Notes under the pieces: generated by a model
Told to the model about the DNA's origin: nothing
What the model saw: the letters and a program-made list of their open reading frames with translations, nothing else
Databases searched by the model: none
Program-made: the position numbers and the translations under genes
In this document: positions 1 to 64,000 of the stretch, piece by piece
How positions within the stretch are numbered: the stretch's first letter is position 1
Layout: each line of letters begins with the position of its first letter
Assembly (NCBI RefSeq): GCF_002836475.1
Contig: NZ_PJBJ01000030.1
Location: 868,001 to 932,000 of the forward strand
Length of the DNA: 64,000 bases
DNA from: Flavobacterium sp. ALD4
GTDB taxonomy: Bacteria; Bacteroidota; Bacteroidia; Flavobacteriales; Flavobacteriaceae
Reading direction: 5' to 3'

Positions 1-554
1 GAAATATTGAGCGCATAGGAGAAATAATGGCATATGAATTGAGTAAAGAATTGCATTATAAAGCGGTAGAGATTCAAACACCTCTAGGGACTAAAAAGAC
101 CACGGAGATTGCCGATCAATTGGTTATCTGTTCTATTTTACGTGCCGGATTTCCAATGCATACGGGTTTTTTGAATTATTTTGATGCGGCAGAAAACGGT
201 TTTATATCTGCATCCAGACACCATCCAAATAACGATGATTACTTTGAGATTCTGGTTGAATACCAAGCTATTGCCGATTTTAACGGCAAATATTTATTAC
301 TAGTAGATCCCATGCTTGCCACTGGACAATCGATCGTGGCGGTTTTCAATCGATTGATGGAAAGAGGAGTGGCAAAAGAAATTCATATTGCTGTAGTAAT
401 TGCTGCCCCGGAAGGAATAGCCCACCTTAACGAACACTTGCCGGACACTTGCCATCTATGGGTAGCTTCTTTAGATGAAAAACTAGACGCTCATAGTTAT
501 ATTGTACCAGGACTTGGCGATGCAGGAGACTTATCGTACGGAACTAAATTATAA
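1..554 (+). CDS. upp: Uracil phosphoribosyltransferase, 5' end outside the window
   Basis: Converts uracil and PRPP to UMP in cytosolic pyrimidine salvage. The reading frame is open from base 3 (NIERIGEIM...), so the Met at 27 is internal and the first part of the roughly 210-residue family protein lies before the window. The PRPP-binding loop DPMLATGQS is encoded from about 306, and the C-terminal uracil-site segment GLGDAGDLSYGT ends the protein. The loop has Q where many homologues have G. The stop overlaps the end of the convergent gene by 6 bases. The family call is firm. Confidence 0.93.
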   Translation, partial: NIERIGEIMAYELSKELHYKAVEIQTPLGTKKTTEIADQLVICSILRAGFPMHTGFLNYFDAAENGFISASRHHPNNDDYFEILVEYQAIADFNGKYLLLVDPMLATGQSIVAVFNRLMERGVAKEIHIAVVIAAPEGIAHLNEHLPDTCHLWVASLDEKLDAHSYIVPGLGDAGDLSYGTKL

Positions 555-1478
555 CTGCGAGAAAAAAGCAAACAAGCTGCAGGCTATTAAAACAAACAAA
601 ACCATTTCTTGTTTCAATTTTAACTGGGACATTTCGATATGACTTGTTGCCATTATCGCCAATGGAGCAAATGTAAATATTAGCAAATCATTGCTTTTGT
701 TTGAAGAAACTAAGAAAATTAGTACTCCAATGAAAAATGAAGCAATGATTTTTTTGAAAGCAGCATCCGTTATCATTGGTTTGCTGGATAGCGTCGCAAA
801 CATAGAAATTACAAAAAACAACGCCACGGTAGCATAGATGGACAAAGCACCGTTTTGATAATTATTAGTGAAATAGTTAATTTCAAAACTAGTATTTACA
901 CTGCTTTTGATATATTCCAACGCGCTGATATCAAAAAGTATCGAACTAAGTGCAAAAAGAGTTCCTACTGCAAAAAAGGCAATGAATGGCAAAATCCAAT
1001 TTCTATAATCTCTGGAAACGTGGAACATTATCGAAATAAACACCAATACTAAATAAAGAATAGACCAAAAATGAAATAAAGCAGCCACAAAAATCCATAA
1101 GGAAGCATCAAATATTTTTTCTTTGGAAGCTTTTAGGGACTGAAGAGAGAGTAATCTACGTAGCGCTAACAGGATAAATAAATTGGCAAAGACTAAATTA
1201 ATGTTATCTAAAACTGAAGGGAAAAAAAGTAGAAATAAAAAATAAAAAAAGATCGTGTAGCTACTGTCTTTACTCAGTCCGTTCTTTTTTGAAATGAAAT
1301 TTGATATAAAAATAGAACCCAATAAAACAAGTAAAATCACCACTTTTTGAATAACTAATCCCATGGAATCTGTCGATCTCAAATCCTGAATTTGATAGAT
1401 CAAAAAAAAACTCACTATTAAAATTACCATCAATGAAAAATTTAATGGCGTAGATTTTTTAAAAAGACTTGTAATCAT
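549..1478 (-). CDS. Multi-pass inner-membrane protein (DUF6427-like)
   Basis: A 309-residue protein made almost entirely of hydrophobic segments, about nine or ten likely membrane helices from residue 13 to the C-terminus, with short polar links such as SKKNGLSKDSS near 63-73. I recognise it as the flavobacterial membrane protein usually found beside upp (DUF6427-type); no biochemical role is known to me and no catalytic motif is visible. It is convergent with upp and divergent from the small membrane protein at 1622. A distant relationship to polymerase-like or GT39-like membrane proteins is possible but not shown. Confidence 0.7.
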   Translation of the reverse strand: MITSLFKKSTPLNFSLMVILIVSFFLIYQIQDLRSTDSMGLVIQKVVILLVLLGSIFISNFISKKNGLSKDSSYTIFFYFLFLLFFPSVLDNINLVFANLFILLALRRLLSLQSLKASKEKIFDASLWIFVAALFHFWSILYLVLVFISIMFHVSRDYRNWILPFIAFFAVGTLFALSSILFDISALEYIKSSVNTSFEINYFTNNYQNGALSIYATVALFFVISMFATLSSKPMITDAAFKKIIASFFIGVLIFLVSSNKSNDLLIFTFAPLAIMATSHIEMSQLKLKQEMVLFVLIACSLFAFFSQL

Positions 1479-1498
1479 AAGGATATTTTATACTTTTG
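1469..1498 (+). promoter_or_regulatory. Bacteroidota-type promoter for the gene at 1622
   Basis: TTG at 1469-1471 and TACTTTTG at 1491-1498 are separated by 19 bases and match the -33/-7 pattern (TTTG, TAnnTTTG) of the Bacteroidota housekeeping sigma factor. Transcription would begin near 1505, leaving a leader of about 115 bases. It overlaps the 5' end of the divergent gene. Confidence 0.45.
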
Positions 1499-1621
1499 TA
1501 ACTTTAAAACTGTAAATATAATACTTGTTTAAAAAGGAAACCCGCAAGTTGAAAAAGATTCTTAAGAAAAGCACTCTTTACTGACGGGAAATTAAAAGAA
1601 CAACAACATAATTTTAACGAT

Positions 1622-1852
1622 ATGAAATCATTTTTTGAAGGAATTCAGTACCTATTTGTAAATATATTATTTACTCCATTAGACTTTTTACGTTCATTAG
1701 AACTTAGTTCATGGTTTGTTGCCAATACGATCAATTGGATTTTCATGATTATTTGCGCAGTCGCAATGGTATACTGGGTTATGCAATTGAAATTACACGA
1801 TGACAACGGTGAAGAAAACCAAGATACTACAGCGCACTCTTTTTTTAAATAA
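1622..1852 (+). CDS. Small membrane protein (DUF6341-like)
   Basis: A 76-residue protein with an amphipathic N-terminus (MKSFFEGIQYLFVNILFTPLDFLRSLE) and one clear membrane helix at about 34-54 (NTINWIFMIICAVAMVYWVMQL), ending in an acidic, polar tail. This small family sits between upp and purD in flavobacteria (DUF6341-type) and is sometimes mislabelled as uracil phosphoribosyltransferase because of that position. The function is unknown. The gene is monocistronic: a promoter lies upstream and a hairpin follows the stop. Confidence 0.7.
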   Translation: MKSFFEGIQYLFVNILFTPLDFLRSLELSSWFVANTINWIFMIICAVAMVYWVMQLKLHDDNGEENQDTTAHSFFK

Positions 1853-1860
1853 ACCGAAGC

Positions 1861-1885
1861 TAACCCTAAATAAATTTTAGGGTTA
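1861..1885. terminator. Hairpin between convergent genes
   Basis: TAACCCTAAA (1861-1870) and TTTAGGGTTA (1876-1885) form a perfect 10-bp stem with a 5-base loop. It lies between the stop at 1852 and the purD stop at 1900. No long U-run follows on either strand, so it may act as a weak bidirectional terminator. Confidence 0.5.
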
Positions 1886-1899
1886 ATTATAATCCTATT

Positions 1900-3174
1900 T
1901 TATAATAGATCGTTACCGATATCTTTTCTAAAATTCATCTTATCAAAATCTAGCTTGTCTATATTTTGATAAGATTTTTTTATGGCCTCTTGAAAGTCAT
2001 TCCCATAAGATGTTACGGCTAATACTCTTCCTCCGTTAGTGACAACACTGCCGTTATCGAGCTTCGTACCGGCATGAAAAACAATGGAGTCCGTAATTTT
2101 TTCCAGTCCGGAGATAATTTTTCCCTTTTCATAATTTTCAGGATACCCTCCAGATACAACCATAACTGTTGTGGCGCTTCTCTCGTCGACTTCAAGTGTC
2201 ATTTCGTCTAGTTTTTCATTGGCTACAGCCAAAAACAATTCCACTAAATCTGTTTTTAGTCTTGGAACAACCACTTCTGTTTCCGGGTCCCCCATTCTTA
2301 CATTATACTCAATAACAATCGGTTCGTTATTTACATTAATCAATCCTATAAACACAAAACCTTTGTATGCAATCCCGTCTTTTTGAAATCCTTCAATTGT
2401 AGGTTTAACAATTCGTGTTTCTATTTTTTCCATTAATACGGCGTCAACGTAAGGAACCGGAGAAACAGCTCCCATCCCACCTGTATTCAACCCAGTGTCG
2501 CCTTCGCCAATGCGTTTGTAATCTTTTGCTGTTGGAAGTATTTTATAACTTTTCCCGTCGGTAAGAACAAAACAGCTCAATTCTATACCGTCAAGGAACT
2601 CTTCAATAACTACTTTAGCACTGGCAGCGCCAAATTTTTGATGAACCAACATGTTTCTTAATTCCTCTTTGGCTTCCGCTAAATCATAAATAATCAAAAC
2701 TCCTTTCCCCGCTGCCAATCCGTCGGCTTTAAGTACATAAGGCGGTTGTAAAGTGGCAAGGAATTCACATCCTTTTTCTACTGTCTCGGCAGTAAAACTA
2801 TCGTAAGCGGCAGTCGGTATCTTGTGTTTGATTAAAAATTCTTTAGCAAATTCTTTACTTCCTTCAAGTTGGGCTCCAATTTTAGAAGGTCCAATAACCG
2901 GAATATGACTCAATTTTTCATCATTTAGAAAAAAGTCATAGATTCCTTTTACCAAAGGATCTTCAGGACCCACAACAACCATTTCAACCTTCTCAGCAAG
3001 AACAAATGTTTTTATGGCATCAAAATCGGTGATACTTACATTTACATTCGTTGCTATTGCAGCGGTTCCGGCATTCCCCGGCGCAACAAAAAGTTTGTCG
3101 CAAAGTGGACTTTGAATCATTTTCCATGCAAATGCATGTTCTCTTCCGCCTGAACCTAAAAGTAAAATTGTCAT
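1900..3174 (-). CDS. purD: Phosphoribosylamine--glycine ligase (GAR synthetase)
   Basis: Second step of purine synthesis: joins phosphoribosylamine and glycine using ATP. The 424-residue length is normal. The N-terminal GSGGREHAFAW motif, the ATP-grasp loop KADGLAAGKGV, the NTGGMGAVSP signature and the metal-binding EYNVRMGDPE segment are all present and in order. It is transcribed alone, with a -7 element about 45 bases upstream, and is convergent with the small membrane gene at 1622. Confidence 0.97.
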   Translation of the reverse strand: MTILLLGSGGREHAFAWKMIQSPLCDKLFVAPGNAGTAAIATNVNVSITDFDAIKTFVLAEKVEMVVVGPEDPLVKGIYDFFLNDEKLSHIPVIGPSKIGAQLEGSKEFAKEFLIKHKIPTAAYDSFTAETVEKGCEFLATLQPPYVLKADGLAAGKGVLIIYDLAEAKEELRNMLVHQKFGAASAKVVIEEFLDGIELSCFVLTDGKSYKILPTAKDYKRIGEGDTGLNTGGMGAVSPVPYVDAVLMEKIETRIVKPTIEGFQKDGIAYKGFVFIGLINVNNEPIVIEYNVRMGDPETEVVVPRLKTDLVELFLAVANEKLDEMTLEVDERSATTVMVVSGGYPENYEKGKIISGLEKITDSIVFHAGTKLDNGSVVTNGGRVLAVTSYGNDFQEAIKKSYQNIDKLDFDKMNFRKDIGNDLL

Positions 3175-3218
3175 CTGTTGTGTTGTTTAGTTGCTTATCC
3201 GCCTTTTGGAGGATGCTG

Positions 3219-3226
3219 CAAAAATA
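3219..3226 (-). promoter_or_regulatory. -7 element upstream of purD
   Basis: The minus strand reads TATTTTTG followed by C, an exact TAnnTTTGY match about 45 bases before the purD start. No clear -33 TTTG is visible at the expected spacing. Confidence 0.35.
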
Positions 3227-3300
3227 ATTGCTTTTAGACGTAAAAAATAATTAATTCCCAAAAAGTTGTTGCTTCTACCCGATTAGTTGTTCTTATACAT

Positions 3301-3308
3301 TATTTTTG
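3301..3308 (+). promoter_or_regulatory. -7 element upstream of the CapK-like gene
   Basis: TATTTTTG matches TAnnTTTG and would start transcription near 3315, only about 12 bases before the start codon at 3327. There is no convincing -33 element. Confidence 0.3.
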
Positions 3309-3326
3309 AATAACTAAAAACGACAA

Positions 3327-4637
3327 ATGCTCCCTCTTTTTGACTTATCACTTCAATTTAATGGCTATCCGATTAAGGAGGCTAAAGCTGAACTGCAAAA
3401 AATCACAGGTTTAACGGCAAGCGAAAAAGAGCAATTCATCGAAAATAAAAAAAGAGAAATTGTTGAATTCCATCTAAATAACAATCCTTTTTATCAGAAA
3501 CTAGTTGGTTCAAAATCATTTAATAAGTGGAATGAACTGCCTGTTTTAAATAAACAAAACCTGCAAAAACCATTAATTGAAAGACTTTCCAACGGTTATT
3601 CTCTTAAAAACAGTTATGTCAGCAAAACATCGGGGTCCAGCGGCGACCCCTTTATCTTCGCCAGGGACAAATACACTCATGCATTATTTTGGGCTTCTAC
3701 CGCTTACCGTTATGGTTGGTACGGAATTGATTTAAACACGTCTTATCAAGCCCGTTTTTATGGAATTCCCATGAATTTTATTGGTTACCAAAAAGAAAGG
3801 ATTAAGGATTTTTTGAGCAATCGTTTTCGATTACCAATCTTTGACCTATCTTATCCAATTTTAGAGCGTTTCTTAAAATATTTTCGAACTAAAAAATTCG
3901 ATTACATCAACGGTTATACAAGTTCAATCGTTTTGTTCGCCAAATTTTTACAGCAAAAAAACATTGTTTTAAAAGACGTGTGCCCATCATTAAAAGCCTG
4001 TATGGTTACTTCTGAAATGCTTTTTGAAGAGGATAAAAAACTTTTGCAAAAACAGCTGGGTATTCCAATTATCAACGAATATGGTGCATCAGAACTAGAC
4101 TTAATCGCTTTTCAGAACCCAGAAGGAGAATGGCAAGTCAATGCTGAAACTTTGTTTGTTGAAATTCTAGATGACAATGGTGTTGCCCTCCCCTACGGGA
4201 AAAAAGGCCGAATTGTAATCACTTCTTTGTTCAACAAAGCCCATCCATTTATTCGCTATGATATTGGTGATATCGGGATTTTAGAAAAAAAAGGCACCTT
4301 GCAAAAACCTATTTTGCAGCAGCTAATTGGCCGAACCAATGATGTTGCAATTTTACCCAGCGGTAAAAAAGCGCCCGGTTTAACCTTTTATTACATCACA
4401 AAAAGCATTATCGAGGATGACGGAAATGTAAAAGAATTTACAATCAGGCAAATCAAAATCGATACTTTTGAAATTAAATATATAGGTGCTGTTGTTTTAA
4501 GTCAGTCCCAAATTAAAAAAATAGAACAGGCCATCGCTTTATATCTGGAACCGAATTTAAAGTTCAGTTTTATCAAAAAAGATATTTTAAAAAGAAACAA
4601 ACGAGGCAAATTGAAGCAGTTTAAATCAATGGTTTAA
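3327..4637 (+). CDS. CapK/PaaK-like adenylate-forming enzyme
   Basis: A 436-residue member of the phenylacetate-CoA ligase/CapK branch of the adenylate-forming superfamily. The phosphate-binding loop SKTSGSSGDPF is at about 101-111, NEYGASELD follows near 250, and IRYDIGDIG marks the later ATP-site region. Family members activate carboxylic acids as adenylates. Relatives inside capsule loci are thought to help attach acyl or amino-acid groups to sugars, but the substrate cannot be read from the sequence. It is the first gene of the polysaccharide locus, on the opposite strand to most of it, and overlaps the convergent glycosyltransferase by 17 bases. Confidence 0.8.
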   Translation: MLPLFDLSLQFNGYPIKEAKAELQKITGLTASEKEQFIENKKREIVEFHLNNNPFYQKLVGSKSFNKWNELPVLNKQNLQKPLIERLSNGYSLKNSYVSKTSGSSGDPFIFARDKYTHALFWASTAYRYGWYGIDLNTSYQARFYGIPMNFIGYQKERIKDFLSNRFRLPIFDLSYPILERFLKYFRTKKFDYINGYTSSIVLFAKFLQQKNIVLKDVCPSLKACMVTSEMLFEEDKKLLQKQLGIPIINEYGASELDLIAFQNPEGEWQVNAETLFVEILDDNGVALPYGKKGRIVITSLFNKAHPFIRYDIGDIGILEKKGTLQKPILQQLIGRTNDVAILPSGKKAPGLTFYYITKSIIEDDGNVKEFTIRQIKIDTFEIKYIGAVVLSQSQIKKIEQAIALYLEPNLKFSFIKKDILKRNKRGKLKQFKSMV

Positions 4638-5403
4638 TTTTCATGATATAATTTGGCTTTATAGCCAATTGCGTAAATAAAAACCCCGCCATGTAAAGTA
4701 GTGCCAATGGGAGGTTAAAGCGATGAAAACTTCTGTATACTGCAAAATTGTACTTAATCAGATCGAGTTTAGAAGTAGAAATCGAATTTTCTCGAATCCT
4801 GTAAAAAGCCAAGCTTTCAGGAACCGGTTTAGCCACTTTTATTTTTTTAAGAATTGTAAGCCAAAGCATCCAATCTTGTCTTTTTCGGATAGACGAAATA
4901 GATATTTTACCAAAATAACTGACATCGTAGATTCCAGTCAGATTCCCAACATAATTACAAAAGAACAATTGCCTATATGAAAGGCTCAGTGGTGCTTCAA
5001 CCCTTTTTTCTAATGCTTCTCCCTCTTCGTCGATGCAATCATAAAAAGAAAAAGTAAACGGTACATTATTCGCCGCCAGGAAATCAATTTGTCTTTGTAA
5101 TTTGTTTGGTTTCCATAAATCATCCGCATCCAAAAAGGAAATAAATCGTCCTTTAGCATTAGAAATACCCATATTTCTGGCAACACCAGTACCAGAATTT
5201 TTTTCAAGCTGAAAAAAATGTATTCGGTTATCCTTTTGGACCATTTCTAAAATAATAGCCGCGGTATTGTCTGACGAACAATCGTCAACCAAAATAATTT
5301 CCCAGTTTCTATACGTTTGGCTACAAACCGATTGAATGGTTTCTGAGATGAATTTTTCAGAATTAAAGGTCGGAATTATTATAGATACTAAGGATGCTTC
5401 CAT
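4621..5403 (-). CDS. Family 2 glycosyltransferase
   Basis: A 260-residue GT-A fold transferase. It begins with VSIIIPTFNSEKFISETI, has the nucleotide-binding VDDCSSD at 39-45, the DxD metal site LDADD at 91-95 and the QDW acceptor-site motif at 176-178. It probably adds one sugar to the growing lipid-linked unit on the cytoplasmic face. A C-terminal hydrophobic stretch (about 232-250) suggests membrane association. The start is 2 bases from the stop of the upstream glycosylphosphotransferase gene, so the two are cotranscribed. Donor sugar unknown. Confidence 0.9.
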   Translation of the reverse strand: MEASLVSIIIPTFNSEKFISETIQSVCSQTYRNWEIILVDDCSSDNTAAIILEMVQKDNRIHFFQLEKNSGTGVARNMGISNAKGRFISFLDADDLWKPNKLQRQIDFLAANNVPFTFSFYDCIDEEGEALEKRVEAPLSLSYRQLFFCNYVGNLTGIYDVSYFGKISISSIRKRQDWMLWLTILKKIKVAKPVPESLAFYRIRENSISTSKLDLIKYNFAVYRSFHRFNLPLALLYMAGFLFTQLAIKPNYIMKIKPLI

Positions 5404-5405
5404 TT

Positions 5406-6773
5406 TTAATATGCTTTTTCTTCTCCTTTATAAATATTCAACATCGTTTGGTATATTATTTTTAAATCAAGAATCAATGACCAATTTTCGATATAAAAAA
5501 CATCAAATTTTATTCTGTTAATCATGTCTCTTTCTGTTTCGATTTCCCCTCTGAATCCACTGACCTGAGCTAAACCGGTAATCCCGGATTTTACACAATG
5601 TCGGATTGCATATTTTTTTATTTTGTTCGCGTAAGAAAGGTTTTGCGACCATAGGTGAGGACGCGGTCCAACCACAGACATGTCACCAAGGAGTACGTTA
5701 AAAAACTGAGACATTTCGTCTATGCTAGTTTTCCGCATTAACTTTCCTATTTTGGTAACCCTAGGGTCATTTTTGGACGCTTCCGTTTCTGTCATTCCAT
5801 TTATTTTCATCGATCGAAACTTGTAACAATAAAATTCGTTTTCATCGATCCCCGGCCTTCCTTGTCTAAAAAACACCGGCCCTTTTGATTCCAATTTTAT
5901 TAAAATCGCCAAAAGTGGCATCAACCAGGACAGTAGTCCAATGATAACAATAGTCGAAAAGACAACGTCAAACAAACGTTTAAATACCTTTATTGTTGGA
6001 TCATTTAAGACTGTTTTCTTTAAAGAAAGAACTGGAAAAGAGTCATAATAATCAATTTGTAAGTTCTTTGAAAAAATATCTTTCGAGTCTGGAATAAATT
6101 TAATTGTTTTTTTATGTTCGTCAGAAAAAGCGATTATTTTGTTTAACTGCGCATTAGAAACCTCTTTCATAGAGCAGTAGATTTCATCAATTTCATTTTC
6201 TAAAACAAAGGATTTCAGCTTCTCTAATCTTCCTTTGATTTCTATGTTCTCTTGTTTATCTGAAAAAAATCCGAAAAAATGATAGCCATAATCATTTCTT
6301 GATTCAAAAAGCTTTTTTAATCGAATTGCTTCTGGACTGTATCCGATAATAACAACATTCCGAAAATTACTCCCAGTTATTATTCTATATTTTTTTAAGA
6401 AATAAAACAGAACACATTTTGACATTGAAACTAGAGCTATACTAGAAATCATAAAAACAACCACTGCTTTCTCACTAAAAGCATACTGTTTGGAAAATGG
6501 AAAAAAGGCAAGGACAATTAAAAGAAATAGAACGCCTTGCTTAATTATTTTTGAAATGATTTCAATTGGCGCTGTAAAACGATATACATCGTAAAAATTA
6601 ATAAAGACAGCAACAGCACACCAACCTATTATCAGATAAGCAATATAATATCCAATATTAAAAACTTGATATTCAAATAAATAAACGCCTGATATAGAAA
6701 TAATCATTAAGTCCATTAGGATACTAATGGGTCTGATGTGTTTTGAATATCTTCCTATATTAGATGCAGTCAT
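5406..6773 (-). CDS. Polyprenyl glycosylphosphotransferase (priming enzyme)
   Basis: Transfers a sugar-1-phosphate from a nucleotide sugar to undecaprenyl phosphate and so starts each repeat unit. About four N-terminal membrane helices lie within residues 16-125, then a Rossmann-like regulatory domain (VVIIGYSPEA near 140-149), a fifth helix near 271-293 and the catalytic bacterial-sugar-transferase domain. That domain shows KRLFD at 265-269, the GPVFFRQGRPG loop at 298-308, KFRSM at 318-322 and DMSVVGPRPH at 364-373. At 455 residues it is full length (WbaP/WcaJ-type, PF02397). First gene of the 4.6-6.8 kb pair. Confidence 0.93.
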   Translation of the reverse strand: MTASNIGRYSKHIRPISILMDLMIISISGVYLFEYQVFNIGYYIAYLIIGWCAVAVFINFYDVYRFTAPIEIISKIIKQGVLFLLIVLAFFPFSKQYAFSEKAVVVFMISSIALVSMSKCVLFYFLKKYRIITGSNFRNVVIIGYSPEAIRLKKLFESRNDYGYHFFGFFSDKQENIEIKGRLEKLKSFVLENEIDEIYCSMKEVSNAQLNKIIAFSDEHKKTIKFIPDSKDIFSKNLQIDYYDSFPVLSLKKTVLNDPTIKVFKRLFDVVFSTIVIIGLLSWLMPLLAILIKLESKGPVFFRQGRPGIDENEFYCYKFRSMKINGMTETEASKNDPRVTKIGKLMRKTSIDEMSQFFNVLLGDMSVVGPRPHLWSQNLSYANKIKKYAIRHCVKSGITGLAQVSGFRGEIETERDMINRIKFDVFYIENWSLILDLKIIYQTMLNIYKGEEKAY

Positions 6774-7132
6774 GATTAGCTATTATCTTCCATACGTTTT
6801 TTGAATAATTACATTAAAAAATACTCCCTGTCACAATTTGATTGCACAGTAAACTGTTTACGATTATTTTAATTGATTTACCCTTACTGCAATCATAATG
6901 GTTCCAATACTTTACCTAAAAATTCTATTATAATAACTAAACACCCTCAAACGATAAACTATCTAATAAAAATATGATTTGGTAACTATGACGTTATTTT
7001 CTACATCTGAAGTACAATCATAGTATAATAAAACTATACAAAAGACAGAATATACTCAATGTGAACTCTTGTCATACAAACTAAAAATTATTTGTACCTC
7101 TTTACATTTTTGCAAAGTCTATAGTAGCGTCA
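6774..7132. other. Gene-free AT-rich spacer in the polysaccharide locus
   Basis: 359 bases between the glycosylphosphotransferase start and the decarboxylase stop. No open frame of useful length, repeat or exact promoter consensus was found. It probably holds the promoter of the leftward gene pair. Confidence 0.4.
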
Positions 7133-8116
<984 letters not shown>

Positions 8117-8301
8117 AAATAAATTTTACCCTTGCAAGGTATTAAAAAACATTTAATAAAATAGTAGTTGTGGTATCTCGTTCAAATAAGAAAAACTGCT
8201 TAAAATTACATCTAAACTTCATATTATCTTCCATATTACGTTCCTAAACACCACTATTCCTAGTCAATTTTATATATTTTTACAGAAAAAAATCACCAAA
8301 T

Positions 8302-9378
8302 TTGAAAGTTGTCCATATTGTTGAAGCGCTAGCGGGAGGAGTTCACACTTATTTCAAAGAGCTATCCTTTTTTTTTGGGAGTTCTGAAATAAAGGAGGCT
8401 ATTGATACCACTATTATTTACAGCGAAACCCGAAAAAAAGTTGATTCGGAAAAAATAAACACGGAATTTTCAAAAGGAGTGTCGCTTGTTGAGCTCAAAA
8501 TGGTTCGCGAATTTTCACCTCTTCAAGATCTAAAATCACTTTTAAAACTAACCAAGGAACTTCGAAGAATACAACCGGATGTCATCCATCTGCACTCTTC
8601 AAAAGCAGGTGTTTTAGGACGAATTGCCTGTTTTCTATTATTTAAAAAAACAAAGCTGTTTTATACACCACATGGCTATTCGTTCCTGCGAACCGATACC
8701 TCCAGTTTTACTAAAAAAATGTATCGATTAATTGAAAGTAGTTTCCAACGAATATTTGGTGGTGCGACTATTGCTTGTGGTGATACAGAATATGGAATAG
8801 CCAAAACCATTGGAAAGTCGCATCTGGTTAGAAACGGAATTGATATTAAAAAGGTTCAAAAATACAGTTCTAAAAACGACAATATCGTCCTAACGATAGG
8901 CATTGTTGGCAGAATAACTTAAGCTAGGGATCCAGAATTATTTAATGAAATCGCATTAAGACATTCTAATCTGAATTTTCTCTGGATTGGAGACGGAGAA
9001 TTACAATCACTACTAACTGCCTCAAACATAAGGATCACTGGTTGGTTCCTTGATAGAGAAGATGCACTTACAGCGCTTAATACTATTGATATTTATATTC
9101 AGACTTCGCTATGGGAAGGCTTGCCGATTGCGGTTCTCGAGGCAATGGCTATGCAGAAACCTGTTTTAGCAACAAATATTATCGGGAATAAAGATGTAGT
9201 AGTACATAGTGAAACCGGTTTCCTTTTTGATGAGATCGCTGAATTAGATAACTATATCGAAATTCTAAAAGACGAAGAAGTGCGACACCGTTTTGGGATA
9301 AAAGGCTTAGAAAGGTGCCAAGATTTATTTGACAGTGCGAAAAATTTTAAGTTATTAATCGCTCTTTACAAACAGTAG
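8302..9378 (+). pseudogene. Family 4 glycosyltransferase interrupted by one in-frame TAA
   Basis: A GT-B transferase of 358 codon positions, starting at a TTG (KVVHIVEALAGGVHTYF) with no better ATG. The N-terminal domain includes LHSSKAGVLGR and TPHGYSF; the C-terminal domain holds WEGLPIAVLEAMAMQKPV, the EX7E donor-site motif. Codon 207 (8920-8922) is TAA, between GRIT and ARDPELFNEIA. The frame is unchanged across it and both halves read well, so one base change from Tyr TAT or TAC is the simplest explanation. It overlaps the convergent ligase-like gene by 32 bases. It could be a recent mutation, a sequencing error or a read-through codon. Confidence 0.85.
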
Positions 9379-10585
9379 CTTTCTCTTGCAGCCAAAAACT
9401 GCCGAAGACAGAAAACCAAAATCCGCTAAAAGCGATTCCGTCAAAGCGCAATAGAAAATCATCCGTTAGATTTGAAGTTAAAAAGAGAACAAAGAAAAAT
9501 ATAACAATTGCATTTTTTAAATCAAACCCTAAATATCCGATTGTGAAAATGTATAAAAAGACTACAACTGGGCCCAGAACTCCAAATTTTAATAGAAAAT
9601 CCAGAAACTGATTGTGTGTTGGAAATTCATATTTCGCTAGAAAATGCTGGTTGGTTTGTTTGTAATATTTAAATAATTCCGGTTTCCCATTTGAAGCACC
9701 AACTCCAAAAGGCAGATGATCTAAGGACAGTTCCCAGGCAGATTTCCAAATGGACACGCGTGTAACAAATGAATTAAATACTTTTGCTTCCGGGTTTTCA
9801 ATCTCATCTAGTTTGCCCACTTTATCCATGTATGCAAATGTTACCGTGCTATATTTCTTTTTCATATAGGGATTGTTTTTAACGAACAGCAAAAGAATTC
9901 CTCCTAACAAAACAGCCCCCAAAGTTATGATTACAGCCACTTTCTTAAAATTATAATTTCGAATGACTTCGTAGAAAAAAATGATAATTGTACCAGCAAT
10001 TACATTAAAAAGAGCCATTCGGGTATTCACAAAAAGCACAAAGAAAAAAGAAAGTGCAAAAACCAATACTCTAAGTAATTTATAAGCTAAATTTTCTTTT
10101 TTTCGAAAAGCATAAAGAACAAAATACATACTAATAATCGCTCCAAAAGCAAGGTGCATATTGAGCGCCGGTGGATGAATTTCGATAGAATTAGAGAAAC
10201 TGTATCCCATTTCTCATAAATCAGTACCGCTTACATATTTATCTATCAAGTCCGGATAAACGACAATAAACCGAATGAAGAAAAACAATACAATCGCAGT
10301 CATTGTGTAGCTATAAAATTGCAGTAATTTAATAAATTGCACCCGCTTATAATTCCCCAGAATAAACACCGGAAAGAGTAGTAACGAAATACTTTTTTCC
10401 ACCGATTTCAATCCTTCTCCAAAAGAATCATTATTCCAAAAAAGTAAAATCTCTAATATTAATGGTGAAGCTATAACCAAACCCAATAATATTGCTAATC
10501 GAGTTAGTTTTAATTTTTTTTTAAAGACTAAATTAAACAAGACAAATCCAATAATAATCCAAGTACATGGTTTTCTAAAAATCAT
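9347..10585 (-). pseudogene. O-antigen ligase/Wzy-like membrane protein interrupted by one in-frame TGA
   Basis: Two open stretches (10585-10214 and 10210-9347) lie in the same frame, separated only by TGA at 10214-10216 and one GAA codon. Joined, they give a 412-position polytopic protein. The section after the stop contains SIEIHPPALNMHLAFGA and a large loop with GVGASNGKPELF and FPTHNQFLDFLLKFGVLGP, characteristic of the O-antigen ligase (WaaL/Wzy_C) family. TGA could derive from TGG, CGA or GGA by one change. Upstream the frame is also open to the stop of the preceding gene, so the start at 10585 is the likely but not certain one. It would polymerise or ligate glycan at the periplasmic face. 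Confidence 0.82.
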
Positions 10586-10621
10586 GTACTTGCAATTAGA
10601 AATAGAAAAATATTGAAAATT

Positions 10622-11686
10622 TTATTGAAGTTCTTTTCTGAAATGTTCATAGTATAAGGCATAATAAATTAAAGGAAACACTCCTATTTTATGACGAATT
10701 GCGGTTCCTAAATCGGGTTCAAAAACCCCTTGAACAATAAAATATGAAAACAAAATAAGCAATATCCACAGTTCATATTCCTGTTCTTTTCTATTCTTTA
10801 AACAGCGTGAAAAGAGTACCAAAAGAATATAAAATAATAAAAGTTGCCAAATAACGAATGCGATGATCTGAGGAGATAAAAAGTGTTTTAAGCCATTTAC
10901 AGGAAAGTTGACCGTGAAAAAACCATAGACAATACCCACAGTTTCGCCATACCAAGTGTCTGGTTTAAGAGGAGAAACAATCATGGAGTTAGCATCTTGT
11001 GACCGTACTCTACCACTATTAACTACTTCCCTACTACTTTCAGAAAGATACTGTCCTTTCAGGATACCATAACTTAAGGATAAAAAAACAGCGATACAAA
11101 GTCCGTAAAAAATAGTGGTTAGCGTTTTATTCTTAAAATTGATAAAACACACTAAATACATCCCAAATGCAATAATAGGTATTAGTAAAAAGTAAGGGCG
11201 ATAAAAAGCTCCCAAAACCCCCAATAAGAACAGGGACAAAAAAATTGATTTTTTGAAAGAGATACTCTCACTCTTATAAATAAATACAATGAGTGCCAAA
11301 TACAAATAAGTAATAAACTCTTTGGAAAGCATCGACATAAAAATAGCAATCATAAAAAACCCTAAATAAACCAGGAGATTCTTTACATTAATTTTATCAA
11401 AAGTAGCAGTCACTCCTATCTTATATAAAACATAAGCGAAAATGGGATATTGAATTAATGCAATCAAAGGAAAAGGCAAATAACGCAACCCTGTTATTTT
11501 ATAAAATAATATAGTAAGTGGATAACTTCCTAAAAAACCAATCTCATTTCCTTTATCGAATGCAATAAGAGTAGCGTCGTAAAAAAACCGTTTGGGCAAT
11601 ACGTAAAATGCCAGTACCGCAACAAATAAGTTGCAAATAAATAATAGCATAAAAGCCGCTTTATTTTTTTTTACTATTCTCCTCAT
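10622..11686 (-). CDS. Polytopic membrane protein, EpsG/Wzy-like polymerase candidate
   Basis: A 354-residue protein with about nine or ten membrane helices spread along its length. A hydrophilic loop (about 208-245, SESSREVVNSGRVRSQDANS onward) and the C-terminal EPDLGTAIRHKIGVFPLIYY resemble polysaccharide polymerases of EpsG/Wzy type. Its start overlaps the stop of the upstream glycosyltransferase in an ATGA, showing translational coupling within the leftward operon. It is likely the repeat-unit polymerase; the exact family is not certain because such proteins share little sequence. Confidence 0.68.
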   Translation of the reverse strand: MRRIVKKNKAAFMLLFICNLFVAVLAFYVLPKRFFYDATLIAFDKGNEIGFLGSYPLTILFYKITGLRYLPFPLIALIQYPIFAYVLYKIGVTATFDKINVKNLLVYLGFFMIAIFMSMLSKEFITYLYLALIVFIYKSESISFKKSIFLSLFLLGVLGAFYRPYFLLIPIIAFGMYLVCFINFKNKTLTTIFYGLCIAVFLSLSYGILKGQYLSESSREVVNSGRVRSQDANSMIVSPLKPDTWYGETVGIVYGFFTVNFPVNGLKHFLSPQIIAFVIWQLLLFYILLVLFSRCLKNRKEQEYELWILLILFSYFIVQGVFEPDLGTAIRHKIGVFPLIYYALYYEHFRKELQ

Positions 11687-12777
11687 AATTTATATAATCC
11701 GGTATACAATTCAATGTGTTGATCCACCATAAACTTAATATCGTATTGCGCTGCCCTTTGATGGCATTTACTTGCCACATCTTGGTAATATATGTTATTT
11801 GTAAGGAGTTTATCAATATAACTCGAAAGTTCTTTAGCGTCACCTGGTTTAAATAAGATACCAGCATCTTTAACAATTGTTGTTAAACAGTCTACATCAG
11901 AAGCAATAACCGGCTTCCCCAACGCCATCCCTTCAATAGAAGCTAACGAAAATCCTTCATAGTTTGAAGAAAGCACCACTATATGGGTCATTTTTACTAA
12001 TTCGGGTACATCCATCCTTATTCCAAGGAACAATACTCGGTCATCAACTTTTAACTCTTCTGCCAGTTCCTTACATTGCTGTTGCAAAATTCCTTCTCCC
12101 ACCAATAGCAGTTTTACATCACTTGATAAATAAGACATCGCCCTTATCAAGGTAGCCTGATCCTTGGGCTCTTTAAAACTGGAAACCTGGATGATTATTT
12201 TAACATCCGAATCGGCATTTGAAAAAAAATCAAATCTATCTCTAGGAATACTATTTTTAAACGTGTCGATTGGCACTCCATTATTTATGACCTCAATATT
12301 TGAATCTGATAATCCAGTGTGTTTTTTAACAACATCACCTACTGTTTGAGTGATACAAACTATTTTTTGGTATTGTTTATAAAAAAAAGGGTCTATACCT
12401 TTAAAAATTCGACTCCTTACTCTTCTACCAGAAGTGCTGTGCTCCGTATAAACTAATTTTATTTTAGAACCCGATACTAATTTTGCTAATACCACCCAGT
12501 ACTGAGCTGGAAACAAATGAACATGTGCGACATCATATATTTTTAAAAAGGGAATGATTTTAAAAATATGTATTGGCTTATACCGGGAACCAAGCCCTAA
12601 AGAAAAAATAGAACAACATTCTGCTGCCTTTAAAGCATTCATAAAGGGATAATCTAGATCATTTAATACCAGCAAGTCTACCTTAATCCCCATTTTATTA
12701 TAAAGAGGTAATGTATCCAATACCAGTTTTTCAGCTCCTCCTGACTCCAAACTATTTATAATGTGTACTATTCTCAT
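11683..12777 (-). CDS. Family 4 glycosyltransferase
   Basis: A 364-residue GT-B fold enzyme. It opens with MRIVHIINSLESGGAEKLV, has VYTEHSTSGRR in the acceptor-side domain, and carries SSNYEGFSLASIEGMALGKPVIASDV, the EX7E-type donor site, near 265-290. It probably adds an internal sugar of the repeat unit. It overlaps the downstream polymerase-like gene by 4 bases and follows the flippase gene by 43 bases, so it belongs to the same leftward operon. Donor and linkage unknown. Confidence 0.9.
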   Translation of the reverse strand: MRIVHIINSLESGGAEKLVLDTLPLYNKMGIKVDLLVLNDLDYPFMNALKAAECCSIFSLGLGSRYKPIHIFKIIPFLKIYDVAHVHLFPAQYWVVLAKLVSGSKIKLVYTEHSTSGRRVRSRIFKGIDPFFYKQYQKIVCITQTVGDVVKKHTGLSDSNIEVINNGVPIDTFKNSIPRDRFDFFSNADSDVKIIIQVSSFKEPKDQATLIRAMSYLSSDVKLLLVGEGILQQQCKELAEELKVDDRVLFLGIRMDVPELVKMTHIVVLSSNYEGFSLASIEGMALGKPVIASDVDCLTTIVKDAGILFKPGDAKELSSYIDKLLTNNIYYQDVASKCHQRAAQYDIKFMVDQHIELYTGLYKL

Positions 12778-12820
12778 CAGTAATTTGCTCTAGTGTAAAT
12801 ATTGGGGGATTAATTAATCA

Positions 12821-14176
12821 TTAATTCAAAAAAACCTTCACCTTGTCTTTTCTATAAATTACAGACGCCACTGTGATATTCCAAAAAAATGAACTTGTAA
12901 CAAAAGCAATTGCCGCTCCCGTCATCCCGTAATCCGGTATTAATAGCCTATTTAAAACAAAATTAACTACTACAGCGAGTACTAGTATGATTTGAAAAAC
13001 ATGTTGTCTTCCCGTCATATTTAAATAAATAGGAACCGCTCCAAAAGCGGAACAAATACCTTGAACAATCATCAAAATAAGCAAAGCATCCTTAGCTGCA
13101 ACATAATCTTTGCCGAAAAAACCCAGAATGGATTCAGAAAATAGACAAATTATGATGGTAGCCGGCAAAGTCAGCATAAAGATTAACCTAGAACTATTTC
13201 TTAATATTCTATTCAGTTCAATAGTGTTTCTGTTCGAAAAATATTCCGCTATTTTTGTGGAAATCGTAATGTTTACAGTAATGATTACCATAGATACGAT
13301 AGTCATAAATTTAACTGCCAAAGCATAAAAAGCAACGCTCGCATCGTCTCTGTATTTCTTTAAAAACATAATATCGAAACTCATCAATAAAAATAGAGCC
13401 ATCCCGCTGATAGCTATAGGGTATGACTTGCTAATTATTTCTTTATATGAAACGGCCTCTTTATCACTTTTGACCTCATTTTGAGTGAAATAATAAAAAA
13501 CTAAACTTGTTGTTATCGCTGAAAGAATTACAAACCCAAAAAGAAAAACATCAACCAAGTAAGCTTCATCATAAAAATAATAGAGTATAACAGCGCCAAT
13601 TATAATCGGAATATACTTTATGCTATTTCTAAACAATTCAGCTACATACAAATGATCCAAGGCCCTGAAAACTTCTATGTTTAATGTTGTTAGGGCATAA
13701 AAAAATAAAATTCCGGTTGCTTTCAAAAGAATCAGATAAACTCCATCGTCTGCAAAAAAAGTATTTATAAACTCTTTATCTAGACTTAAAGCTATTACGA
13801 ATAAAAATACAGACATTGAATATACAATACCTACCATTTTCATGTAAATACTTCGTAGATCACTTGAAGTATTCGAAATTTTCAATCTTCCTCTAAAATA
13901 CAAAATAGACTGGTCGCATCCCAACAAACAAATACTGCATATTACCAATAAAAATGAACGGACAAAATCATATTGACCTACTGTTTTTGGATCAAAGTTT
14001 TTTGTGAGAAATAAAGTAAATCCAAACAAAATAAATACGCCAATAACCCGTAATAACAGCGTAATTAAACTTTGCAGAATAAAGGGATTTTGTTTTATTT
14101 TTTGAAGATAGCGCCTAATTATTTTCAACATATTTATATCTGATAACCCATTCATTTCAGTTAAATTCGAAAACAA
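12821..14176 (-). CDS. Polysaccharide flippase (Wzx/MOP family)
   Basis: A 451-residue integral membrane protein with about 12-14 helices and the MOP/MATE-like layout, for example LLLRVIGVFILFGFTLFLTK at the start and GLSDINMLK before it. It would move lipid-linked repeat units to the periplasmic face. The start at 14176 lies 32 bases after the chain-length gene. An alternative start at MLKIIRRYLQK (about residue 16) is equally plausible because the first 15 residues are polar and not typical of the family. Confidence 0.88.
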   Translation of the reverse strand: MFSNLTEMNGLSDINMLKIIRRYLQKIKQNPFILQSLITLLLRVIGVFILFGFTLFLTKNFDPKTVGQYDFVRSFLLVICSICLLGCDQSILYFRGRLKISNTSSDLRSIYMKMVGIVYSMSVFLFVIALSLDKEFINTFFADDGVYLILLKATGILFFYALTTLNIEVFRALDHLYVAELFRNSIKYIPIIIGAVILYYFYDEAYLVDVFLFGFVILSAITTSLVFYYFTQNEVKSDKEAVSYKEIISKSYPIAISGMALFLLMSFDIMFLKKYRDDASVAFYALAVKFMTIVSMVIITVNITISTKIAEYFSNRNTIELNRILRNSSRLIFMLTLPATIIICLFSESILGFFGKDYVAAKDALLILMIVQGICSAFGAVPIYLNMTGRQHVFQIILVLAVVVNFVLNRLLIPDYGMTGAAIAFVTSSFFWNITVASVIYRKDKVKVFLN

Positions 14177-14208
14177 TTACTTTGCTATCTTATTCGATAT
14201 ATGGATAT

Positions 14209-15186
14209 TTATTTTGCTTTCAACGATTGACTTTTGTAAAACGAGAAGATGAATCCAAAAATAATAAATAAGGAAATAAACAGTATCGGTAGAACTAATT
14301 TCATTTTACCATTAATAGATTTATTGTTTTTAATATTCAAAATTATAGCATTGTCACTGATGACTTTCCTCGAATTGAATAAATCAATTTTTAATGTTCC
14401 CAAAACATTTATCAACGAATCTTTTGTCTTAATAATGCTATTTAATTGGGTGTTTTCATTGTAATAAATCAGTTTATCACTATATTTAGCGTTCCCATTT
14501 CGGTTTGAAAATGCGTTTACTATTCCGTCAATTTGTAAAACAGTAGCTTCTTTTTCTTTGATCTTTTGCTGAATGTTACCAACTGAAATCTTTTGTATTT
14601 CCTCAAAATAACTACTGCTATTTAAATAATTCAGTATTGGATCGACAAAATCACTTTGACGCGTCACCCCATTTGTTGAAAGAATAATGGTATGGTAATT
14701 ATAATTCTTACTGGTGGTGCTTTCTTTAACGATTGTTTTTAAATCGCCGTTTTGAGCCATTAATTCCAAAAGTTCAAAGTTTTGCTCGTTATTGCTTATT
14801 AATTTATAAACATCAACGATGGGTTCAATTGAAATTTTGGTTAGTTGCGAAGGGTCATTAATACCGATAGATTTCAAAAAAAGAACGTCTTTTTCGGAAA
14901 TTTTAGAAGCCAGTAAGTCAATTTTGGAATACAGATAATCCGTTGATTTAAAATTTGGTGCTACAATAATTTGATGATTGTATTCCTTTTGATTTTTATC
15001 TAAATAATACCCCAAACCAAATCCTATAATCAATAATACTAAAATGATAATCCCATTTTTTATAAAAAACTGGATACTTTTAAATAGCATCGTACTAATC
15101 CATTGCGGAAAATTGCCTATTTTTTTTAAAATTAAGAACAAGTCTATTTCCTGATCTTCTTGATTCTGGAGTACGTTTGTACTCAT
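14209..15186 (-). CDS. Wzz-like chain-length/polysaccharide co-polymerase protein
   Basis: A 325-residue protein with a cytoplasmic N-terminus, a first membrane helix near 49-65 (IIILVLLIIGFGLGYYL), a large periplasmic region with coiled-coil character (IQQKIKEKEATVLQIDGIV) and a second helix near 297-317 before a short basic tail. This two-helix plan is that of Wzz/PCP proteins, which set glycan length; no kinase domain is attached. The usual C-terminal proline-rich signature is not obvious. It is the first polysaccharide gene after the DUF6909 gene, 9 bases downstream of its stop. Confidence 0.75.
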   Translation of the reverse strand: MSTNVLQNQEDQEIDLFLILKKIGNFPQWISTMLFKSIQFFIKNGIIILVLLIIGFGLGYYLDKNQKEYNHQIIVAPNFKSTDYLYSKIDLLASKISEKDVLFLKSIGINDPSQLTKISIEPIVDVYKLISNNEQNFELLELMAQNGDLKTIVKESTTSKNYNYHTIILSTNGVTRQSDFVDPILNYLNSSSYFEEIQKISVGNIQQKIKEKEATVLQIDGIVNAFSNRNGNAKYSDKLIYYNENTQLNSIIKTKDSLINVLGTLKIDLFNSRKVISDNAIILNIKNNKSINGKMKLVLPILFISLFIIFGFIFSFYKSQSLKAK

Positions 15187-15195
15187 CCTAAAAAT

Positions 15196-16875
15196 TTATT
15201 TTACGTTGAAAATCTGTTCCAATATTTTTATGGTAATTAAATAAGTAGGTTTTACACCTGTTGTTCCCAGTCCGCCTGAAGCCAAAGTGCTTCCGGTTTC
15301 CAAAGGATTGTCTGAAGCATAATAGGCGTATCTCACTTTGACGTCTTGAGGAACACTTTTTCTTATTTTCGAGGCTGATTGGATGGCTTTCTGATAATAA
15401 GATCCCTCCATCTCCAATCCGATTACCCCCCAGGTGGATTCATGGAAAAACTTCAATAAGTCCCTGTTTTGAAGTGATGTTCCCAGAACGGTAACCATTG
15501 GCCCTGCAAAAACAGCAATATCATTACCTTCAAACATTTCAGCGGTTAATTCATTGTGGAAAAAATAATTATCGGCCGTTCCTTCGTTGATATGGGCGTT
15601 CGGAATCATAATGTCTCCTTTTCCTCCTTCAAGAATTCCCGCTTTTCCCATAATGGAAACCGATTCTACATTCAGTAAAGTGTCTTTTTTGAATGGTTTT
15701 AATAACTCATCAATCGTTTCATACGCTTGCTCACCGAAAGCATAATCCATTACGATTAATACCGGTTTTTTACCCCCTAATTTGGCCGATGGAAAAGAGC
15801 TGTTAGCCCAATTAATTTTTGCCGTATCAAAAATTTGCACGTCGATATTAGTTCCAGAGGTGTCCGGTATCGAAATCATTCCGTGCTTCAAAGCCACTTC
15901 TTCCACTTTATTTCGCACTTCATGCGCTCCAGATCTACTCAACTCTTCATAAATGAAGAAGTCTGACTTATCTTTAAACTTGGTTTTTAATACCGTTGTG
16001 GCGAAAATGGAATTCATTACACTGTGCATATTAGCACTGATAACATGAATAGGACGAGCTAACAACTGATTTGCTTTTAAGACTTCCTTGATGTTTGTAG
16101 CCCATATTTCACCATGTATGTGATGCCCTAATCGCTCCCTTAAAATAGGACTGAACGTGATGGTTCGTTTGTGATTGTCGATAATTTCTTCTATCGCCAG
16201 TTTTCCTAACCAGAAAATTAGGTGTAAAAAACGATCCGGAGAGGCATCTGATCCAAAAGCATCATATATGTCCAATACTTCCTCAAAAGTTCTTCCGAGG
16301 ATATTGGCTGCATGTGAAATTGCTTTCTCTTTTTCTACAAGCGTCAATTTTTTATTCTGGGAAACGGCGTGCTGTAGTTTCATCCAATCACGCGATACTT
16401 CTCCAGCGTCGTCAAGTAAAACCCGATTTCGTATTTTATGTGATTCAATAAAAATAAAGGTCAAATGGGTCAAAATATCATAGATATCTGAACGGCCTCT
16501 CGTGATCTCCACGTTCATTTGCTCTTCGTCTATGCGATAACAGTTTCTTTTCCTTTTAGGGGGAACGATTGCTTTAAAATGAGATTTAGAATACCCTTCA
16601 TCAGAAGTAAGGTTAATAAAACGGCATTCTTCAATTCCTACAGGAAGTCGTTCAATAACATACAGAAGTCCGTTTAACTCAACTTTTTCTTCTGCAATGT
16701 TTCCGTATATTTCCGGACGTAGGGCTAACAATGCTTCACGCAACGTATCTCCTGAAATACCCATTGGTTTATAGAATCCCCTGTTGAACAAGTGCCGCAT
16801 CGTGATGTACATTTTTTCAATGGCTGCCGATGATTCTTGTGCTCGGGATCTAGATATATTTTTAGTTTCTTTCAT
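15196..16875 (-). CDS. DUF6909-type protein with nucleoside-phosphorylase-like C-terminus
   Basis: A 559-residue soluble protein. The N-terminal half (to about 260) is rich in Arg and Lys and includes MRHLFNRGFYKPMGISG; I know no function for it. The C-terminal half contains AVFAGPMVTVLGTS, then GVIGLEMEGSYYQKAI near 496-511, which closely resembles the GxxxxEMEG nucleoside-binding motif of purine nucleoside phosphorylases and nucleosidases, then YASDNPLETGSTLASGG. I infer a nucleoside- or nucleotide-handling enzyme. It is conserved in flavobacteria as a DUF6909-type protein. It reads into the polysaccharide operon (9-base gap), perhaps fortuitously. Confidence 0.7.
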   Translation of the reverse strand: MKETKNISRSRAQESSAAIEKMYITMRHLFNRGFYKPMGISGDTLREALLALRPEIYGNIAEEKVELNGLLYVIERLPVGIEECRFINLTSDEGYSKSHFKAIVPPKRKRNCYRIDEEQMNVEITRGRSDIYDILTHLTFIFIESHKIRNRVLLDDAGEVSRDWMKLQHAVSQNKKLTLVEKEKAISHAANILGRTFEEVLDIYDAFGSDASPDRFLHLIFWLGKLAIEEIIDNHKRTITFSPILRERLGHHIHGEIWATNIKEVLKANQLLARPIHVISANMHSVMNSIFATTVLKTKFKDKSDFFIYEELSRSGAHEVRNKVEEVALKHGMISIPDTSGTNIDVQIFDTAKINWANSSFPSAKLGGKKPVLIVMDYAFGEQAYETIDELLKPFKKDTLLNVESVSIMGKAGILEGGKGDIMIPNAHINEGTADNYFFHNELTAEMFEGNDIAVFAGPMVTVLGTSLQNRDLLKFFHESTWGVIGLEMEGSYYQKAIQSASKIRKSVPQDVKVRYAYYASDNPLETGSTLASGGLGTTGVKPTYLITIKILEQIFNVK

Positions 16876-16910
16876 TATTATATAGTTTCTAACCTACGAA
16901 TATACTTTTT

Positions 16911-18398
16911 TTATTTTATGTTTAATACATCAACAATAGCTCTGTTGTCTGAAAGGCGGGGGATTTTATTTTGCCCTCCTAACTTCCCTATCGATTTCAT
17001 ATACTCTTGAAAGCCGTTTTTTACCACTTTTGTTATCACTGCTTTTTGCAGAATATTGCCTACAATTAAGTCATCATAATACATATTTTGCTTTCTCATG
17101 GCATTGTCTAACGCTTCCTTAAAAGCGGCGTCATCTTCGGGTTCATTTTCAAATTCAATAAACCATTCATGATAAGGCAATCCACTTACTGGACTTATTT
17201 GCGGAGCAACCGTAAACTCATTTACCCGTGCATCAGTTCCTTCCATGGCTTCTTTTAAAGCACATTCCACTTCCTTCCCAATTACGTGTTCGCCAAAAGC
17301 GGATATGTAATGTTTAATCCTTCCTGAAACGATAATTCGATACGGTTTTAAGGAAGTAAACTGAACGGTATCCCCAATGTTATATCCCCAAAGTCCGGCA
17401 TTAGTGGAAATTATCAAAACATAATTGACTCCTAATTCGACTTCTCCAATGGTATACCGAATTGGTTTATCGGAGTAAAATTCATCACTTTTGACAAATT
17501 CATAAAATATCCCAGCATTCAACAACAGTAACATTCCTTTTTCCTTCTGAGAATCCTGATAAGCAAAAAAACCTTCAGAGGCTGGGAACAGCTCAATGCT
17601 ATCCACTTTCCTGCCTATTAAATTTTCAAATTTGGCTCTGTAAGGCTCGAAGTTGACCCCTCCATAAATAAAGAGATTGAAGTTTTTAAATATTTCTCCC
17701 ACGGTCTTCCCTCCTTTTTGTTGCAAACGCTCAAAGTACATTTGTACCCAAGAAGGAATTCCTGAAATTATGGTCATGTTTTCATTAAAGGTTTCTTCGA
17801 CAATGGCATCTATCTTCGTTTCCCAATCTTCAATACAATTGGTTTCCCAAGAAGGCATCCTATTTTTTTGCAAATATTTAGGGATAAAATGAGCTACAAT
17901 TCCTGACAATCGGCCAAATTTGATTCCGTGTTTTTCTTCCAGCACAGGGCTTCCTTGCAGAAAAATCATTTTTCCGTCCACAAAATCAGCCTTACCTGTT
18001 TCATGTATGTACAATAGAATGGCATTTCGAGCCGCTTCAATATGATACGGCATGGATTCATTGGTAAGGGGGATGTATTTTGCTCCAGAAGTCGTCCCTG
18101 ATGTTTTAGCGAAATAAAGCGGTTTTCCTTTCCAAAGAATATTTTCTTCTCCTTTTACCACTTTTTCAACATAGGGTTTTAAGTCCTCGTAATCCCGGAT
18201 TGGAACATGTTCCGCAAAATCTTGAAAGCTTTTTATTTGTTCAAAATGATGATCTATTCCAAATTCGGTCTTCTTCGCTTCTTTAATTAATGATGCAAAA
18301 ACAGCCTTTTGACTTCCAATGGGATTGGTGGCCCAAGCTTGCGTTTTCGCATAGATTTTTTGTGCAAATAGTTTTGCTGCTATTGATTTTATTGACAT
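16911..18398 (-). CDS. GH3 family acyl-adenylating enzyme
   Basis: A 495-residue member of the GH3 (auxin-responsive promoter) branch of adenylate-forming enzymes. The ATP loop is FAKTSGTTSGAKYIPLT, with FPASEGFFAY and YVLIISTNAGLWGYNIGD further on, as in plant GH3 acyl-amido synthetases. In bacteria the acceptor and acid are unknown. The frame extends 8 residues further upstream, but MSIKSIAAKLFAQK matches the usual GH3 N-terminus, so I start at 18398. It follows the coiled-coil membrane protein by about 35 bases and is probably cotranscribed with it. Confidence 0.85.
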   Translation of the reverse strand: MSIKSIAAKLFAQKIYAKTQAWATNPIGSQKAVFASLIKEAKKTEFGIDHHFEQIKSFQDFAEHVPIRDYEDLKPYVEKVVKGEENILWKGKPLYFAKTSGTTSGAKYIPLTNESMPYHIEAARNAILLYIHETGKADFVDGKMIFLQGSPVLEEKHGIKFGRLSGIVAHFIPKYLQKNRMPSWETNCIEDWETKIDAIVEETFNENMTIISGIPSWVQMYFERLQQKGGKTVGEIFKNFNLFIYGGVNFEPYRAKFENLIGRKVDSIELFPASEGFFAYQDSQKEKGMLLLLNAGIFYEFVKSDEFYSDKPIRYTIGEVELGVNYVLIISTNAGLWGYNIGDTVQFTSLKPYRIIVSGRIKHYISAFGEHVIGKEVECALKEAMEGTDARVNEFTVAPQISPVSGLPYHEWFIEFENEPEDDAAFKEALDNAMRKQNMYYDDLIVGNILQKAVITKVVKNGFQEYMKSIGKLGGQNKIPRLSDNRAIVDVLNIK

Positions 18399-18433
18399 TT
18401 TTGTTTCTTTATAAAATAACAATGTACTGTTAT

Positions 18434-18925
18434 TTATTTCGATTTTTTAGAAAGAGGTTCTTTTTCTTCTTTTGCTACTTCTTTTCTTAATTCCAATTCT
18501 TCTTCTGATGCCGATAATTTTACTTGTGGCACCACTTCTTCACTGGATGAAAGTATGGAATCTTTGTTAAATTTTGCGTATTCTAACTCTCCGTTAAGCA
18601 CTTTTTGAATGGATTGAATATAGACCTCGTTTTTCTTTAATGCAATGGTTAATGAATCTGATTTTAAGGCCAATTCAGTCGCATCTCTTTTTAATTTAGA
18701 AGAAGAATACCCTGGAATAAATTCTCTTAGAGGGGTAAAAGCGATTATAAAAGTAGTGACTGAAATCAAAAAAATGGCCCCAATTGTCGCCACAACAAAA
18801 ACATTCATTAAGGTTAATTTTAAAGAAAATTTTTCTTCAAAAGTATCCTCATTTAAAATAACGAGACGGTTTTTAGTGAATAATTTACGGTGCAGTTTTT
18901 TTCTTTTCAATCTTTTTTCTGACAT
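18434..18925 (-). CDS. Single-pass membrane protein with periplasmic coiled coil
   Basis: 163 residues: a very basic N-terminus (KRLKRKKLHRKLFTK), one membrane helix at about 39-63 and a C-terminal region rich in Lys, Glu and Ser. I recognise it as a conserved flavobacterial protein often labelled 'peptidase M23', but no M23 domain is present here. The topology resembles FtsB/FtsL-like or envelope scaffold proteins. Function unknown. First gene of the leftward pair with the GH3 gene and divergent from tatA. Confidence 0.7.
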   Translation of the reverse strand: MSEKRLKRKKLHRKLFTKNRLVILNEDTFEEKFSLKLTLMNVFVVATIGAIFLISVTTFIIAFTPLREFIPGYSSSKLKRDATELALKSDSLTIALKKNEVYIQSIQKVLNGELEYAKFNKDSILSSSEEVVPQVKLSASEEELELRKEVAKEEKEPLSKKSK

Positions 18926-19058
18926 ACTTTTTCTTTATGTTACAAATATAATAATTAATGTCAACGAAAGTGCTTTGCCCACTTAGTTCGGCATAATTCC
19001 TGTCAACGATTTTATTTTAATACATTTTTAACGTTAACTGAATTAAATAATAGTTAAA

Positions 19059-19093
19059 TTGAAATCTTATTAAGTTATTCTATTTACCTTTGT
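19059..19093 (+). promoter_or_regulatory. tatA promoter
   Basis: TACCTTTG at 19085-19092 followed by T is an exact TAnnTTTGY -7 element. TTG at 19059-19061 could be the -33 element, though the 23-base spacer is a little long. The longer open frame begins inside this box, so tatA must start downstream at 19138. Confidence 0.5.
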
Positions 19094-19137
19094 CGCAAGA
19101 TTTATTACAAATTTGCTTCGGCATAAACTATTCAATC

Positions 19138-19320
19138 ATGGGAAGATTTGGTGTTACAGAAATCCTTGTTATATTAGCAGTTGTTTTATTACTTTTTGGA
19201 GGTAAAAAAATTCCAGAATTAATGAAAGGATTAGGAAGCGGAATTAAAGAGTTTAAAAACGCCGCTAAAGAAGAGTCTTCTACTGACAAGAAAGACGAAA
19301 CTGAAAACGAAAAAAAATAA
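19138..19320 (+). CDS. tatA: Twin-arginine translocase subunit TatA
   Basis: A 60-residue protein: one membrane helix ([18 protein letters not shown]), the hinge [20 protein letters not shown] that forms the amphipathic helix, and a charged tail. It forms the pore of the Tat system for folded proteins; no tatC is in this window. The ATG at 19138 gives the classic MGRFG start, and the in-frame TTG 48 bases upstream lies in the promoter. A strong terminator follows, so it is monocistronic. Confidence 0.93.
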
Positions 19321-19363
19321 AAAAAGTCCCGATCTCGTTCTAAAAAACGATTCGGGACTTTTT
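19321..19363. terminator. Bidirectional terminator between tatA and tex
   Basis: AAAAAGTCCCGA (19321-19332) pairs with TCGGGACTTTTT (19352-19363), with further short pairing inside. A-run and T-run flanks make it work on both strands. Confidence 0.9.
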
Positions 19364-19371
19364 TTATGCTT

Positions 19372-21495
19372 TTATAATATCATCGTCAACTGAATTCTTT
19401 TTCTGTCTTCATCTACTTCAACGACTTTGACTTCTACGTGCTGGTGTAATTTCACCACTTCATTGACATCGCTCACAAAACCTGCTTTGAGCTGCGAGAT
19501 GTGAACCAAACCGCTTTCTTTCACTCCAATATCGACAAAACATCCAAAATTAGTGATGTTATTCACAATTCCCGGTAATATCATGCCTGATTTCACATCT
19601 TTAATCGATTTTACATTTGGATCAAACTCAAATACTTTGGCTGATTTTCTAGGGTCCAGTCCTGGTTTTTCGAGTTCTTTTATAATGTCTTTCAATCCTA
19701 ATAAACCAATCTCTGGAGTGATGTAATTTTCCGGTTTTATTAAGGCTGTTTTCTCTTTGTTAGCAATCAAATCATTTACGGTCAATTTCAAATCTTTCGC
19801 CATTTTTTCCACAATTCCATAGGCTTCCGGATGTACCGCAGAGTTGTCCAAAGGGTTTTTGGCATTCGAAATACGGATAAATGCAACCCCTTGCTGATAA
19901 GCTTTTTCGCCCAAACGAGGTACTTTTTTCAGTTGTTTTCTGTTTTCAAAAGGACCATTTTCGGAGCGGTAATTCACAATGTTTTCAGCAAGCTTCTCTC
20001 CTATTCCACTGACATAACTCAATAAATGCTTACTCGCTGTATTAATATTAATTCCAACAGAATTCACACAACGAATTACTGTACTATCTAATTCTTCTTT
20101 CAGTTTAGTTTGATCTACATCATGTTGATATTGGCCTACGCCAATGGCTTTTGGGTCAATTTTAACCAATTCAGCCAAAGGATCTGATAATCGTCTCCCG
20201 ATAGAAACCGAACCACGAACGGTCACATCATAATTAGGGAACTCCTCACGTGCAATTTTAGATGCTGAATAAACAGAAGCACCTGCTTCTGAAACTATAA
20301 ATACCTGCACCGGTTTATCAAACGCAATTTTCTTAATAAAAAACTCCGTTTCGCGGGAAGCCGTTCCGTTTCCTATCGAAATAGCATCAATTTTATACGA
20401 GTTCACCATCGAACGAATTTTTTTCATGGCCATCACTTCCTCTTTTTGGGGTGCATGCGGATAAATGGTTTCATTATACAATAAATCCCCTTTTTCATCC
20501 AAACAGACAATTTTACAACCCGAACGAAATCCTGGGTCAATGGCCAAAATCCTTTTTTCACCTAATGGCGGCGCTAATAGCAATTGTCCTAAATTATTAG
20601 CAAAAACCTGGATGGAATTTGCATCTGCTTTGGCTTTGGCTTCCTGTAAAGTTTCATTTGAAATAGCCGGATTCAACAATCTTTTGAAACTGTCTTCAAT
20701 AGCAAGTTGTACGTGTGGCGTAGTTTTGTTTTGACTTTTTAAAATCAACGCATCTATTATATCATAAGCGGCATCAACATCAACCTCCACTTTAAGTTTT
20801 ACAAAACCTTCATTAACAGCACGCAACATTGCTAATAACCGATGCGATGGCACTTTACTCAATGGTTCTGACCAATCAAAATACTGTTCGAATTTTTGTG
20901 CTTTTTCTTCTTCTTTTTGCTTTTTTACTACCTTGGTACTAATAGTAGCTGTTCGCTGATACAAGCGTCTTAGCTGTTTACGAACATAAATATTTTCATT
21001 TATCCATTCAGCAATAATGTCTCTTGCCCCTTGCAAAGCGGCATCCTCATTAATGACATTGTTGTTCAAATATTGTGTAGCAATAAAATCAACATCATCA
21101 TTATTTTGCGCCCTGATGATTTTAGCCAGTGGTTCTAATCCATGTTCACGGGCAACGTCTGCTTTTGTTGTTTTTTTCTTTTTATAAGGGAGATAGAAAT
21201 CTTCAAGCTCCTGTATATCGAAACTTTGTTGGATTTTTTTCTCTAAATCAGGACTCAGTGCATTTTGTTCTTGAATCGATTTAATAATAGATTCTTTTCT
21301 CTTTATAATGACTTCATATTCTTTTTGAAGCTTCCCAATTTGCTCTATAACCACTTCATCCAGATTTCCCGTTTTGTCTTTACGATAACGGGCTATAAAA
21401 GGAATCGTACAGTCTTCCTGCAATAACTGTACTGTATTCTGAATATTAATTACTGCTGTTGTGACAGCTTTGGCTATAAATTGTATATTGGTCAT
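19372..21495 (-). CDS. tex: Tex family RNA-binding transcription accessory protein
   Basis: 707 residues with all Tex parts in order: N-terminal helical region (FIARYRKDKTGNLDE near 33-47), the YqgF/RNase H-like domain (RILAIDPGFRSGCKIVCLD), the HhH repeats (SYVSGIGEKLAENIV, then LKKVPRLGEKAYQQGVAF) and a C-terminal S1 domain (GMILPGIVNNITNFGCFVDIGVKESGLVHISQ). It binds nucleic acid and associates with transcription; its precise role is unclear in most bacteria. Monocistronic, between the tatA terminator and the divergent DUF1294 gene. Confidence 0.95.
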   Translation of the reverse strand: MTNIQFIAKAVTTAVINIQNTVQLLQEDCTIPFIARYRKDKTGNLDEVVIEQIGKLQKEYEVIIKRKESIIKSIQEQNALSPDLEKKIQQSFDIQELEDFYLPYKKKKTTKADVAREHGLEPLAKIIRAQNNDDVDFIATQYLNNNVINEDAALQGARDIIAEWINENIYVRKQLRRLYQRTATISTKVVKKQKEEEKAQKFEQYFDWSEPLSKVPSHRLLAMLRAVNEGFVKLKVEVDVDAAYDIIDALILKSQNKTTPHVQLAIEDSFKRLLNPAISNETLQEAKAKADANSIQVFANNLGQLLLAPPLGEKRILAIDPGFRSGCKIVCLDEKGDLLYNETIYPHAPQKEEVMAMKKIRSMVNSYKIDAISIGNGTASRETEFFIKKIAFDKPVQVFIVSEAGASVYSASKIAREEFPNYDVTVRGSVSIGRRLSDPLAELVKIDPKAIGVGQYQHDVDQTKLKEELDSTVIRCVNSVGININTASKHLLSYVSGIGEKLAENIVNYRSENGPFENRKQLKKVPRLGEKAYQQGVAFIRISNAKNPLDNSAVHPEAYGIVEKMAKDLKLTVNDLIANKEKTALIKPENYITPEIGLLGLKDIIKELEKPGLDPRKSAKVFEFDPNVKSIKDVKSGMILPGIVNNITNFGCFVDIGVKESGLVHISQLKAGFVSDVNEVVKLHQHVEVKVVEVDEDRKRIQLTMIL

Positions 21496-21585
21496 TCTAG
21501 TATTGGATAATTTTAAAATGTGATAAAAATAAAAATGTGTAATTATAAACTATAAATTGGTCTAATTATTTTATTGCTAAAATAA

Positions 21586-21593
21586 TAGCTTTG
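21586..21593 (+). promoter_or_regulatory. -7 element upstream of the DUF1294 gene
   Basis: TAGCTTTG matches TAnnTTTG and lies 20 bases before the start at 21613. No good -33 match at usual spacing. Confidence 0.35.
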
Positions 21594-21612
21594 AACTTAA
21601 ATTGATATCAAT

Positions 21613-21891
21613 ATGATTTACTTATATGCTTTTATTATACTAAATCTTCTTGCTTTCCTAATTACGGCCTATGATAAACGACTGGCAATTGCCAATAAAA
21701 AAAGGATTTCAGAAGAAACCCTTTTAACATTTGCCGCTATTGGCGGTACAATTGGTTCGGCTTTAGCCATGTATCTACTTAGACATAAAACTTCAAAAAA
21801 ATATTATCTTTTTAAGTTCTACAGAATTGTAATCCTACAAACCATAGTAGCCGTGGGATTATTTTATTTTTATGACAAATTGTTTTTGTAA
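21613..21891 (+). CDS. DUF1294 small membrane protein
   Basis: A 92-residue membrane protein with the family signature: AYDKRLAIANKKRISEETLL, then the AAIGGTIGSALAMYLLRHKTSKKYYLFKFYRI block, and about three helices (2-18, 40-56, 71-88). Function unknown; some relatives are fused to a cold-shock domain, which is absent here. It ends 7 bases from the convergent rpiB stop. Confidence 0.88.
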   Translation: MIYLYAFIILNLLAFLITAYDKRLAIANKKRISEETLLTFAAIGGTIGSALAMYLLRHKTSKKYYLFKFYRIVILQTIVAVGLFYFYDKLFL

Positions 21892-21898
21892 AAAATAC

Positions 21899-22330
21899 TT
21901 ACTGACAGGTAATTTTATTCACTCTGTTTTGGTGTCTTCCCCCGTCAAATTCCGTATTTATAAAAGTCTCTACCATTTCTACCGCTTGTGGAATAGAAGT
22001 ATAACGAGCTGGAATACTAATGATATTCGCATCATTGTGTTGGCGCGCTAAAGCTGCTATCTCTTTCATCCAACATAGAGCAGCACGTACTTTGTGGTGT
22101 TTGTTTGCGGTCATTGCGATTCCGTTACCACTTCCGCAGATAACAATTCCAAAATCAACTTTTCCTTCAGCTACATCTGTTGCAACAGGATGTCCAAAAT
22201 CAGGATAGTCTACACTATCTGTTGAATCCGTTCCATAATTAGTTACTTCGTATCCTTTTGCTTTAAGCATATCAACGATAGCCTTTTTATATTCTGGACC
22301 GGCATGGTCATTTCCAATAGCTATTTTCAT
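21899..22330 (-). CDS. rpiB: Ribose-5-phosphate isomerase B
   Basis: Interconverts ribose-5-phosphate and ribulose-5-phosphate in the pentose phosphate pathway. 143 residues, a normal length. It begins MKIAIGNDHAGPEYK, has catalytic Cys65 in GIVICGSGNG and His98 in RQHNDAN, and ends with the conserved phosphate-binding FDGGRHQNRV. Transcribed leftward from the edge of the large AT-rich gap, with its own -7 element. Confidence 0.95.
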   Translation of the reverse strand: MKIAIGNDHAGPEYKKAIVDMLKAKGYEVTNYGTDSTDSVDYPDFGHPVATDVAEGKVDFGIVICGSGNGIAMTANKHHKVRAALCWMKEIAALARQHNDANIISIPARYTSIPQAVEMVETFINTEFDGGRHQNRVNKITCQ

Positions 22331-22355
22331 TTTATTTCTATTAAGTTGTGTCTTG

Positions 22356-22363
22356 CAAATCTA
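22356..22363 (-). promoter_or_regulatory. -7 element of rpiB
   Basis: The minus strand reads TAGATTTG followed by C, an exact TAnnTTTGY match 26 bases upstream of the rpiB start. Confidence 0.45.
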
Positions 22364-23024
22364 CCAAAACAATTTTGTAATATTAAAGTATAGAATTCTT
22401 TATTTGCTAAAAAAATACCACCGGAGTAAGCACCTCATTCTACTGGACCGTAACAAGCACATTACTATATTTTTAGCAGTTATCAACAATTCTTATTAAT
22501 TCATAAAACATTGATAATCAATAAATAATATAAATATAAAATGTTAAAAAATTGCATTGTTAATAGAGAAACGCAATTGCTTGATATTCAGTTAACTTTA
22601 AATTAACATTGATTGTTGATAACTTCAGATAGAATATTAGAACTATTTTTCTCTAGTATTAAAAAAATAAGTAATCCAAAACCCATATAAGAAATCCAAA
22701 TTTACTTTGGTGATTTTTTAGAATAGTTATCATTATTAAAAAGTAGTTTATTAACAAAATTTAAATAAATACTTATTTACAAAATCAAATACTTTTAGTT
22801 TATCAACCGTTGTTAATTAAAATCTAAAAACTCTTTAAAACTAGATATTTAAGAACATATAGCATTGTTAACAACTCCCAATAAAATAATACAACTTGGT
22901 TCCAATACTTTTTTTTAAATATTTATTGCGACTATTAACACCCTATAATACCCATTAATAAATAATTTAAATTTAATTTTTCTTTTTATTGTATTATATA
23001 TATGTTGACAACTTTAGAAAAAAG
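22364..23024. other. Candidate chromosomal replication origin (oriC)
   Basis: About 660 bases without any credible gene. By hand count, 22441-23040 is about 20% G+C (121 of 600). It contains DnaA-box-like 9-mers close to TTATCCACA: TTATCAACA at 22480-22488, the same on the minus strand at 22614-22622, TTATTAACA at 22748-22756, TTATCAACC at 22800-22808 and TTGTCAACA on the minus strand at 23003-23011, plus the palindrome TTGTTAACAA at 22865-22874. Gene strand preference and G/C skew reverse here, and parS-like sites lie 13-18 kb away. None of the boxes is a perfect match and dnaA is not adjacent, so this is an inference. Confidence 0.5.
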
Positions 23025-23264
23025 TCAAACAATTTTTAAATTGTTATCGTAACGCATTTCCTGTAAAATTGTTTTTACACTTTCAAAATCATTGGGATGA
23101 ATTTTAAGTTTAATTCCTCCAAGTGCAGTTGAGTACATAGGAACAATAGATGACATTAATTCATTTTGAAAATAATACTGTAAACCTTCCTGATCTAATC
23201 GATGTTTTAGAATTTCTATTTCATGGATATAATCAAAAATGGCTATGGTGATAAATGCTTCCAT
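23025..23264 (-). CDS. DUF2007 small protein
   Basis: 79 residues: ITIAIFDYIHEIEILKHRLDQEGLQYYFQNE followed by GGIKLKIHPNDFESVKTIL fits the DUF2007 (putative signal-transducing, PF09413) fold, a short ferredoxin-like domain with no established function. It starts 118 bases from the divergent rnr gene and its stop is at the edge of the AT-rich gap. Confidence 0.75.
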   Translation of the reverse strand: MEAFITIAIFDYIHEIEILKHRLDQEGLQYYFQNELMSSIVPMYSTALGGIKLKIHPNDFESVKTILQEMRYDNNLKIV

Positions 23265-23382
23265 TTTTATTGTTTTAATAAAGATACAACTATTCTTTAA
23301 AGTTATATTTTATTTAAAACTGCCTTCTATTTTCTTTCATTTGCTAACTATTTTGTAATTTTCGACTTTTAAGAACAGATTT

Positions 23383-25575
23383 ATGAGTAAAAGAATAAGA
23401 AAGCCGGTAAAGAAAGAGAAAGATTTCTCTGAACAAATTATAAAAATATTATCGCAAAGTGCTAATAAAGCATTTAATTTTAAACAAATAGGGGCAAAGC
23501 TGGAGCTGGATGATACGCAAAGCAGGAACCAAATTATAAAGGATTTAAAGATACTGGCAAGCCAAAATAAAATTATTGAAGCGGAGCCTGGAAAATATTT
23601 AATCAAAGCGGAAAGCAAAGAGTATTACGAGGGCAAGATTGACATGACGGGTAGAAAAACTGCCTATTTTGTCTGTGCTGAATTAGAGGAGGATGTTTTT
23701 ATTCCGACAAATAATTTGAATCATGCCTTAGATAAAGATATTGTCAAAGTTTATGTTTACAACCGAAGAAAAGGGAAAAGACCCGAAGGTGAGGTTATTG
23801 AAGTGATTGAAAGACATAAAACTGACTTTGTAGGGGTAATTGATATTCAAAAGAATTTTTCTTTTGTTTCTACAGCCAATCCAAAAATGTATACGGATAT
23901 TTTTATTCCAAAAGATAGAATAGGCGAGGCAGAGCAAGGTGATGTAGTATTGGTCCATATCGAAGACTGGCCTGCAAGAGCGGATAGTCCTTTTGGAAAA
24001 GTTATAAAAGTATTGGGTAAACCAGGAGAACACGATACCGAAATACACGCTATTTTAGCTGAGTACGGTCTACCGGCTGAATTTCCGATTGAAGTGGAAA
24101 CTTTTGCTCAAAAAATTGATACTTCAATAGAGGAAAGTGAAATTGCCAAACGTCGCGATATGCGCGATACTTTGACTTTCACTATTGATCCAAAAGATGC
24201 CAAAGATTTTGATGATGCTTTATCATTTAAAAAATTGGAAAATGGAAATTATGAAATAGGTATTCATATTGCCGATGTTTCGTATTATTTAGAAGAAGGA
24301 AGTATTCTCGATGACGAAGCGTATCAAAGAGCTACCTCTGTTTATTTAGTGGACAGAGTAGTACCTATGTTGCCGGAAGTGTTATCTAATTTTGCTTGTT
24401 CGTTGCGTCCAAATGAAGAAAAATATACTTTTTCGGCTATTTTTGAAATAACAGATAAATGTGAGGTGGTTGATCAATGGTTTGGAAGAACAGTTATTTA
24501 TTCTGACCAACGTTTTGCTTACGAAGAAGCGCAATATATCATAGAAACAAAAGACAATACTATGCCGGAAGAAATTTCCATAATCGGAAGTTCTTATGTT
24601 GTATCTGATGAGATTGTTGCCGCTACTTTAAAAATGGATCAGTTAGCTAAGATTTTCCGAAGAAACAGAATGAATGACGGAGCGATTTCTTTTGACAAAG
24701 TAGAAGTTAAATTTAATTTAAATCAAGAAGGGGAACCGGAAGGCGTTTATTTTAAAGTTTCAAAAGATGCCAATCACATGATTGAGGAATTTATGCTTTT
24801 GGCTAATAAAAAGGTAGCTGAATTTATTGGTAAACAAAAGAAAACATTTATTTATAGAATTCACGATGAGCCTAATGCCGATAAGTTAGTCGCATTACAA
24901 ACGGTTATCGCAAAATTTGGTTATAAAATTGATTTAAGAAGTAAAGATGATATTTCGAAATCATTGAATAGTTTATTGAGTGAAGTTGTCGGAAAAAAAG
25001 AACAAAACTTAGTGGATACTTTGACCATCAGAACGATGAGTAAGGCGAAATATTCCACTGATAATATAGGACATTACGGACTAGCATTTGATTATTATTC
25101 CCATTTTACGTCACCGATACGTCGTTATCCTGATGTAATGGTCCATCGCTTATTGCAACATTATCTCGATGGTGGAAAATCAGCGGATGAAGAAACATAT
25201 GAAGCTAAATGTTTGCATTCTTCTACGATGGAAGGTTTAGCGACTAGTGCGGAAAGAGATTCTATTAAATATATGCAAGTGAAATACATGCAGGATCATA
25301 AAGATCAAGAATTTTTGGGTGTAATTTCGGGTGTTACCGAATGGGGAATTTTTGTCGAAATTATCGAAAACAAATGTGAAGGAATGTGTCGAATTAGAGA
25401 TATAAAAGACGATTATTACACTTTTGATAATGAGCAGTATGCACTTGTGGGAGCAACTTCTCAAAAATTACTGCAATTAGGGGATGAAATTTACGTTAAG
25501 GTCAAGAATGCTGATCTGGTTAAAAAACAACTGGATTTTAATTTTTTAAGACGTATTGAAGAACCATTAAAATAA
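23383..25575 (+). CDS. rnr: Ribonuclease R
   Basis: A 730-residue 3'-to-5' exoribonuclease that degrades structured RNA and takes part in rRNA quality control. N-terminal winged-helix region (NKAFNFKQIGAKLELDDTQ), two cold-shock domains, then the RNB catalytic domain with TIDPKDAKDFDDA (D269, D275, D277, D278 as metal ligands) and HFTSPIRRYPDVMVHRLL near 570-587, and a C-terminal S1 domain (FLGVISGVTEWGIFVEI). The lysine-rich C-terminal tail of some homologues is missing. Followed after 5 bases by the GIN-domain gene, so probably cotranscribed. Confidence 0.96.
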   Translation: MSKRIRKPVKKEKDFSEQIIKILSQSANKAFNFKQIGAKLELDDTQSRNQIIKDLKILASQNKIIEAEPGKYLIKAESKEYYEGKIDMTGRKTAYFVCAELEEDVFIPTNNLNHALDKDIVKVYVYNRRKGKRPEGEVIEVIERHKTDFVGVIDIQKNFSFVSTANPKMYTDIFIPKDRIGEAEQGDVVLVHIEDWPARADSPFGKVIKVLGKPGEHDTEIHAILAEYGLPAEFPIEVETFAQKIDTSIEESEIAKRRDMRDTLTFTIDPKDAKDFDDALSFKKLENGNYEIGIHIADVSYYLEEGSILDDEAYQRATSVYLVDRVVPMLPEVLSNFACSLRPNEEKYTFSAIFEITDKCEVVDQWFGRTVIYSDQRFAYEEAQYIIETKDNTMPEEISIIGSSYVVSDEIVAATLKMDQLAKIFRRNRMNDGAISFDKVEVKFNLNQEGEPEGVYFKVSKDANHMIEEFMLLANKKVAEFIGKQKKTFIYRIHDEPNADKLVALQTVIAKFGYKIDLRSKDDISKSLNSLLSEVVGKKEQNLVDTLTIRTMSKAKYSTDNIGHYGLAFDYYSHFTSPIRRYPDVMVHRLLQHYLDGGKSADEETYEAKCLHSSTMEGLATSAERDSIKYMQVKYMQDHKDQEFLGVISGVTEWGIFVEIIENKCEGMCRIRDIKDDYYTFDNEQYALVGATSQKLLQLGDEIYVKVKNADLVKKQLDFNFLRRIEEPLK

Positions 25576-25580
25576 AAAAA

Positions 25581-26246
25581 ATGAAAAAGGTATTGTTGGT
25601 ACTGTTGGCTCTTGTTACTCAAATAACATTTGCACAAGTAACCAAAGATTTAGGAGAATTTAGTGATATTAAGGTATATGACAGATTGACTGTTAATTTA
25701 ATTTCATCCACTGACAATAAAATAGTCATTACCGGTAACCGGGAAGGCGAAGTGGAAGTAGTAAATAACAACGGTGAATTAAAATTAAGAATGCCTTTCC
25801 CTAAATTATTATCAGGGGAAGATATTGCAATTAAATTATATTTTAAAAATATAGAATCTATTTCAGCCAGTGAAGGTTCTTATGTTTCTAGCGATGCTAA
25901 TTTTAAGCAAACCATCATGGATTTAGACGCTCGGGAAGGAGCAGAGATCAAGATTGATGTGGATGTAGAAAAAGTAAATGTAAAAGCGGTAACTGGAGGA
26001 ATAATTGAATTGTCTGGTAAGGCGACAAACCAGGATGTAAAACTTATGACCGGCGGGATTTTGAAATCAAAGGAATTACAGACCTCACAAACTACTATAA
26101 ACGTGTCTGCAGGAGGAAATGCCGAAATATATGCTACAACCCTTGTGGATGCAAAAATTAGAGCAGGAGGCTTTATTTACATTTATGGAAGTCCAAAACA
26201 GATCAATAAAGAAACATTGTTTGGAGGAAGTATCATAGAAAAATAA
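25581..26246 (+). CDS. Secreted head-GIN-domain (DUF2807) protein
   Basis: 221 residues with a clear signal peptide (MKKVLLVLLALVTQITFAQ) and a C-terminal right-handed repetitive beta region of GIN/DUF2807 type, with Gly-rich turns such as TGGIIELSG, TGGILKS and AGGNAEIY. Such proteins are exported to the periplasm or outer surface in Bacteroidota; function unknown. It sits 5 bases after rnr and 22 before the LysE-type gene. Confidence 0.85.
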   Translation: MKKVLLVLLALVTQITFAQVTKDLGEFSDIKVYDRLTVNLISSTDNKIVITGNREGEVEVVNNNGELKLRMPFPKLLSGEDIAIKLYFKNIESISASEGSYVSSDANFKQTIMDLDAREGAEIKIDVDVEKVNVKAVTGGIIELSGKATNQDVKLMTGGILKSKELQTSQTTINVSAGGNAEIYATTLVDAKIRAGGFIYIYGSPKQINKETLFGGSIIEK

Positions 26247-26268
26247 TAATTTATAGTTACAAATTTTA

Positions 26269-26946
26269 ATGGTAAACGATATTTTATCCGGAATTCCTTG
26301 GGGAATTTTCTTAAGTTTTATGATCGGTCCTGTATTTTTTATTTTACTTGAAACAAGTATCTTAAAGGGATTTAGGGCCGCAATAGTTTTTGATTTAGGT
26401 GTTATTCTGGGAGATATTGTATTTATCGGTATCGCATACCTCGGTAGTTATAGATTAATTCAATCTTTAAAAGATAAACCGGCTCTATTTATTTTTGGAG
26501 GTATACTTATGCTGGCATATGGAATAATTTCTTTTATCAGTTTACGAAAAGAAAAGAAGGTTGACACAAAAGAAATTGATAAAGAAATTATAAAAAAGAA
26601 TTATCTCAGTCTTTTTATTAAAGGTTTCTTTTTAAATATCATTAATATTGGAGTTCTTGGTTTTTGGTTGGCAATCATTATCTCCATAGGTCCAAAATTG
26701 GATATGCAAACTTCTAGAATGGTGACTTTTTTTAGCGCAGTAATCATCACATATTTATTGACGGATTGTGTTAAAATATTATTAGCTAAACAGTTAAAAA
26801 CAAAAATGACTCCTACTAATATATTTAAAATCAAAAAAGGAATCAGTATTGTTTTAATGGTTTTTGGCATGATTTTAATAACACAAGGTTGGTTTCCAAA
26901 AGAAAAAGAAATGGTTAAAAATGCATTTCAAAAAATAGAAAAGTAA
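26269..26946 (+). CDS. LysE family translocator
   Basis: A 225-residue membrane protein with six likely helices and the LysE-type N-terminus (GIPWGIFLSFMIGPVFFILLETSILKGFRAAIVFDLG), including the conserved GP near 20-21. The family exports amino acids and related small molecules; the substrate here is unknown. A charged loop (RKEKKVDTKEIDKEIIKKNY) separates the halves. Last gene of the rnr operon, followed by a terminator. Confidence 0.85.
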   Translation: MVNDILSGIPWGIFLSFMIGPVFFILLETSILKGFRAAIVFDLGVILGDIVFIGIAYLGSYRLIQSLKDKPALFIFGGILMLAYGIISFISLRKEKKVDTKEIDKEIIKKNYLSLFIKGFFLNIINIGVLGFWLAIIISIGPKLDMQTSRMVTFFSAVIITYLLTDCVKILLAKQLKTKMTPTNIFKIKKGISIVLMVFGMILITQGWFPKEKEMVKNAFQKIEK

Positions 26947-26972
26947 TTTAATTTTTAGTTCATGTTATAAGC

Positions 26973-27000
26973 AAACCTCTCTTGTCGAGAGGTTTTTTTA
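26973..27000 (+). terminator. Terminator of the rnr operon
   Basis: AAACCTCTC (26973-26981), loop TTGTC, GAGAGGTTT (26987-26995), then T-run. Confidence 0.9.
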
Positions 27001-27309
27001 TTTCTATTTTCTTTAGTAAAAGGGTATTAATCTAGAGAAATGATACGTTTTAGTGTAGTTGAAGTATATTCTTTGTATTGTCATTGCAATGAAAGAGTTA
27101 TGGTAGCAAAGGTTTTTTCTATATTATTTGCATATTTATTTTGTAAAAATGCTAAGGGAGTTTTCTTCTTCGTCGTCACGGTAAGTTTGAGAGTGTGGTA
27201 CATTAAAAAATGTCCAAATTGCTTTGTGCCGAGACTATGGTATAGTTATATCCTGCGTACCGAAGTGATCGGAGAAGCGCATTATATAGTGCTTAAAATT
27301 AAACATAAA
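27001..27309. other. Spacer without a recognisable gene
   Basis: The only frame here (about 99 codons from 27040) is Cys/Phe-rich, runs into the tRNA terminator and looks non-coding. No repeat or promoter consensus stands out. Confidence 0.4.
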
Positions 27310-27337
27310 AAAACCTCCAAATTGCTTTGGAGGTTTT
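27310..27337 (-). terminator. Terminator of the tRNA-Cys gene
   Basis: AAAACCTCCAAA (27310-27321) pairs with TTTGGAGGTTTT (27326-27337) around a 4-base loop. On the minus strand it is followed by a run of U, directly after the tRNA 3' end. Confidence 0.85.
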
Positions 27338-27339
27338 AG

Positions 27340-27410
27340 AGGCATCGTGCGGATTCGAACCGCAGTAGGAGCTTTTGCAGAGCCCAGCCTAGCCACTCGG
27401 CCACGACGCC
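27340..27410 (-). tRNA. tRNA-Cys (anticodon GCA)
   Basis: The minus strand folds as a cloverleaf: acceptor GGCGTCG/CGATGCC, D arm with GCCGAGTGGCTAGGC, anticodon loop CTGCAAA giving GCA, and T arm GCGGTTCGAATCCGC. The discriminator base is U, as expected for tRNA-Cys. CCA is not encoded. It stands alone with its own terminator. Confidence 0.96.
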
Positions 27411-27537
27411 ATATATTGAATGGATGGCAAAAGTACTTAAAAAGTTTAGAGTTTAAAAGTTTAAACCTCAAAAGTTTTTAAAAATTATGATTTTATGACT
27501 TTAAAATGCTTTTACATTTGCGTTAGCTGCAAGTGGT

Positions 27538-27897
27538 TTAACTTCTGTATTCCTCTAATTCGACAGTAACCGCTTCAACATCACCACCAATAGGAGGGTT
27601 TAATTTTGACACTCCCAAAAGTATTCTGGAAACTTCAGGAATTTCACTAAATACCCGTGTAATAATCCTTTGTGCTACATGTTCTAGTAAATCGGAGCGA
27701 ATTTGCATTTCTTCCACCACAATTTTATTCAATAGCACATAGTCTACAGTATCATTCAAATCATCTGACAGGCAGGATTTTCGTAAGTCGGTTTTTATTT
27801 CCAGATCGATCGAATAATCGGAACCAATTTTTCCTTCTTCGATCAGGCAACCGTGATAGGAGTAAGTTTGTATATTTTTTAATTTAATAGTCCCCAT
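27538..27897 (-). CDS. folB: Dihydroneopterin aldolase
   Basis: Folate pathway enzyme that cleaves dihydroneopterin. 119 residues, the usual size, with IQTYSYHGCLIEEGKIGSDY at the start, DYVLLNKIV, LLEHVAQRI and the conserved catalytic Lys98 in VSKLNPPIGGDV. The T-fold enzyme acts as an octamer. Divergent from glnS. Confidence 0.93.
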   Translation of the reverse strand: MGTIKLKNIQTYSYHGCLIEEGKIGSDYSIDLEIKTDLRKSCLSDDLNDTVDYVLLNKIVVEEMQIRSDLLEHVAQRIITRVFSEIPEVSRILLGVSKLNPPIGGDVEAVTVELEEYRS

Positions 27898-28018
27898 TTT
27901 GAGTATCGTCTTTAAGTAGATTGTTTATTTATTTTATAAAAGTACAAAATATTTGAATTTTATCCACTTAAAAACAAATAACCAAATCCCGCAATCGCTA
28001 TTTAACCAACAATTTTAA

Positions 28019-28027
28019 TAACTTTGC
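28019..28027 (+). promoter_or_regulatory. -7 element of glnS
   Basis: TAACTTTG followed by C is an exact TAnnTTTGY match 18 bases before the start codon. No clear -33 match. Confidence 0.45.
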
Positions 28028-28044
28028 TTTTTTAATACAATTTT

Positions 28045-30147
28045 ATGTCGACAGAAGAAAAATCACTTCATTTTATAGAACAGATTATAGAAGAAAATTT
28101 AGTAAATGGTTTTCCAAAGGATAAACTTCGTTTTCGTTTTCCTCCGGAACCAAATGGCTATTTACATATTGGTCACGCTAAGTCGATATGTCTGAATTTT
28201 GGCTTGGGACTAAAGTACAATGCCCCAGTTAATCTGCGTTTTGACGATACGAATCCCGCTAAAGAAGAGCAGGAATATGTGGATGCTATAAAAGAAGATT
28301 TAGTATGGTTGGGATTTAATTGGACTGAAGAACGTTACTCTTCTGATTATTTTCAACAACTGTATGATTGGGCGGTGGAAATGATAAAAAAAAACAAGGC
28401 TTATGTAGACAGTCAGTCTTCTGAGGATATGGCAATTCAAAAAGGAACACCTACTCAGCCTGGAGTAGACGGGCCTTATAGAAATCGGTCTGTTGCCGAG
28501 AATTTAACTTTGTTTGAAGCAATGAAAAATGGAGATTGTCCAGAAGGAAGCCATGTTTTAAGAGCTAAAATAGATATGTCTTCTGCAAACATGTTGATGC
28601 GGGATCCTTTAATGTACCGTGTTTTACACCGTCATCATCATAGAACGGGAAACGAATGGAAGATATATCCGATGTATGATTTTGCTCATGGCGAAAGTGA
28701 TTATATCGAGGAAATTTCGCATTCTATTTGTACGCTGGAATTTGTAATGCACCGGGAGTTATACAATTGGTTTTTGGACCAAATCTATGATGAAAATAAA
28801 GTAAGACCCCATCAGTACGAATTTGCGCGTTTGAATCTTAATTACACCGTAATGAGCAAGCGAAAGTTATTGCAACTGGTGCAGGAAAACATTGTTAATG
28901 GATGGGATGATCCAAGAATGCCTACTATTTCGGGATTAAGAAGAAGAGGGTATACGGCTGCGTCCATCCGTAAGTTTTGTGATATCATTGGTGTTGCAAA
29001 ACGAGAAAATGTGATTGACGTGTCGCTTTTAGAGTTTTGTCTTCGTGAAGACTTAAATAAAATAGCTCCAAGAGTAATGGCTGTACTAGATCCGGTAAAA
29101 TTGATTATTACCAATTATCCGGAAGATAAAGTAGAATCATTAGATGCAGAAAATAACCAGGAAGATGATAGTGCAGGTTTTAGAAAACTACCTTTTTCTC
29201 GGGAACTATACATAGAAAGAGAAGATTTTCTTGAAGTGGCACTAGCCAAATTTTTCCGTTTAAGTATCGGAAATGAAGTGCGTCTTAAGAATGCGTATAT
29301 CATCAAAGGGGAAGCTGTTGTAAAAGACAGTGAAGGTACTATTACCGAAATCCATGTGACTTATGATGAAGAGAGCCGAAGTGGAAGTGGGAGTGAAGCT
29401 TCACAACGAAAAGTAGCGGGAACTTTGCATTGGGTTTCCATTAAACATGCCATTGAAGCGGAAGTTCGTTTGTACGATCGTTTGTTTATCGATGAAGCAC
29501 CGGACAGCCATAAGGAAAAAACCTTTTTAGAATTCAAAAATTCTAACTCTCTTGAAATCGTGAAAGGTTTTGTGGAGCCAAGTTTAGTTTCTAGTACTGT
29601 TGGGGACAATTTTCAATTCCAACGTTTGGGTTATTTCAATACAGACAAAGACAGCAGGGAAGGAAAACTTGTTTTTAATAAAACAGTTGGACTTAAAGAC
29701 GCTTGGGAAGAAAAAGGGAAGAAAGAAGGAAACCTATTGATGAATACCCAAAAGGAAATTAACAAATATGTAAAAGAAAAAGATGCTTTGAATGCAGATT
29801 TAATGTTGGAAAACATCGTTGCTAACATACAGAGCATAGATAATTTTAGTTTAATCAATCAAACAGTTGTCAAAAACGTTAAAAATGACAACAATGCTTT
29901 ATTGTTTGCTAATTTAATCTTAATGCATTCTGATAAAGTGCAGTCAAAGGATATTGAAAAGGAGGTATTGATAAAATTATATTCCATGTCGTCAAAAAGT
30001 CAATTGGCCGCCGTTAGAATTTTAGCGATTGAGAATGTGAAGGCAGACGCCGATAATTTTGATGAATTTAAAAAGCAACTTGCTGAATTAAAAAACACGG
30101 AGAAGAATGAAAAAGTGTTGGATTTATTAAACGGCCTAAAATTGTAA
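28045..30147 (+). CDS. glnS: Glutaminyl-tRNA synthetase fused to a YqeY-like domain
   Basis: Charges tRNA-Gln directly with glutamine. The class I HIGH motif is PEPNGYLHIGHAK (about 32-44) and the KMSKS-equivalent is VMSKR at 269-273. At 700 residues it is about 140 longer than E. coli GlnRS. The extension from about residue 566 (NTQKEINKYVKEKDALNADL onward, helical, ending NEKVLDLLNGLKL) corresponds to the YqeY/GatB-tail domain fused to GlnRS in Bacteroidota and thought to help tRNA binding. Monocistronic with a terminator. Confidence 0.95.
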   Translation: MSTEEKSLHFIEQIIEENLVNGFPKDKLRFRFPPEPNGYLHIGHAKSICLNFGLGLKYNAPVNLRFDDTNPAKEEQEYVDAIKEDLVWLGFNWTEERYSSDYFQQLYDWAVEMIKKNKAYVDSQSSEDMAIQKGTPTQPGVDGPYRNRSVAENLTLFEAMKNGDCPEGSHVLRAKIDMSSANMLMRDPLMYRVLHRHHHRTGNEWKIYPMYDFAHGESDYIEEISHSICTLEFVMHRELYNWFLDQIYDENKVRPHQYEFARLNLNYTVMSKRKLLQLVQENIVNGWDDPRMPTISGLRRRGYTAASIRKFCDIIGVAKRENVIDVSLLEFCLREDLNKIAPRVMAVLDPVKLIITNYPEDKVESLDAENNQEDDSAGFRKLPFSRELYIEREDFLEVALAKFFRLSIGNEVRLKNAYIIKGEAVVKDSEGTITEIHVTYDEESRSGSGSEASQRKVAGTLHWVSIKHAIEAEVRLYDRLFIDEAPDSHKEKTFLEFKNSNSLEIVKGFVEPSLVSSTVGDNFQFQRLGYFNTDKDSREGKLVFNKTVGLKDAWEEKGKKEGNLLMNTQKEINKYVKEKDALNADLMLENIVANIQSIDNFSLINQTVVKNVKNDNNALLFANLILMHSDKVQSKDIEKEVLIKLYSMSSKSQLAAVRILAIENVKADADNFDEFKKQLAELKNTEKNEKVLDLLNGLKL

Positions 30148-30181
30148 ATTCATTTTTTGATAATAGATTGTAATAATAGTA

Positions 30182-30209
30182 AAAACGTCTGAAGCAGGCG
30201 TTTTTTTTT
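30182..30209 (+). terminator. Terminator after glnS
   Basis: AAAACGTCTG (30182-30191) pairs with CAGGCGTTTT (30195-30204, one G-U) around a 3-base loop and is followed by T-run. Confidence 0.88.
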
Positions 30210-30452
30210 GTATTGTAAAATACTATTTTACTTTGGATATTGATAAATAAAAGCAATCAAAAACGACTTTCGTAGCGGTGTTTTAAACCACTTTTTTGGT
30301 TTCAGTATGATATTAGGTGTTTGCATGGCATTTATACCCAGAAATTCCTTATTTTAAGGATGACCTTTGTTGTAAGTACTTTAACGGCTTGTTAACAAGA
30401 AGCTGTTAGTAATTTTTGTATTTTTAAGTATTATTAACTAAAATTATATATC
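30210..30452. other. Spacer upstream of the YtxH operon
   Basis: AT-rich, no gene seen. TAATTTTTG near 30411 is a near match to the -7 element (one base too long) and may be the operon promoter. Confidence 0.3.
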
Positions 30453-30782
30453 ATGTCTAACAATGCGGGGAATACATTAATTGCGCTAATTGCTGGTGCG
30501 GCTATCGGAGCTGGAGTAGGAATTTTATTTGCTCCTGCAAAAGGAGATAAAACCAGAGGCAAAATCAAAGATGGTTATAAAGAGGCAAAAAAGGATTTAG
30601 ATCTTAAATACCAAGGTCTGTCAGAAGATATGAAAACCAAATTGAAAAGCGCTAAATTAGATCTTGACTCGACTTACGAAGATTTACTTGCTAATATGAG
30701 CGATAAAACAGAAGAAGTTATTTCTTTTTTGGAAATAAAATTGGCTGATCTGAAAGAACAGAATGCAAAGCTTAAGAAATAA
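30453..30782 (+). CDS. YtxH domain membrane protein
   Basis: 109 residues: one Gly/Ala-rich membrane helix (TLIALIAGAAIGAGVGILFAPAKGDKTR, about 8-30) followed by a long charged helix, the standard YtxH plan. These proteins are often stress-induced and resemble ElaB/YqjD. First gene of a three-gene operon with a YqjE-like and a YqjK-like partner. Confidence 0.87.
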   Translation: MSNNAGNTLIALIAGAAIGAGVGILFAPAKGDKTRGKIKDGYKEAKKDLDLKYQGLSEDMKTKLKSAKLDLDSTYEDLLANMSDKTEEVISFLEIKLADLKEQNAKLKK

Positions 30783-30821
30783 AACCCGTAAATTATCATA
30801 ATTAAACCAATATATATATAT

Positions 30822-31172
30822 ATGGCATTTGAAGAAATCAAAGAGAACGTAGAGGATATGCAAGATCAGGCTCAAGCCTATATTGAAAATAATCTTGCTT
30901 ATTATAAATTGCGAGCTTTCAAAATGGCGATGAAATCGACGACGACGATTTTAAAGTTTTCTTTGATATTATTGGGTTTTAGCATGGTTTTATTATTTTG
31001 TTCTTTTGCGCTCGCATATGCCATTGGAGATTATTTGGATAGCTATCCTTTAGGGTTTTTAGTCGTTGGAGGATTTTACCTCGTTGCTTCGGGACTTTTA
31101 TTTTTGGTAAGAGATAAGGTAGTGGAAGGACCTCTATTAGAGAAATTTTCACAAATATTTTTTAACGATTAA
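30822..31172 (+). CDS. YqjE/holin-superfamily-like membrane protein
   Basis: 116 residues. An amphipathic acidic N-terminus (EEIKENVEDMQDQAQAYIENN) precedes two membrane helices, about 45-68 and 73-95. This matches the Phage_holin_3_6/YqjE family found next to YtxH or YqjD-type genes; despite the name it is not a phage lysis gene here. The next gene begins 3 bases after its stop. Confidence 0.72.
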   Translation: MAFEEIKENVEDMQDQAQAYIENNLAYYKLRAFKMAMKSTTTILKFSLILLGFSMVLLFCSFALAYAIGDYLDSYPLGFLVVGGFYLVASGLLFLVRDKVVEGPLLEKFSQIFFND

Positions 31173-31175
31173 ACT

Positions 31176-31430
31176 ATGGAAACTAAAAAATATTCATCAT
31201 ACGCTCAAATCGATAGGGAACTGGAGATTTTAAAAATTGAAAAAGAAATTAGCTATCAAAAAATTGTTTTAGGTTACAATAGGACGAGGGAAAGCATAAC
31301 ACCGCATCATTTGCTAAATAATTTCTTAGGATCCTTTAAAACAGTCTTTAGTGGCTCTTTGGGAAATATATTAAACGTTGTTGTTCCATTTGTAATCAAT
31401 TGGATAATAAATAAAAAAAGAGGCCGCTAG
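31176..31430 (+). CDS. Small membrane-associated protein (DUF6327/YqjK-like position)
   Basis: 84 residues: a charged N-terminal helix (YAQIDRELEILKIEKEISYQK), then a hydrophobic C-terminal stretch (LGNILNVVVPFVINWIINKK). By position it is the third member of a YqjD-YqjE-YqjK-like set. I am not certain of the family. Its stop codon lies in the loop of the operon terminator. Confidence 0.65.
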   Translation: METKKYSSYAQIDRELEILKIEKEISYQKIVLGYNRTRESITPHHLLNNFLGSFKTVFSGSLGNILNVVVPFVINWIINKKRGR

Positions 31431-31440
31431 GCCTCTTTTT
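31415..31440. terminator. Bidirectional terminator
   Basis: AAAAAGAGGC (31415-31424) pairs with GCCTCTTTTT (31431-31440); the loop CGCTAG contains the stop codon of the preceding gene. It also serves the convergent SPFH gene. Confidence 0.88.
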
Positions 31441-31460
31441 TGTCATATGAACATAGTGTA

Positions 31461-32444
31461 TTATTCTTCTGTTTCTGGAGTGTCTTCCTCTTTTTCTTCT
31501 ATGGGAAGAATCTTTTGAGCTTTTGCTTTTTCTTTTCGATTGCCTTTTTTCATGGATTCACCTACCATGTTGCTTGCGGTGAAACTGGCAACCATATTAT
31601 TTAACATGTCGCTACCTGCTTGTGGTGAATTGGGTAATAAGATCAAGTTAGAATTAGTATCCGCACCAATAGCTTGTAAGGTATCATAATGTTGCGTAAC
31701 CACAATTAATGCGGAAGCTTCCTGAGAGTTAATACCAACTCTATTCAGTACATCCACACTTTCTACTAATCCTCTGGCAATCTCTCTTCTTTGATCTGCA
31801 ATACCTTGTCCTTGTAAGCGTTTGCTTTCTGCTTCTGCCTTTGCTTTTGCCACAATTCTGATTCTGGATGCTTCCGCTTCAAATTCCGCTACAGTTTTCT
31901 CTCTATCAGCAGCATTAATTCTATTCATGGCGTTTTTTACTTGAATATCAGGATCGATGTCAGTGACCAATGTATTGATAATTGTATAACCATAAGTAGT
32001 CATCGCTTCATTCAATTCGCTTTTTACGGCGATGGCGATATCATCTTTTCTTTCAAAAACATCATCCAACTTTAATTTAGGAACCTCTGCACGAACCACA
32101 TCAAATACGTAAGAAGTAATTTGGTCATGCGCATATTCTAATTTGTAAAAGGCATCATAAACTGTTTCCTTGATAACCATAAACTGTACGGAAACTTTAA
32201 GTTTCACAAAAACATTATCTTTTGTTTTGGTTTCGATAATTACATCTAATTGTTGGATTTTAAGATTTACTCGTCCTGCAACTCTATCAATTAGTGGAAT
32301 TTTTAGGTGGAGTCCAGATTGTCGGACGCTATGAAATCTACCGAATCGTTCAATGATAACAGAGGTTTGTTGCTTCACCGTAAAAAAAGAAGACATGAGA
32401 ATAAAGAGTCCAATAACAAGAAGGACAATTAAGATAATGTTCAT
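31461..32444 (-). CDS. SPFH/band 7 (stomatin-like) membrane protein
   Basis: 327 residues: one N-terminal membrane helix (2-20), the SPFH domain (QQTSVIIERFGRFHSVRQSGLHLKIPLIDRV onward), and the alanine/glutamate-rich coiled coil of stomatins (AAREKTVAEFEAEASRIRI-like stretch near 175-210). It probably forms oligomeric membrane assemblies that affect proteolysis or lipid domains. The NfeD partner common in other bacteria is not adjacent. The C-terminal tail is rich in Lys and Glu. Confidence 0.88.
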   Translation of the reverse strand: MNIILIVLLVIGLFILMSSFFTVKQQTSVIIERFGRFHSVRQSGLHLKIPLIDRVAGRVNLKIQQLDVIIETKTKDNVFVKLKVSVQFMVIKETVYDAFYKLEYAHDQITSYVFDVVRAEVPKLKLDDVFERKDDIAIAVKSELNEAMTTYGYTIINTLVTDIDPDIQVKNAMNRINAADREKTVAEFEAEASRIRIVAKAKAEAESKRLQGQGIADQRREIARGLVESVDVLNRVGINSQEASALIVVTQHYDTLQAIGADTNSNLILLPNSPQAGSDMLNNMVASFTASNMVGESMKKGNRKEKAKAQKILPIEEKEEDTPETEE

Positions 32445-32493
32445 AAGATTTATAATTTAGATTAAAAATAACTGTTAAATTACAAAAAATCTT

Positions 32494-32502
32494 TAGGTTT
32501 GT
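32494..32502 (+). promoter_or_regulatory. -7 element of the outer-membrane protein gene
   Basis: TAGGTTTG followed by T matches TAnnTTTGY and lies 20 bases before the start at 32522. Confidence 0.42.
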
Positions 32503-32521
32503 GAATGTTTAATTCAAGAAT

Positions 32522-33163
32522 ATGAAAAAGCTATATTTTACATCAGTACTGATTTTGGTTGCATGTACCGTTTTTGCACAGTACGGTTACAGGGATTCCA
32601 ATAGGATAGGGGTCACATTCGGGGCAAACCAACTTAATTTGAATACTGATAATTTTCAAACAACACCAGATCTTGGTTGGAACGCGGGCTTATCTGTGAG
32701 AGGAAATTTCTATGAGAACTGGGACATGGTTTACGCACTGCAGTTCAGCGAAAATAATTTCTCGGTTGCCACCAGAAAATTAAATATTCAAAATGTAGAT
32801 GTCAATTATAAACTTGCTTCGGCGCAGATATCACTACAGTTAAGTTATGTTTTGGTCGAAAATCATTTGAGTTTGGAGTTTGGACCAATTGTTCAGGTGA
32901 ACGGGAAGTTTAAAATTGATTTTGAAGAAGAAAACAATGCGATTAACGGTACCACTTTGTTAGCAAAGGACATCATTGATATTTCTAAATTTAACTTTTA
33001 TCCAACCGTTGGAATTACGGCCGGGGTGCGTCATTTTAGAATTAATCTTTCGTATCAGTACGGAATCAATAACATTCTTGAAAATCTAAATAGTAAAGGG
33101 TTTGGAGTTGATTTTAAAGGAAACCCTGGAATACTCAATGGAAATATAATTCTATATTTCTAA
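32522..33163 (+). CDS. Outer-membrane beta-barrel protein
   Basis: 213 residues with a signal peptide (MKKLYFTSVLILVACTVFAQ; the VAC resembles a lipobox but the FAQ cleavage site is more likely) and alternating hydrophobic strands such as GRNWDMVYALQFSENNF-type segments and FYPTVGITAGVRHFRINLSYQYGI near the end, finishing in an aromatic residue (ILYF). It resembles small PorT/OmpW-like barrels of Bacteroidota. Function unknown. Monocistronic. Confidence 0.75.
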   Translation: MKKLYFTSVLILVACTVFAQYGYRDSNRIGVTFGANQLNLNTDNFQTTPDLGWNAGLSVRGNFYENWDMVYALQFSENNFSVATRKLNIQNVDVNYKLASAQISLQLSYVLVENHLSLEFGPIVQVNGKFKIDFEEENNAINGTTLLAKDIIDISKFNFYPTVGITAGVRHFRINLSYQYGINNILENLNSKGFGVDFKGNPGILNGNIILYF

Positions 33164-33194
33164 AAAAAGCCTCCGTTATATCGGAGGCTTTTTT
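33163..33194. terminator. Bidirectional terminator
   Basis: AAAAAAGCCTCCG (33163-33175) pairs with CGGAGGCTTTTTT (33182-33194). It lies between the barrel protein and convergent gltX. Confidence 0.9.
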
Positions 33195-33198
33195 ATTT

Positions 33199-34713
33199 TT
33201 ATAATGTGGCTATTGCTTTTTGAATCCTTTTGATTGTCTCTTCTTTTTCAATAAGTTCCACGATATCAAACAGGTGAGGACCTTTTAAAGCACCAACCAA
33301 ACTCAAACGGAAAGGTTGCATCACTTTTCCCATGCCAATATCGTTTTTCGTAATCCAGTCTTTAACGAGAGTTTCGATGTTCACAGAGGTGAAATCAGAT
33401 ATTTCTTGGACTATAGCAATCAATTCCTGCATTAAAGCTGGAGTTTCTGCTTTCCAGTTTTTAGTTGCCTTGTCATCATAGGTTGTTGGAGCAACAAAAA
33501 AGAAGTCGCTGAGTTCCCAAAATTCGGATACAAATGACGCTCGTTCTTTTATAAGAGATACAATTTTAACCAACTTTGTCATTCCGATAAGAGAGGAATC
33601 TACGCCTTTTGATTCTAAGACAATAGCGAAGGCTTTTGCTAAATCTTGGTCCTTTTGCTTGATTAAAAATTGGTGATTGAACCATTTATTTTTTTCTGGA
33701 TCAAATTTAGCGCCGGCTTTGTGCACTCTGCTCAAATCAAAAGCTTCTACTAATTCTTCTAATGAGTATATTTCTTTGTCTGTTCCGTCGTTCCATCCCA
33801 ACAAAGCCAAGAAGTTAATTACCGCGTCTGGGAAAAATCCTTTTTCTCTGTAACCTGATGAAATACCTTCTTCTGTTTTCCATTCTAATGGGAATACAGG
33901 AAAGCCTAATTTATCTCCATCACGTTTGGATAATTTTCCGTTTCCAATAGGTTTTAAAATTAATGGTAAGTGTGCAAATTCAGGTGCATCCCAACCGAAA
34001 GCTCTGTACAATAGAACGTGTAACGGCATAGAGGGTAACCATTCTTCACCACGGATGACGTGGGATGTTTCCATCAAATGATCATCCACAATATTAGCTA
34101 AATGGTACGTTGGCATTCCATCACTTTTAAACAATACTTTATCATCTAGTAAGCTAGTTTCAAATTTCACATCACCACGAATGATATCTTGTAAATGCAA
34201 GGTTTCACCAACGGGAGTTTTAAAACGGATTACATAGGAAGCACCGTTAGCAATTCTTTCGGCAGTTTCTTCAGCAGAAACTACTAGAGAAGTATCTAAT
34301 ATTTCTCTATTGGTATGATTATAAATAAAAGTTTTACCTTGTTCTTCCTGCTCTTTTCTTGCTGCATCTAATGCTTCAGCAGAATCAAAAGCATAGTAAG
34401 CCCAACCGCTGTTTATTAGTTGATCAGCGTATTCTCTATATAAAGGTTTTCTTTCGCTCTGACGATAAGGACCAAATTTTTCATTCTTCGCTATTGTTTC
34501 ATCAGGAGGAATTCCTAACCATTCTAACGCTTCCATAATATAGGCTTCGGCACCTGGAACAAAACGATTTTGGTCGGTATCTTCAATCCGTAAAAAGAAA
34601 ACACCATTATTTTTTTTGGCAAACAAATAATTGAATAGGGCGGTACGAACTCCTCCAATATGTAAAGGTCCCGTTGGACTGGGTGCAAAACGCACACGAA
34701 CTTGCTTCGACAT
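33199..34713 (-). CDS. gltX: Glutamyl-tRNA synthetase
   Basis: 504-residue class I synthetase. The HIGH motif is PSPTGPLHIGG at 11-21 and the KMSKS-equivalent is KLSKR at 260-264. The EDTDQNRF segment and the helical anticodon-binding C-terminus are present. With GlnRS also encoded here, it is probably a discriminating enzyme specific for tRNA-Glu. Transcribed from a -7 element 17 bases upstream. Confidence 0.97.
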   Translation of the reverse strand: MSKQVRVRFAPSPTGPLHIGGVRTALFNYLFAKKNNGVFFLRIEDTDQNRFVPGAEAYIMEALEWLGIPPDETIAKNEKFGPYRQSERKPLYREYADQLINSGWAYYAFDSAEALDAARKEQEEQGKTFIYNHTNREILDTSLVVSAEETAERIANGASYVIRFKTPVGETLHLQDIIRGDVKFETSLLDDKVLFKSDGMPTYHLANIVDDHLMETSHVIRGEEWLPSMPLHVLLYRAFGWDAPEFAHLPLILKPIGNGKLSKRDGDKLGFPVFPLEWKTEEGISSGYREKGFFPDAVINFLALLGWNDGTDKEIYSLEELVEAFDLSRVHKAGAKFDPEKNKWFNHQFLIKQKDQDLAKAFAIVLESKGVDSSLIGMTKLVKIVSLIKERASFVSEFWELSDFFFVAPTTYDDKATKNWKAETPALMQELIAIVQEISDFTSVNIETLVKDWITKNDIGMGKVMQPFRLSLVGALKGPHLFDIVELIEKEETIKRIQKAIATL

Positions 34714-34729
34714 TTTTATAAATTTTGAG

Positions 34730-34738
34730 GCAAAGATA
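34730..34738 (-). promoter_or_regulatory. -7 element of gltX
   Basis: The minus strand reads TATCTTTG followed by C, an exact TAnnTTTGY match 17 bases upstream of gltX. Confidence 0.45.
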
Positions 34739-34869
34739 CAATTTCAATCGCTGAACTGCAGAATTTGAAAACGAGATAATTTTAACATTCTTGAGATTGA
34801 TGCTTTTTTAACATTTCTTTATTCATATTAAATTATTACTTTTAAAGGTTATATAAAACAAATAGTAGT

Positions 34870-37800
34870 TTGGAATCTTTAAATAGTATTTATCAAAAAT
34901 TAGAAGCGTTTATCAGGAGGTATTACACGAATGAATTGATTCGAGGAATAGTACTCTTCATCGGTTTGGGATTGTTGTATTTTCTTTTTACGCTTTTTGT
35001 GGAATATTTTTTATGGCTGAAGCCAATGGCAAGAGCTGTATTGTTTTGGACTTTCGTCGGTGTGGAAGTGTTCCTTTTGTTTCGTTTTATTGTGTTCCCC
35101 ATATTTAAATTATTAAAATTTCAAAAGGGAATCGATTACAATCAGGCTTCAAAAATTATCGGAAGTCACTTTGCCGATGTCAATGACAGCTTAACCAATT
35201 TTCTTCAATTGTCAGATTCTGGCAAGGAGGAACATTCCTCCGAATTACTTTTAGCCTCAATCGAGCAAAAAGCAAACGCTCTGCAACCGATACCTTTTGG
35301 CAATGCCATAAATTTTAAATCAAACAGTAAGCATTTGCCGTTTGCGATCGTTCCCATTTTGCTTATTCTGGTGTTCTATGTTTCCGGGAACAATACTGTG
35401 ATTTCTCAGACTCTTAACAGAGTGGTCCATTTTAATGATACCTTTTTGCCTCCCGCACCTTTTAAATTTGTGTTGCTCAACGGCAATTTACAAACGGAGC
35501 AGAACAAAGATTTTATGCTGAAGATCAAAACGGAGGGAAATGTAGTTCCGGAAAATGTAATGATTTTCATAAACGGCGAGAGTTATTTTATGGAAAATAG
35601 TAAGCTGGGTGAGTTCCAGTTTAAGATTACCAAACCGATGACTGATGTATTGTTTCACGTGGAAGGCAACGCCGTTTCGTCTGAAGAGTATCAGTTGAAA
35701 GTTGCTGCAGTGCCAACGATAGCCAATTTTGAGATGCAATTAAACTACCCATCCTATTTGAATAGAAAAGTGGAAGTGGTTAAAGGAACCGGTAATGCCG
35801 TAATCCCTGAGGGAACGAAAGTAACTTGGAAAATAACTGCTTTGGCGACGCAGGATATTGATTATTCGAGTGAAACCGCTCGTTTTAAGTTTATTAAGGA
35901 ATCTGATTTGTTTTCGTTGTCTAAAAACATAGTTCAAAACACAGATTACCAGGTTGTTACTTCTAACGAACGTATAAAAGATTATGAAAAACTCTCTTAT
36001 CAGCTAACCGTTATTAAGGACCAGTTTCCCACGATCAGTGCAAGCTATGCTCCGGACAGTTTAAAAGTAGATAAAAGCTTTGTTTTGGGACAAATTGTAG
36101 ATGATTACGGGTTGTCTAAACTACAAATTGTATATTATCCTAAGAACAAACCAATGTTAGTGAAACGTGGAGATATCCCAATAAAAACTGCAGTTTATGG
36201 TCAGTTTTGGTATTCTTTTCCGGACAGGTTGCCCGTTGAACAAGGAGTGTCCTATGAGTATTATTTTGAGGTTTTTGACAATGATGCACGGAATGGTTTT
36301 AAAAGCTCAAAAACATCTGTATTCTTTAATCGTATTGTGACCGATGAAGAAAAAAAGGATGAACTGCTACAGCAGCAAAATGACAATATCAATAGCCTGG
36401 AAAAGTCATTAGAAAATCAAGACAAGCAATTATCCGAGATTGATAAGTTACAAAAGACAGGTAAAGAGAAAGAGCAGTTTGAGTTTAAGGAGCAGCAAAA
36501 CGTAAAGGATTTTGTTGAGCGTCAGAAAAAGCAGGATGAGATGATGAAGGAATTTGCTAAGAAAATGAAGGACAATCTGGATCTATTGAAAACCATTATA
36601 AAAGACGAAGTAAAGGAAGATTTGAAGAAGCGCTTGGACAAGGCAGACGAGGATTTAGAAAAAAATCAGAAGTTGTTGGACGAGCTAAAAGAGCTGAACG
36701 ATAAAATTAAAAATGAAGATTTACTGAAGAAATTGGATCAGTTTAAACAGAAAAGTAAAAACCAAATACGGAATTTGGAGCAGTTGGTAGAACTGACCAA
36801 GAAATATTATGTAGAAAAGAAGGCGTTACAATTAGCGGATAAACTAGATAAACTTTCGGAGAAGCAGGATAAGTTAGCGGAGAACGAAAAAGAAAACTCT
36901 GCTGAAAAACAGAAAGCGATTAACTCTGATTTCGAAAAAATTCAGGAAGAACTTAAAGATTTAGATAAAGATAATGGCGAGTTAAAATCACCGGTTGATA
37001 TACCTAATGACCCTGGAGTTGAAAAAAGTATAGTAGACGATTTAAAGAAGGCAAGCGACGAACTTCAAAATGAAAACAAGGCGAAGGCGAAACCGAGTCA
37101 GAAAAAAGCTGCTGGCAAAATGAAGGCCATGGCGAAGAAGATGGAGGAAGGTTTGCAGGGAAGCAAGAAGGATCAGATGGAAGAAGACGTGAAAATGTTG
37201 AGACAAATATTAGATAACCTATTGGCTTTTTCTTTATCTCAGGAATATGTGATGGTGCAATTCAGCGACCTCAAAAGAGGTTCTCCGAGCTTTAATAAAA
37301 ATATTAAATTGCAACAGGATTTGAAACTGCAGTTCAAACATGTTGACGATAGCCTGTTCGCTTTGTCGTTACGTAACCCGAAAATCGCTGAAGACATCAC
37401 CAAAGAGATAGGGAATGTACATTACAATATTGACAAGTCGTTGGTCAGTTTGTCCGATTCCCAAATACCGAAAGGATTATCGCATCAACAATACGCGGTG
37501 TCTTCCGCCAATAAGCTTGGCGATTTCCTGAGTGATATTTTAAACAACATGCAAATGTCTTTATCTAGTATGGGTTCTGGTAAACCTAAACCTGGTAGTG
37601 GGGAGGGAATGCAACTTCCTGACATCATTAAAAAGCAGCAGGGCCTTGGTGATAAAATGAAAGAAGGAATGGAGGAAGGGCAGAAACCGGGTGAGGGGAA
37701 AGACGGAAAGCCAGGTGATGGAGACAAAAAAGGAAAGAATGGTTCTCAAGATGGAGGTATGGAAGAGGGAGACGCGCAGGTTTTGCTAGAGATATATAAG

Positions 37801-38175
37801 GAACAGAAGCAGCTTCGAGAGGCGTTAGAAAATGAACTGAACAAACAAGGTTTGGGGGGCAGTGGTCAGAATGCTTTAGAGCTGATGAAACAGATAGAAA
37901 AACAATTATTGAATAAAGGCTTTAAGAGCGAGACATTGCAAAAAATCCTGAACGTAAAGCAGGAATTATTAAAATTAAATTCGGCTGTTCAGCAACAGGG
38001 GGAAGAAAAGAAGCGGCAATCGGTGAGCAATAAAAGAGAGTTTAATAACGAATCTAAACCGTTGCAGGACGCATTGTTAGATTATTTGAATAGCATTGAG
38101 ATATTAAACAGACAATCATTACCTTTGCGCTCAAATTATAACCGCAAGGTTCAAGAATATTTTAATAAAAAATGA
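34870..38175 (+). CDS. DUF4175 family large membrane/coiled-coil protein
   Basis: 1101 residues, starting at a TTG (ESLNSIYQKLEAFIRRYYTNE) with no nearby ATG that keeps this conserved start. Three membrane helices lie near 26-48, 54-75 and 160-176. A beta-rich extracytoplasmic part follows to about 480. Then comes a very long coiled-coil, rich in Lys, Glu and Gln (about 495-780), and a Gly/Lys/Pro-rich low-complexity linker (about 900-965) before a final coiled coil. DUF4175 proteins are common next to ybeY-mnmG in flavobacteria; function unknown. It overlaps ybeY by 4 bases (ATGA). Confidence 0.85.
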   Translation: MESLNSIYQKLEAFIRRYYTNELIRGIVLFIGLGLLYFLFTLFVEYFLWLKPMARAVLFWTFVGVEVFLLFRFIVFPIFKLLKFQKGIDYNQASKIIGSHFADVNDSLTNFLQLSDSGKEEHSSELLLASIEQKANALQPIPFGNAINFKSNSKHLPFAIVPILLILVFYVSGNNTVISQTLNRVVHFNDTFLPPAPFKFVLLNGNLQTEQNKDFMLKIKTEGNVVPENVMIFINGESYFMENSKLGEFQFKITKPMTDVLFHVEGNAVSSEEYQLKVAAVPTIANFEMQLNYPSYLNRKVEVVKGTGNAVIPEGTKVTWKITALATQDIDYSSETARFKFIKESDLFSLSKNIVQNTDYQVVTSNERIKDYEKLSYQLTVIKDQFPTISASYAPDSLKVDKSFVLGQIVDDYGLSKLQIVYYPKNKPMLVKRGDIPIKTAVYGQFWYSFPDRLPVEQGVSYEYYFEVFDNDARNGFKSSKTSVFFNRIVTDEEKKDELLQQQNDNINSLEKSLENQDKQLSEIDKLQKTGKEKEQFEFKEQQNVKDFVERQKKQDEMMKEFAKKMKDNLDLLKTIIKDEVKEDLKKRLDKADEDLEKNQKLLDELKELNDKIKNEDLLKKLDQFKQKSKNQIRNLEQLVELTKKYYVEKKALQLADKLDKLSEKQDKLAENEKENSAEKQKAINSDFEKIQEELKDLDKDNGELKSPVDIPNDPGVEKSIVDDLKKASDELQNENKAKAKPSQKKAAGKMKAMAKKMEEGLQGSKKDQMEEDVKMLRQILDNLLAFSLSQEYVMVQFSDLKRGSPSFNKNIKLQQDLKLQFKHVDDSLFALSLRNPKIAEDITKEIGNVHYNIDKSLVSLSDSQIPKGLSHQQYAVSSANKLGDFLSDILNNMQMSLSSMGSGKPKPGSGEGMQLPDIIKKQQGLGDKMKEGMEEGQKPGEGKDGKPGDGDKKGKNGSQDGGMEEGDAQVLLEIYKEQKQLREALENELNKQGLGGSGQNALELMKQIEKQLLNKGFKSETLQKILNVKQELLKLNSAVQQQGEEKKRQSVSNKREFNNESKPLQDALLDYLNSIEILNRQSLPLRSNYNRKVQEYFNKK
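35651..35666 (+). other. Degenerate parS-like site inside the DUF4175 gene
   Basis: TGTTTCACGTGGAAGG matches the parS pattern TGTTnCACGTGnAACA at 14 of 16 positions, with the last two bases off. It encodes part of LFHVEG. Weak by itself; notable only because three better sites follow. Confidence 0.3.
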
Positions 38176-38591
38176 TCAATTTTAATTACGAAAGTGAATT
38201 CAACTTAGAGAACGAAGACGCTATTGCAAACTGGCTTTCTGCGGCAATTTTGTCGGAAGGCAAGAAAGAGGGAGAAATCAACTACATCTTCTGTGATGAC
38301 GAATACTTACACAAGATCAATCTTGAATATTTAAACCACGATGACCTTACAGATATAATTAGTTTTGATTATACTATGGGGAATGAAATTCACGGGGATA
38401 TTTTTATCTCGGTCGAACGTGTTCAGGAAAACGCAGCGGATTTCAATGTTCCTTTTGAAGAGGAAATACGAAGAGTGATGGTGCACGGCGTCTTGCATTA
38501 TTGCGGATACAAGGACAAGGGAGAAGCTGATGAATTGTTGATGCGCTCGAAGGAAAATGAAAAGCTAGTCTTGTTCCACGTGGAACAATAA
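38172..38591 (+). CDS. ybeY: Endoribonuclease YbeY (rRNA maturation)
   Basis: 139 residues. Processes the 3' end of 16S rRNA and takes part in ribosome quality control. NHDDLTDIISFDY and GDIFIS are typical. The metal motif reads HGVLHYCGYKDKG: His105 and His109 are present, but the third ligand position (115) is Asp rather than His, which I believe is common in Bacteroidota. Translationally coupled to the DUF4175 gene. Its last codons (LFHVEQ, stop) are made of a perfect parS-like palindrome. Confidence 0.9.
   Translation: MINFNYESEFNLENEDAIANWLSAAILSEGKKEGEINYIFCDDEYLHKINLEYLNHDDLTDIISFDYTMGNEIHGDIFISVERVQENAADFNVPFEEEIRRVMVHGVLHYCGYKDKGEADELLMRSKENEKLVLFHVEQ
38572..38587. other. parS-like centromere site 1
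   Basis: TGTTCCACGTGGAACA is a perfect 16-bp palindrome matching the ParB-binding consensus TGTTnCACGTGnAACA at all defined positions; one more base pair on each side extends it to 18. It lies within the final codons of ybeY. Confidence 0.85.
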
Positions 38592-38618
38592 AGATTTAGT
38601 TTATTGTAAGCGCTAGAA

Positions 38619-38634
38619 TGTTTCACGTGGAACA
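38619..38634. other. parS-like centromere site 2
   Basis: TGTTTCACGTGGAACA matches the parS consensus at every defined position. It is 32 bases after site 1, in the short gap between ybeY and mnmG. Confidence 0.85.
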
Positions 38635-38767
38635 ACGGAGATGGGTATAAGAATCTAACTAGAGTTGCGGCACAGGGAACGAGAAAATAAATTTAGGTTT
38701 CAATAATAGAAATAAGTTTTAGTATTGAAATCACATCCCCGTATACCGGGTAAATTCAGATAATAAT

Positions 38768-40639
38768 ATGTTTCAAGAAGAATATGATGTAATTGTGGTG
38801 GGTGCTGGACATGCCGGTTCTGAGGCTGCTGCAGCAGCTGCTAACTTGGGTTCGAAAACCTTATTGGTAACCATGAGCTTACAAAACATTGCTCAAATGT
38901 CTTGCAATCCTGCTATGGGAGGAATTGCTAAAGGGCAAATCGTGCGTGAAATTGATGCTCTTGGTGGGTACTCCGGTATTGTCTCAGACAGGACGGCTAT
39001 CCAATTCAAGATGTTGAATAAATCAAAAGGTCCTGCGATGTGGTCGCCAAGAGTTCAAAGTGACCGTATGAGGTTTGCGGAAGAATGGCGATTGATGTTG
39101 GAAGGAACTGCAAATCTAGATTTTTACCAAGAGATGGTGAAGGGGCTGATTATTGAAAATGGAAAAGTAAAAGGAATACGCACTGCGCTGGGTATTGAAA
39201 TAAAAGCGAAGTCGGTGGTGTTGACTAATGGTACTTTCCTTAATGGTCAAATCCATATTGGTGATAAAAACTTTGGTGGGGGAAGAGCAGGCGAAAGCGC
39301 TTCGGTTGGAATTACTGAAGATTTAATTGCTGCTGGTTTTGAAGCCGGAAGAATGAAGACGGGAACACCTCCGAGAGTGGATGGGCGTTCTCTGGATTAT
39401 TCGAAAATGAACGAGGAGAAGGGAGATGCTAAACCAGATAAGTTTTCTTATTCTGATTTGACGGCGCCTTTGACTCATCAACGATCATGTCATATGACTT
39501 ATACTTCTCTGGAAGTGCATGATATTTTAAGGGAAGGTTTTGATCGTTCTCCGATGTTTAATGGTAGAATAAGAAGCCTTGGACCTAGATATTGTCCGTC
39601 TATTGAAGATAAGATAAATCGTTTTGCCGACAAAGAAAGACATCAGTTATTCATCGAACCGGAGGGATGGAAAACCTGTGAGGTTTATGTGAATGGTTTT
39701 TCTACTTCGCTTCCTGCAGACATTCAGTTTAAGGCGATGAAGTCTATTGCCGGTTTTGAAAACGTGAAATTCCTGCGTGCGGGTTATGCGATCGAATACG
39801 ATTATTTTCCACCAACGCAATTGAGACATACCTTAGAAACGAAGTTAGTGGAAGGTCTCTATTTTGCAGGACAGATCAATGGAACGACAGGTTATGAAGA
39901 AGCGGCTTCGCAAGGATTGATGGCTGGTATTAATGCGCATCTGAAAGTGCATGAAAAAGAGCCTTTGATTTTGAGAAGAGATGAAGCGTATATTGGAGTG
40001 TTGATCGATGATTTAATTACCAAGGGAACAGAAGAGCCGTATCGCATGTTCACCTCGCGAGCCGAATACAGAACGTTATTGCGTCAGGACAATGCCGACT
40101 TTAGATTGACTCCAAAGGGTCATGAAATAGGTTTGGCTTCTGAATTGCGTTTGCGTCGTATGGAGCACAAATTGAAAGAGTCGAACAATATGGTGTCTTT
40201 TTTCAGAGAGACTAGTGTTAGCGTTGCGGAAGCAAATCCAATATTAGAATCAAAAGATACTGCGCTAATCACCCAAGGGGATAAGTTGTTTAAGGTTTTT
40301 TCCCGTCCTCAAATTGACATGGATGACATCATGAAATTTGATAAAGTCAAAAGCTATATTGAAGAGAATGATTTAGATCAGGAAATTTTAGAGCAGGCAG
40401 AAATCCAAGTGAAGTATTCCGGTTACATAGACAAGGAACGAAACAATGCGGATAAATTGACTCGTTTAGAAGATGTGAAAATTCCAGAGGACTTTGATTA
40501 CCATCTAATAAAATCGATGTCCATTGAAGCCAGACAAAAGCTAACTAAGATTCGGCCAGTGACTATTTCACAGGCATCTAGAATCAGCGGTGTTTCCCCA
40601 AGTGACGTGTCGGTACTATTGATTTATATGGGAAGATAA
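38768..40639 (+). CDS. mnmG: tRNA U34 carboxymethylaminomethyl modification enzyme MnmG (GidA)
   Basis: 623 residues. With MnmE it modifies the wobble uridine of several tRNAs, using FAD. The dinucleotide-binding GAGHAG is at 12-17, followed by the family signature MSCNPAMGGIAKGQIVREID, NGTFLNGQIHIG, and the C-terminal MnmE/tRNA-binding region ending SGVSPSDVSVLLIYMG. mnmE is not in this window. The gene is flanked by parS-like sites on both sides. Confidence 0.97.
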   Translation: MFQEEYDVIVVGAGHAGSEAAAAAANLGSKTLLVTMSLQNIAQMSCNPAMGGIAKGQIVREIDALGGYSGIVSDRTAIQFKMLNKSKGPAMWSPRVQSDRMRFAEEWRLMLEGTANLDFYQEMVKGLIIENGKVKGIRTALGIEIKAKSVVLTNGTFLNGQIHIGDKNFGGGRAGESASVGITEDLIAAGFEAGRMKTGTPPRVDGRSLDYSKMNEEKGDAKPDKFSYSDLTAPLTHQRSCHMTYTSLEVHDILREGFDRSPMFNGRIRSLGPRYCPSIEDKINRFADKERHQLFIEPEGWKTCEVYVNGFSTSLPADIQFKAMKSIAGFENVKFLRAGYAIEYDYFPPTQLRHTLETKLVEGLYFAGQINGTTGYEEAASQGLMAGINAHLKVHEKEPLILRRDEAYIGVLIDDLITKGTEEPYRMFTSRAEYRTLLRQDNADFRLTPKGHEIGLASELRLRRMEHKLKESNNMVSFFRETSVSVAEANPILESKDTALITQGDKLFKVFSRPQIDMDDIMKFDKVKSYIEENDLDQEILEQAEIQVKYSGYIDKERNNADKLTRLEDVKIPEDFDYHLIKSMSIEARQKLTKIRPVTISQASRISGVSPSDVSVLLIYMGR

Positions 40640-40706
40640 GATGTTTGATTTATGATTTTTTTAAAATATGCAATTAAAAATCGTTAATCTTAATTCTCAA
40701 ATGATA

Positions 40707-40722
40707 TGTTCCACGTGAAACT
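40707..40722. other. parS-like centromere site 3
   Basis: TGTTCCACGTGAAACT matches the parS consensus except for the last base (T for A). It lies in the gap after mnmG, about 2.1 kb from sites 1 and 2. Confidence 0.75.
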
Positions 40723-40809
40723 ACGGCCGGAAGCCTTGTTATTACTAAGGAACTTCTGTTATAAAAATAAATAAATTTTAATATTTAATTTTCCAGCTTC
40801 ACAATTAAA

Positions 40810-40832
40810 CTGACGACTGAAAACTGACGACT
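40810..40832 (+). repeat. Short tandem direct repeat
   Basis: CTGACGACT occurs at 40810-40818 and again at 40824-40832, just before the methyltransferase start. Its meaning is unknown; similar short repeats are common between flavobacterial genes. Confidence 0.4.
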
Positions 40833-40843
40833 CATAAGTAACA

Positions 40844-41692
40844 ATGGATATTTCAAATAAAAAACATTTTCTTACCGTAAAAGATCATTCTGTTTCCAAA
40901 GAAACATTTGACTTATACCAAGACGAAACGACGGACATGTTAATTACATATCCGCAACCCAGTTTAGATAACTTGGGTAAGTATTATGAAAGCGAAGATT
41001 ACATTTCGCATACGGACGGGAAACGATCGTTATTTGAAAAAGCATACCATTTTGTAAAAAGCATAGCTTTAAAAAATAAGTTGCAGCTGATCAATTCACA
41101 GCAACCTAATAAAGGAAGTATTTTAGACATCGGTGCTGGAACTGGAGATTTTTTGGCTGTAGCCAAGGAGAACGGTTGGGAAACAGTAGGAGTGGAGCCG
41201 AGTGATAAAGCAAGAGCTATTGCATTGAAAAAAGCAGTTTCATTTGTCGAGGATACTTTGGGATTGGAAAGCCATTCTTTTGATGTGATTACCATGTGGC
41301 ATGTTTTAGAGCACGTTCCTAATCTGGATAATCAAATAAAAGAATTGAAGCGATTGCTAAAACCATCGGGTACTTTAATTGTAGCGGTTCCTAATTTTAA
41401 ATCTTTCGATGCAAAACATTACGGAACGTTTTGGGCGGCTTATGATGTACCGATTCATTTCTGGCACTTTTCGAAAAAAGCTATAAAAATGCTTTTTGAA
41501 AAAGAAGACATACAATTAGAAAAAGTGCTTCCTATGAAATTTGACTCTTTTTATGTGAGCCTCTTATCTGAAAAGTACAAACACGGAAAAATGAATTTCG
41601 TTAAAGCCTTTTTTGTCGGATTACAGTCTAATGTAAAGGCGAAGCAAAATTCTGAATATTCGTCCCACATTTATGTCCTAAAAAACAAGTAA
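40844..41692 (+). CDS. Class I SAM-dependent methyltransferase
   Basis: 282 residues. Motif I is ILDIGAGTGDFLAVA, followed by VGVEPSDKAR (motif II region), DVITMWHVLEHVPNLD and a lysine-rich C-terminus. The N-terminus (HSVSKETFDLYQDETTDMLITYPQP) resembles Methyltransf_23-type enzymes that often modify sugars or lipids in surface biosynthesis. The substrate cannot be told. Separated from mnmG by 204 bases containing parS site 3. Confidence 0.87.
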   Translation: MDISNKKHFLTVKDHSVSKETFDLYQDETTDMLITYPQPSLDNLGKYYESEDYISHTDGKRSLFEKAYHFVKSIALKNKLQLINSQQPNKGSILDIGAGTGDFLAVAKENGWETVGVEPSDKARAIALKKAVSFVEDTLGLESHSFDVITMWHVLEHVPNLDNQIKELKRLLKPSGTLIVAVPNFKSFDAKHYGTFWAAYDVPIHFWHFSKKAIKMLFEKEDIQLEKVLPMKFDSFYVSLLSEKYKHGKMNFVKAFFVGLQSNVKAKQNSEYSSHIYVLKNK

Positions 41693-41896
41693 ATTGAATT
41701 TTAAAGCGATTTAAGCCGTGATTTCCTTTATCGGGTGTAATTGCATTGCATATTTTGATTTCAAGGCTTATTTAAAAGCTGTTAAAGTCAATAATTATAG
41801 AAATAAATTATAAATGCGTTTTTTTTAATAAGAAAACTTGATAGTATAAATTTTAGCCAATTTTCAAAGTTTATGAGGATACTATCTATTTTTTTA

Positions 41897-41905
41897 TATT
41901 TTTGC
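41897..41905 (+). promoter_or_regulatory. -7 element of the ompH gene
   Basis: TATTTTTG followed by C matches TAnnTTTGY; the predicted leader is about 33 bases. Confidence 0.42.
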
Positions 41906-41943
41906 TATAAACAGGTAAACACATAAATTACAAATAAACCAAA

Positions 41944-42531
41944 ATGAAAAAAGTATTATTAATTATCGCAATTTCTATTTCAGTTGTTGCTTGTAACAAG
42001 ACCGCAGATGTTAAAGAAGTAAAAACGGCTTACGTAGATACTTCAGTGTTGATGAAAGAATATACAGAAGCGAAAGACCTTGAAGCAAAATATAAAGCAC
42101 AGTCTGAAGAAAAAGGAAGACAATTAGAGGCAGAGATTAAACGTTTTAAACAAGACGCTGCTAATTTTCAAAGTCAAGCGCAGGCAAACGGTCAGGCTTG
42201 GGCACAACAAAAAGGAGCTGAGTTGCAAAAAAGAGAGCAACAATTGAGTTATGCACAACAAGCATTATCACAACAATTGCAACAAGAAAGTGGAACAGAA
42301 ATGGACACTTTAGTAAGTGGAGTAAAAAAATTCATCAAAGCATACGGTAAAGAAAAAGGATATTCTTATATCTACGGTACTGGTGATGCTGCATCCGTTT
42401 TATATGCTGAAGAAAAATACGACATCACAAAAGACATAGTAAAAGCATTAAATGACAAGTACAAAGCGGCTGCTAAAACAGAAGAGAAAGTAGAAGAGAA
42501 AGCAGAAGCTAAAACAGAAGAAAAGAAATAA
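41944..42531 (+). CDS. OmpH/Skp-like periplasmic chaperone, lipoprotein
   Basis: 195 residues with a lipoprotein signal (MKKVLLIIAISISVVAC, Cys at 17). The Skp/OmpH pattern YVDTSVLMKEYTEAKDLEAKYKAQ leads into a long coiled coil rich in Gln and Ala (about 40-115), and the C-terminal YIYGTGDAASVLYAEEKYDITKDIVKALN matches the family. The last about 20 residues are repeated Lys/Glu/Ala. Probably holds outer-membrane proteins in the periplasm. Monocistronic, with promoter and terminator. Confidence 0.88.
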   Translation: MKKVLLIIAISISVVACNKTADVKEVKTAYVDTSVLMKEYTEAKDLEAKYKAQSEEKGRQLEAEIKRFKQDAANFQSQAQANGQAWAQQKGAELQKREQQLSYAQQALSQQLQQESGTEMDTLVSGVKKFIKAYGKEKGYSYIYGTGDAASVLYAEEKYDITKDIVKALNDKYKAAAKTEEKVEEKAEAKTEEKK

Positions 42532-42557
42532 GTTTCTTTTTTTATAACAATCAAAAT

Positions 42558-42591
42558 CCTCCATTCTTGAATTAGAAAGGAGGTTTTTTTT
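42558..42591 (+). terminator. Terminator after ompH
   Basis: CCTCCATTCT (42558-42567) pairs with AGAAAGGAGG (42574-42583, one mismatch), followed by a T-run. Confidence 0.8.
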
Positions 42592-42756
42592 TGGGTTTAT
42601 CTTTCGGCTCGTGTTCAAGAGCATTCCTTTTTGTTTCATATTTCAAAACAGGATTTAATCCTTAAAAAAAAGTACTTTTACGTTCTTGTATTATCATATT
42701 TTTTAGAAAGCTTTAAAAGCTGTTCGAATACATTCCGTCTTTAATCTATACGACCC

Positions 42757-45027
42757 ATGCAAACCGTTTCCGAAGCCGCCGCTTATACCTTACAGTTCAT
42801 CAACCAAACCCAACGCTCTGTTTTTCTGACCGGAAAAGCGGGTACCGGGAAGACCACTCTTTTAAAGGAAATTATCGCAACCACTCACAAAAACACTGTG
42901 GTAGTGGCACCTACTGGTATTGCCGCTTTGAATGCGGGCGGTGTTACGATTCACTCCATGTTTCAATTGCCTTTCGGAGGGTTTATTCCTGCCTTTGGCG
43001 TTGATTCCCAATTTACGGATACGGTAAAGTTCGAATCTAAGGATACCTTGCGCCGGCATTTTAAAATGAGCGGATTGAAGAAATCAGTGATTCGCAATAT
43101 GGAATTACTGGTGATTGACGAAGTGAGTATGTTGCGCGCTGATTTGTTGGATGCGATGGATTACATGATGCAAACGGTGCGCAAGAATACCAATCCTTTT
43201 GGAGGGGTTCAAGTATTGTTTATTGGAGATTTATTGCAGTTGCCGCCGGTAATTCGCGATGAGGAATGGCGTACGCTTCGTAACTATTACAAAGGAAAAT
43301 TTTTTTTCCATTCGCATGCCGTACAGCAAAGTCCGCCGTTGTACATTGAATTATCTAAGATATTCCGTCAAACCGACACCGAGTTCATTTCGGTTTTGAA
43401 TAACTTACGAAACAATCAGATTACTGCGGCCGATGTTCAGGCGCTGAATAAGTACGTAAAACCTGATTTTGATTTAAAAAATAACAAAGGTTATATCACA
43501 CTAACGACTCACAACGCGAAGGCGGATGCTATGAACGCACAAGCTTTGGAAGATTTAAAAGGAGAGCTGATTACTTATAAGCCGGATATCGTAGGTGATT
43601 TTCCCGAGAAGATTTTCCCTATCGAGGAACGTTTACAGTTAAAACTGGGTGCACAGGTGATGTTTGTAAAAAATGATCTTTCCTTCGACAAGAACTATTT
43701 CAACGGAAAAATGGGAGTGATAAAATCCCTTTCGAGCCAGGAAATTCTGGTCCACTTTCCTGAAGAGGACAAAACGATAGAAGTCGAAAAATACGAATGG
43801 CAAAATATCCGTTATAAAATTGATCCTGCAACAAAGGAAATTGAGGAGGAGGTATTAGGGACTTTTGTGCATTATCCTATAAAACTAGCTTGGGCAATTA
43901 CGGTGCACAAAAGTCAAGGATTGACTTTTGATAAAGCCGCGATTGATGTTTCGCAAGTTTTTATGCCGGGGCAGGCGTATGTGGCGTTATCTCGTTTGCG
44001 CTCGTTAGAAGGGCTTATTTTGCTATCTCCATTGCGAATGAACGGAATTTCTAATGACCAGGATGTCATGGATTATTCTTTAAACAAGGCTTCCGAAGAA
44101 TTGTTGAAAAATTCTCTGCATTTTGAAACTAAGAATTTCATCCATAACTATCTTATGAACAGTTTTGATTGGGCTGATTTAGCGCAGGAATGGCGCAATC
44201 ACAAGTACAGTTACGGGGACAAGTCTGAAAGTTCAGCCAAATCGAAACATTCCCTCTGGGCGACTAAGCAAATGGAAGCTATTGATTCCCTTTTGGATCC
44301 GTCCAAAAAATTCATGGGGCAGCTTAACAAAATTTTCAATAATGAAACCGTCGATTTAATCCATGTTTCCGAAAGGATTGAAGCCGCTTTTGGGTACTTC
44401 TTAAAACCCATGGATGAGCTAGTTTTTGAAGTCCTTTGGAAACTAGAAGAAGTGAAGCGCGTCAAGAAAAGCAAGTCCTATTATGACGAACTCATCGTGC
44501 TCGAAGAATTGCAAACCAAAGCTGTTTTGCGATTGATGAAAGCCAAGCTTTTGATTGAAACTGTCGTTGCCGGAGAAACCATTTCGAAGGAAAAACTGAC
44601 CTCTGATGAAATAAAGAAATACATCAGCAGAAAAACCGAAGCGATTCAAAACCAATTCAAAAAAGAAAATGTCACTTTGATCGAGGACGAAGCCGACTTG
44701 CAACGCTATACTTCTAAAAAAGTGACCAAGAAAGCACCCAAGAAATCGACCGTTCAGGAAACCTATGAATTGTGGGTAGAAAAGAATTCAATATCAGATA
44801 TTGCCACCATCAGAGTGCTTACAGAACAAACTATTTATGCGCATTTTGTCCAACTGATACAAATCAAAGCCGTGTCTATTACTGAGGTTTTGCCCGAGGA
44901 TAAAATACAGACCTTAGCGCAAGCTTTCCAAGGTTATAAAGAGGAATCGCTTAATGCATTAATGGAGAAAAATAGTGATAAATTCACTTGGAACGAAGCC
45001 CGAATGTACAAAGCGACTTTGAATTAG
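42757..45027 (+). CDS. Pif1/RecD2-like superfamily 1 helicase with C-terminal HTH region
   Basis: 756 residues. Walker A is LTGKAGTGKTTLL (GKAGTGKT at 26-33), Walker B LLVIDEVSML, then SKIFRQTD (motif III region) and the UvrD_C_2-type motif VAITVHKSQGLTFDKA-like segment with YVALSRLRSLEGL (about 407-419). The last 250 residues are helical and end in a helix-turn-helix-like unit (SISDIATIRVLTEQTIYAHFVQLIQ), as in the Bacteroidota Pif1-type helicases with HTH_40. Likely role: 5'-to-3' unwinding in DNA repair or replication. Stands alone. Confidence 0.85.
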   Translation: MQTVSEAAAYTLQFINQTQRSVFLTGKAGTGKTTLLKEIIATTHKNTVVVAPTGIAALNAGGVTIHSMFQLPFGGFIPAFGVDSQFTDTVKFESKDTLRRHFKMSGLKKSVIRNMELLVIDEVSMLRADLLDAMDYMMQTVRKNTNPFGGVQVLFIGDLLQLPPVIRDEEWRTLRNYYKGKFFFHSHAVQQSPPLYIELSKIFRQTDTEFISVLNNLRNNQITAADVQALNKYVKPDFDLKNNKGYITLTTHNAKADAMNAQALEDLKGELITYKPDIVGDFPEKIFPIEERLQLKLGAQVMFVKNDLSFDKNYFNGKMGVIKSLSSQEILVHFPEEDKTIEVEKYEWQNIRYKIDPATKEIEEEVLGTFVHYPIKLAWAITVHKSQGLTFDKAAIDVSQVFMPGQAYVALSRLRSLEGLILLSPLRMNGISNDQDVMDYSLNKASEELLKNSLHFETKNFIHNYLMNSFDWADLAQEWRNHKYSYGDKSESSAKSKHSLWATKQMEAIDSLLDPSKKFMGQLNKIFNNETVDLIHVSERIEAAFGYFLKPMDELVFEVLWKLEEVKRVKKSKSYYDELIVLEELQTKAVLRLMKAKLLIETVVAGETISKEKLTSDEIKKYISRKTEAIQNQFKKENVTLIEDEADLQRYTSKKVTKKAPKKSTVQETYELWVEKNSISDIATIRVLTEQTIYAHFVQLIQIKAVSITEVLPEDKIQTLAQAFQGYKEESLNALMEKNSDKFTWNEARMYKATLN

Positions 45028-45070
45028 TTTTTTGTATTTAAGAGCTGAACAATTGCTGTTTCTTAGAACG

Positions 45071-45155
45071 AATCCTCCCGCTATGCGTTCCAATCTTTTC
45101 TTTTTTAAGGAAAAAAGAAAAGGATTTCCACTGCTATCGGGGCTATGGAGGGAGT
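45071..45155 (-). repeat. Interspersed repeat family A, copy 1
   Basis: On the minus strand: outer arm with CATAGCCCCGATAGCAGTGG, an inner long imperfect hairpin (CCTTTTCTTTTTT/AAAAAAGAAAAG), and outer arm GAACGCATAGCGGGAGGATT. The same order of elements occurs at 49324-49411 and 54221-54310. It lies after the helicase gene. Confidence 0.65.
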
Positions 45156-45252
45156 TTGTTTTATATAATTACCAATAGTAAGATATTTATTATATATTTG
45201 AATATGAATAGGGTGTGATGTCTATCATAGCTATCTTAAAGTGGTATCACGT

Positions 45253-45892
45253 ATGAAGAAAGTACTTCAAATAATTTGTATAATTATTTTAATTTCAAAT
45301 TTCTCATACTCACAAAATCAGAATAGTGAAAAGAATGTCATTAAATACTTCGATCAAAATTATAACCCACTTACTCAAAAAGAATTTGAAAACATAAGAC
45401 GCACAAATAAATTTTTGGACATCCAAGGTGATTCTATCAATCATAAAGTTCTTTTAGTTAGAGAGGAGCAAGGAACGATACAAAATAAAGAAATACTTGA
45501 TTTATTGCTAAGTTCCGCAACAAATAATAAGATTGATTCATCAAAACCGATAGTCATAATTTATTACCCAGGAAAAGATTGGTGGAATTCGAGTGGTTCT
45601 GCTACTAGAGGAAAAGTGAGAAAATCGTTCAACGAAATGTAAAAAGGAATTAATAAAATAATCAACAATTATATGCATTTATAAAGATACCGTTGGATTA
45701 TATGGTAAAAATGATGGATTCAAGTAGTGGATTCAAGACCCTGGAAATCATATTGAAAGACGCTTTTTTCAACATCATTATTTATATAATAGTTTTGGCG
45801 TTATCTCTAAAAAAGGCGATTGTATCAGTTATTTTGGAGAGTTTTCTGAAGTGCTTGTGTTGAAAGCAGCTGAAATATTAAATTCGAACTAA
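45253..45892 (+). pseudogene. Decayed secreted-protein gene
   Basis: An intact first part of 129 codons starts at ATG 45253 with a signal peptide (MKKVLQIICIIILISNFSYSQ) and ends with TAA at 45640-45642. Protein-like sequence continues: KGINKIINNY in the same frame, then, after a +1 shift near 45679, YKDTVGLYGKNDGFK, TAG at 45725-45727, and WIQDPGNHIERRFFQHHYLYNSFGV onward to the stop at 45890-45892. Two stops and one shift mark a decayed gene of about 210 codons. The family is not recognised. A GTG 12 bases earlier is in frame but ATG 45253 fits the signal peptide. Confidence 0.72.
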
Positions 45893-45967
45893 ATAAGCGT
45901 CTTGTCTTAAAAATAGGTTTACATAAAAGTGCAGCCCTGCCTTTGCGGATATATTTGTACCCGCATT

Positions 45968-46049
45968 GATAGCGAGGAATTGTATTCCGTGCCCGCAAAC
46001 TAAATTAATACTTGTTTTTAGTCACGCCACAGTAGGATTGATAGTTACC
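45968..46049 (-). repeat. Interspersed repeat family B, copy 1
   Basis: About 80 bases similar to 53998-54077: both share GATAGCG, AATTGTATT, CCCG, AAACT and AATACT in the same order and spacing. Read on the minus strand both give a degenerate peptide with FSLR, NTI and RY, so it may be the relic of a coding element. Confidence 0.5.
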
Positions 46050-46178
46050 TGAACTGCTACCTAGGATTACAGTGTCTGCTTGTTTATAACTAACTTAACC
46101 AAAGAGTAATACGATATTTTTTGTATATTTAATAGTAAATGGTTCATTCCAGATCTTTAATACCAAAACGAATTCATT

Positions 46179-46583
46179 ATGAAGTATTCTATTAAAGCAA
46201 GTGCGACTGCAACAAAGAACGCTGCGGTAAACGTCAAGGAATCCGAAATTATGTTTGGGATTACCCCTGAAACAGCCGATATTTTGCCCAACCCAGCAGA
46301 GTTATATTTAGGTTCCTTTGCAGCTTGTGCTCTTAAAAACGTGGAACGTTTTTCCATCATAATGAATTTTGAATATTCGAAAGCCGAAATAACAGTGAGC
46401 GCAACACGCCTAAAGCAACCGCCAAGAATGGATGAAATAATTTATGAATTGAGCGTTTACAGTCAAGACGACAGCTTAAACATTGATTTACTTCATAAGA
46501 ATATTGAAAAGTTTGGAACGATATTTAACACAGTCAAGGCTTCCTGCTCTGTAATGGGTGAAATCAAAAAGATAATGGGGTAA
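46179..46583 (+). CDS. OsmC/Ohr family peroxidase-like protein
   Basis: 134 residues. The two redox cysteines of the family are present: Cys50 in GSFAACALKNVERF and Cys123 in KASCSVMGEI. Such proteins reduce organic hydroperoxides with dithiol donors. The N-terminal sequence is divergent from classical Ohr, so a YhfA-type OsmC member is likely. First intact gene of the oxidative-stress-like region. Confidence 0.85.
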   Translation: MKYSIKASATATKNAAVNVKESEIMFGITPETADILPNPAELYLGSFAACALKNVERFSIIMNFEYSKAEITVSATRLKQPPRMDEIIYELSVYSQDDSLNIDLLHKNIEKFGTIFNTVKASCSVMGEIKKIMG

Positions 46584-46730
46584 AAAGAGGAGCTGATCAA
46601 AGCTCTTAACGATCAACGGTCATAAAATAGTACGACTTAAGGCGAAATTTAGAGCTTGGTTCTTTTTAACTGTTTTTAATTTAAGACTCTTGCAATCCCA
46701 TAAAACAACGCAGAAACCAATTCAAAATCT

Positions 46731-46739
46731 TATTTTTGC
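46731..46739 (+). promoter_or_regulatory. -7 element very close to the MFS gene
   Basis: TATTTTTG followed by C matches TAnnTTTGY but ends only 4 bases before the annotated ATG, implying a leaderless message or a start further in. Confidence 0.4.
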
Positions 46740-46742
46740 CAG

Positions 46743-47969
46743 ATGCAAAAAAATATAAAGACTTCTCAATTTGAGTTTGTCGCACTTATGGCGTCACTAA
46801 TGTCTGTAGTGGCGTTAGCAATAGACGCCTTATTACCGGCACTGGACATTATTGGGGTGTCAATTGGCACTACAGATGTTGTTGATAACCAGTTGCTGAT
46901 CACGATGATCTTTCTTGGACTTGGATTTGGTCCTTTGGTTTTCGGTCCGCTTTCAGATAGCTTAGGGAGAAAGCCGGTCGTTTATATGGGTTTTGCTTTG
47001 TTTATAGGCGCCAGTTTCATCTGCGTAAATGCCGAAACTTTAGAAATGATGGTGATAGGAAGGATCTTGCAGGGAGCTGGCCTTTCTGCTCCCAGAACAA
47101 TAAGTATCGCTATCATTCGTGATATGTACAGCGGAGATTATATGGCGCGCATCATGTCATTCGTGACTGTAGTTTTTATATTAGTTCCAGTGATTGCTCC
47201 TGCGATGGGTAAATTTATATTGGACTATTATAATTGGCATGGCATTTTTTATGTTCAAGTGATCATCAGTATGCTGGTTTCGTTCTGGTTTTGGAAACGG
47301 CAGCCAGAGACTTTATCGATTGAAAACAAGAAAGTTTTTACTAGAAAGGGATTTATAGGGGAGTTTAAAGAAGTGATTAAATTTAAAAAAACTATTGGTT
47401 TTACCATTATTCAAGGATTTATTACAGGATCTTTTATGGTTTACCTGAGCAGTTCACAGCAAATATTCCAGAATCAATACAATTTAAAAGAAGAGTTTCC
47501 ATTCATTTTCGCCGGATTAGCTATAGCTATAGGTGCGGCTGTTTTTTTTAATGGAATACTGGTTATAAAATATGGGATGGAAAAATTAGTCACCACTGCT
47601 CTAATTTCCTTCTTTGTAGTGTCGGCCGCCTATGTTGGCTTGTTTTATAACACTCCCAATCCCGATGTTCGCGTTTTGTTGGTGTTTTTTGCGGTGCAAT
47701 TTTTTAGTATTGGTTTCCTTTTCGGAAATTTACGCGCCCTGGCTATGGAACCTGTAGGACACATTGCAGGTATTGCGGCAGCGGTTACCGGTTTTATTTC
47801 TACCATTATGGCTGTTCCTATCAGTATCTTTATTGGCCGATTTATTTCAGATACGGCGTTGCCACTATTTGTTGGTTTTTCAATATGCGCAGCTTTGGCA
47901 GTTGGTTTGCTTATTTATTTAAAAGTAGACGGAAAGCGAGCCAATATAACTCCCGAAAATAGAATTTGA
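46743..47969 (+). CDS. Bcr/CflA-type drug-resistance MFS exporter
   Basis: 408 residues with 12 likely helices. After the first helix comes ALLPALDIIG; loop 2-3 contains GPLSDSLGRKPVVYMG, the MFS motif A; helix 4 has GRILQGAGLSAPRTISIAIIRD and helix 5 PVIAPAMGK, which identify the DHA1 Bcr/CflA group. It exports drugs or small metabolites by proton antiport. Start could be Met1 or, if transcripts start at the -7 element, Met16 (MASLMSVV); Met1 gives better coverage of helix 1. Confidence 0.9.
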   Translation: MQKNIKTSQFEFVALMASLMSVVALAIDALLPALDIIGVSIGTTDVVDNQLLITMIFLGLGFGPLVFGPLSDSLGRKPVVYMGFALFIGASFICVNAETLEMMVIGRILQGAGLSAPRTISIAIIRDMYSGDYMARIMSFVTVVFILVPVIAPAMGKFILDYYNWHGIFYVQVIISMLVSFWFWKRQPETLSIENKKVFTRKGFIGEFKEVIKFKKTIGFTIIQGFITGSFMVYLSSSQQIFQNQYNLKEEFPFIFAGLAIAIGAAVFFNGILVIKYGMEKLVTTALISFFVVSAAYVGLFYNTPNPDVRVLLVFFAVQFFSIGFLFGNLRALAMEPVGHIAGIAAAVTGFISTIMAVPISIFIGRFISDTALPLFVGFSICAALAVGLLIYLKVDGKRANITPENRI

Positions 47970-48065
47970 TTGCGTGAGTGGGATAGGGAGGAATGATTCA
48001 TTGTAAACTGAGCTGCGTTACTTTTTAGATTAAATGTTAAAGTCTGTTAAACGTTTTTTTATTTC

Positions 48066-48086
48066 AAAGCAACTGCTTAGTTTTGT
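48066..48086 (+). promoter_or_regulatory. TetR promoter with overlapping operator-like palindrome
   Basis: TAGTTTTG (48078-48085) followed by T is an exact -7 element. It overlaps AAGC-AACT-GCTT (48067-48078), an inverted repeat extended by TAG, resembling the palindrome at 48686-48701. A regulator bound here would block its own transcription. Confidence 0.5.
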
Positions 48087-48102
48087 ACCATATTAATAAT
48101 CA

Positions 48103-48666
48103 ATGGCAAGAAATAAACAATATAACGAACAAGAAGTGATAGAAAAGGCAATGTCTTTGTTCTGGCGCAATGGGTATCAAAATACCTCTGTACGTATGTT
48201 GGAAAAGGAAATGGGTATCAACCAATTTTCTATTTATGCAAGTTTCGGAAACAAACACGGCGTTTTCTTAGAAAGCTTAAAGTGTTATAAAACTAAAATA
48301 TATTCTATTTTCGAAAAATTACAAAACGGAACAGACGGGGTAAATGACATAAAAGCTTTTTTCTATGATTCAGTAAGAATGCCATCAGAATTAGGGGATC
48401 ATAAAGGTTGTTTATTGACCAACACCTACAATGAATTTGCAGATACCGAGGATCAAATCATCAGCGGGCAAATGAACGAATTCATGAATAATCTTAAAAC
48501 GATTTTCATTACGAAATTAAGAGCGGATAATGCAAAAGACGAAGTAAGCATTGAGAAGCAAGCGAACTACTTATTATTAGCAAAACACGGTTTAGCTGCA
48601 GCATCAAGATTAAACAATACTAAAGAAATCGAAGATTACATTGAATTAACTTTCAGAAAAATCTAA
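48103..48666 (+). CDS. TetR/AcrR family transcriptional repressor
   Basis: 187 residues. The N-terminal HTH domain is typical: EVIEKAMSLFWRNGYQNTSVRMLEKEMGINQFSIYASFGNKHGVFLESL (about 11-60). The C-terminal domain is helical and would bind an inducer. It lies 67 bases upstream of the AhpD-like gene, on the same strand, and matching palindromes lie before both genes, so it probably controls both. Confidence 0.92.
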   Translation: MARNKQYNEQEVIEKAMSLFWRNGYQNTSVRMLEKEMGINQFSIYASFGNKHGVFLESLKCYKTKIYSIFEKLQNGTDGVNDIKAFFYDSVRMPSELGDHKGCLLTNTYNEFADTEDQIISGQMNEFMNNLKTIFITKLRADNAKDEVSIEKQANYLLLAKHGLAAASRLNNTKEIEDYIELTFRKI

Positions 48667-48685
48667 GCTTTTTTTTGACCACAAA

Positions 48686-48701
48686 CTAAGCGTTCGCTTA
48701 G
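48686..48701. promoter_or_regulatory. Operator-like palindrome for the TetR regulator
   Basis: CTAAGCG-TT-CGCTTAG, an inverted repeat with 7-base arms, lies 31 bases before the AhpD-like start. It shares the AAGCnnnnGCTTAG core with the palindrome over the TetR promoter. Size and placement fit a TetR-family operator. Confidence 0.6.
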
Positions 48702-48732
48702 ATTTAAATACTAATAAATTAAAATTAAAATC

Positions 48733-49281
48733 ATGACAACATTAAAAGTTCATAACATCGAATCTGCTCCAGAAGCAAGTAAAGTATTATTAGAAGGATC
48801 TCAAAAAGCATACGGAATGATTCCGGGATTGCACGGCGTTTTGGCAGGAGCTCCAGGAATACTTGATGCGTATCAACAATTACACGAATTATTTGTAAAC
48901 AGTTCTTTCAATGAAGAAGAATTGACAGTGGTTTGGCAATCAATCAACGTGGAACATGCTTGTCATTACTGTGTGCCAGCGCATACAGGTATCGCTGCAA
49001 TGATGAAAGTAGACGACGCGATTACGGAAGCTTTGCGTAACGAAGCTCCTTTGGCTAACCCTAAATTAGAAGCTTTACGTATCATGACATTATCAATTGT
49101 TCGCAACCGTGGTCATGTTGCTGAAGAAGAATTGGCAGCATTTTACACAGCAGGTTATGGTGAGCAACAAGTTTTGGAAATAATCCTAGGTTTGTCTCAA
49201 AAAGTAATCAGTAACTACACCAACCATATCGCAAACACGCCGGTGGATGCAGCTTTCCAAAAATTCGCTTGGAAAAAATAA
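48733..49281 (+). CDS. Carboxymuconolactone decarboxylase/AhpD-like protein
   Basis: 182 residues with the AhpD-type redox centre EHACHYCVPAHTG (Cys77, Cys80, His84). The CMD fold of this type is that of alkylhydroperoxidase D, a thiol-dependent peroxidase or disulphide reductase. It follows the TetR gene and a palindromic operator, suggesting induction by reactive compounds. The next 950 bases hold no intact gene. Confidence 0.88.
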   Translation: MTTLKVHNIESAPEASKVLLEGSQKAYGMIPGLHGVLAGAPGILDAYQQLHELFVNSSFNEEELTVVWQSINVEHACHYCVPAHTGIAAMMKVDDAITEALRNEAPLANPKLEALRIMTLSIVRNRGHVAEEELAAFYTAGYGEQQVLEIILGLSQKVISNYTNHIANTPVDAAFQKFAWKK

Positions 49282-49323
49282 TTAAAAATAATAGCAAGTC
49301 ACTAACTGTAATATAATTAATTG

Positions 49324-49411
49324 GGCAGCTCATCCGCCCTCCGTTCCCGCTTTTTTTGTTTGGCTTCGCCGCACAAAAAAGAGTTCCACTCAGCGCGGGC
49401 TGCGGGATCGA
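49324..49411 (-). repeat. Interspersed repeat family A, copy 2
   Basis: On the minus strand: GCAGCCCGCGCTGAGTGGAA, an inner hairpin (CTTTTTTGTGCGGCGAAGCC with AAACAAAAAAAG), then GCGGGAACGGAGGGCGGATG. Same plan and partly the same bases as copies 1 and 3, and unusually GC-rich for this genome. It follows the AhpD-like gene. Confidence 0.6.
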
Positions 49412-49920
49412 CTGATTAGTAAATATAATTAGGTTTGTGACTTGTTTTTATAAACATTGAAAGCGGCAAAATTTAAAAGTAAAGCGCTAAAATCGTGCTT
49501 TAGTAATAGTCTGATTTTAGGAGGTCTGAAGAGCATTTGCGCTGGAATTAGCCTAAACTAAGATTTAGTAGATAGAAGCAAAAAAAGCGGGGTTAAAGTA
49601 CTCAAGAAATTCCTGCTAAATACAAGATAAAGTGACAATCCTTTTCCGTCGATTTATCTGAAAATAAAATCAATTTTGACTTTATTAGAGAATTAAACAG
49701 CCAAGAAATCGGAATACTAAATCATTGTGTTGGAATAGAAAACAACATAATTATATAAGTACCTTTGCTACAAATCATTACATTTTTAAATAGCCAATCG
49801 ACTCTATGCTTTAACGTATGTATGTTATGTTGGAAAAGTAACCGTTAACGGAAAAGTAATCGAAAAAGTATTTGTGAGTTGGAGCAACCGTAGAATATGA
49901 CTAATATATTTTAGGTATAG
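49412..49920. other. Gene-free region between repeat A2 and a possible gene relic
   Basis: No open frame of credible length. Short protein-like stretches occur (for example about 49640-49760 reads FSVDLSENKINFDF and continues for about 35 codons to a stop), which may be fragments of lost genes. No promoter consensus or terminator found. Confidence 0.35.
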
Positions 49921-50211
49921 GAAAGGAGTTATTTAATCGAAGTAGTTACTTACACGATTCGAGATGTTTACCGTCTAATATCAGCTTTTATTAATGACTT
50001 TATCAGGTTTGAGGAATACAAATACGTTGACTGAAACCTAGTTCCTCATAAACTATCAGTGTTTATGAATAATCCTAAAGAAAACATAAAAACACATATC
50101 CGTCAATTTATAATCGGTAAATTTGAGTGTAACAGCTTTACATACAATTATTTACTATCGTTTTCAAATAGTAATAGTGTTACAGGTATAGAAATCCATA
50201 AAAATAAATAA
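49921..50211 (+). pseudogene. Possible gene relic before the SDR gene
   Basis: The frame from 49921 reads protein-like sequence (LIEVVTYTIRDVYRLISAF) to TGA at 50032-50034, then continues in the same frame (MNNPKENIKTHIRQFIIGKF and more) to TAA at 50209-50211. One stop splits about 96 codons. There is no clear start. The first part vaguely resembles small ferredoxin-like monooxygenases, but the family is not recognised and chance cannot be excluded. Confidence 0.25.
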
Positions 50212-50235
50212 TTAAAATATTTAAACAATAAAATT

Positions 50236-50970
50236 ATGAGTTATTCAGTACAAAACAAAGTCGCTTTAGTAACAGGTGCAAACAGAGGAATTGGTAAATC
50301 GATAGTAGAATCGTTGATAAATCACGGAGCTAAAAAAGTATATTTGGCCGTCCGTGATGTAAATTCAACTACGGATTTAGAAGAAAAATTTGGGGATAAA
50401 GTAATTACCGTTGAGGCAGATGTATCTGATACGGCATCAGTCCAAGCATTAGCGCAGCAAGCGATTGATGTGGATATTGTAGTAAACAATGCAGGTGTAG
50501 GTACTCCTCAATCAATCCTTGGTGAAGATGTAGAAAAAGATTTTGCTTTTCAATTAGAAGTAAATGCTTTCGGTTTACTACGTGTGGCTAATGCTTTTGC
50601 TAAAACATTAGAAGCAAATAAAGGAGCTTTAGTTCAGATGAACTCTATAGCGTCTGTTAAAAACTTTCCCCATCTTTCTACCTACTCTGCCTCAAAAGCG
50701 GCATCATATTCATTGACACAAGCATTAAGAACAGAGTTAGGAGCAAAAGGAGTTACTGTATTAAGTGTTCATCCTGGTCCGGTTGCGACAGCTATGGCAG
50801 TTGCCGCAGGTTTTGAAAATGCTGCCGCTACTACAGTCGTTTCTGAAGGAATTATTAGTGCACTTGAAGCAGGTGATTTTCACTTATTTCCAGATGAAAT
50901 GGCAAAGCAAATTGAAGCGGCTTATCAAAGTTTCTCCGATAATGTTATAATGGTAGATTTCTCCGAATAA
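50236..50970 (+). CDS. Short-chain dehydrogenase/reductase
   Basis: 244 residues, classical SDR. TGANRGIG at 13-20 binds the cofactor, NNAG at 84-87, Tyr150 and Lys154 (YSASK) with a preceding Ser (NSIAS) form the catalytic set, and HPGPVATAM follows. The acidic/basic residues after beta-2 (AVRDVNS) suggest NADP(H). The substrate is unknown. It starts the SDR-gap-EthD group, 82 bases before gap. Confidence 0.92.
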   Translation: MSYSVQNKVALVTGANRGIGKSIVESLINHGAKKVYLAVRDVNSTTDLEEKFGDKVITVEADVSDTASVQALAQQAIDVDIVVNNAGVGTPQSILGEDVEKDFAFQLEVNAFGLLRVANAFAKTLEANKGALVQMNSIASVKNFPHLSTYSASKAASYSLTQALRTELGAKGVTVLSVHPGPVATAMAVAAGFENAAATTVVSEGIISALEAGDFHLFPDEMAKQIEAAYQSFSDNVIMVDFSE

Positions 50971-51051
50971 CAAAGTAGGACAAGAAAGCGATTTTATTTT
51001 GAAACCTCTCCTGAATAATATTCGAAATTTAATTTAATTAAATCCAAAAAA

Positions 51052-52044
51052 ATGAAAAAAATAGCAATTAACGGGATGGGGCGAATAGGAAGAGCCGCAC
51101 TCAAAGTAATATTGGACACACCAAATTTGGAATTAGTAGCAGTAAACGATATCGTTTCTGCAGAAAACATTGCATACCTCCTTAAATATGATTCTGTTTA
51201 TGGTGTATATGAAAAGGAAGTAACGTTTGATGATAAAAACCTTATTATAGATGGTAAGAAGATTCAATATAATTCAGTTCGTAATCCAGAAGAATTACCT
51301 TGGAAAGAAAACAATATTGATGTAGTAATTGAAAGCACAGGTTTTTTTACAGCAAGTGAGGATGCAAAAAAACATATTAAAGCAGGGGCCAAATCGGTAA
51401 TAATATCTGCGCCTACAAAAAGCGAAGATATACCAAATGTAGTTCACGGTGTTAATTCTGCAGACGGAAAAACAGATGTCTTTTCTTGTGCAAGTTGTAC
51501 CACAAATAATATTAGCCCCGTAGTTGAAGTCCTTGGGCGTAGAATCGGAATCAAAAAAGCTATAATGACAACAATTCACGCTTACACAGCTTCACAAGCA
51601 ATAGTTGATGCACCTTCTAAAAAGAACTTTAGAATGGGGCGTTCAGGAGCTAACAATATAGTCCCAACATCAACAGGAGCTGCTATCGCTACAACAAAGG
51701 TATTGCCTGAGTTTAAAGGTAAATTTGATGGAGTTGCTTTGCGTGTTCCTATTCCTGTAGGTTCTATTTCAGATTTAACTTTTGTAACGGAACGTCCTGT
51801 AACGGTTAAAGAAATAAATGCAATTTTTGAAGAAGAAGCTGCGACGGAAAGATACAATAACGTATTATCAACGACCACGGAACCTTTAGTGTCGTCAGAT
51901 ATCGTTAAGAACCCTTACGCTTCAACAGTTGATTTGAGTATGACAAGAGTTGTTGACGGAGATTTATTAAAAGTAATGACCTGGTATGATAACGAATGGG
52001 GATTTACCAATCAAATGATACGCCAAATTTTAGCAGAACTATAA
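51052..52044 (+). CDS. gap: Glyceraldehyde-3-phosphate dehydrogenase (likely second copy)
   Basis: 330 residues. NAD-binding GMGRIGRAA at 8-16 with Asp33 (VNDI) favouring NAD, catalytic Cys149 in SCASCTTN, His176 in IHAYTAS, and the C-terminal WYDNEWGF. The residue after CTTN is Asn, where many enzymes have Cys. It interconverts glyceraldehyde-3-phosphate and 1,3-bisphosphoglycerate. Placed between an SDR and EthD-like genes rather than beside pgk (62.5 kb), it may be a stress-linked paralogue; whether another gap exists is outside this window. Confidence 0.93.
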   Translation: MKKIAINGMGRIGRAALKVILDTPNLELVAVNDIVSAENIAYLLKYDSVYGVYEKEVTFDDKNLIIDGKKIQYNSVRNPEELPWKENNIDVVIESTGFFTASEDAKKHIKAGAKSVIISAPTKSEDIPNVVHGVNSADGKTDVFSCASCTTNNISPVVEVLGRRIGIKKAIMTTIHAYTASQAIVDAPSKKNFRMGRSGANNIVPTSTGAAIATTKVLPEFKGKFDGVALRVPIPVGSISDLTFVTERPVTVKEINAIFEEEAATERYNNVLSTTTEPLVSSDIVKNPYASTVDLSMTRVVDGDLLKVMTWYDNEWGFTNQMIRQILAEL

Positions 52045-52246
52045 ATTAATATCTTTACAAGATAAGTTCAGACTTTATTATATTGCACTTCTCTTCTAAA
52101 TAAATACAAAAGAAATGGTTTTTTTAACAAAAAGAAAGCTTGCTTTAGTACAAGAAAGATGGAACGGAATTAATAATAATCTATGAACAAAACGGATATT
52201 TCAAAATAGAATATTAAAAATAAATTAAATATTAAAGACAGAAACA

Positions 52247-52555
52247 ATGATAAAATTAACCGTACTATACCCTAACACAGTGGGTTTAAAATTTGATAAA
52301 GAATATTACGTAACTAAACACGGGCAATTACTTGTAGATTTGCTGGGTGATGCTATAATTTCGTCTGATGTAAATATGGGAGTTGCTGGTGGTGCTCCTG
52401 ACACACCGGCGCCTTATGTCGTAATAGCGAACATGGTTTTTGAATCTATGGAGTCGTTTGAACATTCTTTTGGAGCAAATGCCGAAAAGATTATGGCCGA
52501 TCTTCCAAACTTTACGAATGTTCAGCCACAAGTTCAAATTAGTGAGCTTTTATAA
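52247..52555 (+). CDS. EthD family protein, copy 1
   Basis: 102 residues of the EthD (PF07110) ferredoxin-like fold: MIKLTVLYPNTVGLKFDKEYYVTKHGQLLVDLLG, then APYVVIANMVFESMESFEHSFG. The YVTKHG segment replaces the usual YxxxHxP, so the proline is absent here. These proteins act in degradation or detoxification with oxygenases; no mechanism is established. A paralogue lies at 53510. Confidence 0.85.
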   Translation: MIKLTVLYPNTVGLKFDKEYYVTKHGQLLVDLLGDAIISSDVNMGVAGGAPDTPAPYVVIANMVFESMESFEHSFGANAEKIMADLPNFTNVQPQVQISELL

Positions 52556-52756
52556 ATATACGGGTTTATTAAAGACTGATGAAGTTTTGATAGAAAGACA
52601 GTGACGGTATCTTATTACCAGCGAATCGAAAACATTAAAAAGATACTTGGAATGGCCCAGTAACAGATGAATCTTTTACAAAGCTGACATGGGGTTATAG
52701 TAAATTTAGTGACAGTCTTAGAGAAGGTTTTTAATAGCAGAACTAACTTAATCAGC

Positions 52757-53392
52757 ATGGTAATACAGGATATCAACATAAAAGAGATAACGCAGCAATG
52801 TATCAAAAATGTATTTAGAACAAATACAAATGAGGTTGGCTTTATTCATCTTGACTTCGGGAAAGATTTAACGCCTTACCAATTTAGGTCGATTATGGTG
52901 CATCTTAAGCATGAGTTATCAAAGTTCACTGCTGTTAAATACAACAAAAAATTAAGCTATCATTGGCTTGTACGTTTTGACCAGCAAGTCAATACCCCTT
53001 TTCACGTAGATAATGCCGCCGATCAATTTTTTTTGATGCTGGGATACGAACAAAGTGAAATAGAAAGCGAGTTGCACATAGCGGATTATTATAAATATGC
53101 GAATGAAAGCAACGCTGCAACAAAGGATTATCTTAAAAAGTTCACTCCAATATTTAAAGATGAAGAGTCAGAACTAGCGCCTTATACCACTAAAGTAAAC
53201 TTAGATCAAAGCGATACCTATACAATTGTTTTGATCAATAACAGCAATCCAAAGTTCGCTCCGGAAACCTTAGGTGTGTTCCATAAGGCGGTGATCGTAA
53301 AACCAGATTTGAGAAAAAGTAGAATAGTGAATTCAATGGTTCTGAATATGTTGCCAAAAGGGGCAATCAATGATAATGAACTTAATGACTAA
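52757..53392 (+). CDS. HxD-containing protein, possible Fe(II)/2-oxoglutarate-type oxygenase
   Basis: 211 residues from ATG 52757 (MVIQDINIKEITQQCIKNVF); an in-frame GTG at 52709 would add 16 residues but lacks support. I do not recognise the family firmly. TPFHVDNAADQFFLMLGY contains an HxD pair, and VFHKAVIVKP near 190 supplies a possible distal His, as in double-stranded beta-helix dioxygenases. That is an inference. It lies between the two EthD genes. Confidence 0.5.
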   Translation: MVIQDINIKEITQQCIKNVFRTNTNEVGFIHLDFGKDLTPYQFRSIMVHLKHELSKFTAVKYNKKLSYHWLVRFDQQVNTPFHVDNAADQFFLMLGYEQSEIESELHIADYYKYANESNAATKDYLKKFTPIFKDEESELAPYTTKVNLDQSDTYTIVLINNSNPKFAPETLGVFHKAVIVKPDLRKSRIVNSMVLNMLPKGAINDNELND

Positions 53393-53509
53393 GAATTTCT
53401 AAACAATGGCGTTATAAGTAAATAGCTGAAAGCATTTAACCTTGTGAATGAAAGAGGCATTTGATGAAAAAAGTTCAATAAAATCTAAACGTATAAAATA
53501 AAAAATAGT

Positions 53510-53818
53510 ATGATAAAAGTAAGCATAATGTATCCAAACGGTCCAGAGACGACCTTTGATGTTGATTATTATAAAAACTCTCACCTTCCCATGATAGCTG
53601 AATCTTTAGGAGATGCTTTAATAAGTATGGAATTGAATGTAGGAATGGGGGGCAGGGTACCCGGCGAATTAGCACCTTATGTGGCAATAGGACATTTGAC
53701 ATTTGATTCTATGGAGTCTTTTCAGTCCTCTTTTGCGCCTCACGCAGCAAAATTTGCGGCAGATATACCTAATTACACTAATGTTGTTGGAGAACTTCAA
53801 ATTAGTGCGATTATTTAA
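53510..53818 (+). CDS. EthD family protein, copy 2
   Basis: 102 residues, paralogous to the gene at 52247 with the same length and pattern: MIKVSIMYPNGPETTFDVDYYKNSHLPM, then APYVAIGHLTFDSMESFQSSFAPHAAKF and ending LQISAII against VQISELL. Here the typical YxxxHLP motif is intact, so this copy may keep the ancestral function. Followed by a terminator. Confidence 0.87.
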   Translation: MIKVSIMYPNGPETTFDVDYYKNSHLPMIAESLGDALISMELNVGMGGRVPGELAPYVAIGHLTFDSMESFQSSFAPHAAKFAADIPNYTNVVGELQISAII

Positions 53819-53895
53819 CAATCAAATTTAAATCTGTTGATGCTCTTTTGTTAGAGATGCAAAATGTAGCGTTTGCGACGCAGTTCTTAAAACAC

Positions 53896-53922
53896 AGCAA
53901 CCTGTAAAAGGGTTGCTTTTTT
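53896..53922 (+). terminator. Terminator after EthD copy 2
   Basis: AGCAACC (53896-53902) pairs with GGTTGCT (53911-53917) and is followed by T-run. Confidence 0.82.
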
Positions 53923-53997
53923 ATGGAGTTGTTTTTAGGAAATGCTGTAGTTGAGATTAAATACTTCAAACATAATCCCTAGTGACTAAACTACTCG

Positions 53998-54077
53998 GAT
54001 AGCGCGAAATTGTATTTCATCCCCGTAAACTGAATCAATACTCGTTTACTATTGCACTACAGGAGGTACCGCAACCA
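53998..54077 (-). repeat. Interspersed repeat family B, copy 2
   Basis: The counterpart of 45968-46049, about 8 kb away in the same orientation. Ordered matching blocks include GATAGCG, AATTGTATT, CCCG, AAACT and AATACT. The surrounding gap (53923-54220) contains no gene. Confidence 0.5.
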
Positions 54078-54220
54078 CCAACTCCGCTAACGGAGATTAA
54101 AACAGAGCTTTTAGGGCGTGATTTGCCTTCAGGCGACATTGTGTATGTTTAAACAAACAATCACACTCTAAACCACTTAAAAAAGCCTATTTGGATACCA
54201 GACATCATAGCCATTCCAAA

Positions 54221-54310
54221 TGCCTAGCCCAGATAGCAGCGGCATCCTCTTGTGCTCTCGTTTTTTTACGAGACCGCAAGAGATAAAGCGGATAGCTGGA
54301 GATTGCTTCT
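54221..54310 (+). repeat. Interspersed repeat family A, copy 3
   Basis: Begins TGCCTAGCCCAGATAGCAGC, has two nested hairpins (CTCTTG 54247-54252 with CAAGAG 54277-54282, and TCTCGT with ACGAGA inside) and ends AAAGCGGATAGCTGGAG. It is the clearest copy of the family and sits opposite in orientation to copies 1 and 2. It directly precedes a terminator. Confidence 0.65.
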
Positions 54311-54318
54311 AAAAAAAC

Positions 54319-54349
54319 ACCCCCAAATAGCTTTTCGCTTTTTGGGGGT
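54319..54349 (-). terminator. Terminator of the HU/SPOR gene
   Basis: ACCCCCAAA (54319-54327) pairs with TTTGGGGGT (54341-54349), with AGC/GCT pairing inside. On the minus strand it is followed by a U-run. Confidence 0.85.
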
Positions 54350-54374
54350 AGTTTAAACCATCAAGGTTTTTATA

Positions 54375-55310
54375 TTATAGAGACTCAATCAAAAGCCAAG
54401 CTTCCGGATTGTCTGTTTTCTGAATTTCTTTTTTCGCTTTATCTGCTTCTGCATAGGTGGTATAACTGCCATAAAGCACAGGGTATAGGCCATATTTATT
54501 GGCTTCGATACGTCTGGCTTTGTATCCTAAGTCAGAGAGACGTTTGAATATCTTATCGGCATTTTTTTCTTCTCTGAAAGCGCCTGCCACAATATGATAC
54601 GACATTTTACTTTCTTTTACAGAAAGAGTTACTGCCGGTATTGGGGTTTTTATAAAGAAAGTAGCTTCTTGAATTTTATTATTTACCTGTTTCTGAACGG
54701 CTGTTTCAACCAGTACAGTTTCGGTGGCGATTTGGTTTTGATATACGGAATAACTAACACTCGCGGTTAACCCTAGTCCTAAAACAAAAATGGCGGCATA
54801 TTTTAAATACGAACGACCGGTTCTTTCTTCAGTGTCTAAAGTGATTACGGTATTCTCTTCTAATGCTTCTATTTTTTGTTCGAAGATTTCTCTTTTTACA
54901 GCCGGAGAAACAAAGGCGCTTAAACCGAAAGAACTCGACAAATAATTCGTCTGGTCAAAAGGTTTGAAAACAATATTATTGTCTGTGTTAAGACTGATGT
55001 CTCCAATGTTTTTTATCGAAAAATTGCCATTTGCCTCTAATGCCTTTTTCCAGTTCAACACTTCGTACTGAATAGCGCTTACGGCATAATCATAAGAGGT
55101 TTTCTCTGCTTGAGCAATATGGTTGGCTAAAAGGCCATCGTTATTTTTCAGATTAGCATTAAAAGAGATCATCTTTTTTGGAGGAAAAAAGGAATTAGCG
55201 CTTTCAACCCACTGAGCCGATTGGATTTCAGTCAAAAATGCACCGAATCCAGGAACGGTAACACATTGATAACGATATAAAAGCTGCGCGATGTAAGGTT
55301 CGATATTCAT
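54375..55310 (-). CDS. HU-CCDC81 and SPOR domain membrane protein
   Basis: 311 residues. The N-terminal HU-like domain (MNIEPYIAQLLYRYQCVTVPGFGAF) is cytoplasmic and could bind DNA. A single helix lies at about 170-188 (YLKYAAIFVLGLGLTASVSYSV), and a C-terminal SPOR domain (YHIVAGAFREEKNADKIFKRLSDLGY to the end) would bind denuded septal peptidoglycan. The protein may link nucleoid and cell wall at division. The frame extends 6 residues upstream, but MNIEPY is the conserved start. Confidence 0.88.
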   Translation of the reverse strand: MNIEPYIAQLLYRYQCVTVPGFGAFLTEIQSAQWVESANSFFPPKKMISFNANLKNNDGLLANHIAQAEKTSYDYAVSAIQYEVLNWKKALEANGNFSIKNIGDISLNTDNNIVFKPFDQTNYLSSSFGLSAFVSPAVKREIFEQKIEALEENTVITLDTEERTGRSYLKYAAIFVLGLGLTASVSYSVYQNQIATETVLVETAVQKQVNNKIQEATFFIKTPIPAVTLSVKESKMSYHIVAGAFREEKNADKIFKRLSDLGYKARRIEANKYGLYPVLYGSYTTYAEADKAKKEIQKTDNPEAWLLIESL

Positions 55311-55413
55311 GTATACAAAGTTATACAACCAAAATACTTATCAAAATTTTATTCACAATTTTTATTAACAATCTGTGTAATTTTTTTATACATTTCAACT
55401 ACAAATAATTAGC

Positions 55414-56514
55414 ATGACAGAACAAGATTTATTTTATCTATTGGCATTGCAAAGAGTGGAAGGCGTAGGCGACATCATGGCCAAGAAACTACTTACTCAT
55501 TGCGGTTCTGCCGAGGCAGTTTTCAAAACAAAAACCACGCAACTTGCCGCCATTGATGGTGTGGGTTCGTGGACTCTTAAAAATCTAAAAGACAAATCTG
55601 TTTTTGACAAAGCCAATGCAGAACTGGAGTACATCAAATTCAATGATATAAATGCCGTTTATTTTCAAGATGAAAAGTATCCAGACAGATTGAAACATTG
55701 TATTGACGGACCACTTTTATTATTCACTTCTGGAAATATCGATTTAAAAAACCGAAAAATAATCAGCATTGTGGGCACGCGCCACATCACTTCTTACGCA
55801 ACCGAATTTTGCAGAAAACTAATAGAGGATTTGGCACCGCTGGATCCCATTATCGTAAGTGGTTTTGCCTATGGCGTAGATATCGTGGCGCATCAATTGG
55901 CTATGGAACATAATCTGCAGACGATAGGAGTGGTGGCACACGGATTGAACCAAATATATCCCAAAATACATAAAAAATATGTTGCTAAAGTAGAAGAGAA
56001 TGGCGGTTTCATGACCGAGTTCTGGAGTACATCTAATCCTGACAAAGAAAATTTTGTAAGAAGAAACCGAATCGTTGCGGGAATGTCTGAGGCAACTATC
56101 GTAATTGAATCAGCTGATCGCGGCGGTTCATTGATCACCGCTAACATGGCCAACGATTACAACCGAGATGTTTTTGCGGTTCCGGGACGTGTAACCGACA
56201 AGTACAGCCAGGGCTGCAATAACCTCATAAAAACACAGAAAGCGAATGTGCTCACCAGCGCCGCCGACTTGGTTTACATCCTGAATTGGGATATTCAGAA
56301 GGAATCAAAATCCGTTCAGAAACAGTTGTTTGTGACGCTGGAGGACGATGAACAGAAAGTCTATGATTATCTGCTGAAAACCGGAAAGGAATTGATGGAT
56401 ATCATTGCCTTACGTTGTGATTTCCCCATTTATAAAATTTCAGGAATGCTTTTGAATATGGAGCTGAAAGGCGTGGTCAGGCCGTTGCCGGGGAAATTGT
56501 TTGAGGCGATATGA
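55414..56514 (+). CDS. dprA: DNA-processing protein DprA
   Basis: 366 residues. Loads RecA on incoming single-stranded DNA during natural transformation. A SAM/HhH-like N-terminus (LQRVEGVGDIMAKKLL) precedes the Rossmann core with VGTRHITSYA (120-129), SGFAYGVDIVAHQLAM (149-164) and RRNRIVAGMSEATIVIESADRGGSL; a winged-helix C-terminus (LMDIIALRCDFPIYKISGMLLNMELKGVVRPLPG) completes it. recA is 3 kb downstream. Confidence 0.95.
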   Translation: MTEQDLFYLLALQRVEGVGDIMAKKLLTHCGSAEAVFKTKTTQLAAIDGVGSWTLKNLKDKSVFDKANAELEYIKFNDINAVYFQDEKYPDRLKHCIDGPLLLFTSGNIDLKNRKIISIVGTRHITSYATEFCRKLIEDLAPLDPIIVSGFAYGVDIVAHQLAMEHNLQTIGVVAHGLNQIYPKIHKKYVAKVEENGGFMTEFWSTSNPDKENFVRRNRIVAGMSEATIVIESADRGGSLITANMANDYNRDVFAVPGRVTDKYSQGCNNLIKTQKANVLTSAADLVYILNWDIQKESKSVQKQLFVTLEDDEQKVYDYLLKTGKELMDIIALRCDFPIYKISGMLLNMELKGVVRPLPGKLFEAI

Positions 56515-56592
56515 TTTTTACCATATAAGCCATATAAGTTTTTGTGAAATAGTATTTTTTTCGTGTAAATAGCTTGTATTAGTTTATAAAAC

Positions 56593-56627
56593 AAAACCCC
56601 TTTCCGTATTGAGTGGAAAGGGGTTTT
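56593..56627. terminator. Bidirectional terminator between dprA and trpS
   Basis: AAAACCCCTTTCC (56593-56605) pairs perfectly with GGAAAGGGGTTTT (56615-56627) around a 9-base loop. Confidence 0.9.
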
Positions 56628-56647
56628 GATGTTATTAATCTTAGAAA

Positions 56648-57625
56648 TTAAGCGGTTTCAAAGCCTAGTTTAGTTCTTACTCTTGATAATACACCATGAG
56701 CAACTGTTGAAGCCTTATTAGCGCCTATTTTAAGCAATTCGTCTATTTCAGGGAGGTTGTTCATGTAGTAGTTGTATTTTTCTCTTTCGATTTTGAATGT
56801 TTCACAAATTAGTTCAAACAAAGCTTGTTTGGCGTGCCCATAACCGTAATTTCCACCTAGGTAGTTGGCAGTCATTGCGGCCAATTGCTCCTCATTAGCC
56901 AATAATTTATAGATAGCAAATGCATTACAGGTCTTGGGATTTTTTGGGTCTTCCAGTGGCGTGCTGTCGGTCTCGATGCTCATGACTTGCTTGCGCAATG
57001 CTTTGTCGTCAAGGAATATATTGATGATGTTATTGGCAGATTTGCTCATTTTTCCGCCATTAGTTCCGGGAATCAGCATATTGTCTTCCTGAATTTTTGC
57101 TTCTGGAATGACAAAGGTTTCTCCCATTTGATGGTTGAATCTTGAAGCCACATCGCGAGTGATTTCAAGATGTTGCAACTGATCTTTCCCTACGGGAACC
57201 AATTGTGCATCGTATAATAAAATATCGGCAGCCATCAACATAGGATAGGAGAACAATCCGGCATTGACGTCTTCCAGTCTGTCGGCTTTATCTTTGAATG
57301 AATGCGCTAATGTCAGACGTTGAAAAGGGAAAAAACAACTCAAATACCACGACAATTCCGCCGTTTGCGGCACATCTGACTGTCTGTAAAAAACCACTTT
57401 GTTAACATCTAATCCACAAGCCAGCCAAGCGGCGGCTGTGCTATAAGTATTTGTTCTTAATAATTCTCCATTTTTTATTTGCGTGATAGAGTGCAAATCG
57501 GCAATGAAAAGGAACGATTCATTTTTAGGGTCATTCGACAATTGTATTGCCGGTATAATTGCGCCCAGTAAGTTTCCTAAATGTGGAGTTCCTGTACTTT
57601 GAACGCCTGTAAGTATTTTAGCCAT
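56648..57625 (-). CDS. trpS: Tryptophanyl-tRNA synthetase
   Basis: 325-residue class I synthetase. The HIGH-equivalent TPHLGN is at 13-18 and a canonical KMSKS is at 192-196. The Trp-binding region contains DILLYDAQLVPVGKDQLQHLEI. Length and motifs are normal. Monocistronic, convergent with dprA. Confidence 0.97.
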   Translation of the reverse strand: MAKILTGVQSTGTPHLGNLLGAIIPAIQLSNDPKNESFLFIADLHSITQIKNGELLRTNTYSTAAAWLACGLDVNKVVFYRQSDVPQTAELSWYLSCFFPFQRLTLAHSFKDKADRLEDVNAGLFSYPMLMAADILLYDAQLVPVGKDQLQHLEITRDVASRFNHQMGETFVIPEAKIQEDNMLIPGTNGGKMSKSANNIINIFLDDKALRKQVMSIETDSTPLEDPKNPKTCNAFAIYKLLANEEQLAAMTANYLGGNYGYGHAKQALFELICETFKIEREKYNYYMNNLPEIDELLKIGANKASTVAHGVLSRVRTKLGFETA

Positions 57626-57967
57626 TGTATTTTTTTCTTGATTGCAAAGTTCGCAAAGTTTTTTATTTTTTTGAGGTAATTTTTAAAAACTTACACAAAG
57701 GTTCGTAGCGTTTAGATGCGAAGATAATTCGCGAAGTTTTGTAGAATTAGTTTTGTATGTTTTTTCAAAACTCAATTATCATACAAAATTACACAAAGGA
57801 TAACGGAGTAAAACCGGAGTGAAGAGATGCAAAATCTAATAAAAGATGCTCTTTGCGCATCTTTGAGTCTTTTTTTGTGTGGATTTGTGAAATACTAATA
57901 AGTTGACTGGTTCTATAAATCGAAACTTTATAATAATGATAACATTCGATTCCTTACTTTTGACGTC
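57626..57967. other. Spacer with short AAAG/GCG-rich repeats
   Basis: 342 bases with no gene. It contains repeated short words such as GCAAAGTTCGCAAAG and TTCGCGAAG, ACACAAAGG twice, and CTCTTTGCGCATCTTTGAG. Such loosely repeated text is often seen between flavobacterial genes. No exact promoter consensus. Confidence 0.35.
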
Positions 57968-58750
57968 ATGAAAGGAATCAAAATAATCTTCTGGACTTTA
58001 TGGCGGATGTGGTTTTACGTTTTATTTACTATCCCCATAGTGATTATGTTGCCGTTTTTATTAGTGTCTATAGTTTCTGAAAAAGGCTATCCGTATTACT
58101 TTAAAATGGCACGCATTTGGGCGAAATTTATTCTCTTCGGAATGGGTTTTTACTATAAAATCGAAAAAACCCAAGTATTAGAACCGGACAAAAGCTATAT
58201 GATTGTGGCTAATCATACTTCTATGACTGATATTATGTTAATGCTCGCAACGATTAAAAACCCTTTCGTTTTTGTCGGAAAAGTGGAGTTGGGTAAGATT
58301 CCGTTATTTGGCTTTTTCTATAAAAGAACCTGTATTTTGGTAGACAGGGGTTGTTCTAAAAGCCGTTTAAAAGTTTTTAATGAGGCTCAGAAAAGATTAG
58401 ACCGCGGTTTAAGCGTTTGTATTTTTCCTGAAGGCGGCGTTCCTGATGATGAATCTCTACTTTTGGATACGTTTAAAGACGGCGCATTCCGACTTGCGAT
58501 TGAACATCAAATTCCAATAGTACCTATCAGTTTTGCCGATAATAAAAAGAGACTTTCCTATACTTTTTTTAGCGGTGGTCCCGGATTAATGCGGGTTAAA
58601 ATACACGAACAAATTGAAACCTTTGGAAAAACGGCGGTAGACAGGAGACATATCAGGGAGGAAGTTCGTGATGTTATTTATGCTCAGTTAGTACAGTTTG
58701 AGAATGAATCAAACGAGAAAAAACTGATGCTTGCAAAATATAAATTATAA
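57968..58750 (+). CDS. plsC: 1-acyl-sn-glycerol-3-phosphate acyltransferase
   Basis: 260 residues. Makes phosphatidic acid. Two hydrophobic segments lie before and around residue 35. The acyltransferase block I is NHTSMTD (His83, Asp88), FVGKVELGKIPLFGFF forms block II and FPEGG (153-157) block III, with PIVPISFAD as block IV. Inner-membrane enzyme. Followed by a terminator. Confidence 0.93.
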   Translation: MKGIKIIFWTLWRMWFYVLFTIPIVIMLPFLLVSIVSEKGYPYYFKMARIWAKFILFGMGFYYKIEKTQVLEPDKSYMIVANHTSMTDIMLMLATIKNPFVFVGKVELGKIPLFGFFYKRTCILVDRGCSKSRLKVFNEAQKRLDRGLSVCIFPEGGVPDDESLLLDTFKDGAFRLAIEHQIPIVPISFADNKKRLSYTFFSGGPGLMRVKIHEQIETFGKTAVDRRHIREEVRDVIYAQLVQFENESNEKKLMLAKYKL

Positions 58751-58780
58751 AAAAAGAGTTGGCCATGGCCAACTCTTTTT
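58751..58780. terminator. Bidirectional terminator, perfect 30-bp palindrome
   Basis: AAAAAGAGTTGGCC (58751-58764) and its exact complement to 58780 leave only CATG at the centre, so the palindrome has no spacer. It starts directly after the plsC stop and is 5 bases from the recA stop. Confidence 0.9.
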
Positions 58781-58785
58781 TAGTT

Positions 58786-59793
58786 TTATGCGTCTGCTAA
58801 TTCTTTTATCCTAGCTTTGATTTTTAATTCAAGTTCATCAGCTAATTCCGGATTGTCTTTAATCAACGATTTTACCGCATCACGGCCTTGCCCTAATTTG
58901 GTTTCACCATAACTGAACCAAGAACCTGCTTTCTTTATGATTTCAAATTCTACGGCAAGATCTAAAATCTCTCCTGTTTTTGAAATTCCTTCACCGTACA
59001 TGATGTCAAACTCAGCAATTTTAAAAGGCGGTGCTACTTTGTTCTTTACCACTTTCACTTTAGTTCTATTACCTAGTACGCTGTCCCCGTCTTTAATTTG
59101 CGTAGAACGACGTATATCTAAACGTACTGAAGCGTAAAACTTTAATGCATTTCCACCGGTAGTCGTTTCAGGATTTCCGAACATCACTCCAATTTTCTCT
59201 CTCAATTGATTGATAAAGAAAACCGTACAATTAGTCTTGCTAATTGTTCCAGTTAATTTTCTTAATGCTTGAGACATTAAACGCGCATGAAGTCCCATTT
59301 TGGAATCTCCCATTTCACCTTCAATCTCACTTTTTGGAGTCAAAGCAGCAACGGAGTCAATAACAACAATGTCAATTGCCCCTGAACGAATTAGGTTTTC
59401 AGCAATTTCTAATGCTTGTTCTCCATTATCTGGTTGAGAAATAATAAGGTTTTCAATATCTACCCCTAATTTCTCAGCATAATTTCTGTCGAACGCATGC
59501 TCCGCATCAATAAAAGCTGCTATTCCACCTGCTTTTTGAGCTTCTGCAATAGCATGAAGTGTTAATGTTGTCTTTCCAGATGATTCCGGACCGTATATTT
59601 CAATAACTCTTCCTCTTGGGTAACCACCAACTCCTAATGCTAAATCGATTCCTAAAGACCCTGAAGAAATAGTTTCTACTTCTACAATGGCTTTATCGCC
59701 CATTTTCATTACAGTTCCTTTTCCGTAGGTTTTATCCAGTTTGTCAAGCGTAAGTTGTAGCGCTTTTAATTTAGCTTCTTTCTCTGTACTCAT
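58786..59793 (-). CDS. recA: Recombinase RecA
   Basis: 335 residues. Homologous recombination and SOS-type functions. Walker A GPESSGKT at 68-75, Walker [21 protein letters not shown], and the KEGE-like segment [27 protein letters not shown] toward the C-terminus. The open frame begins 8 residues earlier at 59817; [19 protein letters not shown] is the conserved start, so I use 59793. No obvious LexA-type box was found upstream. Confidence 0.97.
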
Positions 59794-59999
59794 CTTCTCT
59801 TTTACCTTTTCTTTCATCTATTTGTATTGTTTTTCTATCTGTAACAAACTAACAGGATGGATTATTATCCTGAAAATTTCATTTAAAAGTAATCGTATGT
59901 TTTAGTAAAAATACTTCTTTTTATGATGTGAATTTTTACTTTTATGTTTTTTTTGAACCTCTGATTTTAGGAAAAAAAGACAGTGTCAAATGATTGTTT

Positions 60000-60509
60000 T
60001 TATATGAACAAGGCCTTCAATTCTGTAGCATCTTCTGGCTTCATTTTTCCGGCTAAAACCAAACTGAGTTGTTTGCGTCTTAAGGCCGCATCAAAACGTT
60101 CCTGTTCTAGTTCTGTTTCCGGGATTAGTTGGGGTACTTCTACCGGTCTTCCCGTGTCATCTACTGCAACAAAAGTGTAAATGGCCTCATTAGCCTTCGT
60201 TTTATTACCAGATTCTCTGTCTTCTACCCATATGTCTATAAAAATTTCCATAGAACTTTTGAAAGCTCTGGAGACTTTAGCCTCGACAGTAACTACACTG
60301 CCTAACGGAATGGCTCTATTAAAAGCTACGCTATTCACGGATGCCGTGACCACTATTCTTCTGGAATGTCTTCGCGCAGCAATACTTGCTGCACGATCCA
60401 TGCGAGCTAATAATTCACCACCAAAAAGATTATTCAAAGGATTTGTTTCGCTGGGCAACACTAAATCAGTTAATGTTGTCAAAGATTCGGAAGGATGTTT
60501 TGGTCTCAT
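60000..60509 (-). CDS. Acyl-CoA thioesterase (hotdog fold, YciA-like)
   Basis: 169 residues. The hotdog motif region NPLNNLFGGELLARMDRAASIAARRHSRR includes the conserved Asn and Asp of YciA/ACOT-type thioesterases, followed by FNRAIPLGSVVTVEAKVSRAFKSSMEIFIDIWVED. It hydrolyses acyl-CoA; chain length is not predictable. The C-terminal tail after 130 is helical and charged. It is alone between recA and doxX. Confidence 0.88.
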   Translation of the reverse strand: MRPKHPSESLTTLTDLVLPSETNPLNNLFGGELLARMDRAASIAARRHSRRIVVTASVNSVAFNRAIPLGSVVTVEAKVSRAFKSSMEIFIDIWVEDRESGNKTKANEAIYTFVAVDDTGRPVEVPQLIPETELEQERFDAALRRKQLSLVLAGKMKPEDATELKALFI

Positions 60510-60723
60510 TTTATATGTAAATGTAATTACTTTTTTCTTTTATTTGTAGCAAAAATAGTTAAAACTATGTACTTTAGAGCATAGTAGCTTTTAAAAGCCT
60601 TTTCGTCCTAGATTAAGACGATTAACATGATTTAGTCTTGTAAGCTCTGGCAAGTTTTGAGCTGCGCCTACTTTAAGTAGCTGAACTATGAACTTTAAGG
60701 CCGTAGCGATTTATTATTGTCTA

Positions 60724-61107
60724 TTAATTTAACCAGTACACCGCCATTACTGCCGGTATAAAATAAATGACAATAGTTCTTGCTCCATCGTAATCTTTTG
60801 CCAGTCGTTGACCAAAAAGCAACATAAGTAAGGTGATGCAAGAAAAGAGCGCGCCGTAAAAACCAAATACTCTACCGTTGTTTACCAATAATTCGATACA
60901 ACCCACAATGCACAAAACACCTGATATTAATTCTAATACAAGAACATTTGCCAAAGCCAATGGCACATGATTTCGTAATTGTGTTTTAGCAAAATGATCT
61001 TTTAGCCAGTCGACATTATCTTTCCAGTAAAACAGTTTGTCGTAACCGGATTGGAGAAAAGATATCGCTAAAAAAATTAAAAGTAAGATGGAGGCAACGT
61101 TGTTCAT
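60724..61107 (-). CDS. DoxX family membrane protein
   Basis: 127 residues with four likely helices (3-18, 49-68, 77-97, 110-126), the DoxX plan. FLQSGYDKLFYWKDN is typical of the N-terminal part. DoxX-like proteins are linked to redox or sulphur chemistry in some species; no cofactor motif is visible. Its start is 4 bases after the holB stop, so the two form an operon. Confidence 0.78.
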   Translation of the reverse strand: MNNVASILLLIFLAISFLQSGYDKLFYWKDNVDWLKDHFAKTQLRNHVPLALANVLVLELISGVLCIVGCIELLVNNGRVFGFYGALFSCITLLMLLFGQRLAKDYDGARTIVIYFIPAVMAVYWLN

Positions 61108-61111
61108 ATGC

Positions 61112-62260
61112 TTATTTTTTATGGATTAGTCGTGTGAGCTTGATTGATAAATCGGTTAAAATAATTTTGGCATTTCCGTTGCGTTCTACGTGATACATTG
61201 CGTCAGAGAGTTCTTTGAAGATATCGTTAATGTTATTGCCATTTACAAAGGGAGCAAAATTTTCCAATTTGAATTTATCAACTTTGGGTTCAAAATAAAC
61301 TAATCCTTTAGTCTCGTAATTCATCATTAATGCTTGACGAAACATTTCGATGCAAAATTCTAGAAATTTCTTTTGCGTTTCTCTTCCGAGGCTTGCGATT
61401 TTTTCACTCCAAAGTATTAAATCCTGGATTGCAGCTGCATTTCCTTTGGCCTTGAAAGCGGCCCGAACCCAAGTTACAAACCATTGCTCAAATGGAAATT
61501 CGTCATTATCATCGTGAAGTAGGTGTAACGCGATATTGTAATTTCCCTGTGCTTGATGTGCGATTTTTGCCGCTATGTTTGGGTCGGTCTGCTTTCGCGA
61601 GATCAAAGCTTCTGCTATTATAGGCTCGCTCAAACCGTTAAAATGCAAAACCTGACAGCGCGAACGTATGGTTTGGATAATGTCTTCCTCATTTTCGGAA
61701 ATCAAAATGAACACTGTCTTTTCGGGCGGCTCCTCCAGAAGTTTTAAAAGCTTGTTGGATGCATCTAAATTCATTTTATCGGCCATCCAGACAATCATTA
61801 TTTTATAACCGCCTTCGTATGATTTTAAAGAAAGTGTTTTTAAGATCTCTTGTGCATCATCAACTCTGATTAATCCTTGTTTATTCTCTACACCTAAAAC
61901 TGCGTACCAGTCAAAAAGCCCTCCGTAAGGGGTTTGGGAAAGGAACTTTCTCCAATCGGCAATAAAATCTATGCTTTTAGGCTTTTTATCTACTTTCGGA
62001 GTAGTTACCGTAGGGTAGGCAAAATGTAAATCGGGATGTGATGTTTTCTGGAATTTCAGGTTGCAGGCTTCATTGGGACCCGAGTTTTCCCCGTTTTGAT
62101 TGCCGCATAAAATGTATTGTGCATAAGCGATCGCCATAGCTAAAGTCCCGCTTCCTTCCGGCCCAACAAATAATTGCGCGTGCGGTATCCGGCCCAATTC
62201 TGCACTTTTTGTCAGATGATTTTTAATGTGTTCTTGCCCTAAAATTTCAGAAAATTGCAT
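61112..62260 (-). CDS. holB: DNA polymerase III delta' subunit (clamp loader)
   Basis: 382 residues of AAA+ clamp-loader type: FSEILGQEHIKNHLTKSAELGRIPHAQLFVGPEG, then NKLLKLLEEPPEKTVFILISENEEDIIQTIRSRCQVLHF, the sensor and arginine-finger region. The P-loop reads GPEGSGT (33-39) without the catalytic Lys, as in non-hydrolysing delta' subunits. It helps load the sliding clamp. First gene of the holB-doxX pair. Confidence 0.92.
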   Translation of the reverse strand: MQFSEILGQEHIKNHLTKSAELGRIPHAQLFVGPEGSGTLAMAIAYAQYILCGNQNGENSGPNEACNLKFQKTSHPDLHFAYPTVTTPKVDKKPKSIDFIADWRKFLSQTPYGGLFDWYAVLGVENKQGLIRVDDAQEILKTLSLKSYEGGYKIMIVWMADKMNLDASNKLLKLLEEPPEKTVFILISENEEDIIQTIRSRCQVLHFNGLSEPIIAEALISRKQTDPNIAAKIAHQAQGNYNIALHLLHDDNDEFPFEQWFVTWVRAAFKAKGNAAAIQDLILWSEKIASLGRETQKKFLEFCIEMFRQALMMNYETKGLVYFEPKVDKFKLENFAPFVNGNNINDIFKELSDAMYHVERNGNAKIILTDLSIKLTRLIHKK

Positions 62261-62499
62261 GAAGCAAAGATATAAGAAAATGAGTTAGTCTAAAATTTTC
62301 GTTGGCAAAGTTTGCTAAAAGATGATTCTATAATGACTTTAAATTTTGTTTTTGATTTTAAAACGGGAACGGACGCCCTTTCTTGAAAATAATTCATTTT
62401 AAATAGTGATAAAATAAATTATTTGTAGAATTACAACGATTTCGTTGGTTAAAAGTAGTTTTTTTTGATTTATCCGAATTTATTAATAATCTAAAATTC

Positions 62500-62508
62500 T
62501 ATATTTGT
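62500..62508 (+). promoter_or_regulatory. pgk -7 element
   Basis: TATATTTG followed by T matches TAnnTTTGY. It overlaps the upstream in-frame Met codon at 62505, which rules out that start and supports the ATG at 62544. Confidence 0.48.
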
Positions 62509-62543
62509 TATTCTTTCAAATAAACAAACTAAAAACAGACTTG

Positions 62544-63731
62544 ATGAAGACTTTAAATGATTTTGATTTCAAAAATAAAAAAGCAATAATACGTGTTGAT
62601 TTTAATGTGCCTTTAGACGAAAGTCTTAACGTGACCGATGCTACTCGTATTGAAGCGGCAAAACCCACTATAGATGCAATTTTAGCACAAGGTGGTAGCG
62701 TAATTTTGATGTCTCATTTAGGGAGGCCAAAGGGTGTGGAAGAAAAATACTCATTGAAACATATTTTGAAGACAACTTCAGAAGTGCTTGGAGTACCCGT
62801 GCAGTTTGCCTCAGATTGTATTGGTAAAGAAGCTGAAAATGCTGCTGCAGAATTGAAACCAGGCGAGGTTTTGTTATTGGAGAACTTACGTTTCCACAGT
62901 GAAGAAGAAGCGGGAGATGTTGGTTTTGCAAAACAATTGGCGGCACTGGGAGATATTTATGTGAATGATGCTTTTGGAACTGCGCACAGAGCGCATGCTT
63001 CGACTACGATCATTGCGCAATTTTTTCAAAATAAAAGATGTTTCGGATTATTATTGGCTAAAGAAATAGAGAGTTTAAATAAAGTATTAAAAAATAGCGA
63101 AAAACCGGTAACAGCAGTTCTTGGTGGATCAAAAGTGTCTTCAAAAATCACCGTTATTGAAAATATTTTGGACAAAGTCGACCATATGATTATCGGTGGT
63201 GGAATGACCTTTACTTTTGTAAAAGCATTGGGAGGAAAAATTGGAGATTCTATTTGTGAAGATGACAAACAGGAATTGGCTTTGGAAATTTTAAGATTGG
63301 CAAAAGAAAAAGGAGTACAAATTCATATTCCTGTTGATGTGGTTGCCGCAAATGCGTTTTCAAATGATGCCGAAACTAAAATCGTGGATGTGGACTCCAT
63401 TCCTGACGGATGGCAAGGTCTTGATGCAGGACCGAAATCATTGGCTAACTTCGAAAAAGTAATCATGGAATCTAAAACGATACTTTGGAATGGCCCATTA
63501 GGAGTTTTTGAAATGGAAAATTTTGCTAATGGAACTACTGAACTGGGTAAATATATAGCAGCTTCCACTGCAAAGGGAGCCTTTTCTCTTGTGGGTGGTG
63601 GTGACTCAGTAGCGGCAGTAAAACAGTTTGGTCTTGAGGACAAAATGAGTTATGTCTCTACAGGCGGAGGAGCTATGCTTGAAATGCTTGAGGGTAAAGT
63701 ATTACCAGGAATCGCAGCAATTTTAGACTAG
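62544..63731 (+). CDS. pgk: Phosphoglycerate kinase
   Basis: 395 residues. Glycolytic ATP-forming step from 1,3-bisphosphoglycerate. [24 protein letters not shown] is the conserved N-terminus, followed by [25 protein letters not shown], the nucleotide site [15 protein letters not shown] and the Gly-rich [12 protein letters not shown] and [14 protein letters not shown] at the end. Full length with no anomaly. The 13 extra upstream codons are promoter sequence. Confidence 0.97.
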
Positions 63732-63838
63732 ATATTCAGTTTTAACAATTTTTATAGAAGTTTATAGTTATAACATATTAAGTTTGTAAAATAACAATCC
63801 CTTAAGCGTTTAGAATTAAGTGTGTTAACAATGTAAAT

Positions 63839-64000
63839 ATGACTTTAAAAAACATATCAATATCCTTCATTATATTAACATCAATTCCTTCGTTTTCGCA
63901 ACAAGTTGCAGAAAGCAAAGGAATTGTTAGTATGGAGACAAATCTATCTTACCTAGATTCCATTAAAAAGACCTTCGTAAAAGATGAAATGGCTGCTTGT
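63839..64000 (+). CDS. Secreted protein, 3' end outside the window
   Basis: 54 codons from ATG 63839 to the window edge. MTLKNISISFIILTSIPSFSQQ is a signal peptide, then LSYLDSIKKTFVKDEMAAC. In flavobacteria a LysM or MltD-type lytic transglycosylase often follows pgk and starts similarly, so I suggest a peptidoglycan-acting protein. The visible part cannot prove it. Confidence 0.55.
   Translation, partial: MTLKNISISFIILTSIPSFSQQVAESKGIVSMETNLSYLDSIKKTFVKDEMAAC

Follow-up and report, generated by a model that had tools for sequence, protein, structure and literature searches.

Origins of the E. coli and B. subtilis type have several DnaA boxes beside an AT-rich stretch, as does the Flavobacterium gap described here, and in many bacteria mnmG (gidA) and parS lie near the origin; in our DNA mnmG was found within 16 kb and parS was nearby. 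The predicted Flavobacterium origin differs from the E. coli and B. subtilis type in being neither beside dnaA nor directly beside mnmG and in having no DnaA-trio run; a simple scan found no run of three or more trios beside any box, the longest run being two. The DnaA-trio, part of the basal unwinding system, is not required of all origins. In the Bacteroidetes oriC is commonly far from dnaA, as stated with reference to DoriC in the report on Prevotella intermedia OMA14 (PMC4755523), and the oriC of Elizabethkingia meningoseptica was also predicted to lie far from dnaA (PMC8994065). For Blattabacterium, the accessible text of PMC2768785 reports that no DnaA boxes were found, and the accessible text of PMC5109545 has no bearing on the oriC question. 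As far as the P. intermedia OMA14 and E. meningoseptica origins are described in the accessible parts of their reports, the Flavobacterium locus resembles them in combining an intergenic box cluster at a skew switch with a distant dnaA; unlike them, it has boxes of the form TTRTYAACA rather than TTATCCACA, and the element was traced through the genus by sequence and found to change place. At the level of titles and abstracts we recognised no description of this gap or of such a relocation in the literature; DoriC may list the locus for complete Flavobacterium genomes. The oriC itself is a known kind of element; its local relocation within the genus is the unexpected part, and one that a specialist may not expect.

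The window, by which we mean the whole stretch of 64,000 nucleotides that was analysed, spans positions 868001-932000 of contig C1 in the draft genome (G000; 3.37 Mb, 30 contigs) of Flavobacterium sp. ALD4. The entire intergenic gap at 22331-23027 of the window is predicted, with near certainty in our judgement, to be the chromosomal oriC of this organism. An earlier note on this DNA had proposed an origin between rpiB and the DUF2007/rnr genes, a proposal now supported by the skew switch, by a conserved gap with boxes, and by the joint occurrence of the conserved core and the switch elsewhere in 12 genomes. The properties expected of an oriC that were found comprise a turn from negative to positive skew on the plus strand, a box cluster beyond chance, a computed, easily melted AT-rich stretch, one core match per genome, and parS in the origin region. 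The gap, described in the note as some 660 gene-free bases at about 20% G+C, indeed held no gene from 22331 to 23027, with a G+C content of 21.5% (22331-23031) or 21.3% (22364-23024); among all 661-base stretches of the window, the one poorest in G+C (20.1%) begins inside it, at 22455. Its left neighbour is rpiB (21899-22330, minus strand; TIGR01120 above cut-off), the product of which is 94% identical to RpiB of Flavobacterium hiemivividum, F. frigoris, and Flavobacterium sp. ACAM 123, which places the organism in that genus. On the right is a DUF2007-like gene of 79 aa (23028-23264, minus strand; PF09413 at 22.6 bits, under the 25.7 cut-off), followed by rnr, encoding ribonuclease R (23383-25575, plus strand; TIGR02063 above cut-off). 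At the rpiB end of the gap, a conserved block contains TAGATTTG (22356-22363, minus strand), which fits what we take to be the Bacteroidota −7 promoter element, TAnnTTTG, and is likely the rpiB promoter element.

Negative GC skew predominated in the window as far as about 22 kb, and positive skew from 23 kb onwards. The cumulative minimum of the window fell at 23348, 0.3 kb past the gap, and the best switch between adjoining 5-kb segments (−0.118 to +0.181) was at C1:890501, which is window position 22501 and inside the gap, so that the skew does turn where the note had placed the origin. Along the 1.4 Mb of contig C1, GC-skew samples were negative at 17 of 18 places left of the gap and positive at 9 of 10 to the right; this two-arm comparison rests on C1, the remaining contigs of the draft not being orientable. 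The 32 samples on other contigs were positive in 5/7 (C12), 3/3 (C25), 3/3 (C26), 2/2 (C27), 2/3 (C28), and 6/14 (C23, mixed). The four C and G counts made by hand in the note were exactly right, and its statement on gene strands was borne out: with 49 ORFs taken as genes, there were 16 minus and 2 plus genes left of the gap and 22 plus and 9 minus genes to the right. Codon-3 skew left of the gap was −0.096 for minus genes (n=16) and −0.194 for plus genes (n=2); right of the gap it was +0.097 for minus genes (n=9) and +0.164 for plus genes (n=22). Genes of the same orientation therefore differ by side, as had been claimed, and since the sign was the same for both orientations on each side, it is the side of the gap and not transcription that decides it.

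Every 9-mer that the note had named was present in the gap. The DnaA-box-like sites, located by pattern matching, are TTATCAACA at 22480-22488 (plus strand) and again at 22614-22622 (minus strand), the latter at a position that alignments showed to be conserved in relatives; TTATTAACA at 22748-22756 (plus strand); TTATCAACC at 22800-22808 (plus strand), which in the alignment adjoins a second half-box (the ATTAACAACGGTTGATAA block); and TTGTCAACA at 23003-23011 (minus strand), at the edge of an AT-only stretch and with a core, TCAACA, that was invariant across 16 aligned gaps. An overlapping pair of TTGTTAACA sites on both strands (starts 22865 and 22866, together 22865-22874), missing from the note's list, occupies a place where the gap alignment shows TTATTAACA/TTATCAACA in relatives. 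Seven of the 13 box-pattern matches of the 64-kb window sit inside the 0.7-kb gap, forming the window's densest box cluster. The gap contained 6 matches to TTRTYMACA vs an expected 0.24 after dinucleotide shuffling of its sequence; over the whole window there were 12 matches to TTRTYAACA vs 5.6 expected, a number reached by 2 of 100 shuffles; the signal is the local cluster. Same-strand pairs of TTRTYAACA no more than 200 nt apart occurred at 3 sites in the genome, 2 of them in the gap (backward control, 2 matches). The canonical DnaA box TTATCCACA was rejected as the box of this genome: its 36 genome copies equal the backward control, and none is in the gap. From their likeness to known boxes, the sites in the gap would be expected to bind DnaA. 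By nearest-neighbour energies, no 40-bp segment of the 64-kb window is less stable than 22963-23002, which directly adjoins the box at 23003 and which we regard as the candidate unwinding stretch.

With the consensus that we take to be that of parS, a pattern scan found exact matches at 38572-38587 and 38619-38634 and a parS-like site with one mismatch at 40707-40722. These are the only three places in the genome with at most one mismatch, all within window positions 38572-40722 (backward control, 0), and they lie 15-18 kb from the gap; a further parS-like site with two mismatches is at 35651. They agree with the parS-like sites that the note had put 13-18 kb away. Its remark that dnaA is not adjacent also stands, as dnaA is at C1:111962 and the gap at about 890.7 kb, some 780 kb apart. 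Established knowledge of oriC suggests how such a locus would work: DnaA, made from its distant gene, would bind the cluster of TTRTYAACA-type boxes, the resulting complex would open the AT-rich stretch, probably near 22963-23002, helicase would be loaded, and two forks would depart in opposite directions, after which ParB, bound to parS 15-18 kb to the right, may handle origin segregation.

Conservation was surveyed among 25 genomes of the same genus, the ALD4 genome included. Sixteen had an alignable gap of 626-809 nt beside rpiB, and the gap in G016 was about 1.3 kb; G002 and G020 were cut by a contig end, G003 gave no rpiB, and G009, G011, G018, G019, and G021 had no gap at rpiB. The alignment of the 16 gaps revealed invariant or near-invariant box positions, a conserved block free of strict boxes, and the promoter-like block at the rpiB end. 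A second set comprised 80 loci from named relatives, 76 of them usable in having at least 1500 bases upstream of rpiB. The gap was flanked by rnr and rpiB in 76/76 usable loci, with the DUF2007-like gene also present in 74, and a skew switch occurred at the gap in 65 of the 67 with 3 kb on each side (the misses being L198 and L216). In a 65-row alignment, which leaves out ten loci with gaps above 1 kb, conservation was 0.927 in box columns vs 0.773 elsewhere in the gap. Thus, gap and boxes are kept in close relatives, the check that the note had proposed. In ten relatives (L178, L181, L182, L200, L212, L217, L224, L228, L231, and L242) the distance from the DUF2007-like gene to rpiB was 1.0-4.3 kb, pointing to insertion beside the origin.

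The conserved core of the predicted oriC (22591-22745, minus strand) contains boxes and also a conserved block free of boxes, made up of GTTTTGGATTA and its flanks. The part of this block around GTTTTGGATTA (window 22650-22700, minus strand) was conserved nearly as well as the boxes. The core is the basis of a sequence-only model, R1, of 155 columns, which at a threshold of E 0.001 matched 183 of 199 Flavobacterium genomes, with a single match in 181 of the 183, ALD4 among them; a second, weak match occurred only in G115 (21.8 bits) and G198 (21.7 bits). Sixteen of the 199 genomes gave no core match at E 0.001; one of them (G117) reached 1.5e-4 under laxer filters. In G021, also without a core match, there are four boxes within 260 nt to the left of ybeY-mnmG, and the skew turns locally (−0.062 to +0.182) amid weak surrounding skew; its origin may therefore lie there. 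In G163, again without the core, rpiB and rnr were adjacent and no box cluster was found within 10 kb of rpiB. R1 did not extend to other families; of six tested, five gave E values of 0.05-0.8 and G037 had no match. Among the matches listed, the distance from core to rpiB (n=149) was below 1 kb in 130, 1.1-4.3 kb in 7, and 12-50 kb in 8, and in 4 the core was on another contig than rpiB, some of these being contig breaks. In complete or single-contig genomes, skew was positive at 8/8 samples on one arm and negative at 6/8 on the other in G169, and the corresponding counts in G026 were 6/6 and 6/6. G104 showed the local switch but no clean whole-chromosome V, and G010 was noisy (left 7/7 negative; right 6/8 positive as far as 2.4 Mb and mixed beyond).

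Twelve relatives had the core near gltX or ybeY-mnmG and not near rpiB, and skew over 5 kb was negative on one side of it and positive on the other in 12/12, weakly in G011 (−0.011/+0.081). In G009, G011, G162, and G086 it lay between gltX and a DUF4175-like gene (called from a Pfam match under cut-off), a place that corresponds to 34714-34869 of the window; in G067, G204, G181, G121, and G019 it lay between gltX and ybeY-mnmG, where no DUF4175-like gene was detected; and in G082, G149, and G018 it was on the ybeY-mnmG side, no gltX-side gene being detected within the fetched stretch. The box pattern had no match in window 34714-34869; this gap of the window does hold one of its least stable 40-bp stretches (34818). 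Among the matches listed, the distance from relocated core to rpiB was 12-17 kb in G162, G067, G019, G009, G121, and G011 and about 50 kb in G082 and G149; in G018 the two were on different contigs. In G009 and G011, rpiB and the DUF2007-like gene were 42 nt apart and no box cluster remained at rpiB. On the single contig of G204, the 5 samples left of the core were all negative and the next 5 to the right all positive, with two far samples at −0.158 and +0.075; within 10 kb of the core on the right, the outer 5 kb was negative. Nine of the genomes have gltX, and in these the window's genes that were detected between rnr, or its neighbours, and mnmG keep the order of the window, so that the genes between the rpiB and gltX sites would have had their replication direction reversed. 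The strongest test of relocation is the codon-3 skew of these rnr-to-gltX genes in window orientation. Its mean was +0.111 in 12 rpiB-type genomes, 10 of them positive (G013 and G012, with 4 genes each, being slightly negative), and it was negative in 9/9 gltX-type genomes, with means of −0.078 (6 loci, 4 genomes) and −0.088 (5 genomes); these nine genomes belong to two clades and so cannot be counted as independent cases. Skew over all codon positions had means of +0.033 and +0.024 in the gltX type vs +0.180 in the rpiB type, near-zero or slightly positive values being expected if most genes stay on the same strand.

These results bear on other explanations of the gap and of the relocated cores. 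The promoter-like block conserved at the rpiB end and the conserved block without a strict box would suit an alternative in which the gap is just a long stretch regulating rpiB and the DUF2007-like gene, carries sites for another DNA-binding protein, and has the origin elsewhere nearby; however, the skew turns inside the gap, and wherever rpiB was not near the core (12/12), core and switch stood together beside gltX or ybeY-mnmG, from which it follows that the element is not rpiB's own, and we consider this alternative very improbable. Still less credible is a conserved small RNA encoded in the gap. Conservation without an ORF would be in keeping with one, but no Rfam match at gathering score was found in 21500-24000, and the core alignment folded to only four pairs (−0.16 kcal/mol) with no compensatory change; the RNA reading was rejected for want of a match and of a supported fold. 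Faulty assembly or chance matches of the model might be suspected behind the relocated cores, given the weak matches (22-24 bits) in G018, G019, G121, and G149 and the draft state of several genomes. This explanation is highly unlikely: the place between gltX and the DUF4175-like gene is common to four related genomes, G067, G204, and G121 each consist of one contig, every one of the 12 relocated genomes has 4 to 8 boxes no farther than 450 nt from the core, and the intervening genes had negative codon-3 skew in 9/9 genomes tested.

The same gene order with opposite codon-3 skew indicates that oriC changed place in the genus or that an old two-copy state was resolved differently. In an MnmG tree of 30 genomes, the four genomes with the core between gltX and the DUF4175-like gene formed one clade (100/99), nested in a clade (99/97) with four rpiB-type members (G023, G126, G090, and G179); the other eight relocated genomes formed a second clade (100/99) with G021 as sister (97/93), and the fork joining both relocated clades had 93/90. 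In the outgroup G026 the skew switches at rpiB, where a small cluster of boxes also lies, and G028, labelled rpiB type in the tree, has one box only. On this single-gene tree there were either two arrivals in the gltX-ybeY interval, or one arrival and one return, or a two-copy state with differing losses. An ancestral pair of origins, one in the rpiB gap and one in the gltX-ybeY interval, with different copies lost per lineage instead of repeated moves, would account for the use of that interval by both relocated clades and for the grouping of the rpiB-type clade (G023, G126, G090, and G179) with one of them; against it, no two-copy genome was found among the 183 with the core, G115 and G198 alone having their weak second matches, and we hold it possible but rather doubtful. 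We think it likely that the Flavobacterium oriC is a discrete module shifting within a near-fixed gene neighbourhood, leaving the rpiB/rnr gap for the gltX to ybeY-mnmG interval beside parS and perhaps returning, with at least two changes on the MnmG tree unless the old two-copy state was resolved differently; the replication direction of the intervening genes would have been reversed, and their codon-3 skew has since turned.

Flavobacterium is a large genus in which dnaA is no marker of the origin; its predicted oriC is now defined by sequence, and the model locates it in most species tested. Such a model could help in designing plasmids, in deciding where the numbering of a genome should start, and in estimating growth rates from read depth. 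The relocated relatives are a natural experiment: an unchanged series of genes is copied in one direction in some clades and in the other direction in related ones, which makes the effects of head-on vs co-directional transcription and the speed of skew change directly testable.

Downstream of rpiB in locus L144 (G004, about 10400-11150) a repeat of about 225 bases with GTTGTTAACAA boxes occurs three times, the 20 kb there containing 25 box matches; the repeat is perhaps a DnaA-titrating array beside the origin. Beside the relocated origin in locus L348 (G067, 8922-9242), an ORF translates to a near-perfect repeat of about 31 residues and probably represents non-coding DNA repeats.
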